Shown piece after piece: positions 1-37,295 of a stretch of 37,295 nt of DNA (positions within the stretch are counted from its first letter, which is position 1; every line of letters starts with the position of its first letter). This DNA is from an uncultured Flavobacteriales bacterium (GTDB lineage Bacteria > Bacteroidota > Bacteroidia > Flavobacteriales > Crocinitomicaceae). The translations under genes and the position numbers were made by a program. The notes under the pieces were generated by a model, which saw only the letters and a program-made list of their open reading frames with translations, ran no database searches and had not been told where the DNA came from. The stretch is taken from positions 1 to 37,295 of the forward strand of contig CAMLLB010000043.1 in NCBI GenBank assembly GCA_946480815.1, given 5' to 3'.

Positions 1-2
1 AT

Positions 3-230
3 TGCGACCATTTTATTTCCTGGGCAAGTGTTTATCCGCCCGATTTGGCAGTTGAAGAGCAAGCCGGACTGGCTAAAAAGAACACCTTCGTTCTGGGAAC
101 CGAGGATGAATTCTTTCCGAAAGCAGACCAGGAATTATTAATCGAAGACTACCAATCCAAAGGAATTCACATTGCCCGTTTTGAGGGAACACACGATATT
201 GATAAAGAAACTCTAATAAACATATTATGA
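3..230 (+). CDS. C-terminal fragment of an alpha/beta hydrolase (5' end outside the window)
   Basis: The reading frame is open from base 3 and continues upstream of the window, so only about 75 C-terminal residues are visible. The fragment has VLGTEDEFFP, which fits the strand and turn carrying the acidic catalytic residue, and GTHDID close to the end, which fits the catalytic histidine loop of alpha/beta-hydrolase esterases. The nucleophile elbow would lie upstream and cannot be seen. The TGA stop overlaps the ATG of the next gene by 4 bp (ATGA), so the two are probably translationally coupled. The substrate is unknown. A TTG at 45 is an internal codon, not a convincing start. Confidence 0.6.
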   Translation, partial: CDHFISWASVYPPDLAVEEQAGLAKKNTFVLGTEDEFFPKADQELLIEDYQSKGIHIARFEGTHDIDKETLINIL

Positions 231-835
231 AACGGTTCTTTCTGCTCTTTATAATGATTGCAAGTATCAACTTCAGTTTTTCCCAGGAAGATACGGAGCT
301 GTATATTCACGATGAAGAAGAAACAAGTGAAAAAGAATTCACTCCATACAATGAGATCGGTGCCGACTTACATTTTTCTGCCAGCACATTCGGTGGGACC
401 GGTGGAATCGGTTTAAAATTCGGGGTTGTTCGAAACAAATACCTTTCTTTCGGTCCTTCAGCACGATATCACTATTCATTTTACAAGCAATATGGCCTCA
501 CAGGATCTTATTCTGTTTATGGTGGCGGTGCATTTATCCACGGACGTTTTTTCAATTACCTGTTTGTGGGATTCGAATTCGAGCTTTTATCCAATCCCTA
601 TAATTATTCAAACGGGATTATTTCCACCAAACGGACCTGGGCACCAACCGGACTGTTGGGATTTGGGTTTTCCCATGCTTTCGGGGAAGAACAAAATTTC
701 AGGTTGAATGCCGGGATCATGTATGATATTATTAATAATGTGAATAGTCCTTTCAGACCCGGATACTTTATGAAAAAGGAAAACGGAACACTGATCCCGC
801 TTATTTACCGGATTGCATTCTTTTTTAAACTTTAA
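227..835 (+). CDS. Secreted protein, probable outer-membrane beta-barrel
   Basis: This 202-residue protein starts with a clear signal peptide (MKRFFLLFIMIASINFSFSQ), followed by an acidic stretch of about 20 residues. The rest has alternating aromatic/glycine-rich strands (for example GGTGGIGLKFGVV and YNYSNGIISTKRTWAPTGLLGFGF) and ends in FFFKL. This is typical of small outer-membrane barrels and porin-like proteins of Bacteroidota. No named family was recognised. The start overlaps the stop of the preceding hydrolase by 4 bp, suggesting one transcript. The barrel assignment is inference from sequence texture. Confidence 0.7.
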   Translation: MKRFFLLFIMIASINFSFSQEDTELYIHDEEETSEKEFTPYNEIGADLHFSASTFGGTGGIGLKFGVVRNKYLSFGPSARYHYSFYKQYGLTGSYSVYGGGAFIHGRFFNYLFVGFEFELLSNPYNYSNGIISTKRTWAPTGLLGFGFSHAFGEEQNFRLNAGIMYDIINNVNSPFRPGYFMKKENGTLIPLIYRIAFFFKL

Positions 836-869
836 CCAATGGAGAATTGATAATGGAATAATTGAAAAG

Positions 870-928
870 GTTGACTTCGGCTACACTGCGCCTATGCTGT
901 AGCTCCTGCGTAAGCATTCAGTCACCTT
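870..928. repeat. Copy 1 of a 59-bp dispersed intergenic repeat
   Basis: This stretch between two convergent genes is nearly identical to 6393-6451: same length, with two differences that I can see (GGCTACACT here, GACTACGCT there). It begins GTTGACTTCG and ends TCAGTCACCTT. An internal GCTACA/TGTAGC inverted pair could form a short hairpin. The first 15 or so bases are also shared with the repeat at 25722. Just upstream, AATTGATAATGGAATAATTGA is a decayed simple iteration resembling the sequence after 37177. Confidence 0.8.
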
Positions 929-930
929 AG

Positions 931-1491
931 TTACAGATTAGAACGAAAAGCAGTATAAACCGCCATATCCGAATAAACGCCATTGAAATAAACCCGTTCT
1001 TTAAAATGAGCTTCTTTTTCAAATCCTAAAGATTCCAGCAGAAAGATCGCTCCCCTGTTTGCCGGAGATACAAATGCTTCGATCGCATGCAGGTTCATTT
1101 GTTCAAAACCAAAGGAAACAATCGCCTGAACCGCTTCCAAAGCAATATTCTTTCCCCAGTAATCAACGGAAAGTTCTCCACCGATCTCTGCGCGATTATT
1201 CAAATAATCAATCCTGTTAAAACCGCAGGTGCCGATAATTTCCGAACCATTTCTTAAAATACCTGCCCAGGCTATTCCTGCTTTCGAATCAAAAGCATCT
1301 GCTGTCTTCTTTGCTAATTCTTCTGCCGCATCGATGCCGGTCATGTTGTTACGGGCAATGAACTGGTTTACGCGGTTATTCTGACGCATATGCATGATCT
1401 CGCGTGCGTCCTTTAGTTGGATTTGTCGTAAGAGCAGTCTTTCCGTTTGGATAACAGGAAACTGATCGAAGACTGTTTGGTTTATTTCCAT
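931..1491 (-). CDS. GNAT family N-acetyltransferase, RimJ/RimL-like
   Basis: The protein has 186 residues. ERLLLRQIQLKDAREI near residues 17-32 is the usual opening of RimJ/RimL-type GNAT enzymes. The acetyl-CoA-binding region is around VDYWGKNIALEAVQAIVSFGF, and SPANRGAIFLLESLGFEKE is the conserved motif B helix. The family transfers acetyl groups from acetyl-CoA to protein N-termini or small molecules; the acceptor here cannot be predicted. It stands alone, facing the beta-barrel gene, with a 59-bp repeat in the convergent gap. It starts with ATG and no obvious Shine-Dalgarno sequence. Confidence 0.85.
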   Translation of the reverse strand: MEINQTVFDQFPVIQTERLLLRQIQLKDAREIMHMRQNNRVNQFIARNNMTGIDAAEELAKKTADAFDSKAGIAWAGILRNGSEIIGTCGFNRIDYLNNRAEIGGELSVDYWGKNIALEAVQAIVSFGFEQMNLHAIEAFVSPANRGAIFLLESLGFEKEAHFKERVYFNGVYSDMAVYTAFRSNL

Positions 1492-1504
1492 AGTTAAAAG
1501 TTAC

Positions 1505-1557
1505 CTTCGGCTCCGCTCAGTTAACTTTTCTTCGAAGGTGACTGAGCGGAGTCGAAG
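1505..1557. repeat. Inverted-repeat hairpin element (CTTCGGCTCCGCTCAG family)
   Basis: The arms CTTCGGCTCCGCTCAG (1505-1520) and CTGAGCGGAGTCGAAG (1542-1557) pair at 15 of 16 positions around a 21-nt loop. A second element with the same arms lies at 25727-25794. Such GACTCCGCTCAG-type intergenic elements recur in many Flavobacteriia genomes (recollection, not checked here). Confidence 0.8.
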
Positions 1558-1565
1558 TCCCGGTC

Positions 1566-1596
1566 AAAAAAATCCTCTCCGAAAACGAAGAGGATT
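1566..1596 (-). terminator. Rho-independent terminator of the FKBP operon
   Basis: On the minus strand the stem is AATCCTCT/AGAGGATT with a 10-nt loop, followed directly by a run of seven T. It lies 6 nt after the stop of the FKBP lipoprotein gene. Confidence 0.85.
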
Positions 1597-1602
1597 TATG
1601 AA

Positions 1603-2520
1603 TTATTTTACAGATCCCATTGGTCCGAAATCAACCAGTTCAACATAGAAAACCAATGTTGAGAATGGCGGAATTGTATTCGGGTCCGGAGAATCTTTTC
1701 CGTAAGCCATGTTTTGAGGAACGTACAATTTGTATTTTCCTCCTTTTTTCATGAAAGGAATTCCGATCGTCCAGCCAGGGATCACTCCACCCAGGTTAAA
1801 TACCGGGATTTGAGGACCATTTAAGGAAGATTGCAGGGTATCACCTTCAGTATTCATCAAAACGTAATGTGCTTTTACATCACTTGTTGCTGTCGGACTA
1901 CCACCTGTTCCCGGTTGGATTGTTTCCATGTACAAGCCGTTCGGTAATTCTTTGATGGTTGCGATTTGTTTCACTTTGCTAAAGAATGCTGTTTCTTTTT
2001 TGGTTACTTCAGCCATAACACGCGTGTTGATCTTAACCATAAAGTCCTTCAACATCGTTTCTTTCACCTCCTTCTTGATCAAAGTGTCTTCTTTTTTCAA
2101 ACCAAGGCTGAAACCGTATACCAGGTACTCCTTATCAAATTCATTGAACGATTTCGCCTGTTTCCAACTTGATTTGAACATTCCTCCTATGAACTTACCA
2201 ATACATAATGAAGCATCTTTCACGTATTTTTGGTTGAATTCCTGTTGGTTTGCTCCCAATAAGTTTTGAATCGTCGTTTGACAAGCCGGATCAAATGCTT
2301 TTTCATTATCCAGTCCTTCTTCAAATCCTTTCAAAATCTGATCTTTATCGTATTTCGCAAAATTCGGGTCCTGAAGCAATTGTCCTGCATTATCAGCTCC
2401 CATCAAATAGGAAATTCGTTGTTTTTCGGTAGTTAAAGGCAAAGCCTTTACTCCTTCTTTATCATCACCACATGCGAAAGTAACTACTAAAAGCAGGGAA
2501 GCCAGAATGATTTTTTTCAT
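1603..2520 (-). CDS. FKBP-type peptidyl-prolyl cis-trans isomerase, lipoprotein
   Basis: I choose the ATG at 2520 (305 residues), 1 nt after the upstream stop; a TTG 15 nt further upstream would overlap the neighbour. The N-terminus MKKIILASLLLVVTFACGDD is a signal peptide with a lipobox, so the mature protein is probably lipid-anchored through that Cys. The middle resembles the helical FKBP N-terminal dimerisation region. About 110 C-terminal residues form the FKBP domain (VIPGWTIGIPFMKKGGKYKLYVPQ, FSTLVFYVELVDF). It is expected to catalyse prolyl isomerisation or act as a chaperone in the cell envelope. It is the second gene of a two-gene FKBP operon and ends at a clear terminator. Confidence 0.9.
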   Translation of the reverse strand: MKKIILASLLLVVTFACGDDKEGVKALPLTTEKQRISYLMGADNAGQLLQDPNFAKYDKDQILKGFEEGLDNEKAFDPACQTTIQNLLGANQQEFNQKYVKDASLCIGKFIGGMFKSSWKQAKSFNEFDKEYLVYGFSLGLKKEDTLIKKEVKETMLKDFMVKINTRVMAEVTKKETAFFSKVKQIATIKELPNGLYMETIQPGTGGSPTATSDVKAHYVLMNTEGDTLQSSLNGPQIPVFNLGGVIPGWTIGIPFMKKGGKYKLYVPQNMAYGKDSPDPNTIPPFSTLVFYVELVDFGPMGSVK

Positions 2521-2521
2521 C

Positions 2522-3127
2522 TTAATTGTTTTCAATTCCTAATAATTCTACATCAAAAATAAGCGTCATAAATGGCTTAATTGCTCCACCCGGATGCGGA
2601 TGCGCGCCGTACGCCAAATCCTGTGGAATATACAAGCGGTATTTTGATCCTACGGGCATCAATTGCAATGCTTCCGTCCAACCTTTAATCACCTGGTGTA
2701 CTCCGAAAGTTGCGGGAATTCCGCGTGTAACAGAACTGTCAAATACCGTTCCGTCGATCAATGTTCCATGATAATGAACATTTACCGTATCCGTACTTGT
2801 AGGTTTCGGTCCGTTACCCAATTCAACCACTTCGTACTGCAAACCTGAAGCAGTTGTTGTAACTCCTTCTTTCTTCGCGTTTTCAGCCAGGAATGTTTCT
2901 CCTTCGTTCTTGTATACTTCGAATTTTGAGGCAGTAACTTCCTGAACGTATTTCTGGATGATTTCGTTTGCCTGCTCCGGAGAATATTTCATTGTTTTTC
3001 CAGTAAAAACATCTGAAATAGCTTCTGCCATAACCGAAGGATCAATTCCTCCCAAATCCTGCTGCATCAAACTATCTGCAACGCTTAGACCAATGCAGTA
3101 GCTAACTGCCTGAATATCTTGTGACAT
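2522..3127 (-). CDS. FKBP-type peptidyl-prolyl cis-trans isomerase, probably cytosolic
   Basis: The protein has 201 residues with no signal peptide (MSQDIQAVSYCIGLSVADSL). It has a helical N-terminal dimerisation segment (about 1-80) and a C-terminal FKBP domain from about residue 95. The domain carries GTLIDGTVFDSS, FGVHQVIKGWTEAL, GSKYRLYIPQDLAYG and LIFDVELL, which line the FKBP active site. This is the FkpA/FklB (FKBP22-like) architecture. With the lipoprotein FKBP 1 nt downstream, the pair probably arose by duplication followed by different localisation (inference). Confidence 0.92.
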   Translation of the reverse strand: MSQDIQAVSYCIGLSVADSLMQQDLGGIDPSVMAEAISDVFTGKTMKYSPEQANEIIQKYVQEVTASKFEVYKNEGETFLAENAKKEGVTTTASGLQYEVVELGNGPKPTSTDTVNVHYHGTLIDGTVFDSSVTRGIPATFGVHQVIKGWTEALQLMPVGSKYRLYIPQDLAYGAHPHPGGAIKPFMTLIFDVELLGIENN

Positions 3128-3141
3128 ATTTTTATTTTGGG

Positions 3142-3149
3142 CAAAAATA
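3142..3149 (-). promoter_or_regulatory. Bacteroidota -7 promoter box for the FKBP operon
   Basis: TATTTTTG on the minus strand matches TAnnTTTG and lies 14 nt upstream of the start codon. No good -33 TTG is seen at the usual spacing. Confidence 0.5.
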
Positions 3150-3213
3150 CAAAAACCTCAGGATCGGGTTTCTAAAATTTGTGATTATTAGGGACTAAGT
3201 TTATATAAGTGTT

Positions 3214-4347
3214 CTATAACTTGTTCTTAACCCGCTCAATATCTTTGTAAAAATCAGCTTTATTCACGATCTCATCTCCCAATTGTTCAAATCCTTTCTG
3301 GTAATGCTCCAAAGCCATCCGATACTGTTTTCTATTTTCGTAATAGGCACCAAGTCCATAATATCCGGCATAGAAAAACGGATTTTTTTGAATCGTAAAT
3401 TCAGATAGCTTTTTCAATTCATCCCATTTATGATGATAAGCCAATGAGTTCAGTGCAAATTCGAAATCTTCTTTGCAAATATCAACCGTTATTCCATAAG
3501 TTTTGTTCATCTTTTGGTAATATGCTTCGAGTTTTCCGCGGTCCAGCACCGGCATTTTTTTACTGTACTGAAAATGTAAATTCAATGGTTGGGCATTCCT
3601 GAATGAGAAACCCAAAGCTTCTTCGATTCCCTGCGGAACAAGGGTCAAATGTGTTTTCTGAACCAGATTTACAAAGGTTATTTGTTCACTTGAGAATCCC
3701 ACTTTTTTCAATTTTTGTTGAAATGCATGGATGGAAGATCGGTGTCCGCTCAGATCATTAGAAGCAGTGATCGTTATTAGTGAAAATACCAGGGAATCTT
3801 TCAGGAAGTACTCACTGGTTTTTTGCTGCATACTTTCCGGTAAATACGGACTTAAAGCCAAGTAAGATTGAAAAGACGCCGGATCGTTTATAGCTGTGAG
3901 GTAAACATAACTTGCCGTAAAAGAATGCCCGATCAGCACGGAATAAATAGATGTTTTGTACCGATTTTGAATGTATGACTTCAATTCGTCTATCAGAAAT
4001 GACCTGAACTTTTTCCCTTGTTCGCTCAACTCACCCGTTTTTAAGGAATACCCGCAATCAACCCACCGAAGAGAATCCTGATGAATAGCAACTACAATTG
4101 CAGGAATAGTCCGTTCAGCGGTGAAAAGGTAATCATTCGTACTTGCTACCAAAGCTCCTATTCTCTCCCCATCAAGTACGTAAATCACCGGATATGTTTT
4201 CAATGAATCATAACCATGTGGAAAATAAACAGAAACCGTTCGATCTGTATCCAGTGCATCCGAATAAAACGAGATTTCCCGTTGAGCGAATAGTTGAGAG
4301 CCAAAAACTCCGGAAACGAACAGGAAACAAAGTAATTGGTTGATCAT
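3214..4347 (-). CDS. Secreted alpha/beta-hydrolase (esterase D/enterochelin-esterase-like) with C-terminal TPR-like region
   Basis: I choose the ATG at 4347 (377 residues): it gives a signal peptide (MINQLLCFLFVSGVFGSQLFAQ) and lies 1 nt after the upstream stop. VSVYFPHGYDSLKTYPVIYVLDGE is the start of the PF00756-type esterase fold. VLIGHSFTAS near residue 137 is the nucleophile elbow, and KTHLTLVP near 232 fits the catalytic histidine. From about residue 285 the chain becomes helical and TPR-like (FYAGYYGLGAYYENRKQYRMALEHYQKG). It probably acts in the periplasm or at the surface on an ester; the substrate is unknown. It forms an operon with the DUF6624 gene upstream. Confidence 0.82.
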   Translation of the reverse strand: MINQLLCFLFVSGVFGSQLFAQREISFYSDALDTDRTVSVYFPHGYDSLKTYPVIYVLDGERIGALVASTNDYLFTAERTIPAIVVAIHQDSLRWVDCGYSLKTGELSEQGKKFRSFLIDELKSYIQNRYKTSIYSVLIGHSFTASYVYLTAINDPASFQSYLALSPYLPESMQQKTSEYFLKDSLVFSLITITASNDLSGHRSSIHAFQQKLKKVGFSSEQITFVNLVQKTHLTLVPQGIEEALGFSFRNAQPLNLHFQYSKKMPVLDRGKLEAYYQKMNKTYGITVDICKEDFEFALNSLAYHHKWDELKKLSEFTIQKNPFFYAGYYGLGAYYENRKQYRMALEHYQKGFEQLGDEIVNKADFYKDIERVKNKL

Positions 4348-4348
4348 T

Positions 4349-5350
4349 TTAATCCTGTTGGTATTTTTTCTGTTCTTCTTCGTAACGCGGAAGGTTAAGC
4401 TTGTATTCTTCCACATTCCAGGTCATCCCCCAATAACTGACATAATCCTGGAGTTTCCCTAAGCCGACACTAGCTCTTCGTTGATCCACATGATCGGGAT
4501 CTTCTAATGGAAGAACATAATTTTCACCGCTTTCCCGGAACATCCCGATCTGACTACCATAAATTTGCTTTTTGCCTTGTCCCAGGGCCACCCGATCTTC
4601 TAATAAGGCCAGACTGGAAGCAGCTGCATTTCCTTTTGCAACTGCTTCACGCATCATCGGCAAGTACTGTTCCTGGGTTTTCTGATCAGCATGCTGAATC
4701 ACAAGGAACAGGGTAGAATTTCCTTTTCCACCTACGATATCCGGTCCTAACCAACCGCGGGTATCCAATATCTTTTTAACTTCTATCAAATTCAGGGAAT
4801 CTTTCAATCCGATCACTTTCCAAATCGAATCCATTTGCGGGGATTTCCAGCCATACTTGTCCTGGATTTCCTTAAGCTGCATGCGGTGTGACTGATCGTC
4901 GTTATAAATTTTATTTAATTGAGTCACAAGTGGTTTATCATATTTGGCTTCTTCTTTTTCTTTATTTGCCGTGACTTGTTTGATTACCTTTTTCCAGCGC
5001 TTGTCTTTGTGCAGGGAACTGAGATCCGAATCAGAAGTGATGTGTTCCAGATTTGTGTAACCTCCCTTATTTGCGATAATAAATAACTGAACAAATGCAG
5101 AATCCGGTTGACCATACAAAGCCCAGGAGCATGCTGCATTGTAGCGATCTCCTGAATATCCTTTTCCTCCCAAAGCTACAAAAGCCTCTGCGTACTTTTC
5201 CGCAGAAGCTTTGTAGTCTTTAATTTCATAAAAACCAAATGCTTGAGTTACCAGCGAATCATAAACTTGTTCCTGTTGTGCATGAGCATTTTGCACCCCG
5301 AACAAGCAACTAAAGATTATCACACTGAATATAAAAGTGGTTCTGATCAT
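4349..5350 (-). CDS. Secreted DUF6624-domain protein with N-terminal TPR-like region
   Basis: The protein has 333 residues. A signal peptide (about 1-25, ending NAHAQ) is followed by a TPR-like helical part (FGFYEIKDYKASAEKYAEAF, then YNAACSWALYGQPDSAFVQL). The C-terminal half, with ILDTRGWLGPDIVGGKGN, FLVIQHAD, LPMMREAV, ALLEDRVALGQGKKQIYGSQ and YVLPLEDP, matches what I know of DUF6624. That family is common in Bacteroidota and has no established function. It is the first gene of an operon with a secreted esterase-like gene 1 nt downstream. Confidence 0.8.
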   Translation of the reverse strand: MIRTTFIFSVIIFSCLFGVQNAHAQQEQVYDSLVTQAFGFYEIKDYKASAEKYAEAFVALGGKGYSGDRYNAACSWALYGQPDSAFVQLFIIANKGGYTNLEHITSDSDLSSLHKDKRWKKVIKQVTANKEKEEAKYDKPLVTQLNKIYNDDQSHRMQLKEIQDKYGWKSPQMDSIWKVIGLKDSLNLIEVKKILDTRGWLGPDIVGGKGNSTLFLVIQHADQKTQEQYLPMMREAVAKGNAAASSLALLEDRVALGQGKKQIYGSQIGMFRESGENYVLPLEDPDHVDQRRASVGLGKLQDYVSYWGMTWNVEEYKLNLPRYEEEQKKYQQD

Positions 5351-5378
5351 TTGATAATTATTGGGCTTTGTTATAGCA

Positions 5379-5386
5379 CAAAATTA
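5379..5386 (-). promoter_or_regulatory. -7 promoter box for the DUF6624/esterase operon
   Basis: TAATTTTG on the minus strand matches TAnnTTTG about 28 nt before the start codon. A TTG sits upstream, but with shorter spacing than the usual 19-21 nt. Confidence 0.5.
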
Positions 5387-5422
5387 CTCCGTCAAAAAAT
5401 CAAATACTTGTAGAATTGGGAC

Positions 5423-6214
5423 TCATTCATCAAATTTCCAAAAAATATCTTCTTCTCCCATTTTTTGAATGGATGCGAAAAAAGTACCCGGCGTTTGACC
5501 CGTTAATTCTTTGAACCGGTTCGTAAAATCCGATTGGTCATAATACAAACTGTAAAGTGAAACTTCTGTCAGATTTTTCATTCCCATACCGTTTGCTGCC
5601 TGAATACTGGTGCGAAACTTAACCACTTTCTTATATTCTTCCATTGAACATCCCAAATGCTTTTTGAAATGACGAAGTAAGGTTTTCCTGCTCACACCGA
5701 TCTGAAGCGCCAGATCGTCCACCTGGATGGTCCCGAATGTATTGAAAATATGATTCACAGCTTCTTTTACGATTTCCAGGTCCGGATTTGGCCTGAATCG
5801 TTTCCCGAACAAGGCATCAAGCAAATCCCTCTTTTCGTTTAGGTCCTTTGCTCGGAATACTTCTTTCAATTCGGGAATAATTTCCGGATTCCAATGCTGA
5901 AAGAGAAATGTCTGCGGATCATAGAGCTCCGAAACAGGTAAGGAAACAAAGTGATTCAATCCCAAGGGGTTAAATGCAACACCAATCTTATGAAACACTC
6001 CTTTGAGGTCGACTGAAATTTGCCTGTTGTAATTCATGGTATACAAAGCACGAAGTGTTTCTCCCTCATCATAGACTGTAAATCCATGTTTGAAATGCGG
6101 ATAAAACACAAAGCTCCTTTGGAAATCAAGCTCATCCGAATCATGGAAGTAATAATAGGAAATATACTTTGATACCTCATCTTTCTTCGGCTTGACGGTA
6201 ACGAAACGCTCCAT
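5423..6214 (-). CDS. AraC-family transcriptional regulator
   Basis: The protein has 263 residues. The N-terminal part (YISYYYFHDSDELDFQRSFVFYPHFKHGFTVY) resembles the DUF6597-type sensing region often found before AraC helix-turn-helix domains in Bacteroidota. The C-terminal 100 or so residues carry both HTH motifs: VDDLALQIGVSRKTLLRHFKKHLG, then LTEVSLYSLYYDQSDFTNRFKELTGQTPGTF. It likely binds DNA in response to a small molecule or stress. No target is visible. It stands alone, with 208 bp to the DUF6624 operon promoter region downstream and a repeat-rich gap upstream. Confidence 0.9.
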   Translation of the reverse strand: MERFVTVKPKKDEVSKYISYYYFHDSDELDFQRSFVFYPHFKHGFTVYDEGETLRALYTMNYNRQISVDLKGVFHKIGVAFNPLGLNHFVSLPVSELYDPQTFLFQHWNPEIIPELKEVFRAKDLNEKRDLLDALFGKRFRPNPDLEIVKEAVNHIFNTFGTIQVDDLALQIGVSRKTLLRHFKKHLGCSMEEYKKVVKFRTSIQAANGMGMKNLTEVSLYSLYYDQSDFTNRFKELTGQTPGTFFASIQKMGEEDIFWKFDE

Positions 6215-6392
6215 GATTCAAAAATAACTATTCCGGACCGGATCATTTTTCAGTTCAATCAACATTTCGGGCTATTCAATAAAAAACGATCTCCTAATTC
6301 CTAATAAAAATGTTCAAATCTTCTTCGCTCTGTGCTTCGCTGAAGCTTCAGCATAAGCGTTTTGAGCTTCGAAGGTTTAAATGGTTTAAAGA

Positions 6393-6451
6393 GTTGACTT
6401 CGACTACGCTGCGCCTATGCTGTAGCTCCTGCGTAAGCATTCAGTCACCTT
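6393..6451. repeat. Copy 2 of the 59-bp dispersed intergenic repeat
   Basis: This copy matches 870-928 over 59 bp with two visible differences. It lies in the 313-bp gene-free stretch 6215-6527. Earlier in that stretch, 6333-6350 holds CTTCGCTGAAGCTTCAGC, whose CTTCGCTGAAGCTT part recurs at the right end of the window. I see no gene in this stretch. Confidence 0.8.
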
Positions 6452-6481
6452 GTTTGCTAAAGTTCAATATTCGCAATTCGC

Positions 6482-6525
6482 TCCGTCAGCTGACGGACGT
6501 AATTCGTAATTCGTAATTCGTAATT
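6482..6525. repeat. 16-bp palindrome followed by four tandem CGTAATT units
   Basis: TCCGTCAGCTGACGGA (6482-6497) is a perfect palindrome. It is followed without a gap by four perfect 7-bp CGTAATT units (6498-6525). The array ends just before the stop codon of the minus-strand GNAT gene, so the palindrome may act as a weak terminator for that gene. Confidence 0.8.
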
Positions 6526-6527
6526 CT

Positions 6528-6989
6528 TTAATGAATCTTTTTCTCCATTTTGATATTTCCGCGTTCGTATACTCCCGGTTCCAATTCAATTTCGGTGAAT
6601 CCGTATTTTTTATATAAGTGGATTGCCGGGCCCAGGATCGTATTTGAATACAGGATCAAAGAGGCGATCTGTTTCTGTTTTGCGAATTCCAGGCAATGTT
6701 CCAGCAAGAGTTTTCCGATACCCGATCCCCGGACATTTTTTGAAACTGCCATTTTTCCCAGTTCAAAAACCTCATCGTTTTTCTTTAGAAGGGAAGCAGT
6801 TCCTACTATTTCTTCACCCCGCTTTGCAAAAAAGATAAAACCGCCCTTATCCAAAATGTATTCCTGCGGATTGCAAAGTGACAACCGATCTCCTTCTTCC
6901 ACATGGAAATACTCTTCCAGCCACTCGTAATTGAGGGTTTTAAGGTATTCTTTCAGTTCATCTGAATAATTTATAATTTCAACCAACAT
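6528..6989 (-). CDS. GNAT family N-acetyltransferase
   Basis: The protein has 153 residues. ELGKMAVSKNVRGSGIGKLLLEHCLEFAKQ (about residues 75-105) contains the R/QxxGxG/A acetyl-CoA pyrophosphate loop as RGSGIG. It is followed by the LYSNTILGPAIHLYKKYGFTEIE motif B. The acceptor cannot be predicted. It is a monocistronic gene between intergenic repeats; the tandem CGTAATT array ends right after its stop, and a 28-bp palindrome lies just upstream of its start. Confidence 0.88.
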   Translation of the reverse strand: MLVEIINYSDELKEYLKTLNYEWLEEYFHVEEGDRLSLCNPQEYILDKGGFIFFAKRGEEIVGTASLLKKNDEVFELGKMAVSKNVRGSGIGKLLLEHCLEFAKQKQIASLILYSNTILGPAIHLYKKYGFTEIELEPGVYERGNIKMEKKIH

Positions 6990-7011
6990 GGTACAAAATT
7001 ACCAGAATCTA

Positions 7012-7039
7012 GTAGATACGCGATTAATCGCGTATCTAC
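7012..7039. repeat. 28-bp perfect palindrome with CGCGATTAATCGCG core
   Basis: The arms are GTAGATACGCGATT and its exact complement. The 14-bp core CGCGATTAATCGCG and the outer GTAG/CTAC are shared with the palindrome at 23555-23594, but the three bases between differ in a compensated way: ATA/TAT here, GGG/CCC there. It lies between the start of the GNAT gene and the end of metZ. A degenerate GGAATTC/GGAATTG iteration follows at 7080-7104. Confidence 0.85.
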
Positions 7040-7104
7040 ATTGTAATTAGGATCCGGATAGCACATTGGGACAACATTCGGAATTCGGAATTGGGAATTC
7101 GGAA

Positions 7105-8271
7105 TTATAACAGTGCTTGCTCAATATCTTCCCAAATATCTTCCAGGTGTTCCAGACCAATGCTCAAACGTACCAATCCATCTGAAATCCCGACTGCTTC
7201 GCGTTCTTCGGGTTTCAATTTACTATGTGTTGTAGAAGCGGGGTGTGTTGCAATACTTCTGCTGTCGCCCAAATTCGGTGTTAAGGAAAACAAGTTCAAT
7301 TTGTCCAGGAATTTACGACCTGCCTCCAAACCTCCTTTGATCTGAAAGGTCACAATTCCACCTCCGTATTTCATTTGATCTTTCGCAATGGCTTGTTGCG
7401 GATGGGAATCAAGGAAAGGATATTTTACCCACGCTACCTGCCCGTTTGCTTCCAAACGCTTCGCGATTTCGTGTGCCTGTGAGCAGTGTTTTTCCATTCT
7501 CAAATGCAGTGTTTCCAATGATTTGGAAAGGATCCAGGCATTGAACGGTGATAACGCGGGTCCACTGTGGCGGGCAAATCCCTGAATTTGAGCAATGATT
7601 TCTTTTGTCGAAACGATCAATCCGCCCAATACTCTTCCTTGTCCGTCCATGTACTTTGTAGCCGAATGGATAACAATGTCTGCACCCAATTTCAAAGGCT
7701 GCTGCAGAACCGGAGTTGCAAAACAATTATCGACCACCAACAGGACGTTTTTCGCTTTACAAATTGTTGCCAATCTTTTGATGTCAATAATGTCTAATCC
7801 GGGATTGGAAGGAGTTTCAATGTATACGATTTTCGTTTCGGGCTTGATTGCCTGTTCATAACCATCATAATCGATTGAATCCACATAAGTAGTCGTAATT
7901 CCCCATTTCGGAAGGATATTTACAAACAACTGATGTGTTGAACCAAAAACGGATTTGGAAGAAACAATGTGATCTCCATTCTGAAGCAGGGCTGCGAACG
8001 TCGTGAAAACTGCCGCCATCCCGGTTGCAGTTGCCCAAGCCGCCTCTCCGGCCTCTAAACGAGCTGTTTTTTCTAATAACTCATCTACATTCGGATTGGA
8101 ATATCGGGAGTAAATATTTGCTTCGATCTCATCCGAAAAAGCTGCACGCATTTGCTCAGCATCATCAAACACATAACTGGATGTCAGGTACAAAGGCACA
8201 CTGTGTTCTGCTTCCTGCGAACGTTCGTTTTGAATACGGATAGCTAACGTTTCGTTTCTGTAATTACTCAT
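7105..8271 (-). CDS. metZ: O-succinylhomoserine (or O-acetylhomoserine) sulfhydrylase, PLP-dependent
   Basis: I choose the ATG at 8271 (388 residues), which overlaps the upstream stop by 4 bp; the frame is open further upstream but overlaps osmC. The protein matches the Cys/Met-metabolism PLP family. It has NIYSRYSNPN, SVFGSTHQLF, VDNCFATPVLQQPL and HSATKYMDGQGR, where the Lys binds PLP, and near the end THPASTTHSKL and GLVRLSIGLEHLEDI. The SATKYxDGQGR form and the VFGST motif fit MetZ better than cystathionine gamma-synthase. It would make homocysteine directly from acylated homoserine and sulfide. With MetX in the same operon, the natural donor may be O-acetylhomoserine. It is the last gene of the met operon. 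Confidence 0.9.
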   Translation of the reverse strand: MSNYRNETLAIRIQNERSQEAEHSVPLYLTSSYVFDDAEQMRAAFSDEIEANIYSRYSNPNVDELLEKTARLEAGEAAWATATGMAAVFTTFAALLQNGDHIVSSKSVFGSTHQLFVNILPKWGITTTYVDSIDYDGYEQAIKPETKIVYIETPSNPGLDIIDIKRLATICKAKNVLLVVDNCFATPVLQQPLKLGADIVIHSATKYMDGQGRVLGGLIVSTKEIIAQIQGFARHSGPALSPFNAWILSKSLETLHLRMEKHCSQAHEIAKRLEANGQVAWVKYPFLDSHPQQAIAKDQMKYGGGIVTFQIKGGLEAGRKFLDKLNLFSLTPNLGDSRSIATHPASTTHSKLKPEEREAVGISDGLVRLSIGLEHLEDIWEDIEQALL

Positions 8272-8681
8272 GATTGATGTCTTACTTCTGTTTGAATGTT
8301 TATTTGCGGGTTTAATGAGGCGGAAACCGAGCAATATTTCTCATGGCTCAATTTCACTGCTGCAAGTGCTTTTTCCAGGTCTACTTCCCTGTTAAAGGTG
8401 AACACCAAATGAATTGTTTCAAAAGCCGCAGGAACTGCATCTTTTCGGTTCGCATCAATCGTTACTTCATAAAAGGAAACGATCTGACGCTGCTTTTGCA
8501 GGATCAACAGTACATCTATCGACATGCAACCGGCTAACGAGCTCGCCAATACTTCCATTGGCCGCATTCCCCGGTTCTTTCCCCCGATTTTTTCCGTTGC
8601 ATCCATTTTTATCGAAATTCCTGCTTCATTCTTCACCTCCAGGACAAAAGGAGATTCCACTAATTTTAAATCCAATTTCAT
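8268..8681 (-). CDS. OsmC/Ohr-family thiol protein within the met operon
   Basis: The protein has 137 residues. Two conserved cysteines occur in the usual OsmC setting: ASSLAGCMSIDVLLILQKQ (about residues 47-65) and KYCSVSASL (about 115-123). These form the peroxidatic/resolving pair in OsmC and Ohr, which reduce organic hydroperoxides. The gene overlaps both hom (stop/start ATGA) and metZ (ATGA), so it is firmly part of the methionine operon. A role in protecting or handling thiol or sulfur intermediates is possible but inferred. It is closer to the YhfA-like OsmC branch than to Ohr by the RGMRPMEVLASSLAGC opening (judgement by eye). Confidence 0.88.
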   Translation of the reverse strand: MKLDLKLVESPFVLEVKNEAGISIKMDATEKIGGKNRGMRPMEVLASSLAGCMSIDVLLILQKQRQIVSFYEVTIDANRKDAVPAAFETIHLVFTFNREVDLEKALAAVKLSHEKYCSVSASLNPQINIQTEVRHQS

Positions 8682-9925
8682 GATACTTCTTCGATTAATG
8701 CTGTTGATTCCGAAACTGAAACTACGGATTTATTGTTCAATTCAACACTATCCGGGATAACCGCCAGGAAATACTCGGAGGCGTCGTTCCAATCCAATTT
8801 TTGGATTTCATTGTAGTTGATCAAGCCGATTTTATAACTGTGAGAAGGTCCAGAATACGTCTCCAGCGTTTCTGTAAAAGCAAGCTGATCCAATTTTTCC
8901 TGTGAAGTTGCACTCACATACACTTTCAGTGAATAGTCGTTTTCGAAAGTCAGTACTTCTTCCGTTTTCGATTTCTTGTACTCATAAGCATAATCAAATT
9001 GCAACGCTGAAATGTCCGAAAGTACGGCACTCGCTGTCGGGTGACTTCCGGCACCTTTTCCAAGGAATAATTGTTTATCGGAAAACAAAGCTTCCACTAC
9101 CACTGCATTGAATTCATTCTCTACATTGAATGCAAAGTGATTGTTCGGAATTAAATGCGGGGCAACAAAACCGATGACCTGGTTATTGATCCGTGTTCCG
9201 AAAGCCAGTAATTTGATCTTCAATCCTTTTTCACGCGCATAAGTTGCGTCCCAATCTTTCAATTGACGGATTCCGTAATTCCAAACCGCATCCTGTTTCG
9301 CTGTAAAGCCAAAAGCGTGCTTCAAAAGCAAAACCAGTTTGTATTTTGCATCAAAACCATCTACATCCGAAGTCGGGTCCAATTCTGCGAAACCAAGATC
9401 CTGTGCATTTTTAAGGGCTTCATCAAAGGATTCACCTTCACCGGTTTTTGTCAGAATATAGTTTGTTGTCCCATTGACAATTCCATTGATATTGGAGAGT
9501 GAATCGTTGTTGTAATATTCTTCCAGGTTTCGGATAATCGGAATGGATCCACCGACTGAAGCTTCGTATAAAAACGATACGTTATTTTCTTTCGCCAGGG
9601 AAACCAATTCGTCCAGGTAATAAGCAATTAGTTTTTTATTGGCCGAAACTACGTGTTTTCCTGATTTCAATGCTCTTGTTACAATGGCATAAGCCGCTTC
9701 GTAATCATTGATCAATTCCACTACGACATTGATTTCTTCGTCGTTCAGGATCCGGTCTGCGTCCGTACTGAAATAGCTTGCATCAATGATCCGTTTCTTA
9801 CTTAAATCCTTAATAACAATGTGCTTGATTGAAGCCTGAAGCAAAGTTGTTTTGTTCAATACTTCGTATAATCCTGTTCCGACACATCCGAAACCAAATA
9901 ATCCTATTGTGAGTTGTTTTTTCAT
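8678..9925 (-). CDS. hom: Homoserine dehydrogenase (monofunctional)
   Basis: The protein has 415 residues. GLFGFGCVGTGLYEVL at the N-terminus is the NAD(P)-binding Rossmann motif. INGIVNGTTNYILT (about 145-158) and GFAELDPTSDVDGFDAKYKLVLLLKHAFG (about 175-203) are the catalytic-domain signatures of homoserine dehydrogenase. It converts aspartate semialdehyde to homoserine. There is no aspartokinase domain. Its place between metX and osmC suggests an isoform serving methionine synthesis, with any threonine-branch enzyme encoded elsewhere (inference). The stop overlaps osmC by 4 bp, and the start follows the metX stop after 1 nt. Confidence 0.94.
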   Translation of the reverse strand: MKKQLTIGLFGFGCVGTGLYEVLNKTTLLQASIKHIVIKDLSKKRIIDASYFSTDADRILNDEEINVVVELINDYEAAYAIVTRALKSGKHVVSANKKLIAYYLDELVSLAKENNVSFLYEASVGGSIPIIRNLEEYYNNDSLSNINGIVNGTTNYILTKTGEGESFDEALKNAQDLGFAELDPTSDVDGFDAKYKLVLLLKHAFGFTAKQDAVWNYGIRQLKDWDATYAREKGLKIKLLAFGTRINNQVIGFVAPHLIPNNHFAFNVENEFNAVVVEALFSDKQLFLGKGAGSHPTASAVLSDISALQFDYAYEYKKSKTEEVLTFENDYSLKVYVSATSQEKLDQLAFTETLETYSGPSHSYKIGLINYNEIQKLDWNDASEYFLAVIPDSVELNNKSVVSVSESTALIEEVS

Positions 9926-9926
9926 C

Positions 9927-10982
9927 TTAGTTAATCTTTAAAAATTGTTTAATGTGGTTTGTTAAGGTTTCCGTTTCTACCAGGAACCCGTCGTGACCGA
10001 AATCGGATTGCAAACGAACGAGTTTGGCCTGCGGTAAGCTTTTTGCGATTTCTTCCTGCTCTGTAATCGGGAATAACAGGTCCGAATCGATCCCGATCAC
10101 CAAAGCAGGCATGCGACATCGCTCCAATACGTCTTCGCCCCGATCCCTGAATACATTGTGTGAATCCATTGCTTTTGATAAAATCCAATAACTGAAAGCA
10201 TTGAACCGTTTTGCCAATTTTTCTCCCTGGTAATTTTGATACGAACTCGCTTTAAACTCATCGAAGCCCGAATTGTCTTTTTCGCTTTGAGTAATCCTGT
10301 AACCTTCATAGGTCCGGTAACTCAGCATTCCAATTGCACGTGCCGCTTTCAACCCTGCTTCACCCCCATTTTCCAGTTTCGCATAGAATGTAGGATCAGC
10401 CTGAATTGCCATACGCTGAGCCTCATTAAAAGCAATTCCGAACGGTGAATGTTTCAGGTTGGTAGCTATCGGAATGATGTGATCAATTTTATCCGGGATC
10501 AATAAAGACCATTCCAGTAATTGCTGACCGCCTAAAGAAGCCCCGATCAAAACATGGATGCGCTCTATCTTTAATTCTTTTCGAACCAATTCCAATCCTC
10601 TTGCCATATCCCGAATGGTCAGAACAGGAAACGAATCGAATTTTTCTTCCGGCGAAAGTTCTTCACTCAAAGGACCGGTTGATCCGTAAGCACTTCCGGG
10701 AACATTGACAGCAACGATGAAATAATTCTCAGGATCGAAACATTTTCCTTCTCCGAACAGATCACCCCACCATTCCTGTACCCGGTGATTTCCGGTAAGT
10801 GCATGACAAACCCAGATCACGTTTGATTGATCTTCGTTTAATGTTCCCCAGGTTTGGTAAGCCAGGGAAAGACCGGACAATTTTTTTCCCGATTCCAGGA
10901 AGAACTCGGAGCCGAAAGAATATACCTGTTGTAATGGTTGTAAAACCTGCCCGCTTTCGCGAACTGAATAATTTGTTGACAT
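9927..10982 (-). CDS. metX: Homoserine O-acyltransferase (probably acetyltransferase)
   Basis: The protein has 351 residues and an alpha/beta-hydrolase fold. IGASLGGQQLLEWS carries the nucleophilic Ser of the MetX GxSxGG elbow. VIGIDSDLLFPITEQ carries the catalytic Asp, and FGHDGFLVE near the C-terminus the catalytic His. VCHALTGNHRV forms the oxyanion side. It activates homoserine with acetyl-CoA (succinyl-CoA in some members; the choice cannot be fixed by eye). It is the first gene of metX-hom-osmC-metZ. The leader contains a SAM riboswitch and a poly-Cys leader ORF. No Shine-Dalgarno sequence is evident; the bases 6-15 nt before the ATG can pair with the leader ORF. Confidence 0.94.
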   Translation of the reverse strand: MSTNYSVRESGQVLQPLQQVYSFGSEFFLESGKKLSGLSLAYQTWGTLNEDQSNVIWVCHALTGNHRVQEWWGDLFGEGKCFDPENYFIVAVNVPGSAYGSTGPLSEELSPEEKFDSFPVLTIRDMARGLELVRKELKIERIHVLIGASLGGQQLLEWSLLIPDKIDHIIPIATNLKHSPFGIAFNEAQRMAIQADPTFYAKLENGGEAGLKAARAIGMLSYRTYEGYRITQSEKDNSGFDEFKASSYQNYQGEKLAKRFNAFSYWILSKAMDSHNVFRDRGEDVLERCRMPALVIGIDSDLLFPITEQEEIAKSLPQAKLVRLQSDFGHDGFLVETETLTNHIKQFLKIN

Positions 10983-10987
10983 GAAAA

Positions 10988-11046
10988 AACGTGTTGTAAA
11001 TGAAAAATAGAATTGACTGAAGAATTAACAACAGCAACAACACATT
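10988..11046 (-). promoter_or_regulatory. Candidate translational attenuator stem upstream of metX
   Basis: On the minus strand, AATGTGTTGT (11046-11037) covers the leader ATG and first Cys codons. It can pair over 10 bp with ACAACACGTT (10997-10988), with one G-U wobble. The second strand sits 6-15 nt before the metX ATG, where it would block ribosome binding. Later Cys codons (TGTTGT, 11033-11028) can also pair with ACAACA over 6 bp. A ribosome stalled on or translating the Cys codons would open the stem. The pairing is visible in the sequence; the mechanism is inference. Confidence 0.5.
11025..11045 (-). CDS. Poly-cysteine leader peptide MCCCCC upstream of metX
   Basis: A six-codon ORF reads Met, then TGT TGT TGC TGT TGT, then TAA. 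It lies on the transcript between the GC-rich leader hairpin and metX, 42 nt before the metX ATG. Five consecutive Cys codons in a leader of a sulfur-assimilation operon strongly suggest cysteine-dependent translational attenuation. Short poly-Cys ORFs are known as cysteine-responsive attenuators in mycobacteria; I am not aware of a described case in Bacteroidota in tandem with a SAM riboswitch. There is no clear Shine-Dalgarno sequence (preceded by CTGTCAATTA). It is too short for normal gene finders. Confidence 0.65.
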   Translation of the reverse strand: MCCCCC

Positions 11047-11059
11047 AATTGACAGGAAG

Positions 11060-11092
11060 AAAAATTAAAAGAGATTATCTGCCGCGGCAGAT
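11060..11092 (-). terminator. Candidate riboswitch-linked terminator hairpin
   Basis: The 16-bp perfect palindrome ATCTGCCGCGGCAGAT (11077-11092) is followed on the minus strand by a T-rich stretch (AATCTCTTTTAATTTTTC). It lies between the SAM aptamer and the leader ORF, where a transcription terminator of the expression platform would be expected. No clear antiterminator partner was identified by eye, so it could also be a simple intergenic palindrome. Confidence 0.5.
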
Positions 11093-11136
11093 GAAGATTA
11101 GAAATGTAACTGTTTGCTCTTTTCATAACACACTAT

Positions 11137-11271
11137 TTTATATTCGTCCGATACACTTTGTATCAAACTCGGAAGTTGGCACCGGTTTTCCAATCCTGAC
11201 AGTAATCGTCATGACTTAAAGTTGGTTGCCAGAGGGTCAAAAAGTCCGTCTCTCGCCTCTTCTGTATAAAC
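11137..11271 (-). promoter_or_regulatory. SAM riboswitch (SAM-I type) controlling the met operon
   Basis: The minus strand shows the SAM-I layout. P1 5' strand (TTTATA near 11270) pairs with TATAAA near 11140. The P2 region AGAGGCGAGAGACGGAC...GACCCTCT is followed by the conserved GGCAACC. A P3 hairpin ends in GGTGCCAACTTCC. P4 is GTTTGATAC/GTATCGGAC with a 5-nt loop. AGAGGCGAGAGA and GGCAACC...GGTGCCAA are the hallmark SAM-I core pieces. High SAM should switch off metX-hom-osmC-metZ. It could belong to a SAM-I/IV variant; a covariance search would settle this. Confidence 0.9.
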
Positions 11272-11390
11272 TACTTGTATTCTCGCTTAGAATTACGGCA
11301 CAAAGATTCTCAAAATAATTTGACAAATCAAAATAATTGAGCAACATTTTTGATTTTGATAATTAAGTGGCATTTTTTCAAAATTTTTGT

Positions 11391-11398
11391 TAAATTTA
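11391..11398 (+). promoter_or_regulatory. -7-like box placed for a leaderless start of the SpoIIE gene
   Basis: TAAATTTA differs from TAnnTTTG only in the last base and lies 5 nt before the GTG start at 11404. Transcription would then begin about at the start codon. An overlapping TAGTTTTG (11397-11404) lies too close to be used with this start. Confidence 0.35.
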
Positions 11399-11403
11399 GT
11401 TTT

Positions 11404-13512
11404 GTGAAACATATCCTCCTAGTTATACTATGTTTGAGTCCTGTTTTTTTATGGTCTCAACTTTCTGTCTCCGCTACTTTCAATCAATTCAAAAATTGTG
11501 AATCAAGCGATTGTGATTTAAGACTTGTAAAGGCCGTTGATTCCGAGATCAGGAAGAACAAAGAAAAAAAGTTTGAATGGCTGGCCTGGGAAGTTGGGGT
11601 CCTGGATTCAATTGGTTCCGATGCAAGAGATTCAATCCTTCAACTGATTCCGCTCAAACAAGCTCCGGATTTAAAATACGGTTCTTCCGTATACCTTGCC
11701 TTGGGTAAGCAAAAAGCTGATTCCAGTCAATTTAACGACGCAATTGTTTTGTTTTATAAGGGACTCAAACTATCCCAGAAAAACGGATTACCTTTCACTG
11801 AGGCAACGATTCAACGGCAGATTGCACTGAGCTATTTAAAATTGGACGAATATAAAAAGGCTGAAAGTCATTTGTTGAGTTCCCTGAAAATTGCAAAAGA
11901 ATTAAACGATCCTTTGTTACAGGCAAACGCATTCATTAGTCTTGGCAACGCGGTAAAAGAGCAAAAAAGATATCCTGAAGCCATACGCTACTACAACAAA
12001 AGTCTGAACATCGCAAAAGATCTGAATAACAAACGCTTAATCGCCGGGAATTACAATAACCTGGGAAATGTGATGCGCCGTACAAAAAAATACAACAAAG
12101 CATTAAACTACTTTTTCAAAGCGCTGGAAATGAATAAGGCCAGTAATAATAAGGAATGGATCTCATTCAATTACAACAATATCGGTCAAACGTATGAAGA
12201 TCTTTCCAACTATCCTGAAGCAATTACTTATTTCAAAAAATCATGTGAATTAAAACAAGAAATAGGCGACTCATTAAATTTGATTTCCAGCTATTTAGGT
12301 CTCGCAGGTGCTTATGCAAAAAATGGTTCCTATAAAGATGCTTTTGAATACATGGAAAAGCACAATTCATTGAAGGACACCATGAATTTACATGAGCAGG
12401 TAAGGGTCCTGGAGGAATTGGAAACAAAATATGAAACCGAGAAAAAAGAAGCACAAATAAAGAACCTTCAAATCCAGGGGGAATTGCAAGAGGAGCGGGA
12501 ACAGCGCTTAAATGACGAAGCTGAAAAAAACAGGAATTACGTAATTCTGGCGGTAGTATTGGTACTATTCTTAAGTGGTGGAATTATTATACTCATCCGA
12601 TCAAACAGGCAAAAGCAGCATTCAAACAAATTACTCAATTCAAAAAATTCCGAAATTGAACAATCTCATTTTGCTTTGTCAGAAGCGATGGATAAACTTC
12701 AGGTTAAAAACAAAGAAGTCTTGGATTCCATTAACTATGCGAATTATATCCAACAGGCTTCTTTACCCAGTTTAAGCCAATTGGAAAATCCATATGTGGA
12801 TATTGAATTGTTTTTCTCTCCGAAAGACATTGTCAGCGGTGATTTCTATTTCTTATTTCCACGAAAAGATGCACTCATTTTTGGGATCGGGGATTGCACG
12901 GGCCATGGTGTTCCGGGTGCAATGGTTTCATTGATAGGAATGAACGGGCTGGAAAAAGTTACGAAGGAAAATACAGGTATGGATGCGGCTTTAATGGTAG
13001 AAGACGTCAACCAGTTTTTATTAAAAAGCCTTCATCGCGGAAGCAGTACCATAAACGATGGAATGGATTTGAGTTTTTGCATTTTTGAACCGCATACCAA
13101 AACACTCCATTTTACAGGAGCAAATCACAACGCATTGATCATCCGTAAGAAATCAGTCAACGACCAACGGGAATTTCCGATCAAGTATGAAAATGATACT
13201 ACTGAGATCGGAGTTATTAACGGAACCCGAAGACCTGTGGGCAGATCATTTGTGAATATTCCTTTTGAAAACAAGCAATTCAATTGCATCTCCGGAGATC
13301 GTATCGTGTTATTTTCTGATGGTTATTCGGACCAAATCGGTGGAGAAATCCAGAAAAAGATGAAACGCGCAAATATGATGAACTTACTTCTTGCCTCATC
13401 TACGGAGACTCTCAGTAATCAGATCAACTACATGCGTGATGCTTTTCAAAGATGGAAAATGAACATTGAGCAAGTGGATGACGTTTGCGTCATGATCATC
13501 GAAATCAAATAA
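11404..13512 (+). CDS. TPR-repeat membrane protein with SpoIIE/PP2C phosphatase domain
   Basis: I choose the GTG at 11404 (702 residues) because it gives a clean signal peptide (KHILLVILCLSPVFLWSQ); the frame is open from 11350 with only TTG starts. TPR repeats fill about residues 100-330 (for example ALNYFFKALEMNKASNNKEWISFNYNNIGQTYEDL in two overlapping units). A coiled coil follows, then a membrane helix at about 378-400 (YVILAVVLVLFLSGGIIILI), a second coiled coil, and a SpoIIE domain from about 455. That domain has FSPKDIVSGDFYF, GIGDCTGHGVPGAM, LFSDGYSDQIGG and QVDDVCVMIIEI; these Asp residues bind metal. It probably dephosphorylates a Ser/Thr-phosphorylated regulator in response to a periplasmic signal. 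No partner anti-sigma factor is nearby. It ends 3 bp from the convergent sdaA. Confidence 0.9.
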   Translation: MKHILLVILCLSPVFLWSQLSVSATFNQFKNCESSDCDLRLVKAVDSEIRKNKEKKFEWLAWEVGVLDSIGSDARDSILQLIPLKQAPDLKYGSSVYLALGKQKADSSQFNDAIVLFYKGLKLSQKNGLPFTEATIQRQIALSYLKLDEYKKAESHLLSSLKIAKELNDPLLQANAFISLGNAVKEQKRYPEAIRYYNKSLNIAKDLNNKRLIAGNYNNLGNVMRRTKKYNKALNYFFKALEMNKASNNKEWISFNYNNIGQTYEDLSNYPEAITYFKKSCELKQEIGDSLNLISSYLGLAGAYAKNGSYKDAFEYMEKHNSLKDTMNLHEQVRVLEELETKYETEKKEAQIKNLQIQGELQEEREQRLNDEAEKNRNYVILAVVLVLFLSGGIIILIRSNRQKQHSNKLLNSKNSEIEQSHFALSEAMDKLQVKNKEVLDSINYANYIQQASLPSLSQLENPYVDIELFFSPKDIVSGDFYFLFPRKDALIFGIGDCTGHGVPGAMVSLIGMNGLEKVTKENTGMDAALMVEDVNQFLLKSLHRGSSTINDGMDLSFCIFEPHTKTLHFTGANHNALIIRKKSVNDQREFPIKYENDTTEIGVINGTRRPVGRSFVNIPFENKQFNCISGDRIVLFSDGYSDQIGGEIQKKMKRANMMNLLLASSTETLSNQINYMRDAFQRWKMNIEQVDDVCVMIIEIK

Positions 13513-13515
13513 TTG

Positions 13516-14940
13516 CTAACATTCGGAAATATTCACAGAGATATTAGTAGCCAACCCTCCGTCGGATGTCTCTTTGTATTTCTCATTCATATCCAGGGCT
13601 GTTTCCCACATGGTTTTGATCACTCCATCCAGCGAAACTTTGGCAGTATCCGGATTCCCCTGTAAAGCCAACTGACAAGCCGTAATGGCCTTTATTGCGC
13701 CCATGGTATTTCGTTCAATGCATGGAATCTGCACCAAGCCGCCGATCGGATCGCAGGTTAATCCCAAATGATGTTCCATGGCGATTTCTGCAGCCATCAT
13801 TGCCTGGTCAGGGTTTCCTCCCAAACATTCCGTTAAAGCTGCGGCAGCCATTGCTGAAGAAACACCAATTTCTGCCTGACATCCGCCCATTGCAGCGGAG
13901 ATTGTCGATCGTTTTTTAAAGATACTCCCGATTTCGGCAGCTACGGTCATGAAACGAATAATGTCTTTATCATCGGTTCCTCCTGCGAAACAAACATAAT
14001 ACATTAAAACCGCCGGAATTACTCCGGAAGCTCCGTTTGTCGGTGCTGTAACCACTCTTCCAAAAGCAGCATTTTCTTCATTTACAGAAAGTGCAAAACA
14101 ACTTACCCAATTCAGGGTATTTTGAAAGATATTACTGGTTGCCTGAATTTGCCTGATAAAATCTTTGGAGTCTTTGCAAGCAATTCCATTCAATAAACGC
14201 CTGCTCATTTCGTAAGCTCTTCGTTTTACGTTCAATCCTCCGGGAAGAATTCCCTGGGTATTTACACCTCTGTAAACGCATTCGCGCATCACATTCCAAA
14301 TCTCCAAACATCCCGCAAATGTTTCTTCCTGACTTCTCCAGGTCAATTCATTTCGCAACACGATTTCAGAAATTCCCACACCCTGTTCCTCACAATACCT
14401 TTTCAGATCTGCAGCAGTTTCAATTGGAAAAGGCAAACGAACGGTATTCGTCGAAGTAAATTCTTCCTCACCTTCTTTCACTACAAATCCACCACCAACA
14501 GAATAATAGGTGTGTGATTCCTGAGAACCATCCATCATGAACACGGTCAATGTCAATGCATTCGGATGGCCGGGTAATGATTTGTCAAAATGAAAGATCA
14601 GATCAGTTTCAGGATCGAAAGTAATGACATGTTCTCCACAAATTTCGAGTGTTTTTGTTTGGTGGATCCTTTCAAATTTCGGATCGATTGTATTCACAAC
14701 AATTGTCACCGGATCTTCCCCCATCAATCCTAAAAGAACAGCGATGTCCGTTCCGTGTCCTTTGCCGGTTTTAGCCAAAGAACCATACAAATCTACATGA
14801 ATCCGTTTAATCTCTTTGATTCCGGGATTCGTCTTATACAAATTGATGAATTGCTGTGCTGCTCTCCAGGGTCCCATGGTATGAGAACTCGAAGGACCTA
14901 CTCCGATTTTGAAAATATCAAAAACACTAATTTGTTCCAT
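13516..14940 (-). CDS. sdaA: L-serine ammonia-lyase (L-serine dehydratase), iron-sulfur type
   Basis: The protein has 474 residues, the single-chain form with beta domain ([27 protein letters not shown]) and alpha domain fused. Three cysteines at GGCQAEIG (about residue 351), CDPIGG (about 395) and VQIPCIERN (about 406) match the [4Fe-4S] ligands of SdaA enzymes. It converts L-serine to pyruvate and ammonia. It is convergent with the SpoIIE gene, with a 3-bp gap and no room for a classical terminator. A TAAATTTA box lies 4 nt before the ATG, suggesting a leaderless message. Confidence 0.95.
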
Positions 14941-14944
14941 TGGG

Positions 14945-14952
14945 TAAATTTA
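14945..14952 (-). promoter_or_regulatory. -7-like box at a probable leaderless sdaA start
   Basis: TAAATTTA lies 4 nt upstream of the sdaA ATG, placing the expected transcription start at or next to the start codon. It differs from TAnnTTTG in one base. Confidence 0.35.
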
Positions 14953-15078
14953 CTGAAGCAAGGTTACGTAAAGAAATTACTTTACCTGCTTTTACAAAGG
15001 TAAGTTTTCATCAGGGAATTGTTAAGAATTCCCTTTTAAATCAAAGGAAATAAAACGTTGTTGTTTGATTTTTTAGAA

Positions 15079-15843
15079 TTATCTCACAAAAACCCACTCG
15101 GAAGCGGACGACTGCTTTTCATCGAACGAATAACCGTCCACATTATAGCTTTTCAAATCCTCCAGGTTGGTCAGTTCATTTTGAATGATGTACCTTGCCA
15201 TTGCTCCGCGCGCGTGTTTGGCAAAGATCATTACAACCTTGTATTCACCGTTTTTAAATTCTTTAAACACAGGTGTCACAACCGGATTCTTAACCTTCTT
15301 CCACAAAATTGCTTTGTTATATTCTGCCGAAGCCAGGTTGACAATCGCTTCTCCTTTTTCTGTTTCTTTTAACAACGATTTTGTCAGCTTATCTCCCCAA
15401 AATTGGTACAGACTTGAAATTCCTTCTTTAATATCCCATCTTGTTCCCATTTCCAGGCGATAAGGATGGATCAGGTCCATTGGCTTCAACAAACCATACA
15501 TCCCAGACAAAATCCGCAAGTTTTGCTGCGCCTTTTCCAATTCCTTCTCAGAAAGTGATTCTGCATCCAATCCTTTATACACTTCTCCTGTGAAGAGAAA
15601 AGCAGCAGGTTTTACATCATCGGTTGGCTCTGCAGACAAATACCAGGATTTGTTTCTGTTCACATTCAACTCTGCAATATCCTTTGAAACATGCATTAAT
15701 TCCATAAGATCTTTTGCCTTCATTTTTTTCAGCTTACCTACCAGGGATTTTGCTTCTTTCGCAAATACCGGCTGTGTGAAATCAAATTGGGGAAATTGAC
15801 AATTTTCGTTGATCGATTTTGCAGGAGAAATGAGAATTTTCAT
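15079..15843 (-). CDS. yaaA: Peroxide stress protein YaaA (DUF328 family)
   Basis: I choose the ATG at 15843 (254 residues), because MKILISPAKSINE is the standard YaaA N-terminus. The family pattern is followed throughout: LMHVSKDIAELNVNRN, AAFLFTGEVYKGLDAESL, LRILSGMYGLLKPMDLIHPYRLEMG, LASAEYNKAI and VIFAKHARGAMARYII. In E. coli YaaA lowers intracellular free iron during peroxide stress and binds DNA. The gene is monocistronic, with a TATTTTTG box upstream. Confidence 0.94.
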   Translation of the reverse strand: MKILISPAKSINENCQFPQFDFTQPVFAKEAKSLVGKLKKMKAKDLMELMHVSKDIAELNVNRNKSWYLSAEPTDDVKPAAFLFTGEVYKGLDAESLSEKELEKAQQNLRILSGMYGLLKPMDLIHPYRLEMGTRWDIKEGISSLYQFWGDKLTKSLLKETEKGEAIVNLASAEYNKAILWKKVKNPVVTPVFKEFKNGEYKVVMIFAKHARGAMARYIIQNELTNLEDLKSYNVDGYSFDEKQSSASEWVFVR

Positions 15844-15861
15844 AATTGATTTTGCTTTGCT

Positions 15862-15869
15862 CAAAAATA
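15862..15869 (-). promoter_or_regulatory. -7 promoter box for yaaA
   Basis: TATTTTTG on the minus strand matches TAnnTTTG, 18 nt before the yaaA start codon. Confidence 0.5.
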
Positions 15870-15897
15870 CGGTGAAAAAACCAAATTGGTTTTCTGT

Positions 15898-15945
15898 TAA
15901 AACAAGAATCGCCTTAATCCCATAAATACGGGATCAAGGCGATTC
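15898..15945 (-). terminator. Terminator of the large secreted protein gene
   Basis: GAATCGCCTT and AAGGCGATTC form a strong stem (15906-15945) with an inner AATCCC/GGGAT extension. On the minus strand it is followed by TTGTTTT. It lies 31 nt after the stop at 15977. Confidence 0.8.
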
Positions 15946-15976
15946 CTTACGCTACGAATAGTGTTTAGGTGTAGGA

Positions 15977-18900
15977 CTATTTCAGTAAAGTAACATGCCC
16001 GTCCAGTTCAGTTTTCTTATCATTTGACTTATGTTTTACTTTAATTTTCCAGATGTAGGTCCCATCCAGCAATTTTTCATTGTGGTAGGTCCCATCCCAG
16101 CCTTCTTCATAATTCAGGGATTCAAATATGAGTTCTCCCCATCTGTTGTAAATCCACAAATGGTAGCTATTCACATCAAAACCTTTAGTGAGGACCGGTT
16201 TGAAGACATTGTTGTATTCATCTCCATCCGGAGAAAAGGCATTCGGAACATAATAGATCAAATCCTCTCCGACATGAACCGTTCTTGAAGTAGTATCCCT
16301 GCAGCCGTCGCTGTTTACAGCTACTAAATGTACTTCATAGTAAGCCGCTTCTTCATCCGGGAAAACATGCGTCGGATTCTCAGCATTGCTGCCAAAAGAT
16401 CCATCCGAAAAATCCCAATAATAATCGACCGCACCATATGAATTATTGAAGAAATTGACAAAGGTATTGGAGGTTTCCAAATCGGTCGGAGTCATACTGA
16501 AATCCGCAATCGGATTTGGATAGACACATAAAAACGCCGGTTTTGTTCCTGAATTTGTACATCCTTCCGGAGTAGAAACAGTCAGAGTGACATCATAACA
16601 GCCAGGTTCTCTGAGCTCCATATCAACCGAACCGCAGCCCGTATATTGATCACCATTTGACAAAGTCCATTGGCAATTATTCAGGTTCCCGGTAGATAAA
16701 TTTGTCAAGGCGGTATTCAACGGAGAACAATCTGCAACATTTGTCGCAGAGAAATCAACCTGAGGAATGGGAACTACCGTAACCTGGATCACATCCGTAT
16801 TTTTACATCCGTTCACATCTGTTCCTTCTACAGTATAATTCAGCGTGACAGTCGGAACAAAAGGAACTCCATCGATTCCATTGTTATCCCAAACATAGGT
16901 AGATGCCCCCTGACCCTGAAGTGTGACCGGGTTTCCGGCACAAACAGGGAAATCGTTTCCAGCAAAGACATTTGGTAAATCCCATACTCTTACCAGCACC
17001 TCATTTCCAACTAAATTAGAACACATGGATACTGAACTCTCCTGAACAGAGATCAGCTCGTAATGAAAATCTCCAGGGATACTTGTCGGAACAGACATAT
17101 TCAATTGTCCGGAAGCTGAACTAATTGTTTGTGGTGCTCCGCCATTTACAGAATACGTAAACGTAAACGGAGATACTCCATTTGTTCCCTGAAACGTTAC
17201 CACCGGTTGATTTTCATTCAAACACAAACTCGTATCGCCTGAAATCGTTGCACTTGGAAGCGGATTGATGTTAATTGTTGCTGTACCGGCCTGATTTGCC
17301 GAACAAAGCGTTGAAGAACCGTCCTGAACACTTAACAACGTATAAACAAAATTCCCCACTGTAGCGGTCGGTACCGTTATAGCTGCAATATTCGACCCGT
17401 TCAAGGTACTGATCGTTTGCTGAACTCCATTAATCGTATAGGTAAACGTGTACGGTCCAACAGTATTCCCACCCGTAAAAGTGACCTGTGGCTGATTAGA
17501 ATACTGACACAGTGTTGTGTTTCCGGTAATTGAAGCTGTCGGCAAATCATTTACCACAATATTTACTACACCTTGCTGCAAGTTTAAGCAAGTGCCTGCA
17601 CTCGCATCTTCGACACTGATCAAAGCGTATTGATGGGTCCCTGCAACATTTGTCGGAATTGGAATAGTTGCAACTCCAGCAGCATTAGATGTTATCTGCA
17701 CTGTTGCTCCTCCATTATAAGAATAACTGAAAGTATAGGGAGCCGTGGCATTTGCACCGGTAAATGTAACGCTTGGCTGAGCATCATTCAAACAAACTGT
17801 TGCACTCCCGGAAATAGTAGCTGTCGGCATTGGATTTACGGTTAGCACTACTACATCTGTATTTGCACATCCTGCTGCACTTGTTCCGGTTGCAGTATAA
17901 CTGGTTGCTCCCGAAGGCGGAGTTACAACTGTCCCATTTGGGATATTTGCTCCCCAAAAATAATTAACAGCTGTTCCCGTGGCAAGCATAGTCATTTGAT
18001 CACCTTCACACATCGTGGCATCCGCACCGGCATTGACCGTTGGTAAAGCATGAATTGTAACTTGAGTGTTCGTAACTGCATAACATGGAACACTTGGAGT
18101 AAACGTAACAGTATATAATTGAGACGTCGTTGTTGTACTGGTTGACAAATCCAATACTCCGGTATTTGCATTAATACCTACTGTTGCCAGTAAAACACTG
18201 TATGTTCCGGCTAAAGGAGTTGAAAGTGTTGGTGTCGGATCGGCAGCATCCATACAATATTCCGGATTCGGGTAAGACAAAGTGTATGGATTGGATGGAT
18301 TAACCGTAACCAAAACCTGGTCTGTTGCAGCACAACCGTTCAAATCTATTCCATTCACGGTATATGTTTGTGTCACAGCCGGCGTGAATGCAACTCCATT
18401 AGTTACTCCATTATCCCACACAAAATTTGTTCCACTCGAAGCAGTCAACGTAACATTTTGTCCTTCACAAACAGTTTGATCCGGTCCTCCGTTGATAAAT
18501 GGAATAAATACCGTAACAGCAAAAGGAGCTGACTGGCAAAGGAGATTTCCGTTATTGTCATACAATCCGGCAACAATAACCGTATCACTGTAAATTGGAA
18601 GCGTAACCGTATTGGAAGAAGGAGTATTACTTCCCGGTATATCCCATCCGATATTGGTTGTCAAACAAGGACCGGCATTGATAAAGATATTGTCCAATCC
18701 CCAGTTATCACAACAGTTACCAGAGGAATTCAACTGGATCCATCGAAACATCGTATTGGTTGTTGCTGCAGCTGCCGGAATCGGAATCGAGAATTGGCTC
18801 CAGGTCGTATAAGCTGTTGCACCGTTGATGGATGCATTTCCACCCGGATTAGCAGCAAGCTGAAATCCCCATGGGCTGAAATAAACAAACTCGACCCAGG

Positions 18901-19333
18901 TAGCTCCGCCATCCAGGCTATATTCGATCGAAACTCCTTCATCCTGTTCATCCGGACCTTCACAAGGAACCGGACCGCCCTGAACGGCATATCTCATTTC
19001 AAAATCCAATGTTCCACCCGAACACACATCGAAACTGGCACTGGTAATGTTCGGAGTTCCTACCGCTGTTGAGGCCCAAAAATAGGGTGTATTATCCATC
19101 GAATTCCCACACAAAACCCCATAGTTTGCCGCTCCTGATGTTGACCATCCGGCTGGGAGTGCATTGTTGTTAAAATCAAATGATTGATTTGCTTGTGTAA
19201 CAGTACCCGTTCCGGTATAAGTAATCGGAACTCCCGGACAAACCTGGGTTGGACCAGTCACTGTGACACTACATGTTTGCGAATACGCGGTCACCAGACC
19301 GAGTAAGCACATTAAGAGTAATGCTGCTTTCAT
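15977..19333 (-). CDS. Large secreted adhesin-like protein with CHU_C (type IX secretion, type B) sorting domain
   Basis: The protein has 1118 residues. A signal peptide (MKAALLLMCLLGLVTAYSQ) leads into a region of about 200 residues resembling a carbohydrate-binding or MAM-like jelly roll (FDFNNNALPAGWS, WGLDNIFINAGPC). Ig/PKD-like modules with the pattern VNAGADATMCEGD...W/FGANI follow. Three tandem SprB-like repeats of about 97 residues (about 500-781) each open PTAxISGxxxLC and contain PYTFxYxxNG. A PKD domain (YWDFSDGSFGSNAENPTHVF, about 965-985) comes next, then the C-terminal CHU_C domain from about 1020 (VPNAFSPDGDEYNNVF, LWIYNRWGELIFES, WDGTYHNEKLLDGTYIWKI). It is expected to be exported by the type IX system and surface-attached or released. 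Its ligand is unknown. Confidence 0.92.
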   Translation of the reverse strand: MKAALLLMCLLGLVTAYSQTCSVTVTGPTQVCPGVPITYTGTGTVTQANQSFDFNNNALPAGWSTSGAANYGVLCGNSMDNTPYFWASTAVGTPNITSASFDVCSGGTLDFEMRYAVQGGPVPCEGPDEQDEGVSIEYSLDGGATWVEFVYFSPWGFQLAANPGGNASINGATAYTTWSQFSIPIPAAAATTNTMFRWIQLNSSGNCCDNWGLDNIFINAGPCLTTNIGWDIPGSNTPSSNTVTLPIYSDTVIVAGLYDNNGNLLCQSAPFAVTVFIPFINGGPDQTVCEGQNVTLTASSGTNFVWDNGVTNGVAFTPAVTQTYTVNGIDLNGCAATDQVLVTVNPSNPYTLSYPNPEYCMDAADPTPTLSTPLAGTYSVLLATVGINANTGVLDLSTSTTTTSQLYTVTFTPSVPCYAVTNTQVTIHALPTVNAGADATMCEGDQMTMLATGTAVNYFWGANIPNGTVVTPPSGATSYTATGTSAAGCANTDVVVLTVNPMPTATISGSATVCLNDAQPSVTFTGANATAPYTFSYSYNGGATVQITSNAAGVATIPIPTNVAGTHQYALISVEDASAGTCLNLQQGVVNIVVNDLPTASITGNTTLCQYSNQPQVTFTGGNTVGPYTFTYTINGVQQTISTLNGSNIAAITVPTATVGNFVYTLLSVQDGSSTLCSANQAGTATININPLPSATISGDTSLCLNENQPVVTFQGTNGVSPFTFTYSVNGGAPQTISSASGQLNMSVPTSIPGDFHYELISVQESSVSMCSNLVGNEVLVRVWDLPNVFAGNDFPVCAGNPVTLQGQGASTYVWDNNGIDGVPFVPTVTLNYTVEGTDVNGCKNTDVIQVTVVPIPQVDFSATNVADCSPLNTALTNLSTGNLNNCQWTLSNGDQYTGCGSVDMELREPGCYDVTLTVSTPEGCTNSGTKPAFLCVYPNPIADFSMTPTDLETSNTFVNFFNNSYGAVDYYWDFSDGSFGSNAENPTHVFPDEEAAYYEVHLVAVNSDGCRDTTSRTVHVGEDLIYYVPNAFSPDGDEYNNVFKPVLTKGFDVNSYHLWIYNRWGELIFESLNYEEGWDGTYHNEKLLDGTYIWKIKVKHKSNDKKTELDGHVTLLK

Positions 19334-19397
19334 AGTAAGTCAGTATAAATTAATAAGAAATCGAGATCAAGTAATCTTCATTCAGCAATCGGCTGAA

Positions 19398-19823
19398 TTA
19401 CTCCACGATCAAATTTTCAATTCGTAATTCCTGGAAATTCCAGGCTCCTGAAAAATTCGGATTACGTAAGTAGACTTTAGTCTTGTCATCAGAACCACAA
19501 GAGGCTGAATAAACCTGGTTAGGTGACAAACTAACATAGTAGAGGCTCTCATCACTGCCATTGCATCCTGCGCATCCTTCTTCGTACTGAACCACGATAT
19601 TAAAGCCAGCATGCAAATCAGCATTTGTGAGATTTTCAATTTTTAAAAAAGCAAATTGATAAGCTTGTTTTCCCGTTTCAACGTCACAGTCCCCGCGCAC
19701 ATAAGAGATTCTAACCTGCGGAGTGGTAATGAGCTGGTGCTCCTCCTCCTGTGAAAACGCTGTCGAACTCAAAAGCACGCCTGCAGCAATACTTTTGGTC
19801 CATTTGAACAGATCCCTTTTCAT
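19398..19823 (-). CDS. Small secreted protein of unknown function, upstream of the large adhesin-like gene
   Basis: The protein has 141 residues with a signal peptide (about 1-25, ending STAFSQ). The mature part is short and acidic, with paired cysteines (GDCDVE, EEGCAGCNGSD, SASCGSDD) and beta-rich texture. I do not recognise a family. It lies 64 nt upstream of the adhesin-like gene in the same direction, so co-transcription is likely, and a role at the cell surface is plausible. There is no type IX sorting domain. GTCTA/TAGAC arms (19846-19861) lie 22 nt upstream of the start. Confidence 0.75.
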   Translation of the reverse strand: MKRDLFKWTKSIAAGVLLSSTAFSQEEEHQLITTPQVRISYVRGDCDVETGKQAYQFAFLKIENLTNADLHAGFNIVVQYEEGCAGCNGSDESLYYVSLSPNQVYSASCGSDDKTKVYLRNPNFSGAWNFQELRIENLIVE

Positions 19824-20357
19824 AATCTAACAGTTAGTAGCATCGGTCTATTTAACTAGACAAATGGTAATTAATAGATGTGTGTTTTAATAATAACCTT
19901 CCAAATAAATTTTAGTCGAGTCATCTATTTTCAAGACTCTCATTTCGACTAAACAGTCGAACTATTTTATCAAAACGCAACAGCAAGTTACAATTCTACT
20001 ATTCTAGTCGAATATTAAGGCTTTGTTTGAATTAGTCTATTTAAAAACAGACCATTAGGGCTTCAGTGAGTTCATTAGAGGAACTATAACAAATTTAAAA
20101 TAATTTGCGACTTAAACAAGAAAATCGGGAATTATTATTTCAAAAAGTTTAGATGATGGAGATATTATGGGACTGAGATTTTATGTTATGGCATTTAGCT
20201 GTAAGGTAACCATTGTTAGCAATATAGCTAAATTCAAACATAGCTAATTCTCTAAATAGAAACTTTGGGATTTAACAAATTTGCTATTGCAGTAAATGAA
20301 CTTTTCAACTAACTTAAAAGTAAAAAGAGTATACTATTCATTTTAATTCAACCAATT
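19824..20357. other. 534-bp AT-rich gene-free region with repeated short motifs
   Basis: No ORF in this stretch looks real. It holds four AGTCGA boxes: TTTAGTCGA 19911-19919, its exact inverse TCGACTAAA 19945-19953, CAGTCGAAC 19954-19962 and CTAGTCGAAT 20004-20013. Two GTCTATTTAA motifs lie at 19846 and 20035. Nearer the ArsR gene are TTAGC/GCTAA arms (20216-20231) and a second TAGCTAA at 20241-20247, 16 bp apart. These look like operator sites between the divergent secreted-protein gene and the ArsR-type gene, but no regulator can be assigned. Confidence 0.5.
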
Positions 20358-20648
20358 ATGGGCGCATCAAAAGACAACAATTACACCCCCGAAGAACTAC
20401 TTATGTCTCAATTCGGAAGAGCAATCGGACATCCTGCCAGATCAAGAATGGTCAACTTACTTAAAGAGAATAAATCATTCCGAAACACAGATATGTGCAA
20501 AATACTCGAAATGAAAGCTTCTACAATTCACAATCACGTAAAAATTCTACGAGAAGCGGACCTAATCCACATAGAATATGCAACGCATGAATACCACATC
20601 ACACTTCACCAGGAAAACTATCAGTTATATTTAAGCCAGCTTAATTGA
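20358..20648 (+). CDS. ArsR-type winged-helix transcriptional regulator
   Basis: The protein has 96 residues. FGRAIGHPARSRMVNLLKENKSFRNTDMCKILEMKASTIHNHVKILREADLIHIEY is a typical ArsR/SmtB winged helix, with the recognition helix around ASTIHNHVKILREADL and a wing at YATHEYHITL. There is no metal-binding CxC or similar site, so it is likely not a metal sensor. The gene starts with ATG after a 534-bp AT-rich region with repeated motifs, which may be its own operators. It ends 3 bp from the convergent L-2-hydroxyglutarate oxidase gene. Confidence 0.85.
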   Translation: MGASKDNNYTPEELLMSQFGRAIGHPARSRMVNLLKENKSFRNTDMCKILEMKASTIHNHVKILREADLIHIEYATHEYHITLHQENYQLYLSQLN

Positions 20649-20651
20649 AGC

Positions 20652-21863
20652 TTACTTCCAGCCAAAGTGCTTTTCGGCTTCATCGACAATCTGACCGCCA
20701 ATTGCCAATGATGCGGTTGCTGCCGGAGAAGGTGCATTCAAAACGTGGATCGAATTTTCATGAAACTCAAAGCGGAAATCATCCCGCGTATCACCATCTT
20801 CGGCTAACAAAAGTGCTCTTACTCCTGCTCTTCCGGGATGGATATCTTCCATTGTCAAAGTTGGAATAATGCGTTGCAATGTTTTCAGGAACAAGCGTTT
20901 TGAAAATGCTCTGCGGTATTCATCAATACCGAATTTCATATTATTGAAAAACAATTTCCAGGTACCTTTGTATGTCAAAGCATCAAAGGTATCCTTCATC
21001 GAGAAGTCAGTTTTCCCGTAACCTTCACGCTTAAACGTAAACACGGCGTTCGGACCACATTCGATCTCTCCGTTTGTCATTCGTGTAAAATGAACACCTA
21101 AGAAGGGGAAATCCGGATTTGGAACAGGATAAATCAGGTTTTTAACTTTGTGTTTCGCTTCTTCTGTCAATTCGTAATAATCGCCTCGGAAACCAACCAC
21201 TTTCTCTTTCAACTTCACTCCATCCTTTTTAGCCAAACGATCTGCCTGTAATCCTCCGCAGAAAATCAGGAACTTTGCTTCAATGTTTCCTTTATTGGTT
21301 GCTATAATCGTTTTATCTGAAGACCGCTCAATTCCAATCACTTCATGACTCAACTTCATAGCACTTTTAGGTTGCATGGAAAGTGCGATCTCTGCCATTT
21401 TCTCAGTTGCCCCGCGAAAATCAATAATCCCTGTACAAGGAACCCATATCCCACCGATACTTTCTACGTAGGGTTCTATTTCCTTTACACGTTTCGCATC
21501 TATCATTTCAATTCCTTCTGTATTATTTGCCAAACCATTCTGGAAAATCTTATCCATGTTCGACAATTCGGAAGGATCAACTGCAACAACTACTTTACCG
21601 CAAACATCATGGGCAATGTGGTGCTCTTTGGCAAAAGCAACCAATTCATGTCGACCTGCAACGCAGTTTTTAGCTTTTAACGAACCGGGTTTATAGTACA
21701 ATCCGCTGTGAATAACTCCGGAATTATTACCCGTTTGATGATCTGCAAGCTTCGCTTCCTTCTCAATCAGAACAATTGCTAAATCCGGATAACGCTTTTG
21801 CATTTTGTAAAGTGTCGCTGCACCTACTATTCCACCACCAATAATTGCTACGTCGTATGCCAT
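20652..21863 (-). CDS. lhgO: L-2-hydroxyglutarate oxidase (FAD-dependent)
   Basis: I choose the ATG at 21863 (403 residues), giving MAYDVAIIGGGIVGAATLY, the FAD-binding motif right at the N-terminus; the longer open frame adds a non-homologous stretch. QTGNNSGVIHSGLYYKPGSLKAKNCVAGR (two adjoining pieces) is the flavin/substrate signature of LhgO/YgaF and L2HGDH. IECGPNAVFTFKREGY and HPGRAGVRALLL follow in the expected order. It oxidises L-2-hydroxyglutarate to 2-oxoglutarate, passing electrons to the membrane quinone pool. It is divergent from the acyltransferase gene, with mirror-image promoter boxes between them. Confidence 0.93.
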   Translation of the reverse strand: MAYDVAIIGGGIVGAATLYKMQKRYPDLAIVLIEKEAKLADHQTGNNSGVIHSGLYYKPGSLKAKNCVAGRHELVAFAKEHHIAHDVCGKVVVAVDPSELSNMDKIFQNGLANNTEGIEMIDAKRVKEIEPYVESIGGIWVPCTGIIDFRGATEKMAEIALSMQPKSAMKLSHEVIGIERSSDKTIIATNKGNIEAKFLIFCGGLQADRLAKKDGVKLKEKVVGFRGDYYELTEEAKHKVKNLIYPVPNPDFPFLGVHFTRMTNGEIECGPNAVFTFKREGYGKTDFSMKDTFDALTYKGTWKLFFNNMKFGIDEYRRAFSKRLFLKTLQRIIPTLTMEDIHPGRAGVRALLLAEDGDTRDDFRFEFHENSIHVLNAPSPAATASLAIGGQIVDEAEKHFGWK

Positions 21864-21881
21864 GAATGTGTAAATTTTCTG

Positions 21882-21889
21882 CAAATGTA
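21882..21889 (-). promoter_or_regulatory. -7 promoter box for lhgO
   Basis: TACATTTG on the minus strand matches TAnnTTTG, 18 nt before the lhgO start. The same octamer occurs on the other strand at 21917. Confidence 0.55.
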
Positions 21890-21916
21890 CTAGAAAAAGC
21901 AATAGTATATAATGAC

Positions 21917-21924
21917 TACATTTG
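21917..21924 (+). promoter_or_regulatory. -7 promoter box for the acyltransferase operon
   Basis: TACATTTG on the plus strand, 31 nt before the start codon. With 21882-21889 it forms an exact inverted repeat with a 27-bp spacer. An AAGGGGAGG-like Shine-Dalgarno sequence follows at about 21937-21945. Confidence 0.55.
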
Positions 21925-21955
21925 AACACTTTCACAAAGGGGAGGAAACAAGGAA

Positions 21956-23074
21956 ATGAACCAAAAAGAAAAAATTCACTTTGAAAACCTGAATGGACTG
22001 CGATTCATCGGGGCCTTCATGGTCTTTCTTTTCCATGCTTTTACAATTAACCGGGAAGTATGGGGTGATTTTTTTGAGTCCGCTCCCTTTGAGATCGCTC
22101 GAAAACTGACATCTATCGGACATTATGGAGTCAATCTCTTTTTTATTTTGAGCGGATTTTTAATTACTTATCTGTTACTGAAAGAATTAAAAGAGCGTGG
22201 AAAAATCCATGTAGGTTTCTTTTTAGCCCGGCGAATCTTACGACTCTGGCCGCTATACTTTGTCATCGTGCTTTTCGGATTTTTCCTCTTCCCGCACCTT
22301 CCTTTCGGAATTCAAACCGTTCACGAATTCTGGCGCTACGGATTATTCCTATCCAATTTTGATGAAATAATTAATGGCAGCAGGGATTCTATCAATTTCC
22401 TGACGGCTACCTGGAGTGTCAGTATTGAAGAACAATTCTATATCGGCTGGGCCCTGGTAATCGGCTTTTTTCAGTGGAAAACGATTCGTTCTTTCCAACT
22501 GTTCTTTTTATTGGTGGTCGGAAGCTCATTCTTGTTCCGGTTTTATTATTCAGCCAATCAAGCCATTATCTACTACCACACATTGAGTGTTATTTCTGAT
22601 ATGGCTATCGGTGGACTACTAGCCTCATGGGTATTTGAAAAACCTTCCATTCGAATCATTGAGGAACTCAAAAAATGGCAGATCATATTCATTTATCTCC
22701 TTGGAATCGGTTTTTTGTTCACAGCTCACAAACTCCTCCCGGGGAAATTGATCTCACTGGAACGATTGATTTCGGGAAGCTTCTTCGCCTTCGTTTTAAT
22801 TGAACAATTGAAAGCAAAACATTCCTTTTTTAAAGCAGATCGTATTCCTTATTTTGAAAAGGCAGGAAAATTGACTTATGGATTCTATCTCTTTCACAGC
22901 TTGCTGATATACTATATCTGCAAAACATTCGAATACCTTAACTGGAACGAACGAGCTGGATATTTTATGCTTTATTTCGCTTTGTTATTAGCATCCAACA
23001 GCTTGTTATCGATCATTTCATACCGGTATTTCGAAAAACCATTATTAAACCTAAAACGTTATTTCAGAGCATGA
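21956..23074 (+). CDS. Acyltransferase 3 family membrane protein (OafA/YrhL-like)
   Basis: The protein has 372 residues and about ten hydrophobic segments. FENLNGLRFIGAFMVFLFHAF is the family opening with the conserved RxxA/G...H arrangement. GVNLFFILSGFLITYLLL and WSVSIEEQFYIGWALVI are further hallmarks of acyltransferase 3. These inner-membrane enzymes O-acetylate cell-surface sugars or lipids. The natural acceptor is unknown; envelope polysaccharide is likely. Its stop overlaps the following GNAT gene by 4 bp. A purine-rich Shine-Dalgarno-like stretch precedes the ATG, unusual for this window. Confidence 0.9.
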   Translation: MNQKEKIHFENLNGLRFIGAFMVFLFHAFTINREVWGDFFESAPFEIARKLTSIGHYGVNLFFILSGFLITYLLLKELKERGKIHVGFFLARRILRLWPLYFVIVLFGFFLFPHLPFGIQTVHEFWRYGLFLSNFDEIINGSRDSINFLTATWSVSIEEQFYIGWALVIGFFQWKTIRSFQLFFLLVVGSSFLFRFYYSANQAIIYYHTLSVISDMAIGGLLASWVFEKPSIRIIEELKKWQIIFIYLLGIGFLFTAHKLLPGKLISLERLISGSFFAFVLIEQLKAKHSFFKADRIPYFEKAGKLTYGFYLFHSLLIYYICKTFEYLNWNERAGYFMLYFALLLASNSLLSIISYRYFEKPLLNLKRYFRA

Positions 23075-23556
23075 TCTCTATTCAAAGGATTCAACGGGAA
23101 GACAATCCGGCAATTGCGCAGTTGATTCGTGAAGTACTTACCGAATTTGGAGCGAATAAACCCGGAACCGTGTTTACCGATCCGACAACTGATAATCTCT
23201 TTAAACTTTTTGAGACAAACCATTCATCCTACTTCATTGCAAAAGAGAATGGTGTTATTGTCGGTGGTTGCGGAATTTATCCTACTGAAGGTTTACCGGA
23301 TGGATGTATTGAATTGGTAAAACTATATGTCGCCAAAAGTTACCGAAGCATTGGGTTGGGGAAACAACTGATGGAAAGATCCATTTCAACCGCTGTTTCT
23401 GAAGGTTACCGGGAGATTTACCTGGAAACACTTCCGGAGCTTCGCATTGCAGTTGGTTTATACGAACATTTGGGATTTGAATACCTGGATCATCCTTATG
23501 GCAATTCCGGGCATTTTGCCTGTGATTTGTGGATGCGGAAAATCATTCGTCATTAA
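23071..23556 (+). CDS. GNAT family N-acetyltransferase
   Basis: The protein has 161 residues. CIELVKLYVAKSYRSIGLGKQLMERSISTA (about 80-110) contains the acetyl-CoA loop as RSIGLG. IAVGLYEHLGFEYLDHPYGNSGHFACDLWM is the motif B end typical of the MarR-associated/YobR-like GNATs. It is translationally coupled to the acyltransferase 3 gene (ATGA overlap), so both may act on the same surface or metabolic substrate (inference). Its stop lies at the edge of a 40-bp palindrome. Confidence 0.88.
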   Translation: MISIQRIQREDNPAIAQLIREVLTEFGANKPGTVFTDPTTDNLFKLFETNHSSYFIAKENGVIVGGCGIYPTEGLPDGCIELVKLYVAKSYRSIGLGKQLMERSISTAVSEGYREIYLETLPELRIAVGLYEHLGFEYLDHPYGNSGHFACDLWMRKIIRH

Positions 23557-23594
23557 ACAAGTAGGGGCGCGATTAATCGCGCCCCTACTTGTTT
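23555..23594. repeat. 40-bp perfect palindrome between convergent genes, possible bidirectional terminator
   Basis: The left arm AAACAAGTAGGGGCGCGATT is matched exactly by its complement, ending in GTTT. It starts on the last bases of the GNAT stop codon and ends 14 nt before the stop of the small minus-strand gene. A- and T-runs on the two sides would allow termination in both directions. The inner 14 bp and GTAG/CTAC arms equal those of 7012-7039, with GGG/CCC replacing ATA/TAT. Confidence 0.9.
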
Positions 23595-23607
23595 TCTATA
23601 AAGCAAT

Positions 23608-23865
23608 TTATTGCAAACCGTTCAATTCCTCAATAAAATAAACACCTTTATCTTCCATCATCTGACGAATAGCAGGGAAATCCTTCTTTGTTTTAGCCTC
23701 GTGAATCTTAGTCAAAACATCATCTCCAAAACTCAAAGCTTCTTCAATTAACTTATCCGTAGCTTCTGTTTTTGAATCGTTATACAATTGGATTGAAAAA
23801 CACTCATCAAGAACGTCGATGATCATCCCGTTCAATTGTTTTTTGATTAATCTCTTATTTGCCAT
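23608..23865 (-). CDS. Small helical protein of unknown function
   Basis: I choose the ATG at 23865 (85 residues), which follows a TAAATTTG box; the longer open frame has no support. The protein (MANKRLIKKQLNGMIIDVLD...) is soluble-looking, predicted helical, with a basic start and acidic middle (DSKTEATDKLIEEALSFGDDVLTKIHEAKTKKDF). No family was recognised. It is separated from a convergent GNAT gene by the 40-bp palindrome. Confidence 0.75.
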   Translation of the reverse strand: MANKRLIKKQLNGMIIDVLDECFSIQLYNDSKTEATDKLIEEALSFGDDVLTKIHEAKTKKDFPAIRQMMEDKGVYFIEELNGLQ

Positions 23866-23882
23866 TGTGATTTTATTTTTGA

Positions 23883-23890
23883 CAAATTTA
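23883..23890 (-). promoter_or_regulatory. -7 promoter box for the 85-residue protein
   Basis: TAAATTTG on the minus strand matches TAnnTTTG, 17 nt before the chosen start, and supports that start. Confidence 0.5.
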
Positions 23891-23964
23891 AGGAATATTC
23901 GACTACGAATAGTTAATTTCTGTTGTGCGACGATTGTTTGACAAATCAAGCACTAAAAATTCCG

Positions 23965-23972
23965 TAAATTTG
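23965..23972 (+). promoter_or_regulatory. -7 promoter box giving a probable leaderless exonuclease message
   Basis: TAAATTTG matches TAnnTTTG exactly and ends 4 nt before the GTG start at 23977, so transcription would begin about at the start codon. A TTG lies 24 nt upstream of the box (23938-23940). Confidence 0.5.
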
Positions 23973-23976
23973 TGGG

Positions 23977-25353
23977 GTGAATTACGCAATTGTAGATATC
24001 GAAACAACCGGTGGGTCAACTAAATCTTCCAAGATTACTGAAATTGCTATATACAAACATGACGGAACACAAATAATCGATTCGTTCGCTACTTTGGTAA
24101 ATCCTGAAATGCCCATCCCTGATTTTATTTCCCGCTTAACCGGAATTCACGATAAAATGGTGGAAGATGCCCCTAAATTCTATGAAATAGCAAAACAAAT
24201 CATTGAGTTTACAGAGGACTGCATTTTCGTTGCTCACAATGTTGGTTTTGACTACGGGATAATCCGGCATGAATTCAAGCAATTGGGATATGATTACCGG
24301 AAAGCACATTTATGTACGGTGAGAGCTTCACGCTATGTGATTCCGAATCATGAATCTTACAGCTTGGGGAAATTGACCAAAGCATTGGGAATTAGCCTCA
24401 TTGACAGACACCGTGCAAAAGGCGATGCCGAAGCAACCGCTCATTTGTTTACGCTTTTACATCAAACGGATTCAAAAGGATTGCAAACATTTATCCAGGA
24501 AGAAGTCAACCCGAAAATATTACATCCGAACCTGGACCTTGAAATATTGGAAGAGATTCCGAATAAACCGGGTGTATACAAATTTTACAACGATACCAAC
24601 CAATTGATCTACATTGGTAAAAGTAAACACATCCGGAAGCGGATCGAACAGCACTTAAAAAACTCCAAAACGCTTAAAGGATCTGTAATGAGGCAAGAAA
24701 TTGCACGCATTGAGTTTGAATTGACCGGCTCCGAATTGATCGCTTTATTGTTTGAATCGGAATTGATTAAAGTGCATAAACCTCAATACAACCGTGCCCT
24801 TCGAAAAAGTACATTTGCTTACGGGTTGTTTGATTTTGAAGATCAGGCAGGGTACTTACAGCTTTATGTCGATAAGATCAGCAAAACATCCAGTGCACCC
24901 ATTACGACCTTTTCTACCAAACGGGAAGCAAATGAGTACATTTTCAACCTGGTGGAAAAACACCAGTTATGTCAGAAGTTGTGCAGTTTGGAAAAAAGCA
25001 GCGGAAGTTGTTTCGGATACCAGGTACGCAAATGCCATGGAGCTTGTGTGGGAACCGAAAACCCGGAATCGTACAATCAACGTGTAAGTGAATTGATCAA
25101 TTTACTGACTTTTGACGATGATAATTTCTTTATTGTTGAAAATGGTCGGGATAAACGTGAAAAGAGCGTCATATGGATCGAAAATGGTTCTTACCGTGGT
25201 TTTGGTTTTGTTCCTTACTATACAATGAAACAAGCTCATCGAAATTGGCTGAGATACATCGAACTGCACCCGGAAGATAAAGATGCGCGTACAATCTTGC
25301 GTTATTATCTCCGAAAGAACAGCGAAACGCTAAAAATTCCCTACGGAGGATAA
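23977..25353 (+). CDS. DEDD 3'-5' exonuclease fused to a UvrC-like GIY-YIG nuclease with Cys motif
   Basis: The protein has 458 residues and starts with GTG. The N-terminal domain (about 1-170) is a DnaQ/epsilon-type exonuclease: AIVDIETTGG (ExoI), FVAHNVGFDYGIIRHEF (ExoII) and HRAKGDAEATAHLF (ExoIII). From about 190, NKPGVYKFYNDTNQLIYIGKSKHIRKRIEQHL is a GIY-YIG domain as in UvrC/Cho. It is followed by LCQKLC...GSCFGYQVRKCHGACVG, which matches the cysteine motif after the GIY-YIG domain of UvrC, where it has been reported to bind an iron-sulfur cluster. The UVR, RNase H-like and HhH parts of UvrC are absent. A role in DNA repair (incision plus trimming) is likely. Similar fusions are known elsewhere, including actinobacteria. 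Confidence 0.9.
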   Translation: MNYAIVDIETTGGSTKSSKITEIAIYKHDGTQIIDSFATLVNPEMPIPDFISRLTGIHDKMVEDAPKFYEIAKQIIEFTEDCIFVAHNVGFDYGIIRHEFKQLGYDYRKAHLCTVRASRYVIPNHESYSLGKLTKALGISLIDRHRAKGDAEATAHLFTLLHQTDSKGLQTFIQEEVNPKILHPNLDLEILEEIPNKPGVYKFYNDTNQLIYIGKSKHIRKRIEQHLKNSKTLKGSVMRQEIARIEFELTGSELIALLFESELIKVHKPQYNRALRKSTFAYGLFDFEDQAGYLQLYVDKISKTSSAPITTFSTKREANEYIFNLVEKHQLCQKLCSLEKSSGSCFGYQVRKCHGACVGTENPESYNQRVSELINLLTFDDDNFFIVENGRDKREKSVIWIENGSYRGFGFVPYYTMKQAHRNWLRYIELHPEDKDARTILRYYLRKNSETLKIPYGG

Positions 25354-25360
25354 TTATTCA

Positions 25361-25390
25361 GAATGAGAATGAGAATGAGAATGAGAATGA
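25361..25390. repeat. Hexanucleotide microsatellite (GAATGA)5
   Basis: Five perfect GAATGA units and a degenerate sixth (GAGCGA) begin 7 nt after the exonuclease stop. A related inverse sequence (CTCATTCT twice) lies at 25599-25618. Confidence 0.9.
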
Positions 25391-25394
25391 GAGC

Positions 25395-25623
25395 GAAGAG
25401 TAAGTATACGAATTGAATCTCTTTCTTAATTATGAATCATTTAAAGACTAAAGATATTGAGAGCCATGAGTCAAGACATGATCTGATTTGTTGTCTAATT
25501 GACCCTCCTAAGCAAGTCTTGTCTCTTGACTCCTTAAGTCTTAAAAACCCGTTTAAACTTTAGTTTTGAAAGTGATACAGAATAGTCATATTGAAATCCT
25601 CATTCTGTTTCTCATTCTAAAAT
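25395..25623. other. Gene-free part with an imperfect foldback
   Basis: Within the 540-bp stretch between the exonuclease gene and secDF, GAGTCAAGA (25468-25476) pairs with TCTTGACTC (25524-25532). Flanking AAAGACT/AGTCTT pieces extend the pairing to about 25440-25542. This looks like decayed simple-sequence repeats rather than an RNA gene. I see no other gene here. Confidence 0.4.
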
Positions 25624-25692
25624 TCAGTCTTTTCTTTGGATTAGGATATTCCCGACAAGCAATGCGAGAACAAGTGATACGATGACTATCAT
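25624..25692 (-). CDS. Possible 22-residue hydrophobic peptide
   Basis: An ATG-started ORF encodes a peptide opening MIVIVSLVLALLVGNILIQ and ending RKD, that is, one short membrane helix with a basic tail. There is no clear ribosome-binding site or promoter, and its flanks are repeats. It could be a small membrane protein or chance. Confidence 0.25.
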   Translation of the reverse strand: MIVIVSLVLALLVGNILIQRKD

Positions 25693-25726
25693 GGCGTGTG
25701 TGTTTTTAAAGTGTTTAAAAGGTTGA

Positions 25727-25794
25727 CTTCGGCTTCGCTCAGCCACCCTTTTGCTCAGGACTTCAAAACAGAAGGATGCTGAGCGGAGCCGAAG
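25727..25794. repeat. Inverted-repeat hairpin element, second copy
   Basis: The arms CTTCGGCTTCGCTCAG (25727-25742) and CTGAGCGGAGCCGAAG (25779-25794) pair at 15 of 16 positions around a 36-nt loop. The arms match the element at 1505-1557. The left flank AAAAGGTTGA is shared with the 59-bp repeat copy at 870. Confidence 0.8.
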
Positions 25795-25843
25795 CATTTC
25801 TATTTTGATTGAATTCTTTCTAAAAGGTTGTAAAAAAAAGCAT

Positions 25844-25874
25844 AAAAAAACGGCCGATCTATTGACCGGCCGTT
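25844..25874 (-). terminator. Rho-independent terminator of secDF
   Basis: On the minus strand the AACGGCCG/CGGCCGTT stem has a 10-nt loop and is followed by seven T. It lies 20 nt after the secDF stop. Confidence 0.88.
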
Positions 25875-25893
25875 CTCAACTAGTTAAGTCTGT

Positions 25894-28800
25894 TTATTTC
25901 TTACTCTTGATCTTGAATGATCTTGTAAAGTCAACCAAAATTGGTGTAGCAACACATAAAGAAGAATATGTTCCGATTACAACACCAACCAATAGTGCGA
26001 ACAAGAATCCTTTAATTGCCGGTCCACCGAAAATGAACATGATCAATAATACCACAAACAAGATCATGGATGTATTGAAGGTACGACTCAAAGTTTTGTT
26101 CAATGCTTCGTTAATTACTTCTTTCGCTTCGTGCTGGTTTTTATCAAAATTCAAGCTTTCACGAATCCGGTCAAATACAATCACGGTATCGTTCATCGAG
26201 TAACCGATTACAGTAAGGATCGCAGCAATAAATGCCTGGTTTACATCCAAACTGAATGGTAAGATTCCATGCAATAAAGCGAACACGGAAAGTACGAACA
26301 ATACGTCGTGAGCCAATCCTAAGATTGCACCCAATGAGTATTGCCATTGACCGAAACGGATAAAGATATAAGCGAAGATCGCGATCAAAGCCAAAGTAAT
26401 GGAAAGTGTTGCGGACGACCACATTTCTTCGGAAACTGAAGCTGAAATCGAACGGGTATCCGTTACATTAATTTCACCTGTTTTGTGCTTAATTGACGCG
26501 AACCCTTCTTTCATTTTATCTTCCACTTTCGAAGTTGCAGTTGCATCTGCCAACAAATAGTTGGTAGTGATCTCCACATTGTAAGCGTTTGATTTGGTTT
26601 TGATCTCTACGTTCGACTTTTCACCGTTCTTTTCAATGAAAACAGATTCCATTGCTTTTCTTACAGTTTCAATATCTGCAGGTTTCTCCATTTTCACACC
26701 AAATGTTCTACCACCGGTAAATTCAACACTTTGTTTCAAGCCTCTTGTAGCCATTGCAGCAACTCCCAAGATTGTAACAGAGATGGAGAAAATGTAGAAG
26801 TATTTTCTCTTACCGATCCAGTCAAAATGGAAGTTTGAGAACATGTTGTGCGTGTACTTCGTACTGAAGGCAACTTTTTTACCTTTCTCCAAAGAAGATG
26901 TAATGATCAACTTGGAGATGATAATCGCTGAGAACACGGAAGTGAAAATACCCACGATCAAAGTAGTCGCGAAAGATTCGATCTCACCTGTTCCGAAGAT
27001 CTTCAGGATCATTGCTACCAATAAGTGCGTTACGTTCGCATCAATGATAGAAGGTAAAGCCTTAATGAAACCGATATTTACCGCTTCTTCCGAAGTTTTT
27101 CCTAATGCGTTTTCTTCCTTAATACGTTCGAAGATCAAAATGTTCGCATCGACCGCCGTACCGATTGTTAAAACGATACCTGCAATACCTGCTAAAGTCA
27201 ATACTGCTCCGAAAGAAGCCAAACATCCGAAGATCAGGATTACGTTCACAGCCAAAGCAATGTTTGCTACCAAACCTCCTTTTCCGTAGTAGAAATACAT
27301 GTAAATGAACACTGCAAGGAAAGCAAAAGCAAATGAAACCAATCCAGCCTCAGAGTTTTCCTTACCGATTGTCGGCCCTACTTTTGTTTGTTGCTTAATC
27401 ACACATGGTGCAGGAAGTGATCCTCCGTTTAATAAACCGGATAAATCATCTGCTTCTTCGATACTGAAATTACCGGAGATCTCTGTGTTTCCTCCAGTAA
27501 TAGCGTCTTTTACAACCGGTGCGGAATAAACCACATTATCCATTGTAATTGCTACTGAACGTCCAACATTCTTCCGTGTCATTTCTGCCCATTTCTGAGT
27601 TCCCTCAATTGACATCGTTACACTAACTGTAGTCTCTAATGATTGCTGATTGAATGATCTAACGGCAGACTTCACGTCTTCTCCACCAACCATTGCTTTT
27701 CCTCCTTCCGGAATTCTTACAGCATACAATACGTATCCTTTTTTACCGTCGCCGATGTCTTCAGGGTTTGCTCCCCACATGAATCTCAAATCTTTAGGGA
27801 AGATATTTCCATCCATGATGTCAGAACGCTTCAGAATCTCGTCGATCTCGTCTCTGTCTTCTGCCGCTGCAGTTGGCATTCCATATCCCGGTTCAATTTT
27901 CAAATAGTCGAATAAGGCTTTTTTAGATCCTGTATTCGTAGATTTCAATGAAAGCGATTTGATTGGCTTGGCAGGAGCTGCCTTTGCCGTATCCACGTTT
28001 GTTGAATCACCGGTGTTTGTCGTATCTACAACAGCTTTCTTAATTTCAGGATTTCTGGAAATTACGTTCGCATTGGAAAGACCCGATTGAATTTCAGTTA
28101 AAGCATAAGTCTCGTAAAACTCCAGGTTTGCAGTAGATTGTAATTTTTTAGCAACCGTTGCCTCATCCTGAACTCCCGGAAGTTCGATATACAAACGATT
28201 CTTACGGGATTCTTTCTGAATATTCGGCTGCGCAACACCAAACTGGTTGATACGCTTACTCATAATCTGCTCTACTCCGTCCATTGAACTTGCAATCTTA
28301 TCATGGAAATAAGAAGCAACTTCTGAGTTAGTAGAGTTGTAAGACAATTCTTTCACTTCAGAAATATTCAACTGGCGAACCAATTTGTCCGATCCGTTTC
28401 TGTTTTCAAATTGTTCAATGAACAAATCAATGAAATCACCACCTTTAGTTGTATGAATTCTGTATGCCTCATCAAAAGGTACTTTGAACTTCAAATCTCT
28501 TTCACTGCGGGCATATGATTTAACGAACGCCGGAACGTCAATTTCCATTGTTACACTCATACCACCTACAAGGTCCAAACCAAACGCAAGTGAACGCGCT
28601 TTAACATCTTTAAATTTAGATCCGATTACAGGATAAACAGCTTTTTCTGCTTTCTCTGATAAAACCTGGTTAATCATTGCTGCTTTAGCAAGTTCAAACG
28701 CCTCAGGCTTATTGAAATCGATGATCGTTCCATTCGATAAAGCAACTTTATTGCTATCAGTAGCAGCAGCTTTTACTTTTAACTCTTCAACAAGACCCAG

Positions 28801-28917
28801 TGCCTCACGTTCAGCATCGTTTTCAACGTCGATTGCTACCCAAGTAAATGATAATTGATATACACATACCGCAGTAAGCAAAATCGTTAAAAACCAGAAA
28901 AATCCTTTATTACGCAT
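25894..28917 (-). CDS. secDF: Protein translocase subunit SecDF (fused SecD and SecF)
   Basis: The protein has 1007 residues. Membrane helix 1 (about 8-28) is followed by GLDLVGGMSVTMEIDV (about 112-127), the SecD D1 motif. A large periplasmic P1 region contains a low-complexity Thr/Ala/Lys insert (DTTNTGDSTNVDTAKAAPAK, around 300). SecD helices 2-6 carry GTAVDANILIFERIKEE. The SecF half starts at about 690, with FDWIGKRKYFYIFS, VEFTGGRTFGVK and GYSMNDTVIVFDRIRE. It uses the proton gradient to help complete Sec-dependent export. The fusion is usual in Bacteroidota. The gene is monocistronic with its own TATATTTG box and terminator. Confidence 0.97.
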   Translation of the reverse strand: MRNKGFFWFLTILLTAVCVYQLSFTWVAIDVENDAEREALGLVEELKVKAAATDSNKVALSNGTIIDFNKPEAFELAKAAMINQVLSEKAEKAVYPVIGSKFKDVKARSLAFGLDLVGGMSVTMEIDVPAFVKSYARSERDLKFKVPFDEAYRIHTTKGGDFIDLFIEQFENRNGSDKLVRQLNISEVKELSYNSTNSEVASYFHDKIASSMDGVEQIMSKRINQFGVAQPNIQKESRKNRLYIELPGVQDEATVAKKLQSTANLEFYETYALTEIQSGLSNANVISRNPEIKKAVVDTTNTGDSTNVDTAKAAPAKPIKSLSLKSTNTGSKKALFDYLKIEPGYGMPTAAAEDRDEIDEILKRSDIMDGNIFPKDLRFMWGANPEDIGDGKKGYVLYAVRIPEGGKAMVGGEDVKSAVRSFNQQSLETTVSVTMSIEGTQKWAEMTRKNVGRSVAITMDNVVYSAPVVKDAITGGNTEISGNFSIEEADDLSGLLNGGSLPAPCVIKQQTKVGPTIGKENSEAGLVSFAFAFLAVFIYMYFYYGKGGLVANIALAVNVILIFGCLASFGAVLTLAGIAGIVLTIGTAVDANILIFERIKEENALGKTSEEAVNIGFIKALPSIIDANVTHLLVAMILKIFGTGEIESFATTLIVGIFTSVFSAIIISKLIITSSLEKGKKVAFSTKYTHNMFSNFHFDWIGKRKYFYIFSISVTILGVAAMATRGLKQSVEFTGGRTFGVKMEKPADIETVRKAMESVFIEKNGEKSNVEIKTKSNAYNVEITTNYLLADATATSKVEDKMKEGFASIKHKTGEINVTDTRSISASVSEEMWSSATLSITLALIAIFAYIFIRFGQWQYSLGAILGLAHDVLFVLSVFALLHGILPFSLDVNQAFIAAILTVIGYSMNDTVIVFDRIRESLNFDKNQHEAKEVINEALNKTLSRTFNTSMILFVVLLIMFIFGGPAIKGFLFALLVGVVIGTYSSLCVATPILVDFTRSFKIKSKK

Positions 28918-28942
28918 TTTGATTGATTGTATTTTAAGGTCG

Positions 28943-28950
28943 CAAATATA
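28943..28950 (-). promoter_or_regulatory. -7 promoter box for secDF
   Basis: TATATTTG on the minus strand matches TAnnTTTG, 25 nt before the start codon. No TTG is seen at the usual -33 spacing. Confidence 0.5.
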
Positions 28951-29020
28951 TACACTTTAGGATAAAAATTGCCATGATTGTTTAAACCTGTGGAAAAAAA
29001 ATCCCGATTCTATTTAAATA

Positions 29021-29059
29021 AAGCTTATAAATGCTGCTAAATCTTTAATATTTAGCAGC
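29021..29059 (-). terminator. Probable terminator after the glycosyltransferase gene
   Basis: GCTGCTAAAT/ATTTAGCAGC (29033-29042 with 29050-29059) forms a 10-bp stem with a 7-nt loop. On the minus strand it is followed by an AT-rich tract (ATTTATAAGCTTTATTT). It lies 43 nt past the stop at 29103. Confidence 0.6.
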
Positions 29060-29102
29060 TTCCTCAAGATTACAGAGTAATTGAGTTGATTTTGATATCA
29101 GA

Positions 29103-30119
29103 TCAATCGTAAAAAGTTTCCGTATAAGCCGCAAACTCTTTTTTCTTCAAGATCAATCGTTTCCAAACCGCAGTAATAAAACCGGTCCCATATCCAAAAA
29201 GCTGTATGTAGCTGGTAAGAATAGAAATTGATCCGATCAGAAAGCTCTTATTCTTAATACTTGAATCAAGAAAGATCAAAAACATATGAAATGCAATCGG
29301 CAGCAAAAACAACCAGGAGCAACAGAGAGAAAGAATAAGCAAAGCTATACAACCAACTGTAAATAATGCCGGAGCCAAATGAACTGCTTTCAGTGACTGA
29401 GGATGTCTTTTATACAGGTTAATCCGTGCAATTCCAGAATTAAAAACCTGTTTGAAAAATTGCCTGAAATTGGTTCTTCGCTTATGGTAAACAAATGCTT
29501 CTTTAATTAAACGGGTTTTGAATCCATTTTCCATGATCCTGATACTCATATCAATGTCTTCACCAAAACGAATCGATGCAAAGCCTTTTGTTTTCCGGAA
29601 TACCTCCACGGAATATCCCATATTAAAACTTCTTGGATGAAACTTTTCCAGCTTTTCATTCACCCCCCTGATTCCCCCCGTTGTAAGAAAGGAAGTCATC
29701 GAATAATTAATCGCTTTCTGTAAAATGGTGAAATCTGCATGTGCATTGTCCGGACCTCCAAAAGCATCAATATAATTTTCTATCAAAGCACGGTTAACAA
29801 TCTTAAAATAGTTCTCCGGTAAAATACAGTCAGAATCCAGGAAAATGAGATAATCTCCTGAAGCACGTTCACTTCCGTAATTTCGACTTAAACCTGGGCC
29901 CGAATTGGGTTTGAAAAAGTATTTCAGGTCCAATTTATCCTGAAACTGTTCACAAACGGAACTGCAAGGTACACTGGAGCCATCTTCCACAATGACAACT
30001 TCAAAACCCTGTTCTGTTTGCCGGACCATACTTTCAAGTAGCTCATCCACTTCTTTAGGACGGTTAAACACCGGAATAATAAATGAAATCCTTCTGTTCT
30101 CGGTTTTTTTCACTTCCAT
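29103..30119 (-). CDS. Family 2 glycosyltransferase with C-terminal membrane segments
   Basis: I choose the ATG at 30119 (338 residues); only a TTG lies further upstream. RRISFIIPVFNRPKEVDELLESM opens a GT-A fold. VVIVEDGSS, PGLSRNYGSERASGDYLIFLDSDC (the DxD-type metal site) and FGEDIDMSIRIMENGFK follow in family order. About residues 250-325 hold two to three hydrophobic helices, so it is probably anchored to the inner membrane. It likely adds a sugar to a lipid-linked glycan or surface polysaccharide; the sugar is unknown. The gene appears monocistronic. Confidence 0.9.
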   Translation of the reverse strand: MEVKKTENRRISFIIPVFNRPKEVDELLESMVRQTEQGFEVVIVEDGSSVPCSSVCEQFQDKLDLKYFFKPNSGPGLSRNYGSERASGDYLIFLDSDCILPENYFKIVNRALIENYIDAFGGPDNAHADFTILQKAINYSMTSFLTTGGIRGVNEKLEKFHPRSFNMGYSVEVFRKTKGFASIRFGEDIDMSIRIMENGFKTRLIKEAFVYHKRRTNFRQFFKQVFNSGIARINLYKRHPQSLKAVHLAPALFTVGCIALLILSLCCSWLFLLPIAFHMFLIFLDSSIKNKSFLIGSISILTSYIQLFGYGTGFITAVWKRLILKKKEFAAYTETFYD

Positions 30120-30174
30120 GTTAAAACATTGACAAAACAAATGATCGGTGTTTTAAAAAACATTTGTTTTAGGA

Positions 30175-30182
30175 CAAAATTA
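30175..30182 (-). promoter_or_regulatory. -7 promoter box for the glycosyltransferase gene
   Basis: TAATTTTG on the minus strand matches TAnnTTTG, about 55 nt before the chosen start. Confidence 0.4.
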
Positions 30183-30230
30183 ATTTTAATTGCGAATGAA
30201 AGTGTTGAATTTCGGCCGGAAAGACATAAA

Positions 30231-30920
30231 TCATTGTTGTCCGTGACTAACCAGTTTCATCTCCAATAGATTTCCTTTCTTTACATTATTCGGATTTCCA
30301 TTCACAATGACAAAATCCCGGAAGTACTTATGTACCATCCCTACCCCTCTCGCGTACACTTCATATTTTCGCCGGGAATCAATATACGAACTGAAATCTT
30401 CCTGCTCAACGGTTACTGTGGAAGAAAACGTATTATTCCCTAATACATAAGCTCCGTGAATGTTGGAATAATAACATTCCAAAGGCTCCAGGGTATTAAA
30501 GACATTCATGTTCCATTCATCATCCTCGGTGGGAGCAAATACAAGCTTTATCGTACGGTTATTCTCTTCAACCAATTCAGCTCTTCCGTTATCAATAATT
30601 GCAGTCCAAGTATCATGAATCGTCCACGGACCATTTAAATCTGCACTGTAATAACGCTCAAACACTCTTGCTGTCCGGCCCGAATTGTCTGTAATCGTAT
30701 CACCAATAACCGTTTTGATATAATAATCGAAGGTATCTTTTAAATTGATTTGCGTGTCAACAAAGACTTCATGGACCGAATAGATTGCATACTTACCTTT
30801 ATTTAATGGAAAGTAATCATAATACATATCAAAATCCTCGTTTTTCTTACACGAATCAATAATTAAAAAAGTGGGGAGTAATAAAATAGCTATAGCTATG
30901 GCTCTTAGTTTCTTACGCAT
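30231..30920 (-). CDS. Lipoprotein of unknown function
   Basis: The protein has 229 residues. The signal peptide ends in the lipobox IIDSC (Cys near residue 24) followed by KKNEDFD, so it is likely lipid-anchored. The rest is beta-rich with YYDYFPLNKGKYAIYSVHEV, DDEWNMNVFNTLEP and YEVYARGVGMVHKYFRDF. This resembles the many uncharacterised Bacteroidota lipoproteins with a PLxxGxxWxY-type opening. It lies 69 nt downstream of the YwqK-like gene and may belong to that operon. Function unknown. Confidence 0.8.
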   Translation of the reverse strand: MRKKLRAIAIAILLLPTFLIIDSCKKNEDFDMYYDYFPLNKGKYAIYSVHEVFVDTQINLKDTFDYYIKTVIGDTITDNSGRTARVFERYYSADLNGPWTIHDTWTAIIDNGRAELVEENNRTIKLVFAPTEDDEWNMNVFNTLEPLECYYSNIHGAYVLGNNTFSSTVTVEQEDFSSYIDSRRKYEVYARGVGMVHKYFRDFVIVNGNPNNVKKGNLLEMKLVSHGQQ

Positions 30921-30989
30921 GGACCGAAAATACTTAAAAAAGTAGTTTCAACCCGAACAATTGTTCAAAATGCGGATTTAACTGAAAAT

Positions 30990-31751
30990 TTAACCGTTCG
31001 GGTTTATTCCTTTTGCCTTACATTGCTTCAAATAAGACTCTAGCTCCTTACCCTCAATGCGTTTGCCGTAACGGTAGTATTGTTTACCGGTTTCTTTTCC
31101 GGACATGTCATGTGCAGATTGCCACCCATGCTGAATTCCTCCTTTGAAACGTTCGGTAATCATTACTTTTCCATTCGGGTGATTGGTTACTGCAATCCCT
31201 TCTTTTTTGCCGTTGATGTAATTTACCTTGCTCTTGATGATTCCTGTATCGAAATATTCAATAACATCCCCATTAATTACACCCATTTTATAAGGTGTTA
31301 CTTTGGCAACGATCACGCGCTTATCAGTTGGATCTTCAAACACATAATATACAGTTTGGTTCCCGTTCAATTTCCCTTTTGAATACGTTTCCTTTGTACT
31401 TAATCTTCCTGAAGGGCCATAATATTCCCAAATGCTGTCTTTTTCCTGGTTTCTGAAGATTCCCTTTGCCATTACTACGCCATTTTCGTGGTACATGACA
31501 GAGGAGGATCTCCCCGTTTTTTCATCGTGCTTAACAACAGCCTTTACCTTTGTTGAAGGATAATAATAAGTGAATGTTCCAACCGGTTTGTCATCTTTAA
31601 ACTGTCCTTTGTATTCGAAAGCCCGTGATTTGGGATAGGTTTTCTGCCATGCTCCTTGTTTTCTTCCCTGTATATCCTTTTGATTCACGGTTTGTCCCCA
31701 TACCTGTGGAGCAACAAAAAACAATACACTAAAAACGATCCTAGTTACCAT
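30990..31751 (-). CDS. Secreted YwqK/MORN-repeat-like protein
   Basis: The protein has 253 residues. A signal peptide (about 1-20, ending VWGQ) is followed by repeated MORN/YwqK units of about 23 residues: KQGAWQKTYPKSRAFEYKGQFKDDKPVG, YHENGVVMAKGIFRNQEKDSIWEYYGPSGRLSTKETYSKGKLNG and ITERFKGGIQHGWQ. In databases such proteins carry the name 'antitoxin YwqK family', but this exported form is not evidence of a toxin-antitoxin system. The start overlaps the HAD phosphatase gene by 11 bp. Confidence 0.82.
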   Translation of the reverse strand: MVTRIVFSVLFFVAPQVWGQTVNQKDIQGRKQGAWQKTYPKSRAFEYKGQFKDDKPVGTFTYYYPSTKVKAVVKHDEKTGRSSSVMYHENGVVMAKGIFRNQEKDSIWEYYGPSGRLSTKETYSKGKLNGNQTVYYVFEDPTDKRVIVAKVTPYKMGVINGDVIEYFDTGIIKSKVNYINGKKEGIAVTNHPNGKVMITERFKGGIQHGWQSAHDMSGKETGKQYYRYGKRIEGKELESYLKQCKAKGINPNG

Positions 31752-32292
31752 AGTCCAATAAGTTTATAAATGATTCCAATGAATCACATGTTAAATCAGC
31801 TGTTTCATGTTCAGCAGCACTGTTGTGCGTGATGAACACCGTTTTCATTCCAAGTTTCCTGCCAAATTCAATATCTGAATCGGAGTCACCAACCATAATG
31901 GATTTATGAAAATCGATTTCGGGGTATTCCTGCCTGGCTAAAAGCGCCATTCCCGTATTCGGTTTTCTTAAATCTGAATTTTCCGAAGCTAAATTCGGTG
32001 CGAAATAATAGCGGTCAACATGTCCGTTTTCCTCTTTCAGTAATTCACTACAATAAGCATGAATCTCCGAAAGGTTACGCTCGGTCATGATTCCCTTTCC
32101 AATTCCTTGTTGATTGGTAACGACAAAAACATGCGAAAACAGGGTATTCGCCTTTGAAATAGCCTTGGCAACACCTGGTAATAAAATAAACTCATCCGGG
32201 TGCTTGACATAGTCTCCCATGATTCGTTCATTGATCACCCCGTCCCGATCCAGGAAAAGTGTCCAGGACGTATCCAAAAACCAATTTTTCAT
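31741..32292 (-). CDS. HAD-IIIA phosphatase, GmhB/histidinol-phosphatase-like
   Basis: The protein has 183 residues. TLFLDRDGVINE (about 12-23) carries the nucleophilic Asp, VVTNQQGIGKGIM motif II, RKPNTGMAL motif III and VGDSDSDIEFGRKLGMKTVFI motif IV. It resembles D-glycero-D-manno-heptose-1,7-bisphosphate 7-phosphatase (GmhB). However, the segment before RKPNTGM (YYFAPNLASENSDL) lacks the zinc-binding Cys/His cluster of classical GmhB. It may therefore be a zinc-free variant or act on another sugar phosphate. It lies 7 nt after a glycosyltransferase gene and overlaps the YwqK-like gene, so it is probably part of an envelope-glycan operon. Confidence 0.85.
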   Translation of the reverse strand: MKNWFLDTSWTLFLDRDGVINERIMGDYVKHPDEFILLPGVAKAISKANTLFSHVFVVTNQQGIGKGIMTERNLSEIHAYCSELLKEENGHVDRYYFAPNLASENSDLRKPNTGMALLARQEYPEIDFHKSIMVGDSDSDIEFGRKLGMKTVFITHNSAAEHETADLTCDSLESFINLLDYGN

Positions 32293-32299
32293 GAACTAA

Positions 32300-33250
32300 T
32301 CAGATTTCAGTTTCAATCAGGTAATGATTTCGTGAAGAAGAATTCCGACCTACCAGTTCGGCTAAAAAGCCTGCTAAAAAGAACTGAACTCCCATAATCA
32401 TTGCAGCAAGTGCAATGAAGAATTCTGTCCGTTCTGCTAACCTGATGGCTGTTGAATGAATAAACAATTTGTCGATTGCCAAATAGAAGGTAATTCCAAA
32501 TCCGATGATGAAAAGCAGCGACCCCATTGCACCAAAGAAATGCATCGGCTTTTTACCGAACCTTCCCATAAACACTACGGTCATCAGATCCAACGGACCA
32601 TTTAAAAAGCGGTTCAAACCAAACTTGGTCGTTCCATACTTTCTTGCCTGGTGAATCACCACCTTCTCCCCGATCTTATTGAAACCGGCGTATTTAGCCA
32701 AAGGCGGAATATAGCGGTGCATGTCACCATATAACTCAATACTTTTAACTACGGCATTCTTATATGCTTTTAGCCCACAGTTGAAATCGTGTAAATAAAT
32801 CCCGGTCATTCTTCGGGCCGCCCAATTGTATAGTTTTGTCGGGATTGTTTTCGTAACCGGATCGTAGCGTTTTTTCTTCCATCCTGAAACCACATCGTAA
32901 TCATCTTCCATGATCATACGGTGCAGTTCAGGAAGTTCGTCGGGAGAATCCTGTAAGTCAGCATCCATTGTTACTACCACTTTTCCTAAAGCTGACTGGA
33001 AACCGGTGTGCAGGGCTGCGGATTTACCATAATTACGCTGAAATTTAATACCCCGAACATTCGAGTCGATCAGTTTCAATGATTCAATCACTTTCCAGGA
33101 ACCGTCTTTACTTCCATCATCCACAAAAATGACTTCGTAGGACAAATTATGAACATTCAATACACGTTTGATCCATGCATGCAGCTCCGGTAAAGATTCT
33201 ACTTCATTAAATAAAGGGACGACTATTGATAATTCAAGTTGATTTTCCAA
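32300..33250 (-). CDS. Family 2 glycosyltransferase, GtrB/dolichyl-phosphate-mannose-synthase-like
   Basis: I choose the TTG at 33250 (316 residues, opening with ENQLELSIVVPLFNE); the upstream TTG at 33295 overlaps the promoter box. YEVIFVDDGSKDGSW, GKSAALHTGFQSALGKVVVTMDADLQDSP and YDVVSGWKKKR are the DPMS/GtrB signatures. Two membrane hairpin helices lie near the end (GSLLFIIGFGITFYLAI, then AMIMGVQFFLAGFLAE). It likely loads a sugar onto polyprenyl phosphate for surface polysaccharide or lipid A modification. It is the first gene of an operon with the HAD phosphatase and the YwqK-like gene. Confidence 0.9.
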   Translation of the reverse strand: MENQLELSIVVPLFNEVESLPELHAWIKRVLNVHNLSYEVIFVDDGSKDGSWKVIESLKLIDSNVRGIKFQRNYGKSAALHTGFQSALGKVVVTMDADLQDSPDELPELHRMIMEDDYDVVSGWKKKRYDPVTKTIPTKLYNWAARRMTGIYLHDFNCGLKAYKNAVVKSIELYGDMHRYIPPLAKYAGFNKIGEKVVIHQARKYGTTKFGLNRFLNGPLDLMTVVFMGRFGKKPMHFFGAMGSLLFIIGFGITFYLAIDKLFIHSTAIRLAERTEFFIALAAMIMGVQFFLAGFLAELVGRNSSSRNHYLIETEI

Positions 33251-33266
33251 CGTTTTAACTTTTGAA

Positions 33267-33295
33267 CAAAAATAAGGAATCTGGCGAATTGGCAA
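33267..33295 (-). promoter_or_regulatory. Full Bacteroidota promoter for the GtrB-like operon
   Basis: On the minus strand TTG (33295-33293), an 18-bp spacer and TATTTTTG (33274-33267) match the -33/-7 consensus, giving a transcription start near 33263. That supports the TTG start codon at 33250 and rules out a start further upstream. Confidence 0.65.
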
Positions 33296-33334
33296 TGACT
33301 CTCAAGAAGTCTGACCATTTCTGTGGAGGTCTTT

Positions 33335-33445
33335 TCACAAAAAGAAGATTGCAGCAATGATAAAAATAACAATGATCACTATGTATTGCCACACATCCAC
33401 AAAATACGGATAGAGTTTTTTGTAAGTTTTTTTGATTTTAGACAT
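33335..33445 (-). CDS. 36-residue single-membrane-helix protein
   Basis: An ATG-started ORF, shorter than usual gene-calling limits, opens MSKIKKTYKKLYPYFVDVWQ and continues into an uninterrupted hydrophobic stretch (YIVIIVIFIIAAIFFL). A basic N-terminus followed by one helix is the pattern of genuine small membrane proteins, and there is no other gene between the GtrB-like gene and clpB. A TAATTTAG box lies about 16 nt upstream. Family unknown. The other 164 bp up to clpB are AT-rich, with nothing recognisable. Confidence 0.5.
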   Translation of the reverse strand: MSKIKKTYKKLYPYFVDVWQYIVIIVIFIIAAIFFL

Positions 33446-33609
33446 TCCCGCAATTTTTCGCTAAATTACTATTTATACCGATCATTTCACGCGACTGGAT
33501 AATGTCATTTTGTCGCTTCAGATTTTTCAAAACTGTCTTTTTGTCTTGAAATTAATCTAAATGGGAATTTGGTTCGTGATTTGACAAACAAACGCAAAAA
33601 CGAACAAAA

Positions 33610-36234
33610 ATGGATAGCAATCAATTTACTATTAAAACACAAGAAGTCATTCAGGCAGCCCAGGAGTATGCTCAATCAGAAGGGCATCAGGCTATCGAGA
33701 ACGCACACTTGTTAAAAGGGATTTTTCTGAAAGATGCAGATGTGGTTCCTTATTTATTCAAACAATCACAGGTAAATCCAAAAAATATAGAACTTGCTTT
33801 AGACCGGATCCTGGAAAGTCAAAGTAAAGTTTCAGGCGGACAAATTTATCTTTCACCGAAAGCTCAGGAAACCCTGCAGTTGGCATTAAAAATTGCCAGG
33901 GAAAATGGCGATGAATATGCTACAGTTGAAATGCTTTTCCTTGCGCTGATCGATGCAAAAGACCAAATTGGACAATTACTTCGTGATGCAAAACTCGACA
34001 AAAAAAAGGTTATAAAAGATATTATGGATTTAAGAAACGGAGAGAAAATTACTTCCAACCAACAGGAAGGTACTTACAAATCGCTGGAAAAATATGCCAA
34101 AAACCTGAACGAATTGGCTAAAGAAGGGAAATTAGACCCGGTAATCGGTCGCGATGATGAAATTCGTCGTGTACTTCAGATCCTGACCAGAAGAACGAAA
34201 AACAATCCGATCCTGATCGGTGAACCGGGGGTTGGTAAAACTGCTATCGCAGAAGGAATTGCGCACCGTATTATTGATGGTGACGTTCCTGAAAACCTGA
34301 AGTCCAAAATTGTTTACAGCCTGGACATGGGCGCATTGGTTGCCGGTGCAAAATACAAAGGTGAATTCGAAGAACGGTTGAAATCTGTTGTTAAAGAGGT
34401 TACAAGTGCTGACGGGGAGATTATCCTGTTTATTGACGAAATTCACACACTTGTTGGAGCCGGTGGCGGCGAAGGAGCTATGGATGCGGCAAACATTCTA
34501 AAACCTGCACTTGCAAGAGGTGAATTGCGGGCGGTTGGAGCAACAACATTAAACGAATACCAAAAATACTTCGAGAAAGACAAAGCATTGGTACGAAGAT
34601 TCCAACCGGTTTTGGTTGACGAGCCGGATACCGAAGATGCTATTTCGATCTTACGCGGGATTAAAGAAAAATACGAGAATCACCACAAAGTACTGATCAA
34701 AGATGCGGCAATTATTGCAGCGGTCGAATTGTCTCAACGCTATATTACAGAACGTCATTTACCCGATAAAGCAATCGATTTAATTGACGAAGCAGCTTCC
34801 AAACTCCGAATGGAAATTAATTCAAAACCGGAGGAATTGGATGAATTGGAGCGACGTATTATGCAATTGGAAATTGAACGTGAAGCGATCAAGCGTGAAA
34901 ACGATACCAAGAAACTGGAAACTTTAGGAAAAGAATTGGCTTCCCTGGAAGAACAACGCAATGCGTTCAATGCAAAATGGCAGGCTGAAAAAGACATTGT
35001 TGAAGGAGTTCAGAAGACAAAAGAAATAATTGAGAACCTGAAATTGGAAGCAGACCAAGCTGAACGTTCGGGAGATTATGGAAAAGTAGCTGAAATCCGT
35101 TACGGAAGAATCAAAGACGCAGAAATTCAACTGGAGGACGCGAAGAAAAAACTGGCTGAATTGCAGTCAAACTCGAAACTGATCAAAGAAGAGGTAGATG
35201 CACAGGAAATCGCTGATGTGGTTTCCAAATGGACAGGTATCCCCGTTTCAAAAATGGTTGAGAGTGAAGTTTCGAAATTACTTCGCCTGGAAGATGAATT
35301 GGGTAAACGCGTAGTTGGACAGGAGGAAGCAATTGAAGCATTATCAGATGCAGTCAGAAGAAGCAGAGCCGGTTTGCAGGACATGCGTAAACCAATCGGT
35401 TCCTTCATCTTCTTAGGTCCAACCGGAGTCGGTAAAACAGAATTAGCAAAAGCATTGGCGGATTTCTTATTCAACGATGAAAATGCAATGACGCGTATCG
35501 ATATGTCGGAATACCAGGAAAAACACAGTGTTAGCCGATTAGTCGGAGCACCTCCGGGATATGTTGGTTATGATGAAGGCGGACAATTGACCGAAGCAGT
35601 CAGAAGAAGACCCTACTCGATCGTTCTGCTGGATGAAATCGAAAAAGCGCATCCGGACGTATTCAATATTCTGTTACAGGTATTGGACGACGGCCGCTTA
35701 ACGGATAACAAAGGAAGAACGGTGAATTTCAAGAACACGATTATCATCATGACTTCCAACATGGGATCCCATTTGATCCAGGAAAGCTTCGAAGGTGTAA
35801 AAGAAAACAACCTGCATGAAGCAATGGAAAAAGCAAAATTCAAGGTATTGGAATTGTTGAGACAAACTATTCGCCCCGAGTTCCTGAACCGGATCGATGA
35901 AACAATCATCTTTACGCCATTGAATAAGCGTTATGTGAAACAAATCGTTCAATTACAGCTGGACCAATTGAAGGATATGCTGCTTGAAAAAGGGATCAAA
36001 ATGCACATGACCGAAGAAGCAAAAACACATTTGGTTGAAGCAGGTTACGATCCGCACTTCGGGGCAAGACCGGTAAAACGCGTGATCCAGAAACAGGTTT
36101 TAAATGAGTTATCCAAAGCATTGTTAGCGGGAACTTTAGACACTTCCCTGACCGTGGTGATGGATATTTTCGATGGCAAAATTGTATTCAGAAAACCAAT
36201 TTCTCAAGAGGAAGAAATTGATGCAAAGTCATAA
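33610..36234 (+). CDS. clpB: ATP-dependent chaperone ClpB (disaggregase)
   Basis: The protein has 874 residues, close to the usual 860-870. The Clp N-domain (about 1-145, [19 protein letters not shown]) is followed by NBD1 with Walker [14 protein letters not shown] (about 203) and Walker [16 protein letters not shown] (about 272). The coiled-coil middle domain (about 400-530) marks ClpB rather than ClpA/C. NBD2 has Walker [15 protein letters not shown] (about 603) and Walker [13 protein letters not shown] (about 674), with [10 protein letters not shown] and [11 protein letters not shown] at the end. It works with DnaK to dissolve protein aggregates. It is monocistronic with a strong terminator. 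I see no CIRCE element upstream. Confidence 0.97.
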
Positions 36235-36262
36235 GTAGTAGTAGTTTAGTTTTAGGTGTAAA

Positions 36263-36297
36263 ACGGAGATTCATCAAAGTGGGTCTCCGTTTTTTTG
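36263..36297 (+). terminator. Rho-independent terminator of clpB
   Basis: ACGGAGA/TCTCCGT (36263-36269 with 36284-36290) is followed by TTTTTTT on the plus strand, 28 nt after the clpB stop. Confidence 0.9.
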
Positions 36298-36517
36298 TGA
36301 CTCTTTCGATCGATGAACATGTTAACTAAATGGTTTACAGATTTTCTTTTTAACTATTGATTTTCAGGATTATCAATCAATTTTGTTAACCTTTTAGTTA
36401 ATTCATTAATAGACTCAATTTACTCGCTTTTTATTGACAATACTGTCTAGAGTAAAAATTTTCAACACCTGCAAATTGTTGTTTTTTCAATTAATTTTAC
36501 GCTTACATTCAAACAAC

Positions 36518-37171
36518 ATGAAACGCAAGCGCAATTGGGCCAAAATCATTAAACGAACTCTTATTTTCAGCTTACTTCTTGGACTAAGTTGGTTCTTTGG
36601 GGCCAATTGGGCCATTCAATCCAATGCGGAAGGAAAATTATTCGATCAGGTAGCTGCCTGCCCGAAGGTTAGAGTTGCGCTCGTACTTGGAACTTCCCGG
36701 ACCAACCGGCATGGAAATGACAATCTTTACTTTTCGTACCGGATAAAAGCTGCCGTTGAATTGTATCGCGCGGGGAAAGTGAAGTACCTATTGGTAAGCG
36801 GAGATAACAGCATTACCACCTACGACGAACCAACCGATATGAAAAACGCCTTGATTGCAGCAGGAATTCCTGCAAATTGCATTTTCCTGGATTACGCCGG
36901 ATTCCGAACACTCGACTCAATGGAACGTGCCTTAAAGGTATTCGGTCAGAAAGAGGTTATTGTTGTTTCACAACGTTTTCATAACGAACGTGCGATTTAT
37001 CTGGGAGAACATTTCGGGATGACGGTCTACGGTTACAATGCTCAGGATGTTGCCAAAATGGGTGGCTTTAAAACAAAAGTCCGTGAGCGCTTTGCCCGAA
37101 TGAAAGTTTTTTGGGACATTCTGTTCGGGGTGGATTCTAAATTTTTGGGAACACCTGTTAAGATCGGGTAA
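36518..37171 (+). CDS. SanA/YdcF-like DUF218 membrane protein
   Basis: I choose the ATG at 36518 (217 residues); it gives a basic N-terminus (MKRKRNWAKIIKRT) and one membrane helix (about 15-35). The upstream in-frame part reads as AT-rich leader. VRVALVLGTSR, YRIKAAVELYRAGKVKYLLVSGDN, EPTDMKNALIAAGIP, DYAGFRTLDSMERALKVFG and IVVSQRFHNERAIYLGEHFG match SanA, the vancomycin high-temperature protein of enterobacteria, in the DUF218 family. It is expected to have a role in envelope barrier function; its biochemical activity is unknown. Confidence 0.88.
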   Translation: MKRKRNWAKIIKRTLIFSLLLGLSWFFGANWAIQSNAEGKLFDQVAACPKVRVALVLGTSRTNRHGNDNLYFSYRIKAAVELYRAGKVKYLLVSGDNSITTYDEPTDMKNALIAAGIPANCIFLDYAGFRTLDSMERALKVFGQKEVIVVSQRFHNERAIYLGEHFGMTVYGYNAQDVAKMGGFKTKVRERFARMKVFWDILFGVDSKFLGTPVKIG

Positions 37172-37277
37172 ACAACATGGAAAATTGACAATGGAAAAAT
37201 AGAAAAGAGGAATACGTTGTAAGAACATTAAAGGTTTTCTCTTTGATTAACAGACTCAAAGCTTTTCAATTGTCCAT

Positions 37278-37295
37278 GCGCCTTCGCTGAAGCTT
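37278..37295. repeat. Start of an intergenic repeat cut by the window end
   Basis: CGCCTTCGCTGAAGCTT shares CTTCGCTGAAGCTT with 6335-6348 and probably continues into a further copy of the dispersed repeat family. Confidence 0.5.

Follow-up and report, generated by a model that had tools for sequence, protein, structure and literature searches.

The metX operon and its upstream region

The window, by which we mean the whole 37,295-nucleotide stretch of DNA analysed here, carries on its minus strand, in this order, a riboswitch, a leader ORF and the genes metX-hom-osmC-metZ. The product of metX (9927..10982) finds its best match in homoserine O-acyltransferase (TIGR01392, 328 bits, below the cut-off of 500), and the gene is followed by hom (8678..9925; homoserine dehydrogenase, NF004976, 345 bits, above cut-off), by a gene for an OsmC-family protein (8268..8681; PF02566, 61 bits, above cut-off) and by a metZ-like gene (7105..8334) encoding an O-succinylhomoserine sulfhydrylase (NF006003, 532 bits, cut-off 522). 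An earlier reading of the letters alone (hereafter the sequence-only reading) had assigned these genes to direct sulfhydrylation, which agrees with the passage of the PLP enzyme over its cut-off, MetX being a best match below its own. The riboswitch (11135..11272, minus strand) is a SAM-I riboswitch by its covariance model (RF00162; 48.3 bits against a gathering score of 44.4), and SAM binding is predicted accordingly. The AUG of the leader ORF lies 8 nt behind the aptamer, and on the other side of the aptamer a candidate -7 promoter box, AATCTTTG (11301..11308, minus strand), was picked out by eye; it is one base off the flavobacterial consensus TAnnTTTG given in PMC9723704.

A 33-codon leader ORF ending in cysteine codons

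The sequence-only reading had reported a six-codon ORF, Met-Cys5-stop, immediately upstream of metX. The letters are present at 11045..11025 of the minus strand (ATG TGT TGT TGC TGT TGT TAA), with five Cys codons, TGT TGT TGC TGT TGT, at 11028..11042 and the stop codon at 11027..11025, and 42 nt separate this stop from the metX ATG at 10982. As a six-codon unit the ORF was nevertheless dropped: its ATG is an internal Met codon of a frame that runs without interruption from an ATG at 11126. The likely ORF is therefore MKRANSYISNLHLPRQIISFNFSSCQLMCCCCC followed by a stop, 33 codons long (11025..11126, minus strand), and the same length of 33 codons recurs in all nine Fluviicola-type sequences (the window, L001-L006, L248 and L253). 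The Met preceding the Cys run may serve as an extra internal start. The earlier interpretation is partly borne out: its Cys-coded leader in a methionine operon stands, with 33 codons in place of six and with two features added that it had overlooked, the SAM-I riboswitch and the Met codons of the tail.

Conservation in Fluviicola-type relatives

Relatives were collected by a MetX scan of a named genome collection, and among the best 80 of 521 confirmed MetX stretches, which were the ones kept, 76 loci have a SAM riboswitch by Rfam. In six close relatives (L001-L006), whose MetX is 81-86% identical, the same riboswitch is present, although its score in L004 falls short of the gathering score, and the leaders end in MCCCCC, MCCCCCC or MCCCCCR. 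The Cys run is thus conserved in close relatives, where its lack would have refuted the sequence-only reading. One of these records, L005 (CP034120.1), is titled Glaciecola amylolytica and is probably misnamed, its locus being Fluviicola-like (MetX 81% identical, same leader type).

The body of the leader is not kept as a protein, because differences among the nine leaders are spread alike over codon positions 1, 2 and 3 (0.36, 0.35 and 0.38) and codon differences over all pairs comprise 97 synonymous and 662 other changes. In the absence of a codon-position bias in the body, the case for coding rests on the frame, the length and the tail. The body does contain a hairpin (11077..11092, minus strand) at a fixed codon offset. 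Since MAFFT misregistered the Cys runs and hairpins, pairs were counted on an ungapped codon register, where 43 of 45 cells over the nine sequences are standard pairs, against 10-21 when the register is slid by 1-3; the hairpin covaries, with pairs that change while the pairing stays. A terminator scan of the window found no intrinsic terminator between leader and gene, the single terminator-like site being this hairpin inside the leader ORF (11092..11077), so that the window lacks this mark of a trp-type transcription attenuator. The hairpin might end transcription when the leader is untranslated.

Composition of the leader tail

For the composition of the tail we used 114 distinct metX/metY leaders that had been selected without regard to Cys, although relatedness inflates the counts. 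In their last 12 codons Cys makes up 36.1% (494) against 3.2% in the body, and Met 11.8% (161) against 1.1%; at least three tail Cys occur in 99 of the 114 leaders and tail Met in 105. Both Cys codons are used (TGT 344, TGC 240), and runs of at least three TGY occur 71 times in the leader frame and once elsewhere. The same enrichment is seen among 33 representatives whose bodies are less than 45% identical (tail against body, Cys 41.4% vs 3.5% and Met 11.9% vs 1.5%), with Met higher in the tail in 29 of the 33 and lower in two. The enrichment in Met had not been predicted and could reflect internal starts.

Cys and Met are both metal ligands, and their joint enrichment would also suit a nascent Cys/Met-rich tail that stalls the ribosome making it on sensing a metal, a thiol or the redox state. 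Run length and spacing vary, however, the body of the leader is not conserved and the genes served are mainly metY/metX, and we regard such a nascent-chain sensor as quite improbable.

Distribution across Bacteroidota

Of 148 genomes taken from the phylum, 127 have a match to RF00162; by order, the match is present in 47 of 60 (the order of G001), 29 of 39 (that of G004) and 41 of 41 (that of G003). Pooling the window, those metX loci that carry a SAM site and the loci from the phylum and order scans gave 211 SAM sites, 201 of them unique, which are mostly best-scoring matches and no random sample; the next gene is metY/metX at 117 of the unique sites, metH at 47 and another gene at 37. We counted as a leader any ORF of 10-70 aa starting 3-16 nt after the SAM model, and as a Cys tail at least three Cys in the last 12 codons. 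Cys-tailed leaders by this definition precede 80 of the 117 metY/metX genes and none of the 47 metH genes; before metH, an ORF of 10-70 aa stands at that place in three of 47 sites, none of them Cys-tailed. The sequence-only reading had proposed to look for a conserved Cys run in related Crocinitomicaceae/Flavobacteriales; the arrangement of riboswitch and Cys-tailed leader extends over several orders of the phylum.

Sites whose P1 ends in TATAA[A/T] were treated as a class, defined only after the first loci were viewed: its 79 metY/metX sites all have the ORF and 69 have a Cys tail, whereas dinucleotide shuffles of the same stretches give an ORF in 13.2% and a Cys tail in 0.14%. The ten sites of this class that lack a Cys tail are L064, L034, L066, L166, L172, L178, L182, L205, L208 and L210, some of which retain one or two tail Cys. 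With other P1 ends, a Cys tail is found at 11 of 35 metY sites, nine of the 11 being Pedobacter with AGATAAATT; in Flavobacterium sp. SUN052 (L078) metY lies directly behind the riboswitch. In protein databases a 42-aa Pedobacter leader is annotated as a hypothetical protein or 'Natural product' (three matches).

These figures bear on the view that the Cys codons are a functionless chance run. The sequence-only reading had held five Cys in a row to be very unlikely by chance, which holds for their position and conservation and fails for four Cys plus stop alone: that pattern, TGYTGYTGYTGYTRA, turns up several times per genome (38 occurrences in eight whole genomes, against 4 for the reversed pattern), and three of 29 inspected places (L224, L239 and L246) look leader-like and lie 5' of a gene. 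A chance origin is nonetheless contradicted by the Cys tail at 69 of 79 sites, where shuffles predict 0.14%, which leaves it with a negligible probability.

Some SAM-linked leaders stand before other genes. In Chryseolinea serpens (G004), Cys leaders precede a PhyH dioxygenase gene (L097) and a sulfatase gene (L099), with weaker cases at L098 (two Cys, before an ELFV dehydrogenase) and at L101 (GTG start, before another sulfatase), and at L246 a Cys-run ORF lies behind a degenerate SAM-like stretch; the set looks as if it were a sulfur-starvation regulon. A leader ending FHCCRY precedes a PAPS reductase gene in G213 (L179). At L175 and L180, Ala/Pro-rich leaders with a GTG start, ending GCCCCC or CCCCCWLA, lie behind a SAM site and before genes for an amino acid permease and a RimK-like protein.

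A proposed SAM gate

How the riboswitch may act on the leader is suggested by relatives that have no leader. Within the family of G001, 52 of 100 genomes have a MetX match, 51 were examined (G323, at 32% identity, was left out) and 43 were classified: 27 have a Cys tail, six a leader with fewer than three tail Cys, and ten are leaderless. The unclassified genomes are G336 (contig edge), G337, G292, G284, G327, G319, G358 (metX behind metZ, with no adjoining SAM site) and G287 (P1 disrupted). In the ten leaderless relatives the AUG of metX itself lies 10-13 nt behind P1, that is, at the same place as the leader AUG elsewhere, and a translational SAM gate is therefore suggested. This shared place fits the statement in PMC2258182 that direct-type SAM-I switches have the ribosome binding site (RBS) in the 3' side of P1, and the sequences thus suggest that SAM controls leader translation through a translational platform at P1.

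Predicted masking of the metX start

In the window the start of the Cys run (11037..11047, minus strand) is predicted to pair with ACAACACGTTT (10987..10997, minus strand), the 3' arm of a helix that ends 4 nt before the metX AUG. Ten of 11 pairs form in the window and 11 of 11 in the other eight Fluviicola-type sequences, G-U counted. The helix is thus predicted in nine of nine, with a 3' arm of 11 nt that stops 1-4 nt short of the metX AUG; where bases change, G-U pairs preserve it, and no change is double-sided. In the divergent L019 another helix occupies this place.

When a ribosome was represented by a mask of 30 nt, the predicted unpaired probability of the metX start region rose from 0.15-0.37 in the free RNA to 0.39-0.77 with the mask on the Cys codons, against 0.23-0.38 with the mask on early codons. 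Among 60 shuffles of the spacer the gain was reached in at most 10% for seven of the nine sequences, in 30% for L003 and in 82% for L253, the latter two showing no clear opening by comparison with shuffled spacers. A ribosome on the Cys codons is accordingly predicted to free the metX start region, clearly in seven of nine. Beyond the Fluviicola type, the predicted value opens from 0.24 to 0.62 in L263 and from 0.41 to 0.61 in L255, while L254 is predicted not to open with the mask on the Cys codons.

Two other readings draw on this folding. The first is a SAM-gated translational coupling, in which leader translation itself opens the metX start, with the Cys/Met tail only adjusting the speed and not sensing cysteine. 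With a ribosome on the stop codon the metX start region is likewise predicted to be freed in part, and the leader AUG and metX AUG do share their place behind P1; coupling would, however, leave unexplained a tail of 36% Cys and 12% Met in leaders with unrelated bodies, and we consider it unlikely. The second holds that the run is kept as an arm of an RNA helix and that its reading frame is incidental, as the conservation of the helix with the metX start region in all nine Fluviicola-type sequences would allow. That TGY runs keep to the leader frame (71 cases, against one elsewhere), and that other clades show little pairing with the spacer in spite of their Cys tail, makes an incidental frame very improbable.

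In the metY operons the start region is unpaired at 0.53 on average over 71 operons, so it is not clearly masked, and the Cys run pairs weakly with the spacer over 79 leaders (mean z -0.82 vs -0.42 for the control). We rejected the idea that Cys runs pair with the RNA downstream of them in general, z < -2 being reached in 16 of 79 leaders against 10 for a control part of the leader. The second stage of the mechanism proposed below is therefore worked out for the Fluviicola type only; in the metY operons of other orders the front, a riboswitch and a Cys/Met leader, is the same and what follows differs. A scan of eight loci against Rfam (E <= 5) found only SAM together with sub-threshold U4 and DUF805b matches elsewhere, and nothing between leader and gene. 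By eye, Cytophagales loci (L008, L009, L012, L022, L043, L079 and others) have a conserved, probably structured element of about ACGgyCtrCCgAGTGACgGGtatGGtTA between the leader stop and metY, and Pedobacter loci (L024, L029, L033) an element CTTCC..GGAAGGYCC..GGGRTACGC before metY, again probably structured. Mucilaginibacter-type loci (L014, L017, L036, L071, L207, L214) have, also by eye, the segments AUGUGUU (in the Cys run), AACACGU and later ACGUGUU, which could form mutually exclusive helices.

Cysteine sources and the leader

In six Fluviicola-type genomes a cystathionine beta-synthase match spans nearly the full model (485-491 bits, cut-off 510) and a CysK-type match is lacking, which makes homocysteine the probable source of their cysteine. 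Two of the six have cysE matches of 108 and 76 bits, and in the other four no such match exceeds 43. By comparison, matches to cysE (163-164 bits) and of the CysK type lie side by side in G003 and G004, which have a Cys leader as well; G310 and G324 lack cysE but do have a CysK-type match.

In the family of G001, cysE was taken as present at 150 bits or more of TIGR01172, a line set after the scores were seen, none of which reaches the curated 210.65. Without G340 (partial match, 112 bits), 24 genomes have a tail and no cysE, three a tail and cysE, four neither, and 11 cysE and no tail (Fisher p 7.9e-5). The metX tree reduces this to six independent pairs, with cysE changing in the opposite way in 2.6 on average and in the same way in 0.2 (median p 0.5), and the negative association of Cys tail and cysE is consequently suggestive only. 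One pair of sister genomes on that tree, L271 and L275, sets eight Cys in a row against a lost run and cysE-cysK.

A probable two-stage sensor

We consider it probable that leader and riboswitch together form a two-stage sensor, in which SAM gates translation of the leader and a shortage of cysteine makes the leader ribosome stall and so switches metX on; we infer the translation, the stalling and the direction alike. In the first stage, P1 of the SAM-bound aptamer would hold the stretch just 5' of the leader AUG, leaving the leader untranslated. At low SAM, in the second stage, ribosomes would translate the 33-codon leader, with its tail of Cys codons preceded by Met. By the predicted pairing of its first part with the region of the metX start, the Cys run would keep metX off until scarce charged tRNA-Cys made the ribosome stall on the run, breaking the helix and allowing metX to be translated. 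Homocysteine synthesis would thus be maximal when SAM and cysteine are both short.

The occurrence of Cys tails before metY/metX (80 of 117 sites) and not before metH (0 of 47), the composition of the tail, the shared place of the leader and metX AUGs, the helix in nine of nine sequences and the probable cysteine source speak for this two-stage sensor. Against it stand L003, L253 and L254, helix changes by G-U only, the partial freeing by a ribosome on the stop codon, the weak pairing and masking in metY operons, the unbiased codons of the body, and G003 and G004 with cysE-cysK and a Cys leader at once. A broader proposal, which we put forward tentatively and hold to be somewhat less probable than its opposite, is that of a composite sensor over much of Bacteroidota: the SAM aptamer would gate the leader and the Cys and Met codons would read both amino acids, so that one leader would integrate SAM, Cys and Met at the homocysteine branch point. 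On this proposal the Crocinitomicaceae-like family would tend to lose the Cys input or the leader where cysE-cysK exists, and in Chryseolinea serpens the device would have spread to sulfur-scavenging genes such as sulfatases.

Relation to known systems

Polycysteine leader ORFs are known from mycobacteria, where the title of Canestrari et al. (2020; PMC8764745, cited in PMC13236596) calls them leaderless and where cys-operon leaders have been reported (PMC1262725). They share with the present ORF a short length, a Cys run near the stop, a place 5' of sulfur amino acid genes and a proposed response to cysteine; unlike the leaderless mycobacterial ORFs, the ORF of the window lies behind a predicted SAM-I aptamer of 138 nt, and in the present leaders there are Met codons too, metX/metY are served and the phylum is another. 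The uORFC-8-2 before cysS in Rhodobacterales (PMC8632094) is similarly a conserved uORF with tandem Cys codons and proposed ribosome-mediated attenuation, but it has two Cys codons, an intrinsic terminator and no riboswitch, and its target is cysS. The B12 (PMC11260477) and Mbox (PMC12810186) uORFs of M. tuberculosis resemble our case in that a riboswitch acts with or through a short upstream ORF; their ligands differ, and their abstracts describe no run of amino acid codons and hence no such second input.

The SAM-I switches whose RBS sits on the 3' side of P1 (PMC2258182) belong to the same aptamer family and, as presented there, form a direct translational platform; in our set, by contrast, the ORF behind P1 is usually the leader and not the enzyme gene, ten family relatives having the plain form. 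As in erm-type translation attenuation (outlined in PMC13236596), leader stalling would free the masked start of the next gene, here by prediction, whereas the signal would be an amino acid shortage and the leader itself would be gated by a riboswitch.

Among the papers listed by searches of one open-access library, we found no description that joins a SAM riboswitch with a Cys-coded leader. One report (PMC9723704) notes, without elaborating, signs of leader peptides ahead of amino acid operons in a flavobacterium, so an earlier sighting in supplements is possible. The SAM riboswitch and the Cys leader are thus each of a known kind, while their serial combination, the Met codons and the phylum appear to be new.

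Implications

SAM riboswitches are usually viewed as single-input switches on methionine genes. If the two-stage sensor is correct, many SAM riboswitches before metY/metX in Bacteroidota would instead work through a leader peptide, which brings in tRNA as the basis of a second input, and the whole would be a serial two-sensor gate built of RNA and ribosome only. The system would also allow the logic of a riboswitch joined to an attenuator to be studied in soil and water bacteria that can be cultured. Should homocysteine be the source of cysteine, one operon would feed both products, and the sensor would explain how bacteria that apparently make cysteine from homocysteine balance the two.
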